A stretch of 64,000 nt of DNA from Clavaria fumosa (lineage: Eukaryota > Basidiomycota > Agaricomycetes > Agaricales > Clavariaceae), in NCBI GenBank assembly GCA_951802425.1, contig OX637804.1:2294001-2358000 (forward strand), written 5' to 3'. Numbering within the stretch: the stretch's first letter is position 1; the number at the start of each line of letters is the position of its first letter. The notes beneath the pieces were generated by a model that was not told where the DNA came from, made no database searches, and saw only the letters and a program-made list of their open reading frames with translations. Made by a program: the position numbers and the translations under genes. Shown here piece by piece: positions 1 through 64,000 of this stretch.

Positions 1-52
1 CTACTACCGTAACGAGTTTGCAAACATGACCGCACCGCCCCGAATTTTTTAG

Positions 53-60
53 TATATAAA
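53..60 (+). promoter_or_regulatory. TATA box of modular gene A
   Basis: TATATAAA in the conserved context 'tttagtatataaagaggcagtt', 55 bp before the ATG at 115. The same block precedes the modular genes of copies C, D and E2, which supports a real core promoter. Confidence 0.75.
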
Positions 61-114
61 GAGGCAGTTCAGAGACACAAGAGAGACCGCAACTGAAGCA
101 ACAGCGAAGACGAA

Positions 115-445
115 ATGCCCACAGACCCGAAAGTACGTCGTCTTCCATCACTTCCTAATTTGCTATGCACGGTATGGAGCTCCATCGCCGCCCAACAGCC
201 CCAGCAGCCCCAACAGCCCCAGCAGCCCCAGCAGCCCCAGCGCGAGTCGAACAAGGAGTGGACCCTAGTACGTCTCCAATGACTGTCTTACTACTACAAG
301 CTGACCCAAAGACGGGAAGCACGTCTACGCCAATAGTTACGAGGAGTTGGACGAGGAGTTGGACCGGGCCAAAAAAGGTGGCGACAATGCTAATGGGGAT
401 GACGACAATGTCTCCCCCGCCGGCGAAAATAACCCCGGCCAATAA
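115..445 (+). CDS. Modular small-exon gene, copy A (hypothetical protein)
   Basis: Function unknown. The start ATG (115) follows a TATA box by about 55 bp and begins MPTDPK, matching the M-x-x-D/N-P start of its relatives. Intron 1 starts at 133 (gtacgt). A middle exon encodes a Gln/Pro-rich or Ala/Pro-rich stretch depending on the splice phase chosen. A second intron begins at 268 with the family's 'gtacgtctccaat' signature and a ctgac branch site. The last exon encodes HVYANSYEELDEE followed by an acidic, Asn/Asp-rich tail ending at the taa at 443-445. The acceptor of intron 2 (311 or 318) and the frame of the middle exon are not settled, since the phase-0 rule seen in the other copies needs the acceptor at 318. 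No signal peptide or membrane segment is visible. Confidence 0.5.
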
Positions 446-684
446 AGGAGCCGTTGTCATTCCGGTCCCCAAGATGTCCTCGTCGCTACCATTTCTTATG
501 TCTTTGAATGTGTATATATATTACACAAAAATGTTGTTTGGAAATTGAAAGAAATGATTTCTTATATTTTTCTCAGTTCCAAAGCCAGGATAACGCGAGT
601 CAGCCACGGGTGCACAATCCCTCTCTTCCACTCGGCTCCCTTTCACGACTCGCAACTCTCCCGTCCTTCTCCCACCGTCTTGCT

Positions 685-1850
685 ATGACCACGTTCAGCA
701 ATTTCTCAAGTCTCGCTTGAAAATCCCCGCACTCAGCGGCTGCATCTCAGAGGTCGGTTTCAATGGTTCATTTGCCAACATCGCCAACATCGTTGTGTTT
801 GGCGTGAGCGTCTTCTTCATAGGAGGAAAGCTGCTGTCGGTATGTCACCAACGAGCACACGCTACTCCACCATTCACTTCTCTCACTCCTCCCCCCAACA
901 AAACCGAATCGTTCCTTCTGCCTTATCGCCCAGCTTCCGTCTCATTTGTATCACTGATCACTTCCCTCGCAGGGCGCTGGGAAATAATAATCTTCCTATC
1001 TCTTTACATCGTCACACTCATCCTGTAACTCATCACTTTGGGGTCCTTCATCGAACAAGGCTCAACCCTGCTTGTCGTTTTCACCGTTCTTCACGTCGGC
1101 ACCGTCGCTGCCCTCTTTGGGGCATTGCTGATCAATGGTATCGTCGCGATGCAGAAATACGACGACGGAACGCCTGCGTCGCTCATCGTGCGTTGCCCGT
1201 CCGATATCCCTCGCGGGTCATGGTTTTTTGACGGGTTTGGATCTAACAGTCACTTGCCGTTATGTCGTTTGTTTTTCTCGTCCCCACCACGTACATAATC
1301 CCTCGACACCGCTCCTATATCACGGGCATTTACTCTGTCTACACCACTGCAGGCCTTACACAATATCCCTCTGTTCGTACTGACCAGCAGGCATGTAAGC
1401 ACCCTTCGTCTCGATTGGTTCATTGACAGGCCAACCCCAAACCCAGATTTTAGCGCTACCCTGTTATACTTTCTCACTATGTTCTACATCGTCGCATTCC
1501 CCATGTGTTCTTCATCCCTAGCGAGGAATTGATCTGGCACGCTATGCCCGGCACGCAATCAAAAGTTGACGGGTTACTATACTTGAGATTATTGTCGGTG
1601 GTCTCGCTATGGACGTGTGCCACAAAATGTGGGTGGTCGTCTCCACTTTTCCACGTTCGCGTTTCAAATAATGTTTCTTCCGTTTAGGGGAATTCTGCTG
1701 GGAATCGTCACTTTAACCCTAACATCGAGGAAACATACACACCGTGCGAGCTACCTGTTGTTGCCCCTACCATTGCTGTTCCGACGCTTCATTCCGCCCG
1801 ATGTCCCCAACTCACCCAGGCATCCAGTGGAGCTGGCCTCTTCGGGTGAT
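685..1850 (+). pseudogene. Chs7-like chitin synthase export chaperone, copy A (degenerate)
   Basis: Family Chs7 (chitin synthase export chaperone, a multi-pass ER membrane protein). It begins MTTFSNFSSL, then a deletion removes the CNLFYRQ end of exon 1 and the PVGINPVCG segment. Downstream, FNGSFANIANIVVFGVS and IGGKLLS are in frame. An intron follows (839-972, gtatgt...ctcgcag), then GRWEIIIFLSLYIVTLIL, IEQGSTLLVVF, GTVAALFGALLINGIVAMQ and KYDDGTPASL, all hallmarks of the family. A one-base loss at the intron junction breaks the frame. The C-terminal part (LLYFLTMFYIV and the EETY tail) can still be seen. The deletion and frameshift argue for a pseudogene. Confidence 0.75.
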
Positions 1851-3361
1851 AGGACACATGGCTACTTCTCCGTTCCCTTGTTGGACACTCCCATACGTGT
1901 GCCCCTCATTGCGTTGCCGAACCTTTCTCCCTCCCTTGTTTCTGATTCGGATGGCAACGTCGTCCTCACTCCGGATGGGCACGTCGAAGGGGGAGGACGC
2001 CGATGTACCGCTGCATCACGTGCGCGAGTTCGAGCAGACAGCATCACTGTCGGCTGATCCCCACACGGCCCCGAATGCCAGGCAGTGATTTGCAGGGCCC
2101 TCCTGATCTGGGAGGCGGACCGATCCAACCATTTTCTGTTCCCGCGTGTCGTTAAACTGAACTAGCGTCAAGTACCCCCTCCATCTGTGCTCAACGACCT
2201 CGCCGGCGGTCAATCTGCGCCTCACGCTCTGCTCGGTGGCCGATGGAGCTGATATGTCAACGACTTGCTCCCACCCTGAACGACATATTCGGGTTCACCA
2301 GAGCGAAGATGCGAAACAAAAAATGAATGCCGACCAGAGGGGATCACACATGCAATGTCCGCGTCCATGTTGACGTCGCAGACGCTGGGGATTTTAGAAA
2401 TGATAAATATCCGCCTCAAGTCTTACGTCGAGTGGAGGTGAAAGACGGAAAGGTCATGCACTCATTCCAACTCGTCGTTGGTGTAATCAAGAATCCCGCT
2501 ATCGTTGTCGCTGCTGCTGCCTCCAGTGGCAATATGTTACGGCACACGTTTTACCTCGGCGCAGTGTGCCACAGCCCTCGCAGCCAGTCCAGCCCGATGT
2601 TTCCGGCTCACCGGTCTCAGCGCACTCTTCCTTCAACTCTCGCTCGGACTTCTTTTTGCAAACGCGAGAGAGCAGCGGTGGCTTTGGCCGCGCGGGCGAT
2701 GAATTGGCTGCGTGGGATATATGTGTGGTCCGGTCGTCGAGCCCTCGGATGAGGATTGGGCATGCTCGACACGAGACATCACGAGGACGAGTTCATCTGC
2801 AGCCTTCGAATCAGGAAAGGATGCGGCGGTCGGTGAGCTGCGTGATTGGTTGGCCTTTGCCACGGCGAGGAAACCACGGGATGGGACCATCTTCGAACAC
2901 TTGCATTTCCTGAGCGCGTGCCACGGAGGACAGCTGGTCTTCTGACGGAGCCGTCTGACGAGAAGTTTTGGTCATCGCTTCCTCCTACTGAACAGCCCCA
3001 ACAATTGCAAACTCACCTTGTTTTATGGGTCCCCCCCAGGAGGTTGGTGGCAGAAGATATAACAAGTTAGCACTGGCAATTTTGTGTTTTATGCTTCACA
3101 AATGGTTTCTTACCAGTCCTTCGGTGTCTCTTGGCTAGTCAATGAAGGTGGTTGCGGACGTTCCGTCTAATCACAGATTAGAATCCCAACGAATGTCCGC
3201 GATCGACGCCGATACACAACAGTGAAGCAAGGATTCCCTTCCCGCTGTTAGCGGCAGTCCAGTGCTACTGTGAATGTTTCAAAAAAATTATTTCTTTCGC
3301 TTTACTATACAAGACAAGACTAGAGTCAGGCTAGTAAGAGTCTTTAGCCGTGCCAGGACTG

Positions 3362-3392
3362 AGTGTTGAACTTTGAACGTTGAACATTGAGC
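3362..3392. repeat. 7-bp VNTR upstream of modular gene B
   Basis: About four degenerate units of GTTGAAC/T ending in 'ttgagctgcgc', roughly 100 bp before the TATA region. It corresponds to the arrays before copies C, D and E2. Confidence 0.7.
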
Positions 3393-3562
3393 TGCGCAGT
3401 TGACCTCTGGGGACAACGAATCTACGAGACTTGAAGCGGAATTTAACCGAATTTGCAAAAATGACTGCACCGCCCCTAAACTTTTATTATATCAAGAGGC
3501 ATTTTAGAGTTTGCAAAATATTTCCCAACGCATTCTTCTTAAGCAACAACAACGAAGATAAA

Positions 3563-4045
3563 ATGTCCATAGACCCGTGGGAGCAATCGCGAGTACGTCT
3601 CCAATAACTACTGTCTAAACTGACCCATCCATGATGATGATGGCCTTAAAAAGGAGATTATGCAACAAGGCAACCCGACCGACCATGATGTCACCATTAA
3701 CAATAACCTACACGTACGTCTCTCCAATAACCGTCTTACTACTACAAACTGACCCCATGATGGGAAGTACTACTCACGGTATGGAGCGCCTCCACCCCGG
3801 GATGGCGACGCATTTGACATCGCACGTTTCCAATAACTGTCTTACTACTACAAACTGACCTCATGATGGGAAGTACTACTCACGGTATGGAGCGCCTCCA
3901 CAGCCCCGGGTTGGCGACGCATTTGACACCGTACGTTTCCAATAATTGTCTTACTACCACAAGCTGACCCTAGGATGGGAAGTACTACAACCAATATTTT
4001 GCTGGTCCTCCACCCCAGGATTCCCAGGAGGGCTCCGACCAATGA
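3563..4045 (+). CDS. Modular small-exon gene, copy B (hypothetical protein)
   Basis: Function unknown. Five exons read cleanly in phase 0: 3563-3592 (MSIDPWEQSR), 3654-3713 (20 codons beginning EIMQQG), 3768-3821, 3874-3930, and 3983-4045 (YYNQYFAGPPP to tga). Exons 3 and 4 are a tandem duplicate, both encoding YYSRYGAPP followed by GDAFD. All four introns share the core 'ccaataac...ctgtct...aactgacc...aag' and are 52-61 bp long. Intron 3 has a GC donor (gcacgt at 3822) where its sisters have gtacgt. The predicted protein is about 88 residues, Tyr/Pro-rich, with no signal peptide. The upstream TATA is degenerate (attatatcaag near 3486), so expression is uncertain. Confidence 0.6.
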
Positions 4046-5229
4046 CGGAGCCCCAGTCGAGACAAATCCTTAAAGGTTCAAAAGGTACATACATACCTCA
4101 TCTCTTCCTCACCATTCCGGCCCTCAGACGTCCTCGTCGCCTGAAGCAAAGCAAATAAATTGAATGCGAGGGTTTCTTGGCTCTTTGAATGTGTACAAAT
4201 GTGTTGTTTGAATCGAAAGAAATGTTTTCTGGTGTACTTCTCCAGTCCTACTCCAAAGCCAGCCAGGGCCTGGCAATGCCGCTGATTCACGCACCATTGA
4301 AGCTCGAGTGAAGTGTTGTCTCAAAAAAATTGAATGCGAACCAGAGGGAATCACACTTGTACTGTCCACGCCGCCCATAATGACTCAGACGCTGGGGATT
4401 TTAGAAATTCCAGATTTTATGTCTCGCTGGGGGTGAGTGGAGGCGAAAACGGAAAGGCCATGCACTCGTCGTCGGCCTGACTCGCCGCCGCTGCTGCTTC
4501 CACTGGCAGTATGTCGCGGTATCGCTGCAGAGCATTCGACTGACACCAACACGCAATCTCCCTCGGCGCGGTGCACTACAGCCCTCACAGCTAGTCCAGC
4601 TCGACGTCCGGCTCACAATGGAGATGGCGGCCGGCTGTTCCTTCAACTCTTGCTCGGACTTATTGTTTTTGCAAACACGAGAGAGCGGCATCTGCTGCCT
4701 TTGAATGAGAAAAGGATGCGGCGGTCGTTGAACTGCGTGATTGACCTTTGCCACGATGATGGGACCGTCTTCGAACACATTCATTGAACTGCGTGATTGG
4801 CCTTTGCCAGGGCGAGGAAACGACGGGTTGGGACTGTTCACGGCAAGAAGTGTGATCATCGCCTCCTACTGAAAAGCCCCAACAACAACAAACTCACCTT
4901 GTTTCATGTCCCGGTCGGTGGCGGAAGATATAACGAGTTAACTTTGTGTTTTACACCTCACAAATTCTTACCAGTCCTTCGGTGTCTCACCTCTCGGCTA
5001 GTCAAAGAAGTTACGGGCGGTTGCGGGCGTTCCCTCTAATAATCACAGATGAGATTCCCGAGGTAAGTCCGATGCTGTCGTTTCAGTTGATCCGCTAATT
5101 TGCTAATTTGCGGCAGTCCCGTACTACTTTAAACGTTTCAAACGGCAAATCTTATTTTCTTTCGCTGTAGTATACAAGATACAAGACTATATTCCCAAGA
5201 GTCAGTCTTTAGCAGTACCAGGGCTGAGC

Positions 5230-5262
5230 GTTGAATGTTGAATGTTGAATGTTGAATGTTGA
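5230..5262. repeat. 7-bp VNTR upstream of modular gene C
   Basis: Five units of GTTGAAT in tandem ending 'gttgag', about 100 bp before the TATA box of copy C. Confidence 0.85.
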
Positions 5263-5364
5263 GCTGCGCGGTTGACCTCCGAGGCAACGAATTTACAGGA
5301 CAGAAGCGGCAAGATGTTACGCGTGTTACGTCCCGAGTTTGCAAAATGACTGAATTTTTTTTAG

Positions 5365-5372
5365 TATATAAA
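5365..5372 (+). promoter_or_regulatory. TATA box of modular gene C
   Basis: TATATAAA in the same conserved block as copies A, D and E2, followed by 'gaggcagttcggaggcac', 50 bp before the ATG at 5422. Confidence 0.75.
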
Positions 5373-5421
5373 GAGGCAGTTCGGAGGCACAAGAGAGAGC
5401 TAAAGCAACAGCGAAGATAAA

Positions 5422-5750
5422 ATGACCGGCGGCGACCCGCTGAGAGAGATTGTTACGGTATGTCTCCAATAACTGTCTCACTACTACAAACTGATCTCCT
5501 CGGGAAGTTCTACCAAGATTATTTTGGCTCACCGACTGCTGCTGACGAGGATGCCCAAGAGGGCCCCGACCCCAACACAGAGGCAAAGGAATACAACCCC
5601 CAAGAGATGCCCAACCAACCCCAGCCCTTGACCCAGACGCCCAGCCGAACCCAGATGTCCCCCAACCCCGACGATGTCTCCGACGACGATGGAATGCCTG
5701 GAAAGGCCACAGACGACTTCCTCACCTATTCCTGTCCCCAGACCTCATAG
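5422..5750 (+). CDS. Modular small-exon gene, copy C (hypothetical protein, 92 aa)
   Basis: Function unknown. This is the simplest member, with two exons: 5422-5457 (MTGGDPLREIVT) and 5508-5750, joined by a 50-bp phase-0 intron (gtatgtctccaataactg...cgggaag). The last exon starts FYQDYFGSP, matching the YYNQ(H/Y)F start of the last exon in B, D and E2. It continues as a Pro/Gln/Asp-rich, apparently disordered acidic tail ending at tag. No membrane segment or signal peptide is seen. The uninterrupted frame, TATA box and canonical splice sites make this copy the best candidate for an intact gene after D and E2. Confidence 0.65.
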
Positions 5751-6071
5751 CAACTGGAGGGGCAATAAATAGAATGCGAGGGTTTTTCGTGTGTACAAAT
5801 ATGTTGTTTGAATCGAAAGAAGAGATTTCTATCCTTCTCGCTCCTACTGCAAAGCCAGTCAGGCCTAGTCAGGCTAGTCAGGGCTTGACAACGCCGCTGA
5901 TTCATTGAGGGCGATCCAGCGCGGGTGAAGCTGTGAAGTGTTATCTACACGCGTGCACACTCCCTCCACCTCGTGGCCTTCCTCCCTTCCGCTCCCACCC
6001 AGCTCTAGATGCTCCCCCTTTCCCCTTTTTCACGACTCGCAGGTCTCCCGTCCCTCTCCCACCGTCCCGCT

Positions 6072-7360
6072 ATGACCACGTTCAGCGATTTCTCCGTTCT
6101 GTGTAGAAATGTCCCTTCTTACCCGTGGTGTAATTTGTTCTATCGTCAGGCAAGTGTCAGAGGTCCTTTCCACCCAGCTCTTGAAATCACCTACTACCCT
6201 CAGGGGCCTTCCTGCTAACCCAGCGAGTTCTCCTGTCGGCATCAACTTAATTTGTGGTATACTCAGGGTCGGTTCATTTTGCCAACATCGCCAACATCAC
6301 TGTGTCTGGCGTGAGCGCGGTCGTCGTCTTGTTCATAGGAGGAAAGCTGCTGTCGGTATGTCACCAGCGAGCCCACACTACTCCGTTCACTTCTCTCACT
6401 CCCCCCCAAAAAAAGAAACCGAATACTTTCTTCCGCCTTATCACCCTGCTTCCGTCTCATTTGTATCACTGCTTCTCTCGCAGGGCGCAATAATCTTCCT
6501 ATCCCTCTACATCGTCACTCTCATCCTGCAACTCATCACTTTTGGGGCCCTTCATCGAACAAGGCTCAACCGTGCTTGTCGTTTTCACCGCCCTTCACAC
6601 CAGCACCGTCGCTGCCCTCTGGGGCATTGCTGGTCAATGGCATCGTCGCGATGCAGAAATACGATGACGGAACGCCTGCGTCGCTTATCGTATGTTGTTC
6701 GTCCGATATCCCCTCGCGGGTCATAGTTTGCATCTAATAGTCACTCGTTTGTTTTCCTCACTGCCACCACGTACATATCCCTCGATACGGCTCTCTCTAT
6801 ATTACTCTGTCTACACCACCAGAGGCCTTACACAATATCCCTCTGTTTGTATTGACCAGCATATGGCCTGGCTTGTAAGCACCCTTTCGCTTCGATTAAT
6901 TCAACGCATGCTTGTTGACAGGCCAACCCCCAACCCATACCTTAGCGCCACTCTGTTGTATTTTCTCACCATGTACTACATTGTTGCATTCAGCCTCACT
7001 CCATGTGTTCTTCATCCCCGGGCCAGTGAGGAATTGATCCGGCGCGCTATGCCCGGCACGCAATCGAAAGTAGACGGGTTACTCTACTTAAGATTATATC
7101 GGTGGTCTCACTATGGGCAGCTTGGACGTGTGCCACAGAAGGTGCGTAGCCGTCTCCACTTTCCCACATTTGCGTTTCAAATAGTATTTCTTCCTTTAGG
7201 GGAATCGTCACTCTAACTCGCCCCTTGCCAATTCTACTGACTTTGAGGAAACATACAAACTGTGCAGGCTACTTGTCGTTGCTCCTACCATTGTTTGTCC
7301 GACGCCTCATTCCACCCGATGTCCCCAACTCACCCAAGGCATCCAGTAGAGCTGGCCTCT
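6072..7360 (+). pseudogene. Chs7-like chitin synthase export chaperone, copy C (degenerate)
   Basis: The N-terminus is the best preserved of the set: MTTFSDFSVLCRNVPSYPW then CNLFYRQ. In D and E2 a GC-AG intron follows FYRQ; here most of it is deleted ('gcaagtgtcag' only). Then come PVGIN, FANIANI, IGGKLLS, an intron from 'gtatgt' to 'ctcgcag', and IIFLSLYIVTLILQLIT. Extra T residues in 'ttcattttgcc' (6280s) and 'atcacttttgggg' (6530s) shift the frame relative to copy A. The C-terminal LLYFLTMYYIV and LEIISVVSLWAAWT elements remain. The multiple frameshifts indicate a pseudogene unless they are homopolymer sequencing errors. Confidence 0.75.
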
Positions 7361-7871
7361 TCGGTGATAGGACACATGGCTACCTCTCCATTCCCTTATT
7401 GGACACCCCTATATGTGTGTCCCTCATTGTGTCGCCTAACCTCTCTCCCACCATTGTTTCTGATTCGGACTGCAACGTCGTCCTCGTTCCCGATAGACAC
7501 GTCGTGGCTCTGCATCACGTGCACGAGTTCGAACGGACAACACCACTGTCGGCTGCTCCCCTACGGCCTCGAATGCCAGGCAGTGAATAGGGCTCTCCCG
7601 ATCTGGGAGGCAGATCGACCCAATCATTCTCTGCTCCTGCGTGTCGTTAAATTCATCTGTACTCAACGACCTCGCCGGCAGTCAATCTCCGGGTCACGCT
7701 CTGCTCGGTGGCCGATGGAGCTGATATGTCAACGACTTGCCCCCACCATGCCCCCACCTAAACGACATATTCCCATGTATTCGGGTGAAGACGCGAAATA
7801 ACAAGAATGAAAGCCGACCAGTGGGGATGACACATGCAATTTCCGCGCCGACGTCGCGGATGCCGGAGATT

Positions 7872-8447
7872 TTAGAAATAATAAATATTCGCTTCCAGAT
7901 CGTATGTCGCTCTGCGGGGGCGAGTGGAAGCGAAAGACGGAAAGGCCATCCACTCCTCGTCGGTGTAATCAACAATCCCGCAATCGCTGACATGACCCGC
8001 CGCCGCTGCTGCCTCCACCTTGCAATATATCGCGGTCATCACTGCATAGCATTCAGCTGGTTCATCAACACGCATTCTTCTTCGGCGCAGTGCGCCACAA
8101 CCCTCGCAGCTAGTCCAGCCCGACGTTTCCGGCTCACCGGTCTCGGTGCGGATGGCGGCCAGCTCTTCCTTCAACCCTTGCTCAGACTTTTTTATTGCAA
8201 ATGCAAAAGAGCAGTGGTGGCTTTGGCTGTGAGGGCGATGATTTGACTGCGTGGGATATATGTGTAGTCCGGTCGTCGAGCCCTCGGACGACGATTGGGC
8301 ATGCTCGACACGAGACATCACGAGGACAAGTTCATCTGCGGCCTTTGAATGAGAAAAGGATGCGGCGGTCGGTGAACTGTGTGATTGGCCTTTGCCACGA
8401 CGAGGAAACGACGGGTTGGGACTGTTCACGGCAAGAAGTGTGATCAT
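7872..8447 (-). CDS. Conserved hypothetical ORF shared by all cassettes (191 codons in copy C)
   Basis: An uninterrupted minus-strand frame. Readable features are ADELVLVMSRVEHAQSSSEG near residues 37-56, a charged helix-like stretch KKSEQGLKEELAAI near 89-102, and a C-terminal SDCGIVDYTDEEWMAF stretch near 154-169. Homologous sequence occurs at about 2430-2890, 4400-4860, 12660-13210, 23615-24012 plus 30069-30255, and 33500-34050. In those copies the frame is broken near the oligo-A run, although KKSEQ-L-KEE remains recognisable. A short GTGAGC-initiated intron after the helix is possible. No known family is recognised. It could be a real gene convergent with the Chs7-like one or a conserved non-coding stretch. 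Confidence 0.35.
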   Translation of the reverse strand: MITLLAVNSPNPSFPRRGKGQSHSSPTAASFSHSKAADELVLVMSRVEHAQSSSEGSTTGLHIYPTQSNHRPHSQSHHCSFAFAIKKSEQGLKEELAAIRTETGEPETSGWTSCEGCGALRRRRMRVDEPAECYAVMTAIYCKVEAAAAAGHVSDCGIVDYTDEEWMAFPSFASTRPRRATYDLEANIYYF

Positions 8448-8889
8448 CGCCTCCTACTGAAAAGCCCCAACAACACAAACTCACCTTGTTTCATGTCCCT
8501 CTGGAGGGGGTCGGTGGCGGAAGATATAACGAGTTAACTTTGTGTTTTACACCTCACAAATTCTTACCAGTCCTTCGGTGTCTCACCTCTCGGCTAGTCA
8601 AAGAAGTTGCGGGCGGTTGCGGGCGTTCCCTCTAATAATCGCAGATGAGATTCCCGAGACTAATGTCCGTGATCGACGTTGATACACGACGGTGAAGCAA
8701 AGATTCCCCTCCCGCTGCCATCAAGTCCGATGCTGCCGGTACAGTTGATCCGCTAATTTGCTAATTTGCTAATTTGTGGCAGTCCGGTACTACTGTGAAC
8801 ATTTCAAAACGCCAAATATTATTTCCTTTGCTGTAGTATACAAGACTATATTCACCAAGAGTCAGCCTTTAGCAGAACCCGGGCTGAGC

Positions 8890-8929
8890 GTTGAACGTTG
8901 AATGTTGAATGTTGAATGTTGAATGTTGA
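8890..8929. repeat. 7-bp VNTR upstream of modular gene D
   Basis: Six tandem units of GTTGAAC/T ending 'gttgag', about 90 bp before the TATA box of copy D. Confidence 0.85.
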
Positions 8930-9019
8930 GCGGTGCGGTTGACCACGAATCTACAGGACCGAATTGGCAGTATTACTATTATAAAGCACCGAATTTGCAA
9001 AAATGACTGAAATCTTTAG

Positions 9020-9027
9020 TATATAAA
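9020..9027 (+). promoter_or_regulatory. TATA box of modular gene D
   Basis: TATATAAA in 'ctttagtatataaagaggcagttgag', 52 bp before the ATG at 9079. The block is nearly identical to that of E2. Confidence 0.75.
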
Positions 9028-9078
9028 GAGGCAGTTGAGAGAGACAAGAGAGACCGCAATTACAACAGCAAAGATAAA

Positions 9079-9957
9079 ATGGCCAGAAACCCGCAAGTAC
9101 GTCTTCAATAACTGTGTTACTGCAAACTGACCCATGATCATGGCCCCAAAAGGATGCTCACCAAGCCTTCATCGACTCCCTCAATGAGAGAGCCGCAGGC
9201 AGGCTGCCGCCTCTCCAAGTGCGTCTCCAATAACTTTCTTACTGTTACAAACTGACCCCATGGGTGGGAAGCCATGGGCACGGCATGGAGTGGCTGTATG
9301 TCTCCAATAACTGTGTTACTACCACAAACTGACCCATGATCATGGCCCCAAAAGGAAGCTCACCAAAAGTTCATCGAGTCCCTCAAGCAGAGCGCCGAAA
9401 AGAGGCAGGAGATATATAACGTGCGTCTCCAATAACTTTCTTACTGTTACAAACTGACCCCATGGGTGGGAAGCCATGGGCACGGCATGGAGTGGCTGTA
9501 TGTCTCCAATAACTGTGTTACTACCACAAACTGACCCATGATCATGGCCCCAAAAGGAAGCTCACCAAAAGTTCATCGAGTCCCTCGAGCAGAGCGCCGA
9601 AAAGAGGCAGGAGATATATAACGTGCGTCTCCAATAACTATCTTACTGTTACAAACTGACCCCATGGGTGGGAAGACATGGACACTGGGTGGGGGCGACT
9701 CCCGGCGCAAGGCACTGCTTGGGGGCCAGACCCAGACCCAGGATGCAGTACGTCTGCAATAACTGTCTTACCATGATGGGAAGTACTACAACCAACATTT
9801 TGTTGGGCCTCCACTCGTACAGTCAACTGCGCCCGAAAATGTCGAAAATGTCGAAAATTTCGACTCCGACGCAAATGACTCCAACGACAATGACTCCGAC
9901 GAAGATGACGAAACTGACAATGACGAAACTGACAATGACGAAAGCTCCCGTCATTAA
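9079..9957 (+). CDS. Modular small-exon gene, copy D (hypothetical protein, ~169 aa)
   Basis: Function unknown. Eight phase-0 exons: 9079-9096 (MARNPQ), 9153-9218, 9272-9295 (PWARHGVA), 9355-9420, 9474-9497 (PWARHGVA), 9557-9622, 9676-9747 and 9784-9957. Exons 2, 4 and 6 are variants of a 22-residue helix-like module (DAHQAFIDSLNERA / EAHQKFIESLKQSAEKRQ). Exons 4-5 with their introns are a 202-bp tandem duplicate of the following block. The last exon encodes YYNQHFVGPP and a highly acidic Asp/Asn/Glu/Thr tail. Introns alternate between two near-invariant types, one ending in 'catggccccaaaag' and one in 'catgggtgggaag'. All have gtgcgt, gtatgt or gtacgt donors and a ctgac branch motif. No known domain is recognised. 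Confidence 0.65.
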
Positions 9958-10081
9958 AGCAACGTTGAAGGTTTGAACAAAACTCACGCCTTTTACTCAT
10001 CTCTTTCTCACCATTCCAGTCCCCAGATGTCCTCGTAGCTACCTGAAGTCAAAGTAATAAATTGAATGCGAGGGTTTCTTA

Positions 10082-10887
10082 GGGCCCGTTCGGCAGCAGT
10101 TTCTCGCGTGAAAGTGTCTGCCAAATTCGAAATTAGAATCTGGCTCTCCCGCGCACAGTAGAGAGACTGTTCGGAGAGCACTTCCTAGATACAATTTCTG
10201 TATTTGAGAAAGAGATACTTGTACAAAATCGAAATACAGCTCTCAGCTGTTTTTGAAATCATTATCGCAAACTTTGACGTGTCTCTGGTGTGCTTTCCTC
10301 ATCACATCGACTGCATCTTCCTCCGCACATTTCTCAGCTGCTCATTCTTTTGAAGTCGCTCGACGTCCTCGGGTCGCTGTCGCCGCGCATACATCATCAT
10401 GAGAGGCGAGTATACATACTCGAGTGCACTTCGTCATCCGGGATGACGCCCTCACACAGCACACACTTATATATACCCTCAGCGGCAAGGGGATCTCTAC
10501 GTTGACTATCAAGGCTGTGCTTCAAACATGGCCGTTGATTTACCGGCAAGTGGCACGCAACTTGCGCATGCATGACATGCTCGGAGATGAGTCCAAGCGA
10601 GGGGGCGCTGACGACGGTCCGCATCGACAGATCAACCTGTTATGCGTGCCCGCGCCAGCCAAGACTGCCATCAAGACCATCTTCTGTTGCAGTCTAAGGC
10701 ATGCATAGTCTCCAGAAGATGTTCTGACCATGTGTGCATACAGTAGAGATTGAATAATAATCTAGTATTTGTGTTCGGTGAACATGACTAATTTCTCAAT
10801 GACAGAAAGCTCTATCTAATCTCGGACTGGTCAGATTGTGGTAGAGGCTCGATATTTTCGCGCGAGAAACTGCTGCCGAACGGGCCC
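10082..10887. mobile_element. PIF/Harbinger-type MITE inserted in cassette D
   Basis: The two ends form a perfect 27-bp terminal inverted repeat starting GGGCCCGTTCGGCAGCAG (10082-10108 and 10861-10887). The element is flanked by TTA on both sides (10079-10081 and 10888-10890). Copy E2 shows the uninserted site at about 31750 with a single TTA. A 3-bp TTA duplication and a GGGCC start are typical of PIF/Harbinger and Tourist-like elements. No transposase is encoded, and the longest frame (10424-10708) resembles nothing known, so the element is non-autonomous. Confidence 0.92.
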
Positions 10888-11113
10888 TTATGTCTTTGAA
10901 CGTGTACAAATATGTTGTTTGAATCGACAGATGGTTTCTGTCCTACTCCAAAGCCACACAGCAGTGAAGGCGATCCAGCTCGGGTGAACACGCGTGCACA
11001 CTGCACATCGTTACACCCTCCTCCCGCTTCCACCCAGCTCCAGATTCTCCCTGCCCCCTCCTCCCCTTTTTTCACGATTCGCAGGTCTCCCGTCCCTCTC
11101 CCACCGTTCTGCC

Positions 11114-12110
11114 ATGACCGTTCTGTGTAGAAATGTCCCCTCCTATCTGTGGTGTAATCTGTTCTATCGTCAGGCAAGTCTCGCTTTAAATCGCCCGCAC
11201 TCAGCTGCTGCATCTCAGAGGTCCTTTTCACCCAGCTCTTGAAATTACCTACTAATCTCAAGGGCCTTTCTGCTAACCGAGCGAGTGCTCCTGTCGGCAT
11301 CAACCCTGTTTGTGGTATACCCAGGGTCGGTTTCAATGGTTCATTTTGCCAACATCGCCAATATCATTGTGTTTGGCGTGAGCGCGGTCGTCGTCTTCTT
11401 CATAGGAGGAAAGCTGCTGTCGGTATGTCACCAACAAGCACACGCTACTCCTCCGCTCACTTCTCTCACTCCTCCCCCCAAAAAAACCGAATCGCTTCTT
11501 CTGCCTTATCGCCCGGCTTCCGTCTCATTTTATCACTGATCTCTTCCCTCGCAGGGGCGCTGGGAAATAATAATCTTCCTATCCCTCTAAATCGTCACTC
11601 TCATCCTGCAACTCATCACTTTGGGACCCTTCACCGAACAAGGCTCAACTGTGCTTGTCGTCACCGCCTTTCACGCCGGCACCGTCGCCGCTCTTTTTGG
11701 GGCATTATTGGTCAACGTCCGTTATCTTCTCCAACCCCATGTATCCTTCATCCCCAGCGAGGAATTGATCCAGCGCTCTATGCCCGACACGCAATCGAAA
11801 ATAGACGGGTTACTCTGCTTGAGATTATATCGGTGGTCTCGCTATGGGCAGCTTGGACGAGTGCCACAGAAAGTTCGTGGTCGTCTCCACTTTCCTATTT
11901 TCGCGTTTCAGATAGTGTTTCTTCCGTTTAGGGGAATTCCACCGGGAATCGTCACTCTAACTCGCTCCCATGTACCCTTGCCGATTCTACTTTGAGGAAA
12001 CATACAAGCTACCCGTCATTTCCCCTACCCTTGTTAGTCCTTGTTAGTCCGACGCTTCATTCCACCCGATGTCCCAAGCCATCTCGTGGAGCTGGTGATA
12101 GGACACATGG
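11114..12110 (+). pseudogene. Chs7-like chitin synthase export chaperone, copy D (degenerate)
   Basis: Begins MTVLCRNVPSY then WCNLFYRQ, lacking the TFSDFS residues of copy C. A 45-bp GC-AG intron follows (gcaagt...tctcag), then PVGINPVCGIPRVGFNGSF. An extra T shifts the frame before ANIANIIVFGVSAVVVFF. After the second intron LSGRWEIIIFLSL is followed by a taa where A and C encode Tyr. Further on, EQGSTVLVVTAFHAG and ALFGALLVN run directly into the C-terminal region, losing the KYDDGT segment. The end reads LLEIISVVSLWAAWTSATES. Stop, frameshift and deletion make it a pseudogene. Confidence 0.8.
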
Positions 12111-13605
12111 CTACTTCTCCGTTCCCTTGTTGGGCACCCTATATGTGTGCTACTCATTGCGTCGCCGAACCTCTCTCCCTCCGTTGTTTCTGATTCGGAC
12201 GGCAACCTCGTCCTCGCTCCGGATGGACACGTCGAAGGGGGAGGACGCCGATGTACCGCTGTATCGCGTGCGCGAGTTCGAACAGACAGCTCCACAGTCG
12301 GCTGATCCCCACACGGCCTCGAATGCCAGGCAGGGAATTACAGGGCCCTCCTGATCTGGGAGGCAGACCGACCCATGTCGTTATACTGATCCAGGGTCAA
12401 GTACCCCCTCCATATGTACTCAACGACCTCGCCGGCTCAATCCCCGTCCCACGCTCTGCTCGGTCGCATGCAGCTGATATGTCAACGACTTGCCCCATGT
12501 GAACAACATATTCACATGAATCCGAGTTCACCAGAGCGAAGATGCGAACCAAAAAAAATGAATGCCAACCAGAGGGGATCACATATGCAATGTCCGCGTC
12601 GATCATGTTGACGTCACGACGTTGGGGATTTAAGAAATGACAAATGATAAATATCCGCTTCCAGATCTTATTTCGCGCTGCGGGGACGAGTGGATGCGAA
12701 AGACGGAAAGGCCATGCACTCCTCGTCGGTGTAATCGACAATCCCGCAATCGCTGGCCTGATCCGCTGCCTCCACCGGCAATATGTTACGGTCATCGCTG
12801 CATAGCATTCAGCTGGTTCACTAACATGTGTTCTGCCTCGGCCTCGGCGCAGTGCGCCATGGCCGTCGCAGCTAGTCCAGCTTGATGTGTCTGGCTCACC
12901 GGTCTTGGTGCAGATGCTCTTCCTTCGACTCTTGCTCGGACTTTTTGTTGCAAACACAAGAGAGTGGTGGCGGCTTTGGCCGTGCGGGCAATGAATTGGC
13001 TGCATGGGATATATGTGTGCTCTGCTCCTCGAGCCCTCGGACGACGATTGGGCATGCTCGACGCGAGATATCTCGAGGATGAGTTCATCTGCGGCCTCTG
13101 AATCAGAGAAGGATGCGGCGCTCGGTGAACTGCGTGATTGGCCTTTGCCACGGCGAGGAAATGAAGGGTTGGGACTGTCTTCGAACACATTCATTTCTTG
13201 AGTGCATGACATGGAGGAGGCAGCCGAAAATGGCCGTTGGTGATGACATTGGACGTCTATTGAACTACTGGTGCGGCAAGTACACTTACAATTTATTTTT
13301 GATCTTTCTCCTTGTCATTTATGCTCCCACAATGCTGTGCAGATCCCTCTGCTCCTTTGTTTCTTCTCTTGTGAATCTCACCCTCCTTGCTCTGCTCTGC
13401 CCACATTGTTTATATAGTCAACCCCATTGTATCCTGGAGGTTCACACTCTTTGTCTCACTTGTGTGAACCTCAAGGTTAGTATTACTTTGATATGATATG
13501 CTCTTTGTCTCACTTGTGTGAACCTCTGGGTGCAGCTGTTAGATTATGAGACCTGCTGCAAGTTCACTTGATATGTCTTCCTAGTGTGGGTCCTTCCATG
13601 GTGGG

Positions 13606-14209
13606 TCAATTAAAGGGTTGAGCTGTGGTTCTTTTGGGGTGTTAGTGATGTGTGTGATTCTGTCATGGGAAGAATGACAAGGTCAATTACACAATCAGGA
13701 CAAACAAGGACAATGGCAACTTGATTGAAGGACAACTGCGAAATGTGAGCCAAGAAACCAGGAGTGCCAATGGCAATCGAGAGTGAGGAGAGGCTCCTCA
13801 CTGTCAATGACCATAGGGACTGGTTTATGGGATTGAAACTACCAAGTAATACAAAAACCAGTCCAAAACCAGGAAACTATGTATTATGTCAAATGCAAGA
13901 TTTGATGCTTGGGCCCTCAGACCCAGATTCTGTCTTCCTGCCCCTTGAGAGGCGGAAGCAACTCCTCAGCCTGACTAGGCCCTCCCTTGACTTCTGGGAG
14001 AGCCATTGTAGCCAGTGCAGGGGCTGGCAGAGGAGATGATGGTGGAGGGGGGCAGTTTGTTGAAAGACATCGGAGCAGGGGAGGAAGTTGAGTTTGTGTG
14101 TGCCCCAGCACATCATGTTATAAGGACAGGAGGCAGTACAGTGGCTCCTTATATAGCTGCAGATGAAAGGGGATACTTACTTGGGTCCCCCTGGGAGCTT
14201 GTGAGGCTG
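13606..14209. other. Spacer between cassette D and the gypsy element, no recognised gene
   Basis: A 91-codon plus-strand frame (13764-14039) and an overlapping one (14015-14209) are present but match no family I recognise. The segment continues up to the point where the truncated 5' LTR begins, so part of it may be a different element that replaced the first ~200 bp of that LTR. Confidence 0.4.
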
Positions 14210-14315
14210 TATATATACCACGTCATTTTCTTACTTGTACCCTTTTCCCCTTATGTTAGTATCATCATCATCGACCTTACGTTAAGTTGTGTGAACCGTG
14301 AGACTAAGTCTGACA
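14210..14315 (+). repeat. Truncated 5' LTR of the gypsy element
   Basis: Matches the last 106 bp of the 3' LTR, from 'tatatatacca' to the terminal 'gtctgaca', with a few substitutions. Homology stops sharply at 14210. Confidence 0.88.
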
Positions 14316-14968
14316 CAATACTAACATCAACCCCTGTCCGCCCTAGCCCCGTGTCCTAACCCGGCTAGCCTGGACCCCTATCTCAAACTGTCACACTCTG
14401 TGACAGCTTATCCCCCTCATCCTCTTTCTCTTTACCCTGCCCATGGTGTGCAACAGAACCGTGTGAAATTTTTACTGTGTGTAGATACACGTGACCAGAC
14501 CCGGAGGAAGTCTACTGTGACCCTCCCCAAGAGACACTGAGTGCCAAAGGCCTGGAACTTTGCTTTACAGCTATGTACCAGTGAATCGTGTAGTGTACAG
14601 GGCACAGAAAGGCCCTATACATAGTTTTTCTGTAGTTTCCTGGTCCAGTGGACAGGGCCCTTGCTCTGTGACCATTGTCAGAAGGGCACATGGGCAACTC
14701 ACTAGGAGTTGTGGAGTGACCACCTGGGACACCATTCGGGCCCCACACTAGCAACAAGTTTTATAGAATAAGAGTTCTATAAGTACCTAGATACATAGAG
14801 AGCAGCCTGAGAGGACAGGACTGCTAAGAGATTGAAGAAATCCTGAGTGCCCGAGGCCCGGAATTTTATTTACAGCGTCTGCGTCCGAGACCGGGTCGAG
14901 CCCAGCTCCCCCCCGATTCCCCTGTTACTGACATCCCCGAAACCCCATCACCACCACCAGGGTCTGTG

Positions 14969-15970
14969 ATGGCTGACCACGTTGCCCCACCTGCAGCCCA
15001 ACCAATGAGGCTTGACTTATCTGTTGCCCCCTTTGATGGGCAGAAAAAGAATTTCCGCACATTCCTCCATTTGCTTTGCCTCCAGTTTATGGTGAATCTG
15101 GTTATCTATGCCATGGACCCAGCAAAGGTCCTCTACACCCTCAGCAAGATCACTGGGGATGGGTTTGCCGCTGAGTGGGCAAATATGAAGGGAGAAGAGA
15201 TCCTGGGAAATGATGAGGCTGGATCCTGGGTAGACTTCGTGGAGGAGATGAAACGGGCATTTGATGACCTGAATGACCATGTGACCACCCTCGCAGACAT
15301 TGCGAGGCTGAAACAGGCCTCTGCGACAGCCCCAGAGTTCTTTGCAAAGTTCGAGACACTGTTCCGCCGAGCAGGAATGGCTGAGGCAGCTGATTCAGAT
15401 ATCTTGGTTCACTGGCTAGAGTTGAACCTGAGTAGGAGATTGGTGGGGAAGATCTATAGTGTCTCACCGATGCCTGAGACCTATGTGGAGTGGAAGGCAC
15501 TAGCAGAAAAACTTGATGCCCAGCAGCGCCACCTTGATGGAGTCATCGTGCAGCAGAATTCCGTCCGCCCAGCTCTGCCCATAGCCAGCCGACCCCTCCC
15601 CCAACCAACCCGCTTCACTACAGCCCTTTGCCCCTTCCTGGCCCAGCCACAGGCCCGCACCCCTGCCCCTCCTGTCATGCCGCATCCCGCCGGTGTTGGT
15701 GATGCCATGTTGGTCGATCGTGCACATGCCCCTGGAGTAGGACGCGCCTGTTTCTGATGTGGCCAAGCTGGCCACATGGTGAGAGACTGTCTCCTCCCAG
15801 ACACACACCCACAGATCCCGAGGCCACAGGTCTGTGCCGTGGAAAGCCAGGCACAAAGTGCCAAGGACTACAAGAATCAGATTGCTTTGCTCTTAAACCG
15901 TGTGGTGTTGTTGGAGAGAGAGAAGAGGGCTCCTACTGAGGAGCTGGATTTTGGAGACGAGGCCCAGTGA
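14969..15970 (+). pseudogene. Gypsy gag polyprotein with a stop inside the zinc knuckle
   Basis: Starts MADHVAPPAAQPMRLDLSV at the ATG at 14969. Residues ~15-190 form a gypsy Gag capsid-like region (FDGQKKNFRTFL, WVDFVEEMKRAFDD, FFAKFETLFRRAGM). The nucleocapsid CCHC knuckle reads C-F-stop-C-G-Q-A-G-H-M-V-R-D-C: the TGA at 15755-15757 sits in the knuckle where a CGA (Arg) would fit. The frame then continues to a tga at 15968. The single nonsense change is consistent with C-to-T mutation at a CpG. No ribosome-skipping signal to pol was identified. Confidence 0.85.
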
Positions 15971-16071
15971 GTCCAAACTGGTGTCTCAAGAGTAGTCACC
16001 CCAGCCCCCCTTCCGTCCCTGTGTCCACAGTGAGTATACCCAAATATACAATCTTGCAGTGGAGACATACT

Positions 16072-19000
16072 TGAATTGAGGCTGAGGAGAAGGACAAAGC
16101 GGAAACGGAAACTGCTAAGAGTGAAATACCGAAAAGAGAAAAGGGGACTAGCAGCAAAGTGGAGCCGACAAAGCGCCTTACAGAGGTGCTGAAGGACACC
16201 CTATTGTGTATGCCCTGAGAGCTCTCCATCCAGGTGCACCTGGAGGCTCTCAGCACTGGCAAAGGGGCAACTATGAAAGCCCTTGTCGACTCAGGCTGCA
16301 CCAACTGCTTTATGGACTTGGAGTGGGCGAAAAAAGTGGGATTGGAACCATCTCCCTTGCTGAATCCAATCACCATGTATAATGTGGATGGAACACAGAA
16401 CAGAGATGGTAAGATCCGGTATGGGATGGAGCTGCTTGTGACGGTTGGCGACCACCAGGAGCGGATCCACTTCCTGCTAGGGAAGACCCAGTCCCACATG
16501 GCGATCCTTGGGCATGATTGGCTAAAGCATCATAATCCAGAGATTGACTGGGTGAAAGCTGAAGTAAGACTCACCTGCTGCCCCAACACCTGTGCCTCCT
16601 CCCCACACAGCCACCGGTCCCCTGTTCGACCCTCAGTTCCACCAAAAGCAAGTACCCTGGCTTCGGCCAGTATCCCGGACACCCGTTTTCCCAACACTGG
16701 CCCTACCTCTGATTGGCCCAGCCGCTACCCTTTGGTTTTTAGTGAAGCAAAGTGGGATGAGCTCCCCCGCTCCCGCCCTGACTTTGATATCAAAATCGAG
16801 TTTAAAACAGACCCTGGACACCTCTCCTCTAAGCTATACTCTCTGACACGAGAAGAGATGGTGGAAATGAATTGCTGGGTGGATGAGCAGCTAGCTTCTG
16901 GACGAATCCAACCTTTGAAGTCCCTGTACATGAGCCCCTTCTTCTTCAAACGTGAGAAAGACAAGCTGCGGCCGATTATTGATTACTCTAGGCTGAACTC
17001 GTATCTAATCAAAAACAAGTACCCCCTCCCCCTCATACGAGACACTGTGGATGTGTTAAAGGGAGTGACCATCTATTCCAAGATTGATGCGAAGGGAGGT
17101 TTCCCATCGATGCAGGTCTGGCCAGAACATCAGCACCGCTGTGCTTTCCTAATGCCTCGTGGACTCTTCGAACCGGCAGTTATGTGGTTTGGGCTGCAGA
17201 ATGCACCTGCAACCTTCCAGTGCTTCATGAACCATGTGTTGAGGGAAGAGATTGCAGGGGGGCATGTCCGAGCCTATGTCGATGATGTTATAGTGTTTGC
17301 AGAGGATTTGGCTACACATCGGTATTGGATGGATTGGGTCTTGAAGAAGTTTGGGGAGAATGGCCTGTGTCTCAGACTCAGCAAGTGCGAGTTTGAGAAG
17401 AGTGAGGTTTTCTTCCTGGGGATGAAGATCTCCCACAACCGTCTAGAGCATGACCCAGCTAAAGGCGTGGCGATCCGTAACTGGCCCAGACCAAAGAATG
17501 TGAAAGAGGTACAAAGATTCAATGGGATGCTGAACTACCTCCGCCAGCACATCCCGAACCTCTCTGCCTGGGCAAAACCACTCTTCCGGCTGACAGGGAA
17601 AGTCCCGTGGAGATGGGAGGAGGAGGAGGAAGCAGCCTTCCAAGATCTCCACCTGGCACTAGTATCAGCCCCAGTCTTGGCTCTACCACAAGACAAAGGG
17701 AGATGGAAGGTAGAAATGGATGCGAGCAACTTGGTGACTGGAGGAGTTCTCTCGCAGCAGCAGGTGGATGGGACTTGGAGACTTGTAGACTACATCTCCA
17801 AAGCCCTCACTGCAGCTGAGAAGAATTACGATGTGTACGACAAGGAGTTCCTGGCTGTAATCCGGGCACTACGTGAGTGGCGGGCTTACCTGATTGGGGT
17901 GGAAGAGACTATCGAAATCTGGATGGACCATGCTAACCTCCAGTACTTCCGGAAGCCCCAGAAGTTGAAACTGAGGCAGGTCTGTTGGGTTGGAAAGCTC
18001 CAGTGCTTTGACTTTGAGATCAAGTACCGTACTGGGAAGTCAAACACAAAAGCTGATGCACTCTCATGGAGGCCAGATTATGGAGAGATGGTGGAGGAGG
18101 ATGCACCAGTACAGGTCTTCCCAGAGGCTGAGACCCGGACATCATTCACATCGGAGATGGAGACACTACTCCAGAAAAACAGCATGGTATATGTGCAGAA
18201 GCTGGAGGAGCTTGATGATGAGTGGATGAGAGATTGGATGGGACTCTGGCGGAAGGCAGAAATCACTTGGGTGCCCCCAGAAGCACGTGAGGCAGTGCTC
18301 ACCTTTGAGCATGACCTCCCCATCGCAGGGCACCCTGGTCCATGGAAACTGAGGGCGGCTCTGCTGAGGTCCTACTGGTGGGTGGGCATGGTGAAGGATT
18401 CCAATCAGTATGCAGGTGGATGCGAGACATGCCAATGAATCAAGCCTGATCGTACCAGGTGCGCTGCTCCGCTCCATCCACACCCTGTCCCTGAGAGCCC
18501 CTGGGCAGTCATCTCTTGGGACATTGTTGGGCCTTTCCCCCTCTCACATGGTCACAATGCGATCCTTGTCATTGTCGACAAGTTTACAAAACAAACTCTC
18601 ATCAAAGCTATTGGCCTTGACCTCATGGGACTTGGTGCTGCTTGGATCCTTTGAGACCGGGTCTTCCGCGACCATGGAGTCCCGCAGAAAGTTGTGAGTG
18701 ACCGGGGAACCCAATTCGTGTCCAGATTCATGAGGGAGTTCTATGGGATGATTGGAGTTAAGGCGAACCCGAGCACTGCCTTCCACCCACAAACAGATGG
18801 ACAGACAGAGCAGGTCAATCAGGAGGTTGAAGTGTATCTCTGGGCCTATGTTGACCATCTGCAGGATGATTGGGCAGAGTGGCTATCCACAGCCGAATTC
18901 GTGCTCAATAACTGTGAGCACTCAGCCACCGGATTCACACCTTTCTATCTGGAGTATGGCCGGCACCCTTGGAATGGTGGTATCCGGCCGCCCTCTGAAG

Positions 19001-19590
19001 TGAACCCTGCAGCAGATGAGTGGATGGCCAAGCTCACGGAATCCCGAAGAGCAGCCAGGGATGCAATGGGGAAGGCGGCAGATGCGATGAAGGCTAGCTA
19101 TGATAAAGGAAAGCACCCGAGTTGTGAATACTCAAAGGGGGACTTAGTCTGGCTGGATACCCGGAACCTGAAAATGGATCGACCATCCAAGAAGCTTGAC
19201 AACAAGTGGGCTGGACCCTTCACTATTGAAGAGAAGGTTGGACCAGCAGCATACCGACTCAAGCTCCCCCGAGCATGGCGCATTCACCGGGTTTTCAATG
19301 AGTTGCTACTCACCCTGTATATTGCTCCCTCTTTCCCTTCCCAGAACTTGCCTCCACCCCCACCCCCCACAATTGACGATGACCACTTGGAGTATGAGGT
19401 GGAGGAAATTCTTGATGTCAAGAAGGTTGGACAGGGAGTGAAGTATTTGGTGAAGTGGTTAGGATACCCTGCAGAGGAGAACACCTGGGAACCTCATTGC
19501 AACCTCACTAACGTTGCACTGTTGCTCCGGGACTTCTTCCAGCAATACCCTGACAAGGTGAAGTTGGCAGGTCGAGACGCCCAGCCTTAA
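16072..19590 (+). pseudogene. Gypsy pol: protease, RT, RNase H, integrase, chromodomain
   Basis: The frame opens weakly after a TGA (16072-16074) and is cut by further TGAs at 16216, 18436 and 18652. Protease: ALVDSGCTNCFMD with the DSG catalytic triad. RT: KLRPIIDYSRLN, KIDAKGGF, and the YVDDV active site intact near 17277. RNase H: VEMDAS, EKNYDVYDKEF, WMDHANL and KADALS. Integrase: an HHCC zinc region ending CETCQ, then SWDIVGPFP, SDRGTQF and QTEQVNQ for the D-D-E core. Chromodomain near the end: YEVEEILDVKK, YLVKWLGYP and NTWEPHCNL. The stop is the taa at 19588-19590. Every internal stop is TGA and could derive from CGA. Confidence 0.9.
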
Positions 19591-19601
19591 GAGGGGGGTG
19601 A
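19589..19601 (+). other. Polypurine tract of the gypsy element
   Basis: 'aagaggggggtga' lies directly before the TGTCAGG start of the 3' LTR, the expected place for the plus-strand primer. Confidence 0.8.
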
Positions 19602-19906
19602 TGTCAGGATCGCTTACATAAGCAGGTTGGAAAGGCCAAGAAAGGATCGCAAAAGAGTTGCGGGAAGTTTGCGGACAAGTCACATGACCCGAACGGGTGG
19701 TGGATTACATAATGGGAAAATCACGTGACCCGGGCCTGGACGCATCACGTGACGCACGGGGTCCGAGCGTGGGAACGCCGGCAACTCCCGAAGCGTTCGC
19801 TATATATACCATGTCGTTTTCTTACTTGTACCCTTTTCCCCTTATGTTAGTATCGTCATCATCGACCTTACATTAAGTTGTGTGAACCGTGAGACTAAGT
19901 CTGACA
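19602..19906 (+). repeat. 3' LTR of the gypsy element (305 bp)
   Basis: Runs from TGTCAGGATCGCTTACATAAG to AGTCTGACA. It contains several CACGTGA/CACATGA motifs, a TATA-like 'ctatatatacc' at 19800-19810 and pyrimidine-rich 'cccttttcccctta'. Relatives are at 29194-29484 and, inverted, at about 57755-58013. Confidence 0.92.
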
Positions 19907-20599
19907 AGAACCCAGTTTATAGCAGTAGTTATGCAGTCATAGTGACAGTAGTAGGATAAGTGTGGCTGATTAGCTAAGCATCCAGGGAAGTCCCTTCACC
20001 CCTAGGGTGGACCCTTACACAGAAAAGGAAGTGCTGTGAAGTAACCTGTCATTTGTGCTGTCTTGCTAGGTTCACACATAATGTAATGGCAGAAAGGAGT
20101 AGACTGGAAGCCCAAGAGTGCAATTGAACTTGCTTTGTTACAATACTGGAGCACACACTAGGTAACCCAGTTGAAATGCTCAAGGAATCTCAAGGAAACA
20201 GCCAAATACCATCAAACTCTGCAAAGCCACTGACTTTAGGCAGTTGAGGAGCATGCAATTCCAGGCTGATCCTTCCCAAAATTGCAGTATAGTATCTTGT
20301 GATATCTTATTGCTTGTATCCCAAAGAGCAGTGATGAAGATGAGTTGAGGCACAAGGGGAAGCTTGGTGACTCATTAGTATGCCTGACTTGTTGCATGCA
20401 CTGCCACAGTATTAGAATATCACATGACTTTGTTGATCACAGATAAACAAATACAAATGTTCATTTCATTGCAATTGTGCAGTTGAGTATGGTAGAAGAT
20501 GTAGGACCTAACACTACCTACAGGTTTCTATGTAAAACTCCATAGCTTTATTGTAGACCTACATAGTGCTGCAGCAAGTGTCGGGCTTGTGACAGCAAA
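19907..20599. other. Intergenic, nothing recognised
   Basis: AT-moderate unique-looking sequence without long frames, inverted ends or matches to other parts of the window. Confidence 0.5.
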
Positions 20600-21396
20600 A
20601 CCCCTTTGGTGTGCAAGGGTAGAGCGAAGGGTCTGTTCAGTTTCTAATGCTAGTCGATAGTCCTGGCGGACTTGTCTCTCGATATGCAGGGAACACTCCT
20701 GCAGTAGTCGAAGTGTCTGGTAATAAGTCTGGGGATTGGCTCGGAGTAGTCGGTCCTTTATCCAAGTCCTTGTATACCTTTGGTAATACTCGAACCGATA
20801 GAGGTTCTGCTCAATCGATGGGTGGCTGGTGAAACTCTCAGGAGGGATGACTTGCGACCTTAAAGGTGGGAAGACGAATCCTTCCAGCGTGAAGCTCTCA
20901 GCAGCGACGTTTGCTGTCAGACTTAGTTGAGGTCTCTCAAGTAAGTGTATAGACGAAAAGATCGAAGCTAGGGTACATGTGGGTTGGTCTCAGGTCTTAT
21001 ATACTCTAGCTATGGGCTGTACGTGATGTATGAGTCATTGATTAAATATCGGAATCTGATAGATGATCAGGAAAGCTGCGCGCTTGCACTGGAATGATGA
21101 GTCCGAGCAGTGTCGATCTTTGTTGGGATCCTTGTGATGATGATGTCATCTGCGATCAGATAGGGTCCCCGCTTCGATGCATTATATCATGTCGGCTGTA
21201 TCTGATCCTGTTGGGGATATGATCGGAGGGTTAGCTGATCTGTGATCGAGCTGTTCTGAGTCATGATCACTTGATCGATCGGTGTGATGCAGTGATTGAG
21301 TGAAACTGATCTTTGATCAGAGATCTTCTTAGGGGTGATCGTGTCTGGTGGATAGGGGTCTGCCTAATCGAGGTCGAGATCAGTCTGTGACGGTTA
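20600..21396. other. Upstream region of a gag-like remnant, with a GATC-rich stretch
   Basis: No protein-coding signal recognised. From about 21063 to 21385 the tetranucleotide GATC occurs 16 times, several as TGATC or TGATCA. The segment may be the leader or LTR of the element whose gag-like frame follows. Confidence 0.4.
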
Positions 21397-22237
21397 TTGG
21401 ATAAAAGGACGGTCTTCCTCCTTTCGCCGTCCCTTCAGAGTCTGCCTGCTATGTGCTTCCAAGGCCACCACCTTGTCGAGTTCTTCCACAGCTCCTCCCT
21501 CTTTGCTCCTCGTACTGGAATCAAGCTCTCTTGCGATACCTTCCACTGGTGGGTTCAACTCGTCCCTGCCGATGCGGACCTCTACTGGGTCCTCGACCGA
21601 TGCTTCGCCTGTGGGGATCCCTCCCACCTTGTCAAGGACTGCTCCTTGACCCAAGGTCCTTACCGACGTATCTGTGACCTTCTCGAGGACCCTCATGGTG
21701 AGTTAGCCGAGCTGCTTCTCTCTGTCTCCAGTAAGTCTGATTCTTTATAGATTGGGACTGGGCTCCTCCCCGCCCTCCCTCGCCAACTGTTTGGGCCACC
21801 ACCCCTTGGGGTGACCAAGGTACTTGGTACCAAGGTGGGCAGGATTGGGCTGAGATTGGTTCTGGTCCTGTACATCCGGCTTACCGTCCCCAGGTCCAGA
21901 TCCCCAACCTCTGGATACCCCGTTGGTGGCGCCTCCTCCGTCGCCCTCCCTTCCTACCGTTGACCTCCCCCCCGCCTATTCCCCCCTCCCGTCTCCTACT
22001 CTGGACGACGGAGGTTCTCTCGGCGCTGTGCGAGATCTGCGAGAGGCTGCCCTGGAGGCGGGAATCTGGGATGGTCAGTTTGCCTCCCATCCCTTGAGGG
22101 TAGCTCTCGGGTTCGTGGGTGAGTCTGATTTCTCAGACTCTTCAGATGAGTCGTGGGAAGAGGAGTCTTGGGGGTCTGAGTACGGCACCTCGGGCTCCTC
22201 CCTTGATGAAGAGGGGTCTTGGCTTTCTTTCGTGTAG
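21397..22237 (+). pseudogene. Gag-like protein remnant with CCHC zinc knuckle
   Basis: Frame 21397-21750 encodes DTFHWWVQLVPADADLYWVL followed by the CCHC knuckle CFACGDPSHLVKDC (C-x2-C-x4-H-x4-C) and ICDLLEDPHGELAELLL, ending at a tag. The reading then continues in another frame (WAPPRPPSPTVWATTPWGDQ) and finally in a third (PPAYSPLPSPTLDDGGSLGA to SGSSLDEEGSWLSFV, stop at 22237), which is acidic and Ser-rich. This pattern of a knuckle followed by a disordered tail fits a retroelement Gag. No RT follows, so the class is unknown. Two frame changes indicate decay, or introns that I cannot place. Confidence 0.55.
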
Positions 22238-22727
22238 ATAAGTATTGTACTTATCTTGCGATAAAATATATAGTTGGGGTTTAGCCCCTTGTTCACCTGA
22301 TTTGCATGGTGTTCCTTAAGTTAAAGGATTGAAATTTGCTGGCCTGGTAGTACGGACGACGCTTTCATGACAGCAAGCCACATTCCCCTACAAAGGAATC
22401 ATGCAGTGCTACACAGTTCTACATGTTGGATTGATTAATGTGGAAAGTCAATCTAGTGTTGCCAACTGCTCAAGCCGATTTCTTTTTTGGGAATTTGCAT
22501 TGAGTATTGTGGCTTCAAATCAACAGGTAATCCCACAGAATAAGCGGCTTTGGGCTCTCACAGAAGGAGTGAATGATCAGATGTATCAAAATCTCTCCTC
22601 CCATTGTGCATTGTCCAACAGCTCGCTCGGTTTAGCCGAGCCGAGCCGAAAAAAGCCAAGCCATGGCAACACTAAGTCAATCACAACAGGGATGAGACAC
22701 TCTGTCCCCCTCATTGAACTATAATGT
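22238..22727. other. Intergenic, nothing recognised
   Basis: Low-complexity and unique sequence after the gag remnant. Short frames only. Confidence 0.45.
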
Positions 22728-22802
22728 AGACCATGTAGCTCAGTGGTTAGAGCACCCACCATGTGTTTGGGAGGTCCTAGGTTCAAACCCCAGTGTGGTC
22801 AC
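22728..22802 (+). tRNA. tRNA-like sequence, probably a tRNA-derived SINE head or pseudo-tRNA
   Basis: Reads as a tRNA cloverleaf. The acceptor arms are GACCATG and TGTGGTC, with two G-U pairs. The A box is TAGCTCAGTGGTTAGAGCA with a GCTC/GAGC D stem. The B box is GGTTCAAACCC. The anticodon arm CCCAC-loop-TTGGG has a mismatch and its loop (CATGTGT) places TGT at the anticodon, but has A where the invariant U33 should be. It is therefore unlikely to be a functional tRNA-Thr. An internal pol III promoter looks intact and a TTTT run follows shortly at 22805. Confidence 0.6.
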
Positions 22803-23086
22803 CCTTTTATGAAACATCAACACTACACATGGAAGGAAGTTGTCTATTGCTTCTATAGAACTATAGGTGTCTGCACAGCACTGCCAAAATGCATATAGCA
22901 TGATTGCACTTTGCTGATGTTGAGACAACTTGTCTCAAGCAGGGCATTTGTATTAGGAAAGGTTGATGGTTGCAAATGGAGAGTCTTATTTTGTGTGGTG
23001 GTATGTGATTACAACTCACTGCTGGCAATGTGGCTCTCTTGAAATTCTGAAATGCTTTGGGAAACCAACATGTATTTACCTACTGT
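22803..23086. other. Possible SINE body or intergenic sequence
   Basis: Follows the tRNA-like head without recognised coding content. It ends where an LTR fragment begins at 23087. No second copy in the window confirms a SINE tail. Confidence 0.3.
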
Positions 23087-23259
23087 CAGGATCCACCCAT
23101 TTTTCCTGCCCAATTTGAGTCTATCATCATCTACAAACCTCCTGACACCCTCTCACAACCTCACAGACTACCCTGCATGCTTCCAAGACCCACCCTCTTC
23201 CAGAACCCTTTCCATTTTCCCAGGACTTCCTACAACACTTGCAACCACAACTCTATACA
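23087..23259 (+). repeat. Truncated LTR fragment of the 47-50 kb family
   Basis: Begins TGTCAGGATCCACCCATTTTT and shares 'cttgcaaccacaac' and neighbouring text with the LTR starting at 47375. It is cut off at 23259, where cassette E1 starts abruptly. Confidence 0.75.
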
Positions 23260-24012
23260 TGAGTTCGAACGGACAACACCACTGTCGGCTGCTCCCCTAC
23301 AGCCTTGAATGCCAGGCAGTGAATAGGGCTCTTCTGATCTGGGAGGCAGATCGACCCAATCATTCTCTGCTCCAGCGTGTCGTTAAATTCATCTGTACTC
23401 AACGACCTCGCCGGCAGTCAATCTCCGGGTCACGCTCTGCTCGGTGGCCGATGGAGCTGATATGTCAACGACTTGCCCCCACCACCCCACCTAAACGACA
23501 TATTCCCATGAATCCGTGTTCACCAGAGTGAAGATGCGAAATAACAAGAATGAATGCCGACCAGAGGGGATGACACATGCAATGTCTGCGCCAACGTCGC
23601 AGATGCCGGAGATTTTAGAAATAATGAATATTCGCTTCCAGATTGTATGTTGCTCTGCGGGGGCGAGTGGAAGCGAAAGACGGAAAGGCCATCCACTCCT
23701 CGTCGGTGTAATCAACAATCCCGCAATCGCTGACATGACCCGCCGCCGCTGCTGCCTCCACCTTGCAATATATCGCGGTCATCACTGCATAGCATTCAGC
23801 TGGTTCATCAACACGCATTCTTCTTCGGCGCAGTGCGCCACAACCCTCGCAGCTAGTCCAGCCCGACGTTTCCGGCTCACCGGTCTCGGTGCGGATGGCG
23901 GCCAGCTCTTCCTTCAGCCCTTGCTCAGACTTTTTTATTGCAAATGCAAAAGAGCAGTGGTGGCTTTGGCTGTGAGGGCGATGATTTGACTGCGTGGATA
24001 TATGTGTAGTCC
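23260..24012. repeat. Cassette copy E1, left part
   Basis: Matches copy C from about 7525 to 8261 almost base for base. It starts abruptly after a truncated LTR fragment at 23087-23259, so the modular and Chs7-like parts are missing. It is split from its continuation at 30062 by the large hAT insertion. Confidence 0.85.
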
Positions 24013-24208
24013 CGGGTAGGGATGCCAAAGTTCAGTTCAGTTCGGTTCTCTGAGACATTTGCCCGAACTGCAAACCAGAACCAAACCTTGAGGACATGAT
24101 AGACAGAACCGAGAACCAGAACTGACAGAACCGGGTTTGGCAGGTTCGGTTCTGGTTCGAACCTTAGGACCACATAAGTATCATATAAGTCTGAGCTATA
24201 ACTAATGA

Positions 24209-24427
24209 TCAGTCATCATCCAGCGGCACCCATATATGATCATGAGCAGCCGCCTCATCCTCTGCCACGAGAAGCCCATCCCGATAACAACTCTTCAAAA
24301 TCTGCAATGCTTCAAATGTTGCCGGTTTGAGCTGATTGTGAGCCTTTGTATCTGTCAATCTACCAGATGAGAATGCACGCTCAGATGAGATGGAGGAACC
24401 TTGAATGGCCAGAGATTTAGCACACAT
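24209..24427 (-). pseudogene. hAT transposase C-terminal dimerisation domain fragment
   Basis: The frame contains LAIQGSSISSERAFSSGRLT followed by LKPATFEALQILKSCYRDG, the recognisable C-terminal dimerisation signature of hAT transposases. It ends with an acidic tail and a stop at 24209. The WW and catalytic RNase H-like parts expected upstream are missing. An upstream exon-like piece at about 24640-24735 (DEVDVYERLREERETDRL followed by gtgagt) could be the preceding exon. Confidence 0.85.
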
Positions 24428-24572
24428 GATAACTGCACAAGATAATCACACACTTGCATACTTCGCACCGATGACCCTTCTCCATCATGCCATCTGGCAT
24501 GGTATGTATTTCTGCTGTAAAGACAGTTTGGATGTCTGCAGTGCGGTGGTCATTTCCTTGTGAACTACTCAT
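24417..24572 (-). pseudogene. Possible hAT N-terminal BED-finger fragment
   Basis: A 51-codon frame with TADIQTVFTAEIHTMPDG and GHRCEVCK resembles the start of Agaricomycete hAT transposases, where a 'D-(I/V)-x-T-(V/I)-F' motif precedes a C-x2-C finger. Its position next to the C-terminal domain suggests an internally deleted derivative. The resemblance is modest. Confidence 0.35.
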
Positions 24573-24789
24573 TTTTTTCACCTAGAGCCATGTATCAAGA
24601 CTAGATTGGATGATATGTACCTGAACTCACCAGCCGATCAGTTTCTCGCTCTTCTCGCAGACGCTCGTACACATCCACCTCATCCCTTCCCTCTTGGTTA
24701 CATATTCCTTCATCATCAGCAAACCTCGAATTGTCTTGACCCACCTTGACTGTCTTGACAAATTGGTCAAGACAGTCAAGAAAGTCAAG

Positions 24790-25070
24790 ACATGTATTTT
24801 ATCTTGGAGAGTGTTGTAGTCAAGGATATGCTAAGTAGTCAAGAGCTAATAAGATGGTCAAGACCAATAAGAAAACAAGCAATAATTGTAGTCAAGAACT
24901 AATAAGATGGTCAAGACTAATAAGAAAATCAACACATGTATTTTATCTTGGAGAGCATTGTAGTCAAGGATATGCTAAGAAATCAAGAGCCAATAAGTTG
25001 GTCAAGACCAATAAGAAACAATTGTAGTCAAGAGCCAATAAGATGATCAAGACTAATTAGAAAACAATCA
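24790..25070. repeat. ~145-bp direct repeat with 'gtcaagaNNaataag' motifs
   Basis: Two imperfect copies of a unit starting 'acatgtattttatcttggag', each containing several 'agtcaagan(c/a)taataaga' motifs related to the element's terminal TCAAGAC sequence. Confidence 0.75.
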
Positions 25071-25640
25071 GTAAAAAAGATGTCAAGAAGCTATCTCAAA
25101 AGCATGGTGATCAATGAACTTATTTACATAGTAGCTACAAAAGACATCAACATCAGCAAAACCTGAATTGGACTTCAAAAGAAATTTCGACATAAGGTCA
25201 CATGATCTATGTTGAACTTTGTTCAAAGTCCGACCCCGCTTGTCAGTCGTGCCCACACTACTCTCACATCCTCGATCTAACACCCCCCCGCTCCTCTTCC
25301 TCTCCCTCTCTCTCTCTCTCTCTTTGTGTGACAACGAAAATGGCGGCAACGACCCCAGGTGACCTCCTCTGTCTTTCCCTCTGCTGACCCCAGGTAAGGA
25401 AATGGCAGGGGTAACGACAGCAGCGGTTGTTGACGATGACGGTGGCAGCAGCAGCAGTGGCAATGGACAGTGATGACGGCAGCAGCAGCAGCAATGGACA
25501 ATGAGCGGCGGCAGCAGCAGACGGCGTTGACGGCGGCAGCAGCAGCGGGTGACGTGGACGGCGGCGGCAGCGGCAGTGGACAGCAGCAGCAGGAACAATG
25601 GACGACAACTCAGGTGATGCCGCCCCTGCAGTCACCCCTC

Positions 25641-26510
25641 CTTCCTCCCGTTCTACCAGCAACACCATCCCAACACTGCTCTGCCCCCGTCCAACAATCA
25701 GCTCTCATCTCTTGGAAATCCCATCCTCGGCCTCTTCGCCACCGAATACGTCCACGCGAGCTACCCCCACCTCCCCACCCGCGTCCTCAAGGCTGCAGTA
25801 AGCGCACACGTCGGCCCAGTAACATGCGCCAGCATCGCGCATGAGATGGGCGCGACCCAGCTCTTGTGGTGGCATCGTACCGTGCGTCCTTTCCTATTTC
25901 TCAATGCCGTTTCTCACCACATTGCCTCTCACAAAGAGGCCAATACTCCGACGACAGTGGGCATACTTCACGCAGACGCACTCGCGTCTATACCACGAGA
26001 GATCGTGGCCCTGGTATATAAACACCGTTGTCTGCTCTCGGCCTGCAAGTTCACCAACGCCTTCTTTTCCCGTGAAATCGACCTCCGAAACATGCTCAAA
26101 TTCCGAGACCCCAAACGCGCTCTTCTCGAGACAGTCGCCAAGTTCAAGCACAAACGTCCAAAATCTCGGTGAGCACCAGGTCTCTGCGTTGTTTCCAGAG
26201 CTCATCTGTTCCTGGCACCTGTATCCATGCCAAAAGTCTGCTCAAAGAGACCGGCCACTTCTCCAACTCTCCCATATTTGTCGTCGGGATCTATTCCGGC
26301 GCCGACCAGCTCGGCGAGGGGTTTGGGAGCTCGCTCAAAACGGCAGAGTACCGCGTATGGCGCCTTCCCTCCCTCTGACCTGGCTGCGCTGCCGCAAACT
26401 CAACTTTCCTCTGAACCCGTCTAGGCTGCAGAAGATGCATTGCACCGACTCTACCTGACACGCACGCCTGCACACCTCCTACGCATCCCGACGTCGACAG
26501 CAGGAACCAT
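25641..26510 (+). pseudogene. Captured fragment of mitochondrial ribosomal protein mL44 gene
   Basis: Exon-like pieces encode a basidiomycete mL44 (yeast MRPL3 family, an RNase III-like plus dsRNA-binding fold). They are LGNPILGLFATEYVHASYPH, HLPTRVLKAAVSAHVGP and MGATQLLWWHRT (to 25881); then HADALASIPREIVALVYKHR and LRNMLKFRDPKRALLETVAK (25939-26168); then LLKETGHFSNSPIFVVGIYS and LGEGFGSSLKTAEY (26237-26354); then AAEDALHRLYLTRTPAHLL (26425 on). The intervening segments 25882-25938, 26169-26236 and 26355-26424 have splice-like ends and restore the frame when removed, so the donor was genomic DNA, not cDNA. The N-terminal part of the protein is missing. Flanking copies of a ~33-bp sequence containing ATGGACGACAACTCAGGTG lie at 25588-25620 and 26498-26530. 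Confidence 0.85.
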
Positions 26511-26559
26511 GGACGACAACTCAGGTGATGCTGCCCCCTCTCTTTTTCTCCCTTTCTCA

Positions 26560-27995
26560 TGACCCCAAATGCAGAAACGGCAGGCGGCAACGACGACGGT
26601 GGCAGCAGAAGCGGTCGACATCGGCAGCGGCAATGGACGGCGGCGGCGGCAGCAGCAAAGCAGCGACAATGGTAGCGGCGGCACTAGCAGCGACAACGAT
26701 GGTAGCAGCGGCACCAGCAGCGATGGTGGTGGCGGTGGCGGCGGCACCAGCAGCAACGGCGGTGGCAGCGGCGGAGGCAGCACCAGCAGTGAAAGCGGCG
26801 GCAGCGGCACCGGCTGCGATGGCGGCGGCGGCAGTACCAGCAGTGACGGCGACAGCAGCGGCACCAGCAGCAGTGGCGGCGGTGCAGCGATGACGATGGT
26901 AGCGGTGGCACTAGCAGCGACGGTGGTGGCGGCAGTGGCGGCAGCACCAGCAGCGATGGCGGTGGCGGCGGCACCAGCGGCGGCAGCAGTGGCACCAGCA
27001 GCGGCGGCGGCGGCGCAGTGACAATGACGGTAGCGGTGGCAGCGGTGGCACCAGCAGCAGCGGCGATGGCACCAGCAGCAGCGGCGGTGGCGGCAGTACC
27101 AGCAGTGATGGCGGCAGCCGCAGCACCAGCACCAGCAACAGCAGCAGCGGCGCAGTGATGATGACGGTAGCAGCGGCGGCGGCGGCAGCGGCGCCAACAG
27201 CGATGGCGACGGCGGTACCAGCAGTGACGGCGGCAGCGGCAGCACAGCGATGACGACGGTAGCGGCAGCACTAGCAGCGACGGCGGTGGCGGCGGTGGCG
27301 GCAGCGGTGATGGCACCAGCAGCAGCGGCGATGGCACCAGCAGCGGCAGCGCGACCGCAGCGGCGGCAGCAGCGCACAACAGCGGCAGCAGCGCACGACC
27401 GCAGCGGCAGCAGCAGCACACAACCGCAGCGACGGCAGCAGTGCACGATGGCAGCAGCGCACAATGGTGGCGGCGGCAGCGGCATCAGCACACGATGGCA
27501 GCGGTAGCAGCGCACAACGGCAGCGGCAGCAGTGCACAACCACAGTGGCGGCAGCAGCGCACAACCGCAGCGGCGGCAGCAGTGCACAATGGCAGCAGTG
27601 CACAATGGCGGTGGCAGCAGCGGCATCAGCACACGATGGCAGCGGTAGCAGCGCACGACGGCGGCGGCAGCAGTGCACAACCACAGTGGCGGCAGCAGCG
27701 CACAACCGCAGCGGCGGCAGCAGTGCACGACTGCAGCAGCGCACGACCGCAGCGGCAGCAGCGCACAATGGCGGCAGCGGCGGCATCAGCACATGATGGC
27801 AGCGGTAGCAGCGCACGACGGCGGCGGCAGCAGCGCACAACCACAGTGGTGGCAGCAGTGCATGACCGCAGCGGCGGCAGCAGTGCACAACCGCAGCAGC
27901 GCACAACCGCAGCGGCAGCAGCGCACAATGGCGGCGGCAGCAGCATCAGCACACAATGGCAGTGGTAGCAGCGCACAACAGTGGCGGCAGCAGTG
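26560..27995. repeat. GC-rich degenerate trinucleotide tract
   Basis: Dominated by GGC, AGC, GCA and CAC triplets (ggcagcagcggc..., then cagcgcacaac... units of ~30-60 bp). Frames stay open on several frames and both strands because stops are rare in such triplets. It is therefore treated as low-complexity DNA, not as a gene. Confidence 0.8.
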
Positions 27996-28168
27996 GAACC
28001 ATTGTCTTGACCCCTTATCACATCTTGTACACTTGATTACTTTGTACACTTGATTGTTGTTGAATCAAGAACTTTAACTTGTATAAGTAGGTTCGTTTTG
28101 CGTTTTCAAGACGGAGTTCTTGACCAAAAAAGTTCTTGATCTGTCTTGACCACTAAGGTCAAGACAGA

Positions 28169-28750
28169 TCAAGCTGGGTCAAGACATTTTGAGGTTTCCT
28201 GATGATCCTCCGTGGGCTCGACATCACTATTGACGATGTTGGTTCGTTTGGTTTGCTTCTTCTGCGGTGCTTTTGGTCGCAAGGAAATGGGCGCTTTGGC
28301 ATCCTCGGTGGACTCGTCACTATCAGGATTGATAACGGTGGGTTTTGCTCGCTTCTTCCTTGGTGCTTTTGGTGCTGCGGCAAGACGCACTTTGGTGTTG
28401 GCTGTCTTTTTGCGTTTCTGGCCCACTTGTGCGTTGTTGTCAGGTTTGGATCCAGAATCATCCTCGCCGGATGTGATACCCGCAGCTGCTTTGGCTTTCC
28501 TGGAAGGTATTATTATCCGTCGCTGTCCAGCCGGAAGCTCTGAGTCTGGTTTTGTAACTTTCAGTGGAGAGTTACCATAGTCGTTGAGAAAGACTCGGAA
28601 ACAACGTACTCGACGGTCTGATGTTCGGCGCCTTGGCCCTTGCTTTGGAGTTGCCTTTTGTGGGAGGGATTGGCACGTCATCATCCACCAGAGTAATGCC
28701 ACACAATGTCTTCTGCATCCTTCAACTTTCCATGAGCATCGAGGGCGCAA
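28169..28750 (-). pseudogene. Lys/Ala/Asp-rich frame within the hAT element, possible transposase N-terminal region
   Basis: A 193-codon frame with charged, low-complexity composition: RRIIIPSRKAKAAAG, QKRKKTANTK, PRKKRAKPTVINPDSDESTE. It ends inside the end of the nested element. Its place on the same strand and upstream of the hAT C-terminal domain suggests it is the N-terminal linker of that transposase, but there is no diagnostic motif. Confidence 0.4.
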
Positions 28751-28801
28751 TCTTCAGAAGCCATGAAAAGCAGGAGTCAATTAGATTTTTTCTGCCTCAT
28801 A

Positions 28802-29794
28802 CAGTTGACAAGCTCATAATGCATGTGGCCTTACTGCATAAGTTGAATAATGCATCAGTTTTGGGTCCTTCCCAACATGGGAAGCAGGGAAATTAGGAAT
28901 TTCATGCATAACACATAATGCATTCAGATTTTCCAGGTTATGCAATAGTGTGGGTTGCTAGTACAAACTGGAGTGGCTCACCAAATTACAAATGAGTGCT
29001 AATTTTCAATTTTCAACATGTCTTGCCCATTTCATGATGCCTGTCAAACCCAGGCACAAGGTGTGCAACAGGCCAGCTCCATATACATGCAAGCCATCAG
29101 CCAAAGTGTCCCCAAATGCCCCTGCAACATCAGCCATCGCCCAGAATTCATCTCACAGCAGTGCAGGCACACCTGGAGTTCACACAGTAGTGCTGTTAGG
29201 ATCGCTTATGTAAGCCATCCCAAAGTGCAGTTGTGGAGAAACTGGGGAGGGTTGTTGGAAGGTCACATGACCTGTGGCTGGGTCGGATTATGTAATCATG
29301 TAAGATCACATGACCTGGGGCCTGGGCGCATCACGTGATCCGAGGGTCCGAGCGTGGGAACGCCGGCAAGTGCCGAAGCGTTCGCTATAAGTACTTTCAC
29401 TTTTCCTTTTTTGTACTCTTTTCCCCTTATCTTAGTATTGTCGTCATGACCTTACGCTTAAGTTGTGTGAGACCCAGTCTGATAAGTGCAATGATGTGTG
29501 AACAAACTCCTTACTACTGTCTGAGGCTGGTATAAATACTATCTATGGGTAATCAACAGCATGCAGATAGCGCAAAGAACAAGAAGGCTAAACAAAAGGG
29601 CAGCACACTATAGCACCGCCTGTTCTGAGAGCAAGCAGAGGCAGGGGTGAAGCGCTTACTTCATCAAATTGCAATGTCACACTTTACAATAGTCACATGT
29701 CACGTGTTGTGATCTTCCCGGCATAACGCATATGGCCCATAATGCATGACCTTTGAGGCCTTCCCAACTGTATGCATTATGAGCTTGTCTACTG
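28802..29794. mobile_element. Tc1/mariner-like MITE nested in the hAT element
   Basis: Ends read CAGTTGACAAGCTCATAAT on the left and the complement of CAGTAGACAAGCTCATAAT on the right, flanked by TA at both ends (28800-28801 and 29795-29796). A CAGT start with a TA duplication is characteristic of Tc1/mariner. No transposase is present. Removing the solo LTR inside it leaves about 697 bp. Confidence 0.8.
29194..29484 (+). repeat. Solo LTR of the gypsy family
   Basis: 291 bp from TGTTAGGATCGCTTATG to CAGTCTGATA, colinear with the LTR at 19602-19906, including the CACGTGA motifs and 'ccgagcgtgggaacgccggc'. Flanked by AGTGC on both sides (29189-29193 and 29485-29489), a 5-bp target duplication, so it arose by LTR-LTR recombination at an authentic insertion. 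Confidence 0.92.
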
Positions 29795-30061
29795 TATATA
29801 CACACAAATAATACTGAGTCTGTCGGAGTACTAACTGACAGCCACCAATATCTATTAAATTTTTCTAATAAGTTGTCCATCAGTTCTCGGTTCGAACAGG
29901 TTCGAACCGAGTTCAGATGGATGCCTGAGCCACAGAACCGTGAACCGAACCTATATGCAGAAGGTAGAACCAGAACCGGACTGAACCAGAACCTTAGCTT
30001 AGGTTCGGTTCGGCAGTTCGGGGTTCGAACCGCGGTTCAGGACCGAACTTCGGCATCCCTC

Positions 30062-30490
30062 GTAGTCCGGTCGTCGAGCGCTGTCGAGCCCTGGGACGAC
30101 GATTGGGCATGCTCGACACGAGACATCACGAGGACGAGTTCATCTGCAGCCTTTGAATGAGAAAAGGATGCGGCCGTCGGTGAACTGTGTGATTGGCCTT
30201 TGCCACGACGAGGAAACGACGGGTTGGGACTGTTCACGGCAAGAAGTGTGATCACCGCCTCCTACTGAACAGAACCAACAACACAAACTCACCTTGTTTC
30301 ATGTCCCTCTGGAAGGGGTCGGTGGCGGAAGATATAACGAGTTAACTTTGTGTTTTACACCTCACAAATTCTTACCAGTCCTTCGGTGTCTCTCCTCTCA
30401 GCTAGTCAAAGAAGTTGCGGGCGGTTGCGGGCGGTTGCGGGCGTTCCCTCTAATAATCACAGATGAGATTCCCGAGGTAAGTCCAATTAA
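30062..30490. repeat. Cassette copy E1, right part
   Basis: Continues the E1 sequence after the hAT insertion. It begins with the duplicated target 'gtagtcc' (30062-30068) and then follows copy C from about 8256 onward. E1 therefore existed before the hAT arrived. Confidence 0.85.
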
Positions 30491-30707
30491 TGTCCGTGAT
30501 CGACGTTGATACACGACGGTGAAGCAAGGATTCCCTTCCCGCTGCCATCAAGTCCGATGCTGCCGATTCAGTTGATCCGCTAATTTGCTAATTTGCGGCA
30601 GTCCGGTACTACTGTGAACGTTTCAAAACGGCAAATATTATTTCTTTTGCTGTAGTATACAAGACTATATTCCCAAGAGTCAGCCTTTAGCAGTACCAGG
30701 GCTGAGC

Positions 30708-30775
30708 GTTGAACGTTGAACGTTGAACGTTGAATGTTGAACGTTGAATGTTGAACGTTGAATGTTGAATGTTGA
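30708..30775. repeat. 7-bp VNTR upstream of modular gene E2
   Basis: Ten tandem units, alternating GTTGAAC and GTTGAAT, ending 'gttgag'. This is the longest of the four arrays in the window. Confidence 0.88.
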
Positions 30776-30885
30776 GCTGCGCGGTTGACCTCTGGGGGCA
30801 ACGAATCTACAGGACCGAATTGGCAAGATGTTACAGTATTACTATTATACAGCACCGAGTTTGCAAAAATGACTGAAATCTTTAG

Positions 30886-30893
30886 TATATAAA
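30886..30893 (+). promoter_or_regulatory. TATA box of modular gene E2
   Basis: TATATAAA, 55 bp before the ATG at 30948, in the same block as copy D. Confidence 0.75.
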
Positions 30894-30947
30894 GAGGCAG
30901 TTGAGAGAGACAAGAGAGACCGCAATTAAAGCAACAGCAAAGATAAA

Positions 30948-31625
30948 ATGGCCAAAGACCCGGTGAAGCAGATGCGAGTACGTCTTCAATAACTGTGTTA
31001 CTGCAAACTGACCCATGATGAGGGCCCCAAAAGGCCATTATCGAAAGTCAGGGCCCGACCCCCGAGAACATGGAGATGATGGAGAGTGTTCTTGTACGTC
31101 TCCAATAACTATCCCACTACTACAAACTGACTCATGGTGGGAAGAGATGGGCACAGTATGGAGTGGAGGGCCAGGATGCAGTACGTCTCCAATAACTGTG
31201 TTACTACCACAAACTGACCCATGATGATGGCCCCAAAAGAATGTTCCCCAAGACATCAATAGCTTCATTAGCTTCCTCGACGAGCGCGCCGAACGCAGGC
31301 AGGAGATGTATCGAGTGCGTCTCCAATAACTATCTTACTGTTACAAACTGACCCCATGGGTGGAAAGAGATGGGCACAGCTTGGGCAGCGCCAGGATGCA
31401 GTACGTCTGCAATAACTGTCTTACCATGATGGGAAGTACTACAACCAACATTTTGTTGGGCCTCCACTCGTACAGTCAACTGCGCCCGAAAATGTCGAAA
31501 ATGTCGAAAATTTCGACTCCGACGCAAATGACTCCAACGACAATGACTCCGACGAAGATGACGAAACTGACAATGACGAAACTGACAATGACGAAACTGA
31601 CGATGACGAAAGCTCCCGTCGTTAA
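30948..31625 (+). CDS. Modular small-exon gene, copy E2 (hypothetical protein, ~140 aa)
   Basis: Function unknown. Six phase-0 exons: 30948-30977 (MAKDPVKQMR), 31034-31093 (AIIESQGPTPENMEMMESVL), 31145-31180 (RWAQYGVEGQDA), 31240-31314 (25 residues including FISFLDERAERRQEMY), 31368-31400 (RWAQLGQRQDA) and 31437-31625 (YYNQHFVGPP then a long acidic Asp/Asn/Glu/Thr tail to taa). The five introns (36-59 bp) are near-copies of those in gene D. Exon 4 corresponds to the helix-like module of D, and exons 3 and 5 to the W-A-x-x-G module. The reading frame is complete and the splice sites canonical, so this is a credible expressed gene. Confidence 0.65.
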
Positions 31626-31980
31626 AGCAACGTTGAAGGTTCGAACAAAACTCACACCTTTTACTCATCTCTTTCTCACCATTCCAGTAGCCCCAGATGT
31701 CCTCGTAGCTACCTGAAGTCAAAGTAATAAATTGAATGCGAGGGTTTCTTATGTCTTTGAACGTGTACAAATATGTTGTTTGAATCGACAGAAATGGTTT
31801 CTGTCCTACTCCAAAGCCACACACCAGTGAAGGCGATCCAGCTCGCGTGAAGTGTTATCTACACGCGTGCACATTCGTCACTCCCTCCTCCCGCTTCCAC
31901 CCAGTTCCAGATTCTCCCTGCCCCCTCCTCCCCTTTTTTCACGACTCGCAGGTCTCCCGTCCCTCTCCCACCGTTCTGCC

Positions 31981-32980
31981 ATGACCGTTCTGTGTAGAAA
32001 TGTCCCCTCCTATCCGTGGTGTAATCTGTTCTATCGTCAGGCAAGTCTCGCTTTAAATCGCCCACACTCAGCTGCTGCATCTCAGAGGTCCTTTCCACCC
32101 AGCTCTTGAAATTACCTACTAACCTCAAGGGCCTTTCTGCTAACCGAGCGAGTGCTCCTGTCGGCATCAACCCTGTTTGTGGTATACCCTTGGTCGGTTT
32201 CAATGGTTCATTTTGCCAACATTGCCAATATCATTGTGTTTGGCGTGAGCGCGGTCGTCGTCGTCTTCATAGGAGGAAAGCTGCTGTCGGTATGTCACCA
32301 ACGAGCACACGCTACTCCTCCGTTCAATTCTCTCACTCCTCCCCCCCAAAAAACCGAATCGTTTCTTCCGCCTTATCCCCCGGCTTCCGTCTCATTTGTA
32401 TCACTGATCTCTTCCCTCGGAGGGGCGCTGGGAAGTAATAATTTTCCTATCCCTCTAAATCGTCACTCCCATCCTGCAACTCATCACTTTGGGGCCCTTC
32501 ACCGAACAAGGCTCAACTGTGCTTGTCGTCACCGCCTTTCACGCCGGCACCGTCGCCGCTCTTTTTGGGGCATTATTGGTCAACGTCCTTTATCTTCTCC
32601 AACCCCATGTATCCTTCATCCCCAGCGAGGAATTGATCCAGCGCTCTATGCCCGGCACGCAATCGAAAATAGACGGGTTACTCTGCTTGAGATTATATCG
32701 GTGGTCTAGCTATGGGCAGCTTGGACGAGTGCCACAGAAAGTTCGTGGTCGTCTCCACTTTCCTATGTTCGCGTTTCAGACAGTGTTTCTTCCGTTTAGG
32801 GGGAATTCCACCGGGAAGCGTCACTGTAACTCGCTCCCATGTACCCTTGCCGATTCTACTTTGAGGAAACATACAAGCTACCCGTCGTTTCCCCTACCCT
32901 TGTTAGTCCGACGCTTCATTCCACCCGATGTCCCAAGGCGTCTAGTGGAGCTGGTGATAGGACGCATGGCTACTTCTCCG
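31981..32980 (+). pseudogene. Chs7-like chitin synthase export chaperone, copy E2 (degenerate)
   Basis: Near-identical to copy D: MTVLCRNVPSYPWCNLFYRQ, a GC-AG intron, PVGINPVCGIPLVGFNGSF, the extra T before ANIANIIVF, and the same taa after FPIPL/FLSL (…ccctctaaatc). The acceptor of the second intron has changed from ctcgcag to ctcggag. The KYDDGT segment is lost as in D. The C-terminal LLEIISVV region and an EETYKLPVVSPTLV tail remain. It shares most lesions with D, so they were inherited from a common inactive ancestor. Confidence 0.8.
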
Positions 32981-34273
32981 TTCCCTTGTTGGGCACCCCA
33001 ATGTGTGCTCCTCATTGCGTCGCCGAACCTCTCTCCCTCCGTTGTTTCTGATTCGGACGGCAACCTCGTCCTCGCTCCGGATGGACGTGTCGAAGGGGGA
33101 GGACGCCGATGTACCGCTGTATCGCGTGCGCGAGTTCGAACAGACAGCACCACAGTCGGCTGATCTTTACACGGCCTCGAATGCCAGGCAGGGATTTGCA
33201 GGGCCCTCCTGATCTGGGAGGCAGACCGACCCATGTCGTTATACTGATCCAGGGTCAAGTACCCCCTCCATATGTACTCAACGACCTCGCCGGCTCAATC
33301 CCCGTCCCACGCTCTGCTCGGTCGCATGCAGCTGATATGTCAACGACTTGCCCCATGTGAATAACATATTCACATGAATCCGAGTTCACCAGAGCGAAGA
33401 TGCGAACCAAAAAAATGAATGCCAACCAGAGGGGATCACATATGCAATGTCCGCGTCGTCCATGTTGACGTCACGACGTTGGGGATTTAAAAAATGACAA
33501 ATGATAAATATCCGCTTCCAGATCTTATTTCGCGCTGCGGGGACGAGTGGAGGCGAAAGACGGAAAGGCCATGCACTCCTCGTCGGTGTAATCGACAATC
33601 CCGCAATCGCTGGCCTGACCCGCCGCTACTGCTGCCTCCACCGGCAATATGTCACGGTCATCGCTGCATAGCATTCAGCTGGTTCACTAACATGTGTTCT
33701 GCCTCGGCCTCGGTGCAGTGCGCCATAGCCGTCGCAGCCAGTCCAGCTTGATGTTTCTGGCTCACCGGTCTTGGTGCAGATGCACTTCCTTCGACTCTTG
33801 CTTGGGCTTTTTGTTGCAAACACGAGAGTGGTGGCGGCTTTGGCTGTGCGGGCAATGAATTAGCTGCATGGGATATATGTGTGCACTGGTCCTCGAGCCC
33901 TCGGACGACGATTGGGCATGCTCGACGCGAGATATCTCGAGGATGAGTTCATCTGCGGCCTCTGAATCAGAGAAGGATGCGGCGCTCGGTGAACTGCGTG
34001 ATTGGCCTTTGCCACGGCGAGGAAACGGAGGGTTGAGTGCATGACATGGAGGAGGCAGCCGAAAATGGCCGTTGGTGATGACGTTGGACATCTATTGGAC
34101 TGCTGGTGTGGCAAGTACACTTACACTTTATTTTTGATCTTTCTCCTCGTCATTTATGCTCTCACAATGCTGTGCAGATCCCTCTGCTCCTTTGTTTCTT
34201 CTCTTGTGAATCTCACCCTCCCTGCTCTGCTCTGCCCACATTATTTATATAGTCAACCCCATTGTATCCTGGA

Positions 34274-34971
34274 TAGTGTTACTGCAGCTACAGCTAATAG
34301 CCGACTAGTAGTCGTAGCCGAAGCCAGTTTTAGCTTAGCTGATCACTGGCTTGGCTAAGACTAAGGCAATGGCTCTGACTACAACTATTCAATGTTGTGC
34401 AGCTGTTAGCTGATGGCTAGCCAGCCTCAGAACCACTCAAAACCCCATCAGGTATGTACTGTTCCTCTCAAAATCAATTGAGCTTGCCTTGAGGCTGAGG
34501 CATGTCTGGCTATACACACAACATAAAAGTAATTGTCCATTTATGCCACCACATGTCATGGTACAGTTATGGGGCAGTCACTGTACAGTTACTTCTTGTC
34601 ATGCTTTCACCTGGCCAGCTGTGCTCACTGTGATCGATGGCAGATCAAGCACAATCCATTAGGTGGAAGAAGTTGAGGTGGACCTCCTTGCTGCATTGTT
34701 TGGAGATGGGCATGGATCAGCATTTGATGTATTGATTGATGTGATGGGGGATGATGAAGAGGAGGGTATCTAGCATGTACTACCATGTCAACTTGTATGT
34801 TTGCTGCCAACAATGCAGCTATAGTTGACTATAGTCAATTGTCAGCTAAGCTGCAAATTTAGTCAGTAGCCATGGCTTTCAGCTTCAGCTAGTGACAATC
34901 AATCAATTTTGTTAGCTGATAGCTGCAGCTAAATTAGTTGACTATCAGCTAGCTTAGCTGTGGTAACACTA
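34274..34971. mobile_element. hAT-type MITE inserted in cassette E2
   Basis: 698 bp with ends TAGTGTTACTGCAGCTA and the complement of TAGTGTTACCACAGCTA, flanked by a perfect 8-bp duplication ATCCTGGA (34266-34273 and 34972-34979). Cassette D has the empty site with one ATCCTGGA at 13431-13438. The interior is rich in CAGCTA/TAGCTG words and has no transposase. The 8-bp duplication points to hAT. Confidence 0.93.
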
Positions 34972-35136
34972 ATCCTGGAGGTTCACACTCTTTGTCTCAC
35001 TTGTGTGAGCCTCTAGGTTAGTATTACTTTGATATGATATGCTCTTTGTCTCACTTGTGTAACCTCTAGGTGCAGCTGTAGATTATGAGACCTGCTGCAA
35101 GTTCACTTGATATGTCTTCCTAGTGTGGGTCTGTCC

Positions 35137-36890
35137 TTCCAGATGGGTGACATTGCAACCACTGCCTGGGATGGCATGTTGAAACTACCTGGACCCCCAG
35201 AGTAATTTTGGATTTCATGTAATGCATATATATAGCTTTCTTTGCTGTGAGAAATCTTGATATTCTGCACAGCAACATTTCTAAGCAATGGCATCTCTCT
35301 ATGGATATCCTTCAATGTGATGCAGTCATGTACGGGATCTCAGACACAGCAACAGAGGGTCACCATGTCATGATACTTCATTATAAACAGTGCAACAAAG
35401 AATAACAAGTGGTTTTTTTCTTGAGAAATTATTATGTCACCATTTGCCATCCTGCCAGCCAAGGATGAGAAATTTGAGCCATGAACTTGGCCCACTAACT
35501 CAATCCTACTCAGTCATCAGATTGGACCATCTAAATGAATGAAACAATGTGACTAGGCCCAAAATAGGGATGTACAGCAACAGGTGCAAGGAGGGCACAA
35601 TACAATGAATGTGTGAATACTCAGAAAAGGAAATATTTTCACAGAGAGATCAGAACATGCAGAGGGACAGGTGGGGCAGACGACAAATCTACACATTTAA
35701 ATATCTCCAGTTGATGCACCATGTATAATGCAGGGATGGTAGGACTAATTCCAGCAGCACCACTACTCCACAGAGACTCTCCTTTCCCATCTGCAACTGA
35801 CATCATGAAACACACCTGCAAACACTGGCATTTGTGCATGTCCTATATACTGTGCCCTACCCTTCAACAAGTCGGTGATCAAATGTATACTGAAAGAAAG
35901 AAAGAGGAAAGCATGGAGAGTGTCCCCCCTAGATCAAAGCAAACCAGATGATCAAGTAGCTGTGAACAAACCTCCAATCCAACAACAACAACACGCATCA
36001 TCTACCCTGACATTTTCCCATCTGACTCCCATGCTTCTTTCGATTCCTCTGGGCTTATGATATCCAACATTAGCATTGTGATTCAGTGCCTAAAGTTGGC
36101 CATCCATATTTGATCAGCTAGAGATTCCAGAACACAGCAGAGGCATGGATGACATTGCAAGGTACCTCTCGAGCAGAACACAAAATCCTGCTGCACTTGT
36201 TAATGTACACGAACTAATTCTAGTCTATTGGGAGATGCGGAAGAACAAACAACTAGAATTCTAGCAAATAACTTATTTTGGGGCATTGCCCTATGCTTGT
36301 ACGTATATGTCAAGGAGTACATAGAGGGAGCGGTGCCTGGTCGGTCGAAAGATACCTACAATGCACAAATCTAATTTCACCTGTGCCCCTTACTCAATGT
36401 GTTGTTGTGCTTTTTCTCGTGTCATCCGTGACATGTTCAAAGTGTAACCTGTGCTTTGGTTGTTGTCGGTGTGGGTGTGGGCGTCGATGCCGCTGTCGGT
36501 ATCGGTGTTAGGGGTTGGTGTCAATCGCAGTGATTTGCGCGGTGGGAGTTCCGCTTGTGTTGTGGACATTGTGAGCGACACGTTCATTGGGATCATTTAC
36601 AGTTTCGGTACCTCATTGTCGTTTCCAGAGCCCAGATACGAGGGTTTGCGATCACGATCGCGGCTGTGATCATGGTCGCGGTCATGGCATGTTTGCGGTT
36701 GGTCGTGGTTGCGGTCATGGTCAAAGTCGCAGTTTATCACAACTGTCTCCGCCTTGCTCACTGCGAGCGGTTTAATGAGGAGTTTGTGGAGGTACTTCCT
36801 GCATTCACGGTGACCGTCATTGAGCCGTTGAGCCACTGGCATTACCAATGTTACCAGTGTTACTAGTGTTACTAGCGTTACTGATGTCAC
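35137..36890. other. Intergenic, no supported gene
   Basis: Only short frames. A GGTCG/CATGATCGCGGTC-like low-complexity patch occurs at about 36660-36740. 'gttaccagtgttactagtgttac' repeats occur at 36843-36890. Confidence 0.5.
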
Positions 36891-37221
36891 AGCGGAACAG
36901 ATTATATAATCTAGTTGAATTTCCCATGCCCAGCTTCTCTCCTCATTCATCCATCTCTCCTCATGATGGAACTTGCTTTTCCCAACCCATTCAAACTGCT
37001 TTTACTTTCGGCCATGGAAAATGGCGTCAGGATCGAAATGTGGTTTCAGGAAATCGCAAGTAGGCAAGACGAGGAGGCAGCATACCAAACGACGAAAAAC
37101 GAGATATAGAGAGAGGGAAAAGAATGGCAGGAACAAACGAAAGAACTCATGGTAAGTGACAAAAGTTCGCTATCAGTCAAACAGTAAATATGTGTTTAAC
37201 AGAGCAAGTTGAGCATGGTCT

Positions 37222-38287
37222 GCAAAAAAGTCGGTGGGATGCAAACCCGACACAGAAAATGTGACTTCGGATTTGATGGTGGTGATGGATGGGATAGTGT
37301 CAGGCATGGATAGAGTGAGGGAGATGGCTTCGGTGTGGGAGGAATGTCAGGAATGTGAAAAAGTGGTGCGGGCAGCAGAAGAGAGGGCGAGGAAGGAGAA
37401 AGAGGCTAGGGAGGCGGAAGAAAAGGCTAAGGAGGCAGAAGAAAGGGTGAGGAAGGAGAGAGAGGCGAGGGAGGCGCTTTGCGAAATGCAAGATGAAGCG
37501 GAAGCGGAAAAGCTTGCACAAATGAGATCAGAGGGGGGGAGCATGACCGAAGTGAGGAACACTTCTGAGGATGAACAGTTGCCAGGGGCACAGGTGAAGG
37601 TGCGTCATCGACGTTATCTTGGTGCGAAAGACCTGATTTTTTTTTGTACAACAGAGGTGTTCCCGATGTGTGGCCAGAAATGAGGTCTGCGTGGCTCGTC
37701 AAGACAACTGTGCCTGCAATCGGTGCAAGGCGAATCGACAGTCCTGTAACCTGTCGAGTGGTCCCCGGGCCACAAAATACAGGGCCGTTGCGAAATCGGG
37801 TCACAAGGTGGTAATTCAGTCATATTCCAACTGTGCATCAGGCTCTCGGCAAAAGCGATCAAGATTCGCACCCAACGACGACGACGCAGGAAACGACGAT
37901 GCTTCGGGCTCAGTAACGAATGCGGTTCTCGGAAAGCGATCAAGATTGGCGCCCGATGAGGACGACAATGAGAACGGCATGGACAACAACAATGACAACA
38001 ACAACAACAACAATGATAAGGACGGGGACATGACTGACCTGGGTGTCACCATCCGTGCAACCACGGCGGCGATTTGCAAAATGAAACAGGTGGAAGATGC
38101 CATTGAAGCGGAAGAAGAGAAATGGATGAAAGCGATGGAAGAAGGAATGCATTGGGAAAAGGATAGGATCAAGGTGTGGAAGGAAAGGGGAAATGCCCTC
38201 GCTGCAGCAGACGAGGCATTCCGAAGAATCGCAAATGCATGGGATAACCATGCACGAGAAACGCGACACACTTCCGGCCATCAATGA
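37222..38287 (+). CDS. Coiled-coil protein with a cysteine cluster (hypothetical)
   Basis: Two exons are clear. The first (to 37599) encodes VTSDLMVVMDGIVSGMDRVR and a Glu/Arg/Lys/Ala coiled coil (ERARKEKEAREAEEKAKEA). The intron at 37600-37654 is gtgcgt...acaacag with a cctgat branch. The second exon, 37655-38287, begins RCSRCVARNEVC and continues NCACNRCKANRQSC, a C-x2-C-x6-C...C-x-C-x2-C-x6-C pattern reminiscent of fungal Zn2Cys6-type clusters, then KKSR-like basic and Asn/Asp-rich linkers and a C-terminal helix (AIEAEEEKWMKAMEEG). The 5' exon is uncertain: an ATG at 37021 (MASGSKCGFRKS, very basic) with a gtaagt donor near 37152 may belong to it, and a TATA-like 'attatataatc' lies at about 36900. 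DNA binding is an inference from the cluster only. It may be a host gene or element-encoded. Confidence 0.6.
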
Positions 38288-38699
38288 AGCAAAAACTTCG
38301 TGTAAAGTCACTTTTCTGCCCTCCTCTCATCCCCTGTCTCATCACCCACTCTCTCCGCAGAGGCAGCGTAGGCACAGGCTCCACTTTCAACTGCGGGCGG
38401 GCTCACCACCCACTCTCCCTCACGGTCCTTTACTGTACCCCGTCTGAATTTTTAAATAGGCAGGGGTGTTATGAAGTAATAATATGATTGATAGCAATGT
38501 CTGCGGTAGCAGATAAGGATACCAACGAAGATGATGGATTTTCGAACACAGATTATATCTGGGACCAGTCAGCAGTAGTACTGAATGAAATAATTAACTA
38601 GACACAGCAGTTAGGTATAATTCATAGTGTGCTCTTTGCAGCTACAGCTGGACAAGGAATCCTTATGGTCAGTCAACTTGTCAAGTTAACTTGTCAAAG

Positions 38700-39970
38700 G
38701 TAGTACATGGGGGACTAGTAGACTAGATACAGCTGACAGCTGTGGATCTAGTGGACTAGTTACAGCTACTAGGTGTGGACCTGGTGGACTAGTTGCAGGT
38801 GCTAGCTATGGGTCTAGTGAACTAGTTACAGCTGCTAGCTGTGGGTCCAGTGGACTAGTTACAGCTACCAGTTGTGGATCTAGTGGACTAGGTGCAGCAA
38901 GTAGGTGTAGGTCTAGTGGACTAGTTGCAGCTATTAGCTGTAGATGTAGTGAACTAGTTACAGCTAGTAGCTGTGGGCCTAGTGGACTAGTTGCAGCTAC
39001 TAGCTGTGGGCCTAGTGGACTAGTTGCAGCAACTAGCTGTGGGCCTAGTGGACTAGTTGCAGCTACTAGCTGTGGGCCTAGTGGACTAGTTACAGCTACT
39101 AGCTGTAGATGTAGTGAACTAGTTACAGCTATTAGTTGTAGATGTAGTGAACTAGTTGCAGCTAGTAGGTGTAGGTCTAGTAGACTAGTTGCAGCTATTA
39201 GCTGTAGATGTAGTGAACTAGTTACAGCTAGTAGCTGTGGACCTAGTGGACTAGTTGCAGCTACTAGCTGTAGATCTAGTGAACTAGTTACAGCTATTAG
39301 TTGTAGATGTAGTGAACTAGTTGCAGCTAGTAGGTGTAGGTCCAGTGGACTAGTTGCAGCTATTAGCTGTAGATGTAGTGAACTAGTTACAGCTAGTAGC
39401 TGTGGGCCTAGTGGACTAGTTGCAGCTACTAGCTGTAGATGTAGTGAACTAGTTACAGCTAGTAGGTGTAGGTCTAGTAGACTAGTTGCAGCTAGTAGTT
39501 GTGGACCTAGTGGACTAGTTACAGCCATTAGCTGTGGATCTAGTGAACTAGTTGCAGCTAGTTGCTGTAGATCTAGTGAACTAGCTACAGCTACTAGCTG
39601 TAGATGTAGTGAACTAGTTACAGCTAGTAGCTGTGGACCTAGTGGACTAGTTGCAGCTACTAGCTGTGGGCCTAGTGGACTAGTTGCAGCTACTAGCTGT
39701 AGATGTAGTGAACTAGTTACAGCTAGTAGGTGTAGGTCTAGTAGACTAGTTGCAGCTAGTAGTTGTGGACCTAGTGGACTAGTGGCAGCTACCAGCTGTG
39801 GGCCTAGTGGACTAGTTGCAGCTACTAGCTGTGGGTCTAGTCAATTACTAGCTGTAGACCTGGTGAATTAGTTACAGCTACTAGCTGTGGATCTAGTGGA
39901 CTAGTTGCAGCTAGTTGCTGTGGGTCTGGTAGACTAGTTACAGCTATTAGCTGTGGATCTAGTCAGTCAA
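38700..39970. repeat. 33-bp minisatellite in the left arm of P1
   Basis: About 38 units of the type 'ctagttgcagctactagctg(t)gggcctagtgga'. The unit itself contains the near-palindromes ACTAGT and CAGCT-n-AGCTG. Long open frames over the array reflect the period (33 = 11 codons) and are not treated as genes. Confidence 0.9.
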
Positions 39971-41609
39971 TGATGTAGATTCCTTGCAATAAACTATTGT
40001 AATTACAATAGGTGGCCATTGCAAGAATGACTGAACAAACAATGGCAAACAAAATATGCCAAAAATAAAAACAAAACTCGAAATTGAGCAGCCCTGTGTC
40101 TGGTCCCTCAGGTACAGGTTACCAATCAAGCATAGCTGCTTTTGGTAAGCTGCTATGACTGTGGGAAAATTTTTGCATGGCTTGCAAAATATGACTTTTT
40201 ATACACCAGAAAATCGGCAAAAATCAGGAGATTCCAGATCTGGACACCCCACATTTGTATCTGCCTTGGTTCAGTGTCAATTTGCAAAATACACAGAAAA
40301 TATTCATTTTTCTACAGTTCTGCAGTACTCTGGCTTAAAAATGGATAGGAGAGGATACACACACCTACACACACTACCTGTGGACATATGGGGATGGTGT
40401 GGATTAGTTTAACAACTCACCCACCATCTCTGTCACCTCCCTGGCATCCATTACTAGGAATTAGGGTATTATTGGCCTGGGAGCATGGCTATTTGTTATA
40501 TTGCAAATTCCAGCCATCAGACTACACCTTATGACATCTAATACAATCATACAAAAGCCCATAATATTTGGTGCAGAATTACAGATTCCCCATGTCTATT
40601 TTCCCAAAATTCTCAAAATCTTTCCCCAAACAGTCCCCTTTGTCAAATCACATATTCCTGTGGTCTGATAGCCGACAAGGTATGCATGAATACATGTTCA
40701 AAGTTTGGTGAAATTAGGCCAAGTTCTCAAGATAGCTCAGAATCAGTCTTTTGGAGGACAGTCAAGGTCTTCCTTATCCTTGCCTTCATCTTTGCTCTCA
40801 CTTTAGACTGTCCTCTAAAAGACACATTCTGAGCTATCTTCTTGAGAAATTGGCCTAATTTCACCAAACTTTGAACATGTATTCATGCATACCTTGTCGG
40901 CTATCAGACCACAGGAATATGTGATTTGACAAAGGGGACTGTTTGGGGAAAGATTTTGAGAATTTTGGGAAAATAGACATGGGGAATCTGTAATTCTGCA
41001 CCAAATATTATGGGCTTTTGTATGATTGTATTAGATGTCATAAGGTGTAGTCTGATGGCTGGAATTTGCAATATAACAAATAGCCATGCTCCCAGGCCAA
41101 TAATACCCTAATTCCTAGTAATGGATGCCAGGGAGGTGACAGAGATGGTGGGTGAGTTGTTAAACTAATCCACACCATCCCCATATGTCCACAGGTAGTG
41201 TGTGTAGGTGTGTGTATTCTCTCCTATCCATTTTTAAGCCAGAGTACTGCAGAACTGTAGAAAAATGAATATTTTCTGTGTATTTTGCAAATTGACACTG
41301 AACCAAGGCAGATACAAATGTGGGGTGTCCAGATCTGGAATCTCCTGATTTTTGCCGATTTTCTGGTGTATAAAAAGTCATATTTTGCAAGCCATGCAAC
41401 AATTTTCCCACAGTCATAGCAGCTTACCAAAAGCAGCTATGCTTGATTGGTAACCTGTACCTGAGGGACCAGGCACAGGGCTGCTCAATTTCGAGTTTTG
41501 TTTTTATTTTTGGCATATTTTGTTTGCCATTGTTTGTTCAGTCATTCTTGCAATGGCCACCTATTGTAATTACAATAGTTTATTGCAAGGAATCTACATC
41601 ATTGACTGA

Positions 41610-43810
41610 CTAGATCCACAGCTAATAGCTGTAACTAGTCTACCAGACCCACAGCAACTAGCTGCAACTAGTCCACTAGATCCACAGCTAGTAGCTGTAA
41701 CTAATTCACCAGGTCTACAGCTAGTAATTGACTAGACCCACAGCTAGTAGCTGCAACTAGTCCACTAGGCCCACAGCTACTAGCTGTAACTAGTTCACTA
41801 CATCTACAGCTAATAGCTTCAACTAGTCCACTAGACCTACACCTACTAGCTGCAACTAGTTCACTACATCTACAACTAATAGCTGTAACTAGTTCACTAC
41901 ATCTACAGCTAGTAGCTGCAACTAGTCCACTAGGTCCACAGCTACTAGCTGCAACTAGTTCACTACATCTACAGCTAGTAGCTGTAACTAGTTCACTAGA
42001 TCTACAGCAAATAGCTGCAACTAGTTCACTAGATCCACTGCTAATGGCTGTAACTAGTCCACTAGACCCACAGCTGGTAGCTGCCACTAGTCCACTAGGT
42101 CCACAACTACTAGCTGCAACTAGTCTACTAGACCTACACCTACTAGCTGTAACTAGTTCACTACATCTACAACTAATAGCTGTAACTAGTTCACTACATC
42201 TACAGCTAGTAGCTGCAACTAGTCCACTAGGTCCACAGCTACTAGCTGCAACTAGTTCACTACATCTACAGCTAGTAGCTGTAACTAGTTCACTAGATCT
42301 ACAGCAACTAGCTGCAACTAGTTCACTAGATCCACTGCTAATGGCTGTAACTAGTACACTAGACCCACAGCTGGTAGCTGCCACTAGTCCACTAGGTCCA
42401 CAACTACTAGCTGCAACTAGTCTACTAGACCTACACCTACTAGCTGTAACTAGTTCACTACATCTACAGCTAATAGCTGCAACTAGTTCACTACATCTAC
42501 AGCTAGTAGCTGCAACTAGTCCACTAGGTCCACAGCTACTAGCTGTAACTAGTTCACTACATCTACAGCTAGTAGCTGTAACTAGTTCACTAGATCTACA
42601 GCAACTAGCTGCAACTAGTTCACTAGATCCACTGCTAATGGCTGTAACTAGTCCACTAGACCCACAGCTGGTAGCTGCCACTAGTCCACTAGGTCCACAA
42701 CTACTAGCTGCAACTAGTCTACTAGACCTACACCTACTAGCTGCAACTAGTTCACTACATCTACAACTAATAGCTGTAACTAGTTCACTACATCTACAGC
42801 TAATAGCTGCAACTAGTCTACTAGACCTACACCTACTAGCTGCAACTAGTTCACTACATCTACAACTAATAGCTGTAACTAGTTCACTACATCTACAGCT
42901 AGTAGCTGTACCTAGTCCACTAGGCCCACAGCTAGTAGCTGCAACTAGTCCACTAGGCCCACAGCTAGTTGCTGCAACTAGTCCACTAGGCCCACAGCTA
43001 GTAGCTGCAACTAGTCCACTAGGCCCACAGCTAGTTGCTGCAACTAGTCCACTAGGCCCACAGCTAGTTGCTGCAACTAGTCCACTAGGCCCACAGCTAG
43101 TAGCTGCAACTAGTCCACTAGGCCCACAGCTACTAGCTGTAACTAGTTCACTACATCTACAGCTAATAGCTGCAACTAGTCTACTAGACCTACACCTACT
43201 AGCTGCAACTAGTTCACTACATCTACAACTAATAGCTGTAACTAGTTCACTAGATCTATAGCTAGTAGCTGCAACTAGTCCACTAGGTCCACAGCTACTA
43301 GCTGTAACTAGTTCACTACATCTACAGCTAATAGCTGTAACTAGTTCACTACATCTACAGCTAATAGCTGCAACTAGTCTACTAGACCTACACCTACTAG
43401 CTGCAACTAGTTCACTACATCTACAACTAATAGCTGTAACTAGTTCACTACATCTACAGCTAGTAGCTGTACCTAGTCCACTAGGCCCACAGCTAGTAGC
43501 TGCAACTAGTCCACTAGGCCCACAGCTAGTTGCTGCAACTAGTCCACTAGGCCCACAGCTACTAGCTGTAACTAGTTCACTACATCTACAGCTAATAGCT
43601 GCAACTAGTCCACTAGACCTACACCTACTTGCTGCACCTAGTCCACTAGATCCACAACTGGTAGCTGTAACTAGTCCACTGGACCCACAGCTAGCAGCTG
43701 TAACTAGTTCACTAGACCCATAGCTAGCACCTGCAACTAGTCCACCAGGTCCACACCTAGTAGCTGTAACTAGTCCACTAGATCCACAGCTGTCAGCTGT
43801 ATCTAGTCTA
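41610..43810. repeat. 33-bp minisatellite in the right arm of P1
   Basis: Inverted counterpart of the left array, about 67 units long. Blocks of several units are repeated together, indicating segmental expansion within the arm. Confidence 0.9.
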
Positions 43811-43956
43811 CTAGTCCCCCATGTACTACCTTTGACAAGTTAACTTGACAAGTTGACTGACCATAAGGATTCCTTGTCCAGCTGTAGCTGCAAAGAGTAC
43901 ACTATGAATTATACCTAACTGCTGTGTCTAGTTAATTATTTCATTCAGTACTACTG

Positions 43957-45216
43957 ATGGCTTACCTGTGTCTGTATGATGTCCCAGCCTGCATCACATT
44001 GGATCTTGGTAGGTATGTAGGACCTAGGTTTGGCATGCTAAGAGTGAGTAGCACAGGTGGTGTAAGTAGGATGGAGGGTGGACAGTGTGAGTGGAGTGAG
44101 TGGGTGGCACAGGCAAGGTGAGTAAGGCAAGTGGCACAAGTGAGGAGGTGCAAGTGAGGCAAGCCATGTGGTGTAGCACCAATGAGGTGAGTGGGTAGGC
44201 AGTGCAAGCAGGGTGGATGGCACAATTGGGGGTGAGCAGCATGGGTGGCACCATTGGGACAAGTTTGGTGGACAGTGCATATTATCAGTCAATGATAAGT
44301 TAATATTTCCTTGTATTATTCATGACATGTCTGCTTGAGTAATTTATGTGTTTACTGTGCTCATGCTTGTCATACCTGGCACTGCTCATGTTCATCAGTC
44401 ATTGCTTATGTGTGCCATACAGTGCCTAGGCTATGTCCATGCTGCTCATAGCAACCCACCTCCAGACCCTGTTCTTTTTTCCCTTCCCCAGGTAGTCCAG
44501 CACAATGCAGTTCTGCCTCCACCCCTTCCTTGCCATGTGCTATCCACTCTATGCTGCTTGTCTTGTTCTTCTGTCTAGGAGTCTGGTGATCAACATAGAC
44601 CCAAGAACAAGACAAGCAGCATAGAGTGGATAGCACATGGCAAGGAAGGGGTGGAGGCAGAACTGCATTGTGCTGGACTACCTGGGGAAGGGAAAAAAGA
44701 ACAGGGTCTGGAGGTGGGTTGCTATGAGCAGCATGGACATAGCCTAGGCACTGTATGGCACACATAAGCAATGACTGATGAACATGAGCAGTGCCAGGTA
44801 TGACAAGCATGAGCACAGTAAACACATAAATTACTCAAGCAGACATGTCATGAATAATACAAGGAAATATTAACTTATCATTGACTGATAATATGCACTG
44901 TCCACCAAACTTGTCCCAATGGTGCCACCCATGCTGCTCACCCCCAATTGTGCCATCCACCCTGCTTGCACTGCCTACCCACTCACCTCATTGGTGCTAC
45001 ACCACATGGCTTGCCTCACTTGCACCTCCTCACTTGTGCCACTTGCCTTACTCACCTTGCCTGTGCCACCCACTCACTCCACTCACACTGTCCACCCTCC
45101 ATCCTACTTACACCACCTGTGCTACTCACTCTTAGCATGCCAAACCTAGGTCCTACATACCTACCAAGATCCAATGTGATGCAGGCTGGGACATCATACA
45201 GATACAGGTAAGCCAT
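43957..45216. repeat. Palindrome P2 (614-bp arms, 32-bp loop)
   Basis: Arms 43957-44570 and 44603-45216 have exactly equal length and are almost identical in inverted orientation (one g/a difference seen near the outer end). The outer ends read ATGGCTTACCTGT. The loop is 44571-44602. It directly abuts P1. Frames that occur twice in opposite orientation are a by-product of the symmetry. Confidence 0.92.
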
Positions 45217-46920
45217 GCCAGGAGGACCAGGACACCCACATCTCTCATAATGTACAAAGTAAGTTGACTGGATGTGTGCCTCAAGGTGGGTGTCTAGGAC
45301 TGCCATGCCCAAATGACACACAAAGTTGACTAGATGTGAATGTCAAAGTGGGTGTCCTGGATGCCCCATCTCACAAAGTCAGTTAAGTGATGAGTTGAGT
45401 TTTTGTCAAAGCTTGAAAGCATGTGTGTGGCCCACAGCTATCAACACATGGGGGAGAATGGGGGAGACACAATTGCTGAATGAAGAGACTGGGGAAGAGA
45501 CAGGAGAGCAGACAATCATACAAGGGCAATGGTATGCTGGTACATGGGTGACTATCTGATGGTGCTATAGGGACAACAGGGAGCACCTCAGATGGAGGAG
45601 GGCTTGAATGGATGCTAGATGGAATGGAAGAAGAAGGCCCTTAGTCGGTAGTAGAGACAGGAAGGCATAACAATGTCATCCATGTGGACAAGAAATACTG
45701 ATGAAATGTGGAAACAAAATTCCCTGTCTCTGTGCTTGCTTGTCCCCACTCATCTCAGACCTCCATTGTCCACAGGCAGCAAGTCACCCTACCCCTCAAT
45801 GTAAGTACCTGTCTATCATGTTCACCTTGCTTGTACTGCACTAGTAATCATGCTTGTGCCATCCATGTCACTCTCACCACTTCCATCATCCACCCCACTT
45901 GCCTCACTTGCACTGCCTACCCTGCTCAACCCACTTGTGACATCCACCCTGCCCATCCCACTTGCACTGCTGACTGCTAACCATGATTGCCCCACTCACC
46001 TGCTCACCCTGCTTGCACTGCCTATCTGACTCAATCCAATTGCACAGCCTGCCCCACTGACCTGCTTGCCCTGCTTCTACTGCTTTGTTGACTGACAATA
46101 TGTGGATGCCATTGACTGACTATTTGCACATATCATTGGTCAATTATATGCATATATTGTCCATGATATAAGCATATTGCCAGTCAATGATATATTCATA
46201 TCATTGGTCAACAATATGGGCATGTTGTTGATTGAGGGTTGAGTTTCCTTGATCAATTATATGAACAAACCAAAATATGCACAAACAGCTAACTGACAAT
46301 ATCCCAGCAAATGGAACAGGGCCTGAACAGCCAGTAGCTCTGTGACATCAATGCACAGCAAGAAACAGGTACCTGTTTGCTCACCTTCCATCCTATTCTC
46401 CAGCTCTTTATGTACCCATGAATTTGTGCCTGCAAAGATCTCTTGGGATTAGTGAATGCAACAGTGCACACTTACTGAGTAGAGAAGAGACAGAACTATA
46501 CAAGCAGGACATTGAAGACTACAGGATGAGCAAAGGAGAGGTGCACACACTGCTTGTCAACAATGCAGATCTGTCTGCCCCAGGCATGAATGCACCTGAG
46601 CCATGCAGGGCCTATGCCAATGACAATGTGTGCATCAAGATTGCCAAGTCACAAGCAGCAAACCAAGAGACCAGCACATTGTCCCAACCCAACTCATTCT
46701 TCACCTGCCATCATCAAAATTCCTAGACCCACAAACACTTTCCATGGTCCTCCGCACACTGATGACACTTGCCTGCAGGACTGCACTCACACTGCCAGCC
46801 CTTTGCAATGCAATTGTCACAATCCTGTGATCCAACAATTAGAAAAAATGATTGGAATGAGAAATACCATTATGCACCTCTCACTCCATCCCATTCCACT
46901 CCTTATTTTCTTTCACTGAT
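45217..46920. other. Low-complexity intergenic region
   Basis: Contains CCACTTGC/CACCCTGC-rich patches (45720-46080) like those in P2, and a short 'cattgactgacnat...catatcattggtcaa' repeat field (46080-46260) related to the one at 51.24-51.83 kb. No gene is supported. Confidence 0.5.
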
Positions 46921-46959
46921 CCAATTTTTTCCATGCCTTTAAGAACTCTGTGGGCAACG

Positions 46960-47100
46960 GATCTACTACACCTGTGGTGTTGTCCCTTGCCTTGCTAGGG
47001 CTCACAACATTACCTGCTGCCTTGCTGTAGCCTGCAACATTGGCAACTGACTTGCTGTAGCCTGCAACATTGGCAACTGACTTGCTAGGGCCCACGACCT
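46960..47100. repeat. 30-bp tandem repeat
   Basis: About three units of 'cttgctgtagcctgcaacattggcaactga' with decayed edges. On the minus strand it reads as repeats of SKSVANVAGY. Confidence 0.75.
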
Positions 47101-47119
47101 TGCCTCGAAGGCACGCGCA

Positions 47120-47257
47120 TCACGCTTGTTCCACCCTTTGACGAGCTAGGGAGTCTTCCAGGATCCTCTGGTCGAGGCCAGCTTCTTTTTCTTCAAAAAT
47201 GCGCATTTCGTGCTCAAGCTTGGTTTCTTGGTGTTTGAGGATGTTGGATGCAACCAT
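47120..47257 (-). other. Short coiled-coil-like frame next to the LTR pair
   Basis: A 45-codon minus-strand frame starting MVASNILKHQETKLEHEMRI with heptad-like charge. If the neighbouring LTR family is oriented on the minus strand this would be the start of a Gag. If it is plus-strand (as the purine tract suggests) the frame is fortuitous. Confidence 0.3.
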
Positions 47258-47374
47258 GGTGGTTTGACTTAGAGAAAAATTTCAGGTGTTGTGACCTGAT
47301 CAACAAACAACACACTGACTAATTTGTCACATGATCTCCACTCTTGCAGGGCTTGAGGCTTGAAGGGGGGGTAA

Positions 47375-48749
47375 TGCCAGGATCTACCCATTTTTCCCTA
47401 CCTATTCCACCTCTGCCAACACCTCTGGACCTCCTGACACCCACTCACCACCCTGCACACTTCTGAAACCTGCTGTCTTTTTCCAGAGCCCTCCTGGACT
47501 TCCCCTGCCTTCATACGATACTTGCAACCACAACACCATACTCATGGAACTCCTTGCAAACTCACCCTATGCATATCCACCATTTGAACCCCCGATATTG
47601 ACACACAACATGCAGTTACACAATCTCTTCATCAGCACATGACTCACCATGTGGCACCATGTGGCACCACCGGCATTACTGGCATCACTGGTGCTACCAG
47701 TGTCACCAGTGCCACCAGTGCTATCAGCACCACTGGTGCCATGACAATGCTACCAGCATTACTTGCATTACTGGCATTACTCACATGACCCTCTGCCCTA
47801 GGTCACCTGTGTCACCCATGTGACTGCTCCTATGACCTCACAATCTTAACACTCAAACATGCCACCAACAGTCAGCTGTGTATTTACTTCAAATATGTTT
47901 CCCTCCTTGCCCACAGTAATCTATAACTACAACATTTATGATCTGAGGATCCCCCCATAGTTATAGTTACTTATATGATTATTTAACTAGGTCATGACCC
48001 ATGACTGGTCATGCTTGCAACCTTACTTATGCTTTCCTAACCCCTTGCGACCTTAGTAGAACATGCGCACAGTCACTTTACAACTAGTTAAACCCCATAC
48101 TACTATAGTCTTGTTGCCTGGAGACCTCTATACTTTTCCTAAATAGTTACACTCTCTGCATGTACATATATAAGTCTCACATGTACTTATGATACTCCAG
48201 ACTTGATATTGATGCACTTTGGTTTAAGCTTGAGGCTAGTATGCCCTTTGAGCTTGGAAACACCATGATTGATAGGTCTTGTCTAACTTGGTGACCTCGA
48301 CAACACCAAGACATACTCTGCTTTCTTCTAACTCATCCTCTGTGCTCATATAAACTCGCATGCCTGAGTATTTTTCTTTACTTGTCTTGGTACTAATTCC
48401 TTGAACCCTATAGGTTCCCCCATCAGTCAGCAAAGTCATCACCTTCACTGACCTACTTCTCAACACCATCACGACCACTTGTGACCTTCTCAGCAACATC
48501 TTTTCTTCTTTAACTCATCCATTTCTCCTTCTATGCTTTGTCTGTCAACTTTGTGACCTTCTCAGCAACTTCCTCTCTCTCTCAACTTGTCTTTTCTTAT
48601 TTCTACACACCATCAAACATTTCCACGACCTTCCAGGACTGAGTATTCTTGATTATACTCAACAGTAGATTGGTCTTAGTGAGTTTACAGGACCAGTCAC
48701 CAACAAATTGAGCTTCGGTACTATTTATGAGATGGGACAGGCCCTAACA
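47375..48749 (+). repeat. Long LTR 1 (1375 bp)
   Basis: Starts TGCCAGGATCTACCC directly after a purine tract (gaagggggggtaa) and ends GGGACAGGCCCTAACA. The same start and end sequences bound LTR 2. Confidence 0.75.
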
Positions 48750-48880
48750 ATTGGAAGTGACCATAGTGGTTGGACTTAGAGAGAAATTTCAGGTGTCATG
48801 ACCTGATCAACAAACAGTGTGCTGACTAATCCATCATGTGATCTCCACTCTTGCAGGGCTTGAGGCTTGAAGGGGGGTAA
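48750..48880 (+). mobile_element. Minimal interior between two long LTRs
   Basis: Only 131 bp separate the two LTRs. It starts 'attggaagtgacc' (possible primer-binding region), is about 80% like the sequence just before LTR 1 (47259-47374), and ends in the purine tract 'gaaggggggtaa'. It has no coding capacity, so the unit resembles a TRIM-like non-autonomous retroelement or a recombination product of tandem elements. Confidence 0.6.
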
Positions 48881-50605
48881 TGTCGGGACCAACCCCATTT
48901 TTCCCTACCCAATTTGACCCTATCAGCACCTAAAAGCCTCCCAACACCCTTCCATAACCTTGTGGACCATCCCACATGCCTCTGACACTTGCTGTCACCT
49001 CCCAGTACCTTCCCTGACTGCCCATGTCATCCCACAATACTCACAACCACAACACCATGCTTGTGCAGCCTCCCTCCATCTCACCCTACACAGATCCACC
49101 ACCTCAACCCCATATCAACACACAACATGCAGTTGCACAATCTCTTCATCTGGCATGTGACTTGCTGTGTGGCACCACCAGCACTACTGCTACCACCAGT
49201 GCTACCAGCATTACCCATGTTACCAGCATTACTCATGTGACCTCCCACCCAAGGTCACCTACATCACTAGCATCACCCACATGACCAACCCCATGATGCC
49301 ATGACCTTAACACCCAAATGTGCCACCAATGGTCAGCTGCATACGTACTTCAAATATGTTCCCCTCTTTGCCTACAGTAGTCTATAACTACAATATCTAT
49401 GATCTGAGGATCCCCCCATAGTTATGGTTACATATATGATTATTTAACTAGGTTGTGACCCATGACCAGCCATGCTTGCAACCTTACCTATGCTTCCCTA
49501 ACTCCTCACAACCTTAGTAGTGCACACACATGATGCTGGTGATGCAGGTGATGCAGGTGGTGCTAGTTGGCAAGTCACATGCATCAGAAGTATGAGTGTG
49601 CCAAGTGTAACTAGAGGAGTGTGGAGGTCTGGTGCATTGGTAGGGCATGTAGTGAGGGGAGGTGTGAGGCATGATAGGGTCTGATAATGTATAAATGGTG
49701 ACAGAAGGTCATGAGGGTTTGTAGACAGCTTGGGATGGTTTAGGAGGTTTGAGGGTGGATGCATATGGTCATGGGAGGATGTCAGAAGGCTCATGGATGG
49801 TGCTAGCATGGTAGGTTTGGGAAAAATGAGAGGGTCATGACAGTAATATCTCTGAGACTGTTTTTGTAGTTACTAACTATTATGGCCCAGACTTGTAGTA
49901 TATAACCTATGTACTTTCCGTAGAGTATTTGGCAGTCTGGATACTTCATACCCATACCCCCCCATACTCTGTAAATCCCACTCCCCCTTAGTGAATGGCA
50001 TGGGTTACCCACGGGTAAATTTGACTGTACCCATACTCACACCTGACAGTACCCTTACCCATGGGTATTCCACTAAACTGCCAGGTACAGGTATGGGTTT
50101 GTACCTCTTGTACCCACTCTCTCACCAAGGGACTCTAAGTCCAACCCAACTGTCATGACCCTCTCATTTTCCCCAAACCTACCATGTCTAGCACCATCCA
50201 TGAGCCTTCTGACATCCTCCCATGACCCTATGCATCCACCCTCAAACCTTCTAAACCTTCCCAAGCTGTCTACAAACCCTCCTGACCTTCTGTCACCATT
50301 TATACATTATCAGACCCTATCATGCCTCACACATCCCCTCACTACATGCCCTACCAATGCACCAGACCTCCACACTCCTCTAGTTACACTTGGCACACTC
50401 ATACTTCTGATGCATGTGACTTGCCAAGTAGCACCACCCACACCACCTCTCTTCTCTTCTATACTTTGTCTTATGTCTTTGTGACTTTCTGGGACTAAAT
50501 ATTATTGATTATACTCAACAGTTGATTGACCTTAGTGAGTTCAAATGAGCAGTCACCAACAAATTGACTATCAATGATATTTATGAGACAGGATGAGCCC
50601 TAACA
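48881..50605 (+). repeat. Long LTR 2 with an internal palindrome
   Basis: Begins TGTCGGGACCAACCCCATTTT and ends 'gaggatgagccctaaca' with the same internal landmarks as LTR 1 (e.g. 'gatctgaggatccccccatag'). Its middle is replaced and enlarged by palindrome P3. Confidence 0.7.
49556..50437. repeat. Palindrome P3 (288-bp arms, ~306-bp loop)
   Basis: Arms 49556-49843 and 50150-50437 are inverted copies with some substitutions. The loop (49844-50149) is itself rich in 'taccc' and 'gggta' words on both sides and may hold a further small inverted element. Confidence 0.82.
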
Positions 50606-51239
50606 CCAACCCTCCATCCAGACTTTATTCTGCCCAAACACCTAACACAACACTTAACATCCACCATTTGCCTAACCTTCACAGACCATGACACTTGTCT
50701 GGTGACTCCAAAATACTCTGCTTTCCTTTTAAATTGTCCTCTGTACTTGCATATCATGCAGATACAGTAATAAGTGCTCAACTAGGAAATGCAGTGGGAT
50801 TGTATGATTCAATAATTAAAATGACATGAGCCCAATACAAAAGTTGCTTAGATATGGTTGAAGGTTGTCATTAAATATTTTTCAAAATTCTGGGAATATT
50901 TTTAAATGACCCACCAAGGCAGCATTGGTAGGAATATTGTACCTTAAGGATCTTGGTAAAGTGGCCTATTGGCCAGAATCTAAAAGCAGTCTAAAAACCC
51001 TTTAAATATTTTTAGGGTTAGGGCACCTATTTCACATGGAGTTCTAGCTGTTTTGAGTGTGATATACCTAAAGCCTCTCAGGATCCTGGGTGCCTAAAAT
51101 ACAGTGGCAAGATGTTGGAGAAGGGTCAGAGGAAAGTGGAGCATTGGATACCTGGCAGTAGATGGTCCATAGGGGGTGTTGGGAAAGGGTGTGGGTGCTT
51201 TACATGATTGATTTGGTGACCAGGTCCAAAGGTCCCAGG
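50606..51239. other. Intergenic, nothing recognised
   Basis: Its start resembles an interior piece of LTR 1 ('aatactctgctttcctttt'). The rest is unique without long frames. Confidence 0.45.
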
Positions 51240-51830
51240 ACAATGGTGTTTTTTACTGACAATGTGCACATGTCATTGATCAATGAACACAGAATGTGCA
51301 TAGATGATACCCATATTATTGTTCAATGACATGTGCACATCATCAATGATTGGTCAATTGTATGGGAATGTATACCATTGGTCAATGCCTAGGTCATTTA
51401 CCCACATTGAGTGCATATCGTTGATCAGCAATATGCGCACATTGTGTGTAAATGATATGCCCAGGTCATCTATCACAATGGGCACATATTGTGTGAAAAT
51501 GATATGCCCAGGTCAGCTATGCACATTGTGCACATATTGTTGATCAATGATATGCACACATGGTGTGTAAATGATATGACCATGCAATTGACATATGGGA
51601 ATATCATGTATTCACAATGTGCGCATATTGTTGATCAACGATATGTGCACAATGTGGGTAAGTGATGTGCCCAGGTCAGCTATGCACATTGTGCGCATAT
51701 CGTTGATCAACAATATGTGCAAATTGTGTGTTAATGATGTGCCCGGTCATTTACTGACAATGTGCGCATATCATTGATCAACAATATGTGCACATGGTGT
51801 GTAAATGATATGGGCAAATGATATTTGAAT
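51240..51830. repeat. Minisatellite of palindromic 'catatcgttgatcaacnatatg' units
   Basis: Five to six irregular units, 71-109 bp apart, each built round a TGATCA-centred palindrome and followed by 'gtaaatgatatgcccaggtca'. Confidence 0.75.
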
Positions 51831-51941
51831 ATATACGCAGAAAGAGACTGAGGTACAGATTTATATAAGCACACATCTGATATTAAATGGTCAAGCTTTG
51901 CATAAGCCTAAGCCTGACCTATTAAGCTAATACCTACTACA

Positions 51942-52588
51942 ATGGGTCCAGATACACCCCACACCAGTATTACCCCCACTGTCCCCACTCATGACTAATT
52001 ACTCTGGAGTGCTTCCAGTGCTCCCATTTCCAATACCCAGTGTTAACCCACCACCTTTGTCATATGGGTCACAACATCCACTGCTGCCAACCCCAAATTT
52101 TCTGCTGCAGTTGCTGCCATGACCCTTTGAGATGCCAGGGATTCCACAAGGAATTTCCACTAGCAGCACCCCATGGTGCCCATCAGGAATCCACCTGCTG
52201 GTCTGCCACACTACATCTACTACCCAAAGTCCACAGCCCCAAACCAATGTCTTCACAGGTAAGGACCCCACATGCTAACAATGTTCATCTTGCACAGTGT
52301 TACATGGTTTCTGGGGAAGCCACAGAAATTCACTACTGATCATGATTGTGTCCTGTTCACCACCTCATACCTCTGATACCAGGCAAATCCTTGGTGGATG
52401 CTGTACATTGTTCAGCAACTGCCACCCATGATGCTGACTAGTGTTGCCACAGCTTAGGCTAGAAGCCAGCTTGGACATGATCATGATCAGTAGTGAATTT
52501 CTGTGGCTTCACTGGAAGCACTCCAGAGTAATTAGTCATGAGTGGGGACAGTGGGGGTAATACTGGTGTGGGGTGTATCTGGACCCAT
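51942..52588. repeat. Split inverted repeat P4
   Basis: The right arm is one contiguous block (52480-52588). Its inverted counterpart on the left is in two pieces (51942-52020 and 52316-52346) separated by 295 bp. Identity is near perfect over both pieces. The arms have Pro-rich open frames on opposite strands. Confidence 0.8.
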
Positions 52589-53189
52589 GAATGGGAACTG
52601 AGGGTGGTTGAGCCAGTGGTGTAGGGCTTGGTGGCATTGTAGGTGGAGGAGGAGGATAAGGGGGTACTGGGGCCAAGGGGTTGGAACCTCCCATCAGGGC
52701 CAAGCCTGGTCCAAGCATCCTTACTAATGAAGCAGATGCAGAGGCCAGGGTCTGGGGCAATGGGCCTTATGAAGTTGTTGATTTTGTGTTTACAGATGGT
52801 GGGGGGAACAAATACATCATATATGTGCAATATTGTCATGGTCAAGTCACATGACCACATAAGGTCATGAACATGTGATACACTAATCATGTGACAGGTC
52901 CCAATAGGATGGCATATCAATGTTTGATATGTATGTTATAGGGCTAGTATGATATGCATGCCCACTTGCCCAGAATGTATGCATATCTATACTACAATTT
53001 AACATCGATCAGGTGACATAAGACAAAAGCACATGATACAAACGACAAACCTCAAGCCTCAAGCCTCATTTTGGTGGGGCCCCCCAAGTGCAGTGAGGGT
53101 GGGAGGATCCAAGTAGTAAACAACAAATAGTGTAGTGCAGGCTGCAACTGTAGCGTAGCATGGGTTAGCTGCTAGTCATGTACAAATGA
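52589..53189. other. Intergenic, nothing firmly recognised
   Basis: Contains 'aacctcaagcctcaagcc', the complement of the 'ggcttgaggctt' found before the long LTRs, so part may be a remnant of that family. Confidence 0.4.
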
Positions 53190-54130
53190 TCTATGTACAC
53201 TCACCCAGAATCATATGCATATGATATGTGTACATTCTATATGAGTGTACACATATATCACTTGTATATGATATGCATACATTGCATAATGTAAGTATCT
53301 CATATGCATCTGATAAGCATACATTCTGGGCAAGTGGGCATGCATATAATACATACATATCATTTGTATATGATATAGACATGTTACAGAATGTACACAT
53401 ATTGTATGCATCCAATATGCATACATTCTGGGCAAGTGGGCATGCATATCATACAAAAATGATATCACCTTGCTCCTGCAGGGTCTCTCCTGCACGGATT
53501 ATGTAATTAATATGTGTTGTTCATGTATGCATATTGGATGCATACAATATGTGTACATTCTGTAACATGTCTTTATCATATACAAATGATATGTGGGCAT
53601 GCATATACATCATTTGTATATCATATACACATGCCCACTCACCCAGAATGTATGCATATCGTACGCATACGATATGTGTACATTCCTGGCAAGTGGGCAT
53701 GCATATATATCATTTGTATATGATGTACACATGCCCACTCACCCAGAATGCACACATATTATATGCATACGATATGCATGCATTCCTGGTGAGTGGGGAT
53801 GCATATACATCATTTGTATATGATATATGCATGCCCACTCACCCAGAATGTACGCATATCATATGCGTGCATTCCTGGTGAGTGGGGATGCATATACATC
53901 ATTTGTATATGATATACACATGCCCACTCACCCAGAATGTACGCATATTGTATGCATACAATATGGTGTGTGCGCATATGCTTTGCCCAGAAGTACGCTA
54001 TTGTTCACATACAATATGCATACTTCTGGGAAGAGTGTGGATATTGTACATGAATGATATGCATACACACTTTCCAAGAAGTACGCATATCCTCTGCCCA
54101 GAAGTATGCATATTGTTCACATATGATATG
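53190..54130. repeat. Minisatellite of palindromic 'gcatatcgtacgcatacgatatg' type
   Basis: Seven to nine irregular units of roughly 100-120 bp, each combining a self-complementary core (e.g. tatcgtacgcatacgata), 'cccactcacccagaatgta' and 'catcatttgtatatgat'. Both the unit cores and pairs of units are self-complementary. Confidence 0.8.
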
Positions 54131-54479
54131 TGTACATCAGGAAAAAAAGTTCAAACAATATAGTACTATGTAGTCATGGTAGCAGCAGTAGCTCAGTAGC
54201 TAGTAATGAGTTATATAGGCCCAGTAGACCCCATATAATGCTCTGTAGTAACAGTAGTTCCCATACAGTATATTGCTCTGTAGCACTGAGTAGATCCCAT
54301 ACAATGCACTGGTAGTTTACTTGTCTCAAATGGTAGCCAGGGTTGATACTACAGTAGACTGTGGTAGCACTGTGTGCCACTTCCTGCTGCCACCACTTCC
54401 TCTGCACACCAGCCACCACAAAATCAATGGCCCAGGTCCCCACTGTCAGTCTGTGACTGCAGTAGGGGGCCTGGGCCAT

Positions 54480-56270
54480 TGCTGCTGCTGCTGCCGCCGC
54501 CACCAACATCATTGCCGCCGCCGTTGCCACCACCGTCACCACTGCCATCACCGCTGCTGTTGCCGCCGCCATTGCCACCGCCATTGCCACCGCCGTCACC
54601 GCTGCCATCGCCGCCGCCATTGCCACCGCCGTCACCGCTGCCATCACCGCCGCCGTCGCCGTCGCCGCTGCTGTCACTGCTGCCGTCACTGCCGCTGTCG
54701 CTGCTGCCGTTGCCGCTGGTGCTGTCGCTGCCGCCGCTGTCATCGTCGCTGCCGTCACCGCTGGCACTGTCGCTGCCGCCGCTGTTGTCACCGCTGGCAC
54801 TGTCGCTGCCGCCGCCGTTGTCACCGCTGGCACTGTCGCTGCTGCCACCGTTGTCGTCGCTGCCGTCACCGCTGGCACTGTCACTGCTGCTGCCGTCATC
54901 GTCGCTGCCGTCACCGCTGGCACTGTCGCTGCCGCCGCCGTCGTCGTCGCTGCCGTCACCATTGCAGCCGCCGCCGCTGGCGCTGTCACTGCCGTCGCCG
55001 TCGTCGTCGCTGCCGTCGCCGTCGCTGCTGCCGCCGCTGCCGTTGCCATCGCTGTCGCTGCCGCTGCCACTGCTATTGCCATCGCTGTCGCTGCCGCTGC
55101 CACCGCTGTTGCCATCACTGTCGCTGCCGCCGCTGGCGCTGTCACTGCCGTCGCCGTCGTCGTCGCTGCTGCCGCCATCGTTGTCGCTGCCACCACCGTC
55201 GTCGTCGCTGCTGTCGCCGTCGCCGTTGCAGCCGCCGCCGCTGGCGCTGTCACTGCTGTCGCCATTGTCGTCGCTGCTGCTGCCGTCATCGTCGCTGCCG
55301 CCGCCGTCGTTGTCGCTGCCGTCACCATCGCCATTGCAGCCGCCGCCGCTGGCGCTGTCACTGCCGTCACCGCCACTGGCGCTGTCACTGCCGTCACCGC
55401 CACTGGCGCTGTCACTGCCGTCGCTGCCGTCGTCGTCGCTGCCATCGCCGTTGCAGCTGCCGCCGCTGGCGCTGTCACTGCCGTCGCCGTTGCAGCCGCT
55501 GCCGCTGCCGCTGTCGCTGCCGTCGCCGTCGCAGCCGCCGCTGCTGGCGCTGTCATTGCCGCCGCCGCTGGCACTGTCGCTGCCGCCGCTGTCGCTGTCG
55601 CAGCCGCCGCCGTCATCGCCGCTGTCGCCGCCGTTGCTGTCACTGCCGTCGCTGTTGCTGCCGCTGCCGTCGATGTTGCTGCCGCCGTTGCTCTGTTGCC
55701 GCTGCCGTCGCCGCTGTTGCGTTGCTGCTGCTGCCGCTGCCGCCGCCGTTGTCGTAGTTGCTGGAGGAGAGAGAGAGGGGAAGGAAGAGGGAGGAGAGAG
55801 AGAGGGGAAGGAAGAGGGAGGAGAGAGGGAGGGAGGAGAGGGAGGAGAGTGAGAGTGAGAAGAGTGAGAGAGAGGAGAGGGAGAAGTGCCGCCGCCCTCA
55901 CCATCGCCCTGTAGATTAAAAAAATGAAATGAATCATGAAAAAAAGGGAGAGGGCGCACCTGGTGGCCCCTCGTTGAGGGTGCCGCCGCTGCCGTGGTTT
56001 TCACTGAAGGAGAGGGAGAGGGAGAGAGAGAAGGTGCCGCCGCCGCCGCCGTCATCGCTGGAGGAGAGAGAGAGGGTGAGGGTACCGCCGCCGTCGTCGA
56101 CATCGCTGGAGGAGGGTGAGGGTGAGGCCGTCGTCGTCGCTGGAGGAGGGTGAGGGTGAGGCCGCCATCGTCGTCATCGCTGGAGGTGAGGGTGAGGGTG
56201 CTGTCGCCGCTGTCGTCGTTGCTGGGGATGGGAGAAAGGGAGGGGGTGATGGTGGGAGGCAGAGAGAACG
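54480..56270. repeat. GC-rich trinucleotide tract (CCG/CTG/GTC type)
   Basis: From 54480 to 55760 the sequence is built from degenerate gcc, gct, gtc and acc triplets, with 'ctggcgctgtcactgccgtc' recurring. From 55760 to 56270 it changes to GAGA-rich and 'ggtgagggtgagg' text. It leaves frames of more than 450 codons open on both strands at once, with simple-repeat products, so none is annotated as a gene. Confidence 0.8.
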
Positions 56271-56910
56271 ACAAAATTCAACACAGAGCATGTGACGACT
56301 TTCTGAGACGGCAATTCCCACCATGCCACAAGTACAGCCACAAGCTTACCAAATCAGTGACCCACAAATGTTCTTGCCCATTTCTCAGTCAATTCTCAAG
56401 CAATTCTCAAGATATATTTTTTCATAAGACACTACTTGATCTGTACAATTAATGTGGATATGTCAAAAAGATTAATTGATATTTTCTGTACTAATTTACC
56501 AAAATAAATGGGTACCTAGCTTTATCCAAGCTTTGAACTCCTTTTTGGAGCAATCTTTTGGAAGAGATCATATTCATCCAAACTATTATGATTGATTTGA
56601 TGTGTATAAATATATTACTGTCAAGTTGCCATCCAAGCCCCAAGCTGATGAACAATTATATCAAATTCATGGAATGCCTGGCAATTCTAATGGACCATGC
56701 AAGCCAGCAACTCCACCATGCTTTGACACTACCTTGATCATTGAAAACAAATCACAGTGGAAAGAGGATGGATTAAAAGGTTAGTCTAAGGCTATCAATT
56801 GTCTACAATTTGATGTCAACTTCAACTAGGTCTTCATGTAGCAAGATTGCATGTGATTTTTGATCTTCCAAAGCATCTCATCAGCAAAACAGCTCAGCTA
56901 AGTTGTCAGT
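56271..56910. other. Intergenic; edge resembles the nested element at 25.2 kb
   Basis: 'acaaaattcaacacagagcatgtgacg' (56270s) resembles the complement of text at about 25195-25235, which also borders CT-rich and trinucleotide DNA. The 54.5-56.3 kb block may thus be a distant inverted relative of that element. Confidence 0.35.
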
Positions 56911-56916
56911 ATACTG

Positions 56917-57185
56917 TACCATTTCATTCAATTGACCTGTCATGCATCACACACACCCCCAATTTGGCCAAAAATCACACTGGTCACACATCATTTGAGG
57001 AATCAGTCAATTTGTAAGGTGAAATTCCCTTTTTGGGTGACAGTTGCTTAATATATATATATACTGGTGGAGGGGCAGTCAATTATCCCTCATGTCATGC
57101 TTGACTTCTACTTTCAGTCATTTCAAATTTGACTGGAGGTGTCATGCATCACACCACCTGGTCAATTGAATGAAATGGTACAGTA
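56917..57185. mobile_element. Small inverted-repeat element or MITE remnant
   Basis: 'tactgtaccatttcattcaattgacc' (56918-56943) is repeated inverted at 57160-57185. Outside it, 'catcagcaaaacagct' (56880s) is matched by 'agctgttttgctgatg' (57270s), so the inverted structure extends further. No target duplication could be assigned. Confidence 0.6.
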
Positions 57186-57189
57186 GAGA

Positions 57190-57262
57190 GGTATGGACTG
57201 GTATGTAACACCCCAAGACAACTTGGGGTGTTACACACCAGTCCATACCAGTCCATACTTAC
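57190..57262. other. Strong hairpin
   Basis: 'gtatggactggtatgtaacaccccaag' folds back on 'cttggggtgttacacaccagtccatac' with an ACAA loop, giving a stem of about 27 bp with few mismatches. Confidence 0.75.
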
Positions 57263-57754
57263 ATTTAGCCAAGCTGTTTTGCTGATGCGCCTGGGCATAG
57301 TACCACATGGTCCACATCCTTTAGCATATGTTCACTGGTACAGACCACTTACAAGCTTTGATCTAGCAACTGGCATGTATCAGATTATTTTGTCTACTTG
57401 ACAAAATTCTGCAAATGCTGAAGTAGTCAGCATTGATAGGATTTGGCACAGTTGTCTGTTGATTCCTCACTTTGGATCAGCAGATGTACCTATCTCATGG
57501 ACTGGAAATCATGCTCTTGATTCAGCAGCTTGATTTTATCTCAACAAGTATACTGATATGCATTCATTTATGGAGTACAAATCTTTGTAACAATTTTAGT
57601 CCAAAGAGACTACTCTATGTACTTGTCATATACTGCACAATATCATGAATTGTTCATTTTAATCCTAATCTATAGCCTGCTGAAACACTCATGAGTTTAT
57701 TGCTTCAACCTTGCTTTGGAACTCACCTCACCTCCACTCAGCTCCTGATTATAT

Positions 57755-58013
57755 CATAATCATGACAACATCTGAAAAGGGTACAAGAAAGGTAAAGATG
57801 CAGTATATATAATGAGTGGTTCAGGTGTTGCTGGCATTCCCACACTCGGACCCCAAATGTCACGTGATGCGCCAGGGCCTGGGTCATGTGACTTAGCCAT
57901 TATGTAATCAGTCTGCAGTTCAGGTCACATGATCTACCCACAATCTTCTGCAACTCTTCCACAATCCTCTTTGGGCCTTTCTGGCAATGCTTATGTAAGC
58001 AGTCCTGATACAT
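57755..58013 (-). repeat. Degenerate gypsy solo LTR, inverted
   Basis: The complement reads 'tcaggactgcttacataagca', 'ggcgcatcacgtgac' and 'ggggtccgagtgtggga', colinear with the LTR at 19602-19906. Most differences are C-to-T or G-to-A (e.g. cgagcgtggg to cgagtgtggg). The far end (LTR 3' side) is too decayed to fix. Confidence 0.8.
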
Positions 58014-58149
58014 ACTCTTACTTCTATGGCTATAATTTGGTTACTGTTTGCTACTGAATTCAATGTAGTACAAAGGCTCAACAGTCCCTGTAGCCCCATT
58101 GTAATGTATCCAGTAAATTCCACCCAGACACGTTACGATGTTGCCTCCC

Positions 58150-59970
58150 ACTTTTCACACTGAGAGTGCATTGTAATGCTACTGCCCTCTAGCCTCTAGC
58201 TTGAGATGGCATTATAATGCCCATGTCATTAAAGGCCCTGAGACCATTATAATGTCCATGACATTAAAGGCTCTGAGGCCATTATAATGCCCATGTCATT
58301 GAAGACCCTGAGGCCATTATAATGCCCATGTCATTAAAGGCCCTGAGGCCATTATAATGCCCATGTCATTGAAGACCCTGAGGCCATTATAATGCCCATG
58401 ACATTGAAGACCCTGAGGCCATTATAATGCCCATGTCCTTAAAGGCCCTGCGATACCATTATAATGCCCATGTCATTGAAGGCTTTGTGAGGCCATTATA
58501 ATGCCCATGTCATTGATGACCCTGAGGCCATTATAATGCCCATGTCCTTAAAGGCCCTGTGATACCATTATAATGCCCATGTCCTTAAAGGCTTTGTGAG
58601 GCCATTATAATGCCTATGTCATTGAAGGCTTTGTGAGGCCATTATAATGCCCATGTCATTGAAGACCCTGAGGCCATTATAATGCCCATGTCCTTAAAGG
58701 CCCTGTGATACCATTATAATGCCCATGTCCTTAAAGGCTTTGTGAGGCCATTATAATGCCTATGTCATTGAAGGCTTTGTGAGGCCATTATAATGTCCAT
58801 GTCATTGAAGACCCTGAGGCCATTATAATGCCCATGTCCTTAAAGGCCCTGTGATACCATTATAATGCCCATGTCCTTAAAGGCTTTGTGAGGCCATTAT
58901 AATGCCTATGTCATTGAAGGCTTTGTGAGGCCATTATAATGCCCATGTCATTGAAGACCCTGAGGCCATTATAATGCCCATGTCCTTAAAGGCCCTGTGA
59001 TACCATTATAATGCCCATGTCCTTAAAGGCTTTGTGAGGCCATTATAATGCCTATGTCATTGAAGGCTTTGTGAGGCCATTATAATGTCCATGTCATTGA
59101 AGACCCTGAGGCCATTATAATGCCCATGTCCTTAAAGGCCCTGTGATACCATTATAATGCCCATGTCCTTAAAGGCCCTGTGAGGCCATTATAATGCCCA
59201 TGCATTATAATGCCCATGTCATTGAAGGCTTTGTGAGGCCATTATAATGACCATGTCATTGAAGACCCTGAGACCATTATAATGCCCATGTCCTTAAAGG
59301 CCCTGTGATACCATTATAATGCCCATATCCTTAAAGGCCCTGTGAGGCCATTATAATGCCCATGTCATTATAATGCCCATGTCATTAAAGGACCTGTGAG
59401 ACCATTATAATGCCCATGTCATTAAAGGCCCTGAGGCCATTATAATGCCCATGTCATTGAAGACCCTGAGGCCATTATAATGCCCATGTCATTAAAGGCC
59501 CTGAGGCCATTATAATGCCCATGTCATTAAAGGCCCTGAGGCCATTATAATGCCCATGTCATTGACAACCCTGAGGCCATTATAATGCCCATGTCATTAA
59601 AGGCTTTGTGAGGCCATTATAATGCCCATGTCATTGAAGACCCTGAGGCCATTATAATGCCCATGTGATTAAAGGCTTTGTGAGACCATTATAATGCCCA
59701 TTTCATTGAAGGCCCTGAGGCCATTATAATGCCCATGACATTTAAGGCTCTGAGGCCATTATAATGCCTATGTCATTGAAGACCCTGAGGCCATTATAAT
59801 GCCCATGTCCTTAAAGGCCCTGTGATACCATTATAATGCCCATGTCCTTAAAGGCTTTGTGAGGCCATTATAATGCCTATGTCATTGAAGGCTTTGTGAG
59901 GCCATTATAATGCCCATGTCATTGAAGCCCTGAGGCCACTATAATACCCCTGTCATTGAAGACCCTGTGA
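58150..59970. repeat. ~36-bp minisatellite with 146-bp higher-order repeats
   Basis: About 50 units of 'gccattataatgcccatgtcattgaagaccctgag' and variants (35-37 bp). Within 58515-59110 four variant units recur as a block: the marker 'ga(a/t)gaccctgag' falls at 58515, 58661, 58807, 58953 and 59099, exactly 146 bp apart. Confidence 0.93.
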
Positions 59971-59980
59971 CAAGTAATTG

Positions 59981-60628
59981 TGGGGGGGGGCAATGCCTGC
60001 CAAACTTGCTTTGTTTGTACCTGTTGTTGCTGTCTGCTAGAGCAGTGACACAAAAAGTGCGACTGAAATTCTGCCTTCCACACACATTTCTGAGCTTAGC
60101 TTCAATGAGAGGAATTGCTCAGAAAAATGTTTTAAACAAAATGTTGAAGATAGATGTTTTTTAAAAGGCCTTGTTTTCGAGATAATACTGATATCTCAAG
60201 AACAAATAAAAAATAAAAAAATCTATCTTCAACATTCTTTTCTAAATAAATTTAGAAACATTTTGTCTCACTAAGATGAAGCCTCAAAATGTGTGTGGAA
60301 GCTGGAAAAGTCCTTGCAACATCAGGCAGCCAAGTGTGATGCAGTGACGAAGTCACACATGTGACAGTGCTCCAGGACAATGCTGATCATTGCTGATTGT
60401 AACTGATCTACCCTCTATCTTGAGCACATGTAAAGGGATCTTGATTTTAATTATACCATCAAATACTTCAGCAATTTTAGTGTATGTTTTTTAAAAAAAC
60501 TGAGTGTATAGCTTCAGGATTCATTGAGAAACAATTTTATTATGTTTTGTGTCACTCAAATGAGGATTTTAGGTGTGGAGTCGATTACATAAGCGTCACG
60601 CGGCTTTGGTGGGGGTTGCCCCCCCCCA
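59981..60628. mobile_element. MITE with G-run termini
   Basis: Ends are TGGGGGGGGGCAA and its complement (59981-59993 and 60616-60628), flanked by GTAATTG on both sides (59974-59980 and 60629-60635; 8 bp if the shared A is counted). Internal inverted segments, e.g. 'ttccacacacatttctgag' against 'ttttgtgtgtggaag-like' complements near 60090 and 60290, give it a foldback character. It sits exactly at the end of the minisatellite. No transposase. Confidence 0.8.
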
Positions 60629-60741
60629 GTAATTGGCCCCTGTTGACACCAAAGCACTAGTCATTATAATGAACAGTTTACAAACCATTTGCTGTAACTA
60701 GACAACACAGGAAGTAAAATCAACTGCCCCAGCAGGATCCG
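60629..60741. other. Gap between the MITE and the KDZ gene
   Basis: Short 3' flank of the transposase gene. It should hold the KDZ element's 3' non-coding end, but its terminus could not be recognised without the other end. Confidence 0.4.
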
Positions 60742-63700
60742 TCACTCTTCCACCTCCTCCTGCCAGTGGTCCTGCTCCTCATCGGGGATCTCCACCACAA
60801 GCTCCGGAACAGTTCCCTCTGCCTCAACGTCAGATGCAAGCATCTTCACAGTGCTTTGTGCCCTTTTCCGGATTGCACCCCACTGGGTTGCCCAATGTAT
60901 TGCACGTTGCTGTTCAGCATCACTCTGTTCGTGGGCATAAGCAGACAATCCCTCAGAGAGATGATCTGCCTTATCAGTGTTTCCAGCGGTGCGCAATAAC
61001 CACCATTGTGATCTCCACCAGCAAAAAGCCAAAGAGCGCCGCATCTCCTCATCCAGTAATATAACCTCCTCTTGCCAGCGATCAGCTCGTGCCCGAGTTT
61101 TAGCCCATTCAACACGCAGACCTGAATCAGGTCAGTTCTGGCTGCATGTTAGGCTTAACGGACACTCACTTGCTTCCACTTCCTTCATGCTGCCCTGCAG
61201 TTCCTGCTCACTTACTGAGTACCATATCCAGGACAGCGTTCGCCGGCCCTCCCCCAAAGCCAGTCGGGGATCAAACTGCACCACAGGTGCATTCACGAGC
61301 GTGTCAGGATTGAAGTTATACGTCCAACCAGCCATCTGACAGGTGCGTTTTCTTTCCTCCTTCTCCTCCTCTGTCATTGCACGCTCGCTGATGCCTCGCA
61401 CATCCTCTGGCTTGAGGACTGCTAACTGGTTCTCCCAATCGCCAGGGCCACGCAATACCAGCAGCGCAGCACGTGCTGTATTGTACTGTCGCTGACATAC
61501 TCGCACACGTCTCTCCACTTGGTCTTGCAGGGCACGTGAACGCACATAAGCACGCTGCGATGTCGCATTCTTGTTATTCAGCTTACTCGCCATGATCCGA
61601 GTTCGCAGTTGACGTCGCAAGCCAGAAAGAGCCTCCATAGCCTGAGCATACCGAAGCTGGCTCTCAATCTCAGGAAGACCAGTGACACAGACGCTGTCAT
61701 GATGGGTGCACAGAATCGCTGATGGAAGATTTAATGGCACACTCTCTGGCCGAGACACTAAATCATCAAACAGTGGCTGCCGTGACGAGAGGTATGCGTG
61801 AAGGCCAGGCATGAAGATACGTTGGGCATCCAGGAACTTCCGCATACGCATGAGCAGAACCGTCCGCCGCTTCTGGACAGATGTAGCCTGAACTGCGGTA
61901 TGTCCACCTTGTTGAGCATCTGAGATCAAACCCTGCCTGCGTGCATCTTAGAGATAATGTGACAGGAAAGCTGGGATGGCACTTACTGCTGTTCCTCTAT
62001 TTCAAGCCCCAGGATAATGAAGTCACCAGCCGTCATATCAAATGCCCTGAAATTCGCCTCTCCGTGTACAGCCTTCTTGTGTTCCTCCTCTGCTATTGTC
62101 TTTTTGACCAAAGCGAGGGTCACCTCTCCATTAAAGAGTAAGTAGAATGTCAGGTCCAACAAAGCGGACCACTTACTCTCTTCTGGCAGGTCATACGGAC
62201 AAGTGACATCACGGCCGGCCTCCCAGTCCTGTACCAGATTTTCCCATTCTTTCAAAACATCACCATGCGCATAACGGATTCCATCTGTAAAGGCGCCAAA
62301 TGCGCGGTGATGGATGACGGCCTCTGGGATGGCCAAAGTGAGTCGGCGCAGTAACTGATCCCCTGGTACCCAAATCAATCAAATGACGCAACTATGAGAA
62401 GTGCAGAGAACTAACCCAAGGAGATGGTCTTGCGCCAGTTATGGTAATTACAGAAGTCGTCCAAGGTATCTGAACGCCCTCCAGGGCCCATGACAGAGAC
62501 ACACCGTGCAACTCCATTCAGCCAGGACCAGTTCCGCTCCACGCCTTCACCCTCAGTTCTTCCAACGCCTTTAGTGAAGTTGAATGAATACGGAGCCCAG
62601 CATTTTTGCACATGGGCAGGCAAGTGAAATTTCGGAACACGGAATTGTAGCTGCAGAGCTTCTGGCAGCTGTAGCCATGAGGGCATATTAGCCATCCTTG
62701 CACGAAAACCACGCCCCCATTGACAGGCAATGTCATACGAAATGGTTATGAGTTTTAGAGAGGTGCCAACTATGCCAGAGAGGAAAATATAGTCCATGTT
62801 TACATAACTGTTAGAATGTCAGCGACTATATGCAATATTTATGGGCAAAGCTGACCGTTCGCCTTTCTGCAAATCTCCTGTGCCATTTGGTAAAAAGTAT
62901 TCATGGCGAGCACAGGTTACTGAGCCTATTCCAGTGGCCCTAAGACCCTTAGACTGCTTGCGATTAGCATTCCATATGGCCTCAAACCCAACACAATGAT
63001 TAATCTGTAAGGCGCTATTAAATTTCGCCGCAAGGATCCAAGACATTGGAACATACCTCATCTTGGTCAACACGTTTTGAAAGATAGTCAAAGTATCGTC
63101 GATTGTCAACAAATATCGCCCACCCAGGCCCCAGCACTGGGTCCCTTGCGTCACTTGAGCGCAAACGAGCCTTTTGCTTGAAGTTGGCATCTCCCGCAAC
63201 AATTTGTGAATATATCCACCTTAAGGCATGTCAGATCAACATGATATACGAGACAAATTCAAACATACTGGATGTCAGGAGGAGAAGACTGCCAATCAAG
63301 AGGCATGTTCACCTCAGGGTGCGGGCATGCACGGCAGGGAATACTAAGTTCGCCCTGACGGGTGCCAGCAATACCATCGACGTCATGTCCCCGCCCTGCC
63401 CGTTTTGCCATTTTGATGTGTCTCCATTCTCTGACCATTACCATGAATTGAGCCAGCCGATCCTGACCAACGGTCAACACAGGTCACACAATAGTCAGTT
63501 GTCGCTTACAGGAAGATCCATCAATCCATGTCCGTCTGTCATTCTCTCCAAAGCACGATAAAAATCCGTCGGTGGGACCCGTCCCTCAAGGTTAAGAACA
63601 TGAAATGACCTCAAAACCTCCATGGTTGCGACAGTTTGGGGGGCTACTGAAGTTGACGGCCACCACCGCATCTCTAGTAGTTGAATGTAATGTTCTGGCC

Positions 63701-64000
63701 GACCTGGACAACCGCAGAAGTCGACGTTGATGATGTGAATACCATTGCTGGCAATAACGACAAAATCTGTGTGCCCACGCTCTAGCATTGGGCAAGAACA
63801 TCCCCCAACATGGCCAAGTTGAAAACGAAGCCCCAGGTCCTTGAGGCAGACATGGTGAAAACGAGAGTCTCTCCATTCCTGTACTCATATTTCAGTGTGA
63901 GCACGGCGAATGAGGGCAGACTCCTTACCTCCACTAAATGCAATGGATTGAGTCGGTGAGTCTCAACCACACAATCTCGACAGAACGGTTGCAGCCCAGT
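60742..64000 (-). CDS. KDZ transposase with CxC2-like cysteine cluster (5' end outside window)
   Basis: KDZ family (Kyakuja-Dileera-Zisupton DDE transposases of basidiomycetes). Nine exons in the window on the minus strand: 64000-63929, 63878-63510, 63462-63269, 63219-63057, 63004-62856, 62807-62416, 62362-61987, 61936-61170 and 61121-60742. The eight introns (47-53 bp) have GT donors and AG acceptors, and each restores the frame. The first exons form the CxC2 region: FCRDCVVETHRLNPLH, LGLRFQLGHVGGCSCP, NGIHIINVDFCGCPGR and VREWRHIKMAKRAGRGHD. The catalytic core follows: AGDANFKQKARLRSS (first Asp), CVGFEAIWNANRKQSKGL, CARHEYFLPNGTGDLQKGE, YDIACQWGRGF (second Asp) and GVGRTEGEGVERNWSWLNG (Glu). 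The C-terminal ~450 residues are helical and acidic, ending at the stop at 60742. No stop or frameshift was seen, so it may encode an active enzyme. Confidence 0.93.

Follow-up and report, generated by a model that had tools for sequence, protein, structure and literature searches.

Introduction

Genes in which the coding sequence diverges while the introns and flanks stay alike, a reversal of the usual pattern of conservation, are known from insects and snakes. In the Hessian fly, Mayetiola destructor, the SSSGP genes form tandem clusters and are described as having conserved promoters, UTRs and introns around hypervariable coding sequence; one pair of copies encodes identical proteins, and SSSGP-2 has 35 introns and about 950 coding nucleotides (PMC2955719). 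The causes named in that report are positive selection and homogenisation. In snake three-finger toxins, segments of exons have been swapped for unrelated sequence (a process called ASSET) while the introns remain alike, by a mechanism that the reports describe as unexplained (PMC2474615, PMC2711939). The HYP effectors of cyst nematodes are described as having a hypervariable, frame-keeping coding region in conserved surroundings (PMC11228951).

Other systems share part of the gene architecture considered here. Schistosome microexon genes encode secreted proteins and reuse their exons by splicing; their small symmetric exons resemble those described below. In fungi, introner-like elements are described as near-identical spliceosomal introns with hundreds of copies in unrelated genes (PMC4457414), whereas the introns described here were found, among the best-scoring candidates, in one family only. 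The sea urchin 185/333 genes are likewise diverse mosaics of elements, but in them the diversity of the intron is reported to exceed that of the second exon more than threefold (PMC1988830), which is the opposite of the contrast seen here.

Here we describe a gene family in the fungus Clavaria fumosa, identified from a stretch of 64,000 nucleotides (C11:2294001-2358000, hereafter the window) and followed through the 48.8 Mb of the genome in 17 contigs. The original prediction knew of no described equivalent, but the SSSGP genes and the three-finger toxins show the same reversal in the accounts cited. There are nevertheless clear differences. SSSGP proteins come from an insect and are reported as secreted, with a conserved signal peptide and demonstrated expression (PMC2955719), whereas the present family is fungal, is scattered over eight contigs and, in 18 of 19 models, begins without any strongly hydrophobic stretch. 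Three-finger toxins are secreted, disulphide-folded proteins with a conserved cysteine frame (PMC2474615, PMC2711939), while the proteins here are cysteine-poor and their exon number varies. HYP variation is allelic, at a single locus and inside one exon (PMC11228951); here it is paralogues that diverge, over many exons. No fungal family with reversed conservation was among the literature matches listed, which were mostly non-subscription papers. What sets the present family apart is the occurrence in a fungus, the many phase-0 microexons combined with a uniform intron, the lack of an evident secretion signal, the spread over eight contigs and, in two subfamilies, ends that resemble lipid anchors.

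Gene structure in the window

Gene D, predicted from the sequence on the forward strand at 9079-9957, has eight exons (9079-9096, 9153-9218, 9272-9295, 9355-9420, 9474-9497, 9557-9622, 9676-9747 and 9784-9957) and encodes 169 amino acids. The exons are 18, 66, 24, 66, 24, 66, 72 and 174 nt long, each divisible by three, and are separated by seven GT-AG introns of 56, 53, 59, 53, 59, 53 and 36 nt, phase 0 throughout, as had been predicted. The original prediction also sorted the introns into two near-identical types, which is correct for introns 1 to 6: introns 1, 3 and 5 end in ggccccaaaag, and introns 2, 4 and 6 in gggtgggaag. Intron 7 (9748-9783) belongs to neither, being shortened to 36 nt, ending in gatgggaag and lacking CTGAC, and its splicing is the least certain.

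A tandem duplication of a 202-bp two-exon cassette had been claimed and was found again: intron 3, exon 4, intron 4 and exon 5 (9296-9497) are followed directly by a second copy (9498-9699) that differs at 12 of 202 positions, the last 24 nt accounting for 10 of these. Within the gene, exons 2 and 4 differ at 23 of 66 positions, introns 2 and 4 at none of 53, and exons 3 and 5 at none of 24. Intron 1 (9097-9152) is a mosaic, in which the 5' part is like intron 1 of gene E and the last 30 nt are those of D intron 3, with a 3' end identical to introns 3 and 5; this is consistent with unequal exchange within an intron.

The gene is preceded by a TATA box and 5'UTR (9015-9078, forward strand; block ATATAAAGAG...GATAAAATG), a probe for which matched 10 places in the genome, and is followed by a conserved 3'UTR (9958-10080, forward strand), for which the genome probe gave eight matching places, itself included. 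The 3' flank also holds an 806-bp element (10082-10887), which is bounded by terminal inverted repeats of 27 bp without a mismatch (GGGCCCGTTCGGCAGCAG...) and by a duplicated TTA target. The corresponding site in gene E is empty, and the element therefore looks younger than the split between D and E.

The other family genes in the window also lie on the forward strand. Gene B (3563-4045) has five exons (3563-3592, 3654-3713, 3768-3821, 3874-3930 and 3983-4045) and one GC-AG intron (3822-3873), gene C (5422-5750) has two exons (5422-5457 and 5508-5750), and gene E (30948-31625, originally called E2) has six (30948-30977, 31034-31093, 31145-31180, 31240-31314, 31368-31400 and 31437-31625) and encodes 140 amino acids. 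In agreement with the original prediction, their introns are of the same kind as those of D, and their exons differ. Gene A (115-445; exons 115-267 and 320-445), which had not been noticed before, is a decayed copy, in which an upstream intron has probably decayed into exon 1. Elsewhere in the window there is a Ty3/Gypsy-type retrotransposon (14966-19590), whose reading frame at 16234-18438 has protease-, reverse transcriptase-, RNase H- and integrase-zinc-binding-like domains (the adjoining frames were judged by eye), and a GCA/GGC-rich low-complexity tract at about 25-28 kb, which gives rise to long open reading frames on both strands.

The family across the genome

Probes for both UTRs and for the introns located at least 36 family loci on eight contigs (C1, C2, C3, C5, C6, C10, C11 and C12), the counts being lower bounds taken from the best-scoring candidates only. 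Gene models were made for 31 of the 36 (in sets of 19, 8 and 4), and the other five (F3, L052, L005, G2 (L081) and L092) are broken or interrupted. The TATA box and 5'UTR are common to most members, and end, as judged by eye, in GATAAAATG, GATAACATG or GATAATAAAATG. The exceptions are F3, whose 5' end was severed by an insertion and lies about 2.5 kb away beyond it (the match at C6:3216694), L052 and L092, which have lost it, and G8, where the end differs. The 3'UTR is also common to members of several subfamilies. A probe for the C6 3'UTR matched 12 places, comprising C6b-d, the genes L077 (C6e), L090, L091, L093 and L094, the 5'-truncated copy L092, and L076, L078 and L079, which are remnants only.

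Pieces of a Chs7-like gene (PF12271) adjoin family genes at five loci on C11 (2294972, 2300624, 2305555, 2326423 and 2425873) and at two F loci (C6 3268002 and 3394329); the best match lies at C3 1230104-1231125, and four of the seven pieces contain stops. A Chs7-like piece is also present at L075 (C11 2177 kb), and a family gene is absent from the 3.5 kb read there.

The set of 19 models has 43 introns, of which 41 are GT-AG and two are GC-AG; their lengths are 36-72 nt, and 39 have a CTRAY branch-like site. The idea of a box C/D snoRNA within the introns was weighed by eye and set aside. Some models carry caveats: homology or frame decided the 3' splice sites of A, of E intron 1 and of intron 2 in F4 and F5, where an earlier AG is present; the models of G7, G8 and L091 each rely on a composite intron by which a short piece is skipped; C6b has no stop at the usual place; and C10c is followed by more intron-like units beyond the model. 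In L087 (C5 383 kb), two copies of the intron lie on either side of the 5-nt sequence GACCA, which could be a true microexon used with a phase-1 donor upstream, or could be skipped, as modelled.

Three near-identical copies, G4, G5 and G6 (L083, L084 and L085), lie at 1.20-1.35 Mb on C2. A second, independent tandem duplication of an intron plus exon is present in L093 (C6 1883 kb), where the introns differ at none of 46 positions and exons 2 and 3 at 8 of 123.

Reading frame

All 57 intron positions in the 31 models are phase 0, although the frame was taken into account when some of the splice sites were selected. The set of 19 models contributes 43 introns, every one in phase 0, and 24 internal exons, every one in frame and free of stops; the 12 further models add 14 phase-0 introns (nine in eight models and five in four) and two in-frame internal exons. 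When the internal exons are reduced to one or a few from each group, all 12 that remain are divisible by three, the chance of which is (1/3)^12 = 2e-6. All 22 internal exons counted are free of stops in the coding frame, compared to 16 and 7 in the two alternative frames, and 30 of 41 introns have an in-frame stop within their first six codons, both counts being made with F4 and F5 models in which intron 2 was omitted or cut short. Retention of an intron would thus end the protein, with a tail that in the window genes and C1 is mostly VRLQ. Differences in length between modelled exons are always multiples of three. Within aligned exons of five pairs, 21 of 42 gap lengths are multiples of three compared to 7 of 45 in non-coding sequence, a noisy difference because gaps in unalignable stretches are arbitrary.

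In genes B, D, E and C1 much of the coding sequence is in short symmetric exons, which is not the case for the two-exon members. Owing to the symmetry and phase 0 of the modelled exons, gain, loss or skipping of an exon would keep the frame. The suggestion that the introns are simply a tandem repeat, with no constraint of frame on the intervals between them, is rejected on these data.

Divergence of exons and introns

When 14 representative genes were compared by local alignment, z>5 was reached by 357 of 547 pairs of introns but by only 7 of 183 pairs of internal exons; the corresponding figures are 46 of 78 for the 60 nt before the ATG (13 genes) and 4 of 91 for the first 90 nt of the last exons. 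The predicted combination of a frame-constrained multi-exon family with similar introns and divergent exons is upheld, and the family extends to at least 36 loci. A second copy of E exons 2-4 or of F1 exon 2 was not found in this genome among the best-scoring candidates.

Close duplicates allow a more direct comparison. In D/E, C10a/b, the F genes and L093/L094, the divergence of exons is 3 to 12 times that of the introns, UTRs and flanks. For D/E, 50 of 366 exon positions are mismatched and 38 of 1103 non-coding ones (upstream 24/730, downstream 2/118, introns 12/255; p=4e-11), with a further 82 mismatches over 2431 columns further downstream. The figures for C10a/b are 17/203 and 24/976 (introns 0/103; p=2e-4), for F1/F2 56/316 and 22/1137 (introns 0/119, flanks 22/1018; p=2e-22), and for L093/L094 38/155 and 8/396 (6/350 in the 350 bases upstream and 2/46 in the intron; p=1e-15). 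Five other F pairs, counted with corrected F4 and F5 models, also have an exon excess, with p of 3e-9 or lower. The long flanks of F1/F2 have 36 mismatches over 1980 positions upstream and 18 over 1358 downstream.

The step lies at the splice junctions of six gene pairs (D/E, C10a/b and four overlapping F pairs): on the 5' side, 53 of 144 positions are mismatched in the last 12 exon nucleotides and 4 of 144 in the first 12 of the intron, and on the 3' side 6 of 144 in the last 12 intron nucleotides and 30 of 108 in the first 12 of the exon. The junction counts, the long flanks and the earlier pair counts used F4 and F5 models with intron 2 omitted or short; the F-pair counts were redone with corrected models. 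Alignments of the hypervariable exons are gap-optimised and so understate the divergence, and the p-values are only indicative, because sites and pairs are not independent. The introns thus change at about the rate of the flanks, with the exons above it. The original prediction of near-invariant introns, taken as a special constraint, is therefore not supported: the introns are not unusually constrained, and it is the exons that are accelerated.

This reversal was found in four of the six close groups tested. C6b, C6c and C6d have no exon excess overall (14/238 exon against 12/399 non-coding, 6/254 against 27/498, and 13/229 against 51/514), and the exons of G4, G5 and G6 have 0 of 291 differences in all three pairs, with flanks that differ by 0 to 1.2%.

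In the first exon of C6b-d, every single-base change counted is non-synonymous (ratios of 7:0 and 4:0 for two pairs out of three), and between the L093 cassette exons there are six single non-synonymous codon changes and no synonymous ones. In ten other comparisons 43 single-change codons are non-synonymous and seven synonymous, and 15 codons are multiply changed. Pooled over 8 of 12 comparisons, pN is 0.108 and pS 0.059, a marginal difference (one-sided p=0.056). Four-fold sites differ at 5 of 72 positions, compared to 5 of 553 in introns of some of the same pairs (p=0.003; the intron tally was made by hand, with C6 and B introns omitted and the C1 pair read by eye), and this is slightly above an assumed flank rate of 2.5% (p=0.034). 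Such a raised rate is not predicted by plain selection on point mutations.

Protein sequences

The proteins of the 19 models are 48-173 amino acids long, cysteine-poor and disordered-looking, with a fraction of disorder-type residues of 0.64-0.86. A Pfam search with four of them (E, C1, C6c and F1) gave nothing convincing (E-values of 0.038 and 0.8 for E, and 0.88 for F1). No homologues were found for E at E<=10 or for C6c at E<=1 in a large protein set, which may omit this genome. A strongly hydrophobic N-terminus is absent in 18 of the 19 models (maximum 11-residue mean hydropathy of 0.32 or less in the first 35 residues), the exception being gene A, at 1.75.

All five F genes (L070-L074, C6 3.03-3.39 Mb) end in C-x-x-Q, namely CSAQ, CRNQ, CSAQ, CGTQ and CKHQ; in F4 and F5 the choice of the last splice sites took account of the frame. 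The preceding codons vary, as do the two in the middle, and the constancy of the motif around them would be difficult to account for if the frame were not translated. We take this motif to be a CaaX-like box, a putative prenylation signal; glutamine is accepted at position -1 of CaaX. C10a and C10b (L049/L050) both begin with MGGCGS in the first exon, which in our view resembles a signal for N-myristoylation plus palmitoylation.

Discussion

The gene structure, the reading frame and, in four groups, an acceleration limited to the exons are shown here. Splicing, translation, selection as the cause, and function we infer from the sequence. The reading that we consider probable is that of an orphan family of disordered, multi-exon genes under episodic diversifying selection, with some duplication of exon cassettes. 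Units made of a promoter, a small multi-exon gene and, at some loci, an often-broken Chs7-like neighbour would duplicate and scatter. After duplication, the exons of some copies would outpace the surrounding DNA, while introns, UTRs and flanks stay at the background rate. The exons would change by substitutions that mostly alter the amino acid, by frame-keeping changes in length and by growth of in-frame repeats, such as ANNAS in C1 and ETDND in D/E, which may supply variants; tandemly duplicated intron-plus-exon cassettes in D and L093 may supply more. The driver would be diversifying selection, acting in episodes on proteins that are small, disordered and probably intracellular and that in some cases have lipid-anchor-like ends, features that would be expected of proteins of recognition or conflict. 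The raised change at four-fold sites, together with segments of the F and L093/L094 exons that differ outright, leaves room for conversion or segment switching.

The main rival is concerted homogenisation, in which selection keeps old exons diverse and gene conversion evens out the introns, UTRs and flanks. We regard this as possible but not likely. It is favoured by the raised four-fold-site change and by the lack of a recent donor, in our searches, for the exons of E and F1, and it is named as a likely mechanism for the conserved parts in the account of the SSSGP genes (PMC2955719). However, the flanks of D/E and F1/F2 are uniformly alike over 1-2 kb, at D and E even through Chs7-like pieces that contain stops; conversion that passed over exons of 18-141 nt would still need to reach the 50-nt introns between them; and the G4-G6 triplet looks like a recent duplication of whole units. 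Alternatively, crossing over within the similar introns might move ready-made exons between loci. The mosaic intron 1 and tandem cassettes of D and the second tandem cassette in L093 could be products of such exchange, and exons 1-2 of E read by eye like those of B (MAKDPVKQMR and MSIDPWEQSR) while its introns are nearest to those of D. We nevertheless think this unlikely, because searches of this genome gave no further copy of E exons 2-4 or F1 exon 2, and much of the change falls inside exons, as in F exon 1; the donors could, however, sit in other strains. Of the cassette duplication or recombination originally proposed, the duplications in D and L093 and the mosaic intron stand, while the general exon-shuffling model is weakened by these exons without a second copy.

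The outright differences in segments of the F exons and in both exons of L093/L094, where first introns are 93-100% alike, and again the raised four-fold-site change, would fit a rewriting targeted to exons, like the editing of the HVD of nematode HYP effectors or the segment switching of venom genes. The fresh duplicates G4-G6 share identical exons and C6b-d have no exon excess, which makes such rewriting very improbable here. We think it very improbable too that a locus-specific system, as a fungal equivalent of HVD editing, rewrites or reassorts exons while sparing introns and flanks, with phase-0 microexons as interchangeable slots between uniform introns. The originally suggested spread of introner-like elements, in which one mobile intron inserts many times, could account for near-identical introns within one gene, such as the four of C1, but is hardly credible: among the best-scoring candidates, 16 of 17 places matched by an intron probe are in family genes and the other is a family-like remnant (C2:964.3 kb), all 20 places matched by the F-gene intron probe are in family loci, and the modelled introns are all phase 0. 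The nine loci that were new when found with the F-gene probe carry the family 5'UTR, as judged by eye. An exact intron 14-mer occurs at nine places, all in family loci, but this count is uninformative because a reversed control pattern matched 10. As a whole, the original interpretation stands as regards a frame-constrained family with cassettes, and is not supported as regards introners, constraint on introns and the lack of an equivalent.

Diversifying selection remains our preferred reading, and the reversed conservation hints at proteins under pressure to keep changing. Fast change of exons in a multi-copy family that is apparently not secreted suggests a role in internal conflict or recognition, for which mating, vegetative incompatibility, meiotic drive and parasites are candidate settings, none of them favoured. 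Such a reversal points strongly to proteins in an arms race, and the clean duplicate pairs in this family let coding change be set against the adjoining DNA base by base. The question raised by the venom and gall-midge genes, of selection versus homogenisation versus segment switching, therefore becomes testable in a fungus. The approach used here, of probing with a shared 5'UTR and introns and then looking for a contrast between exons and introns, finds families of this kind where the protein searches tried gave nothing.
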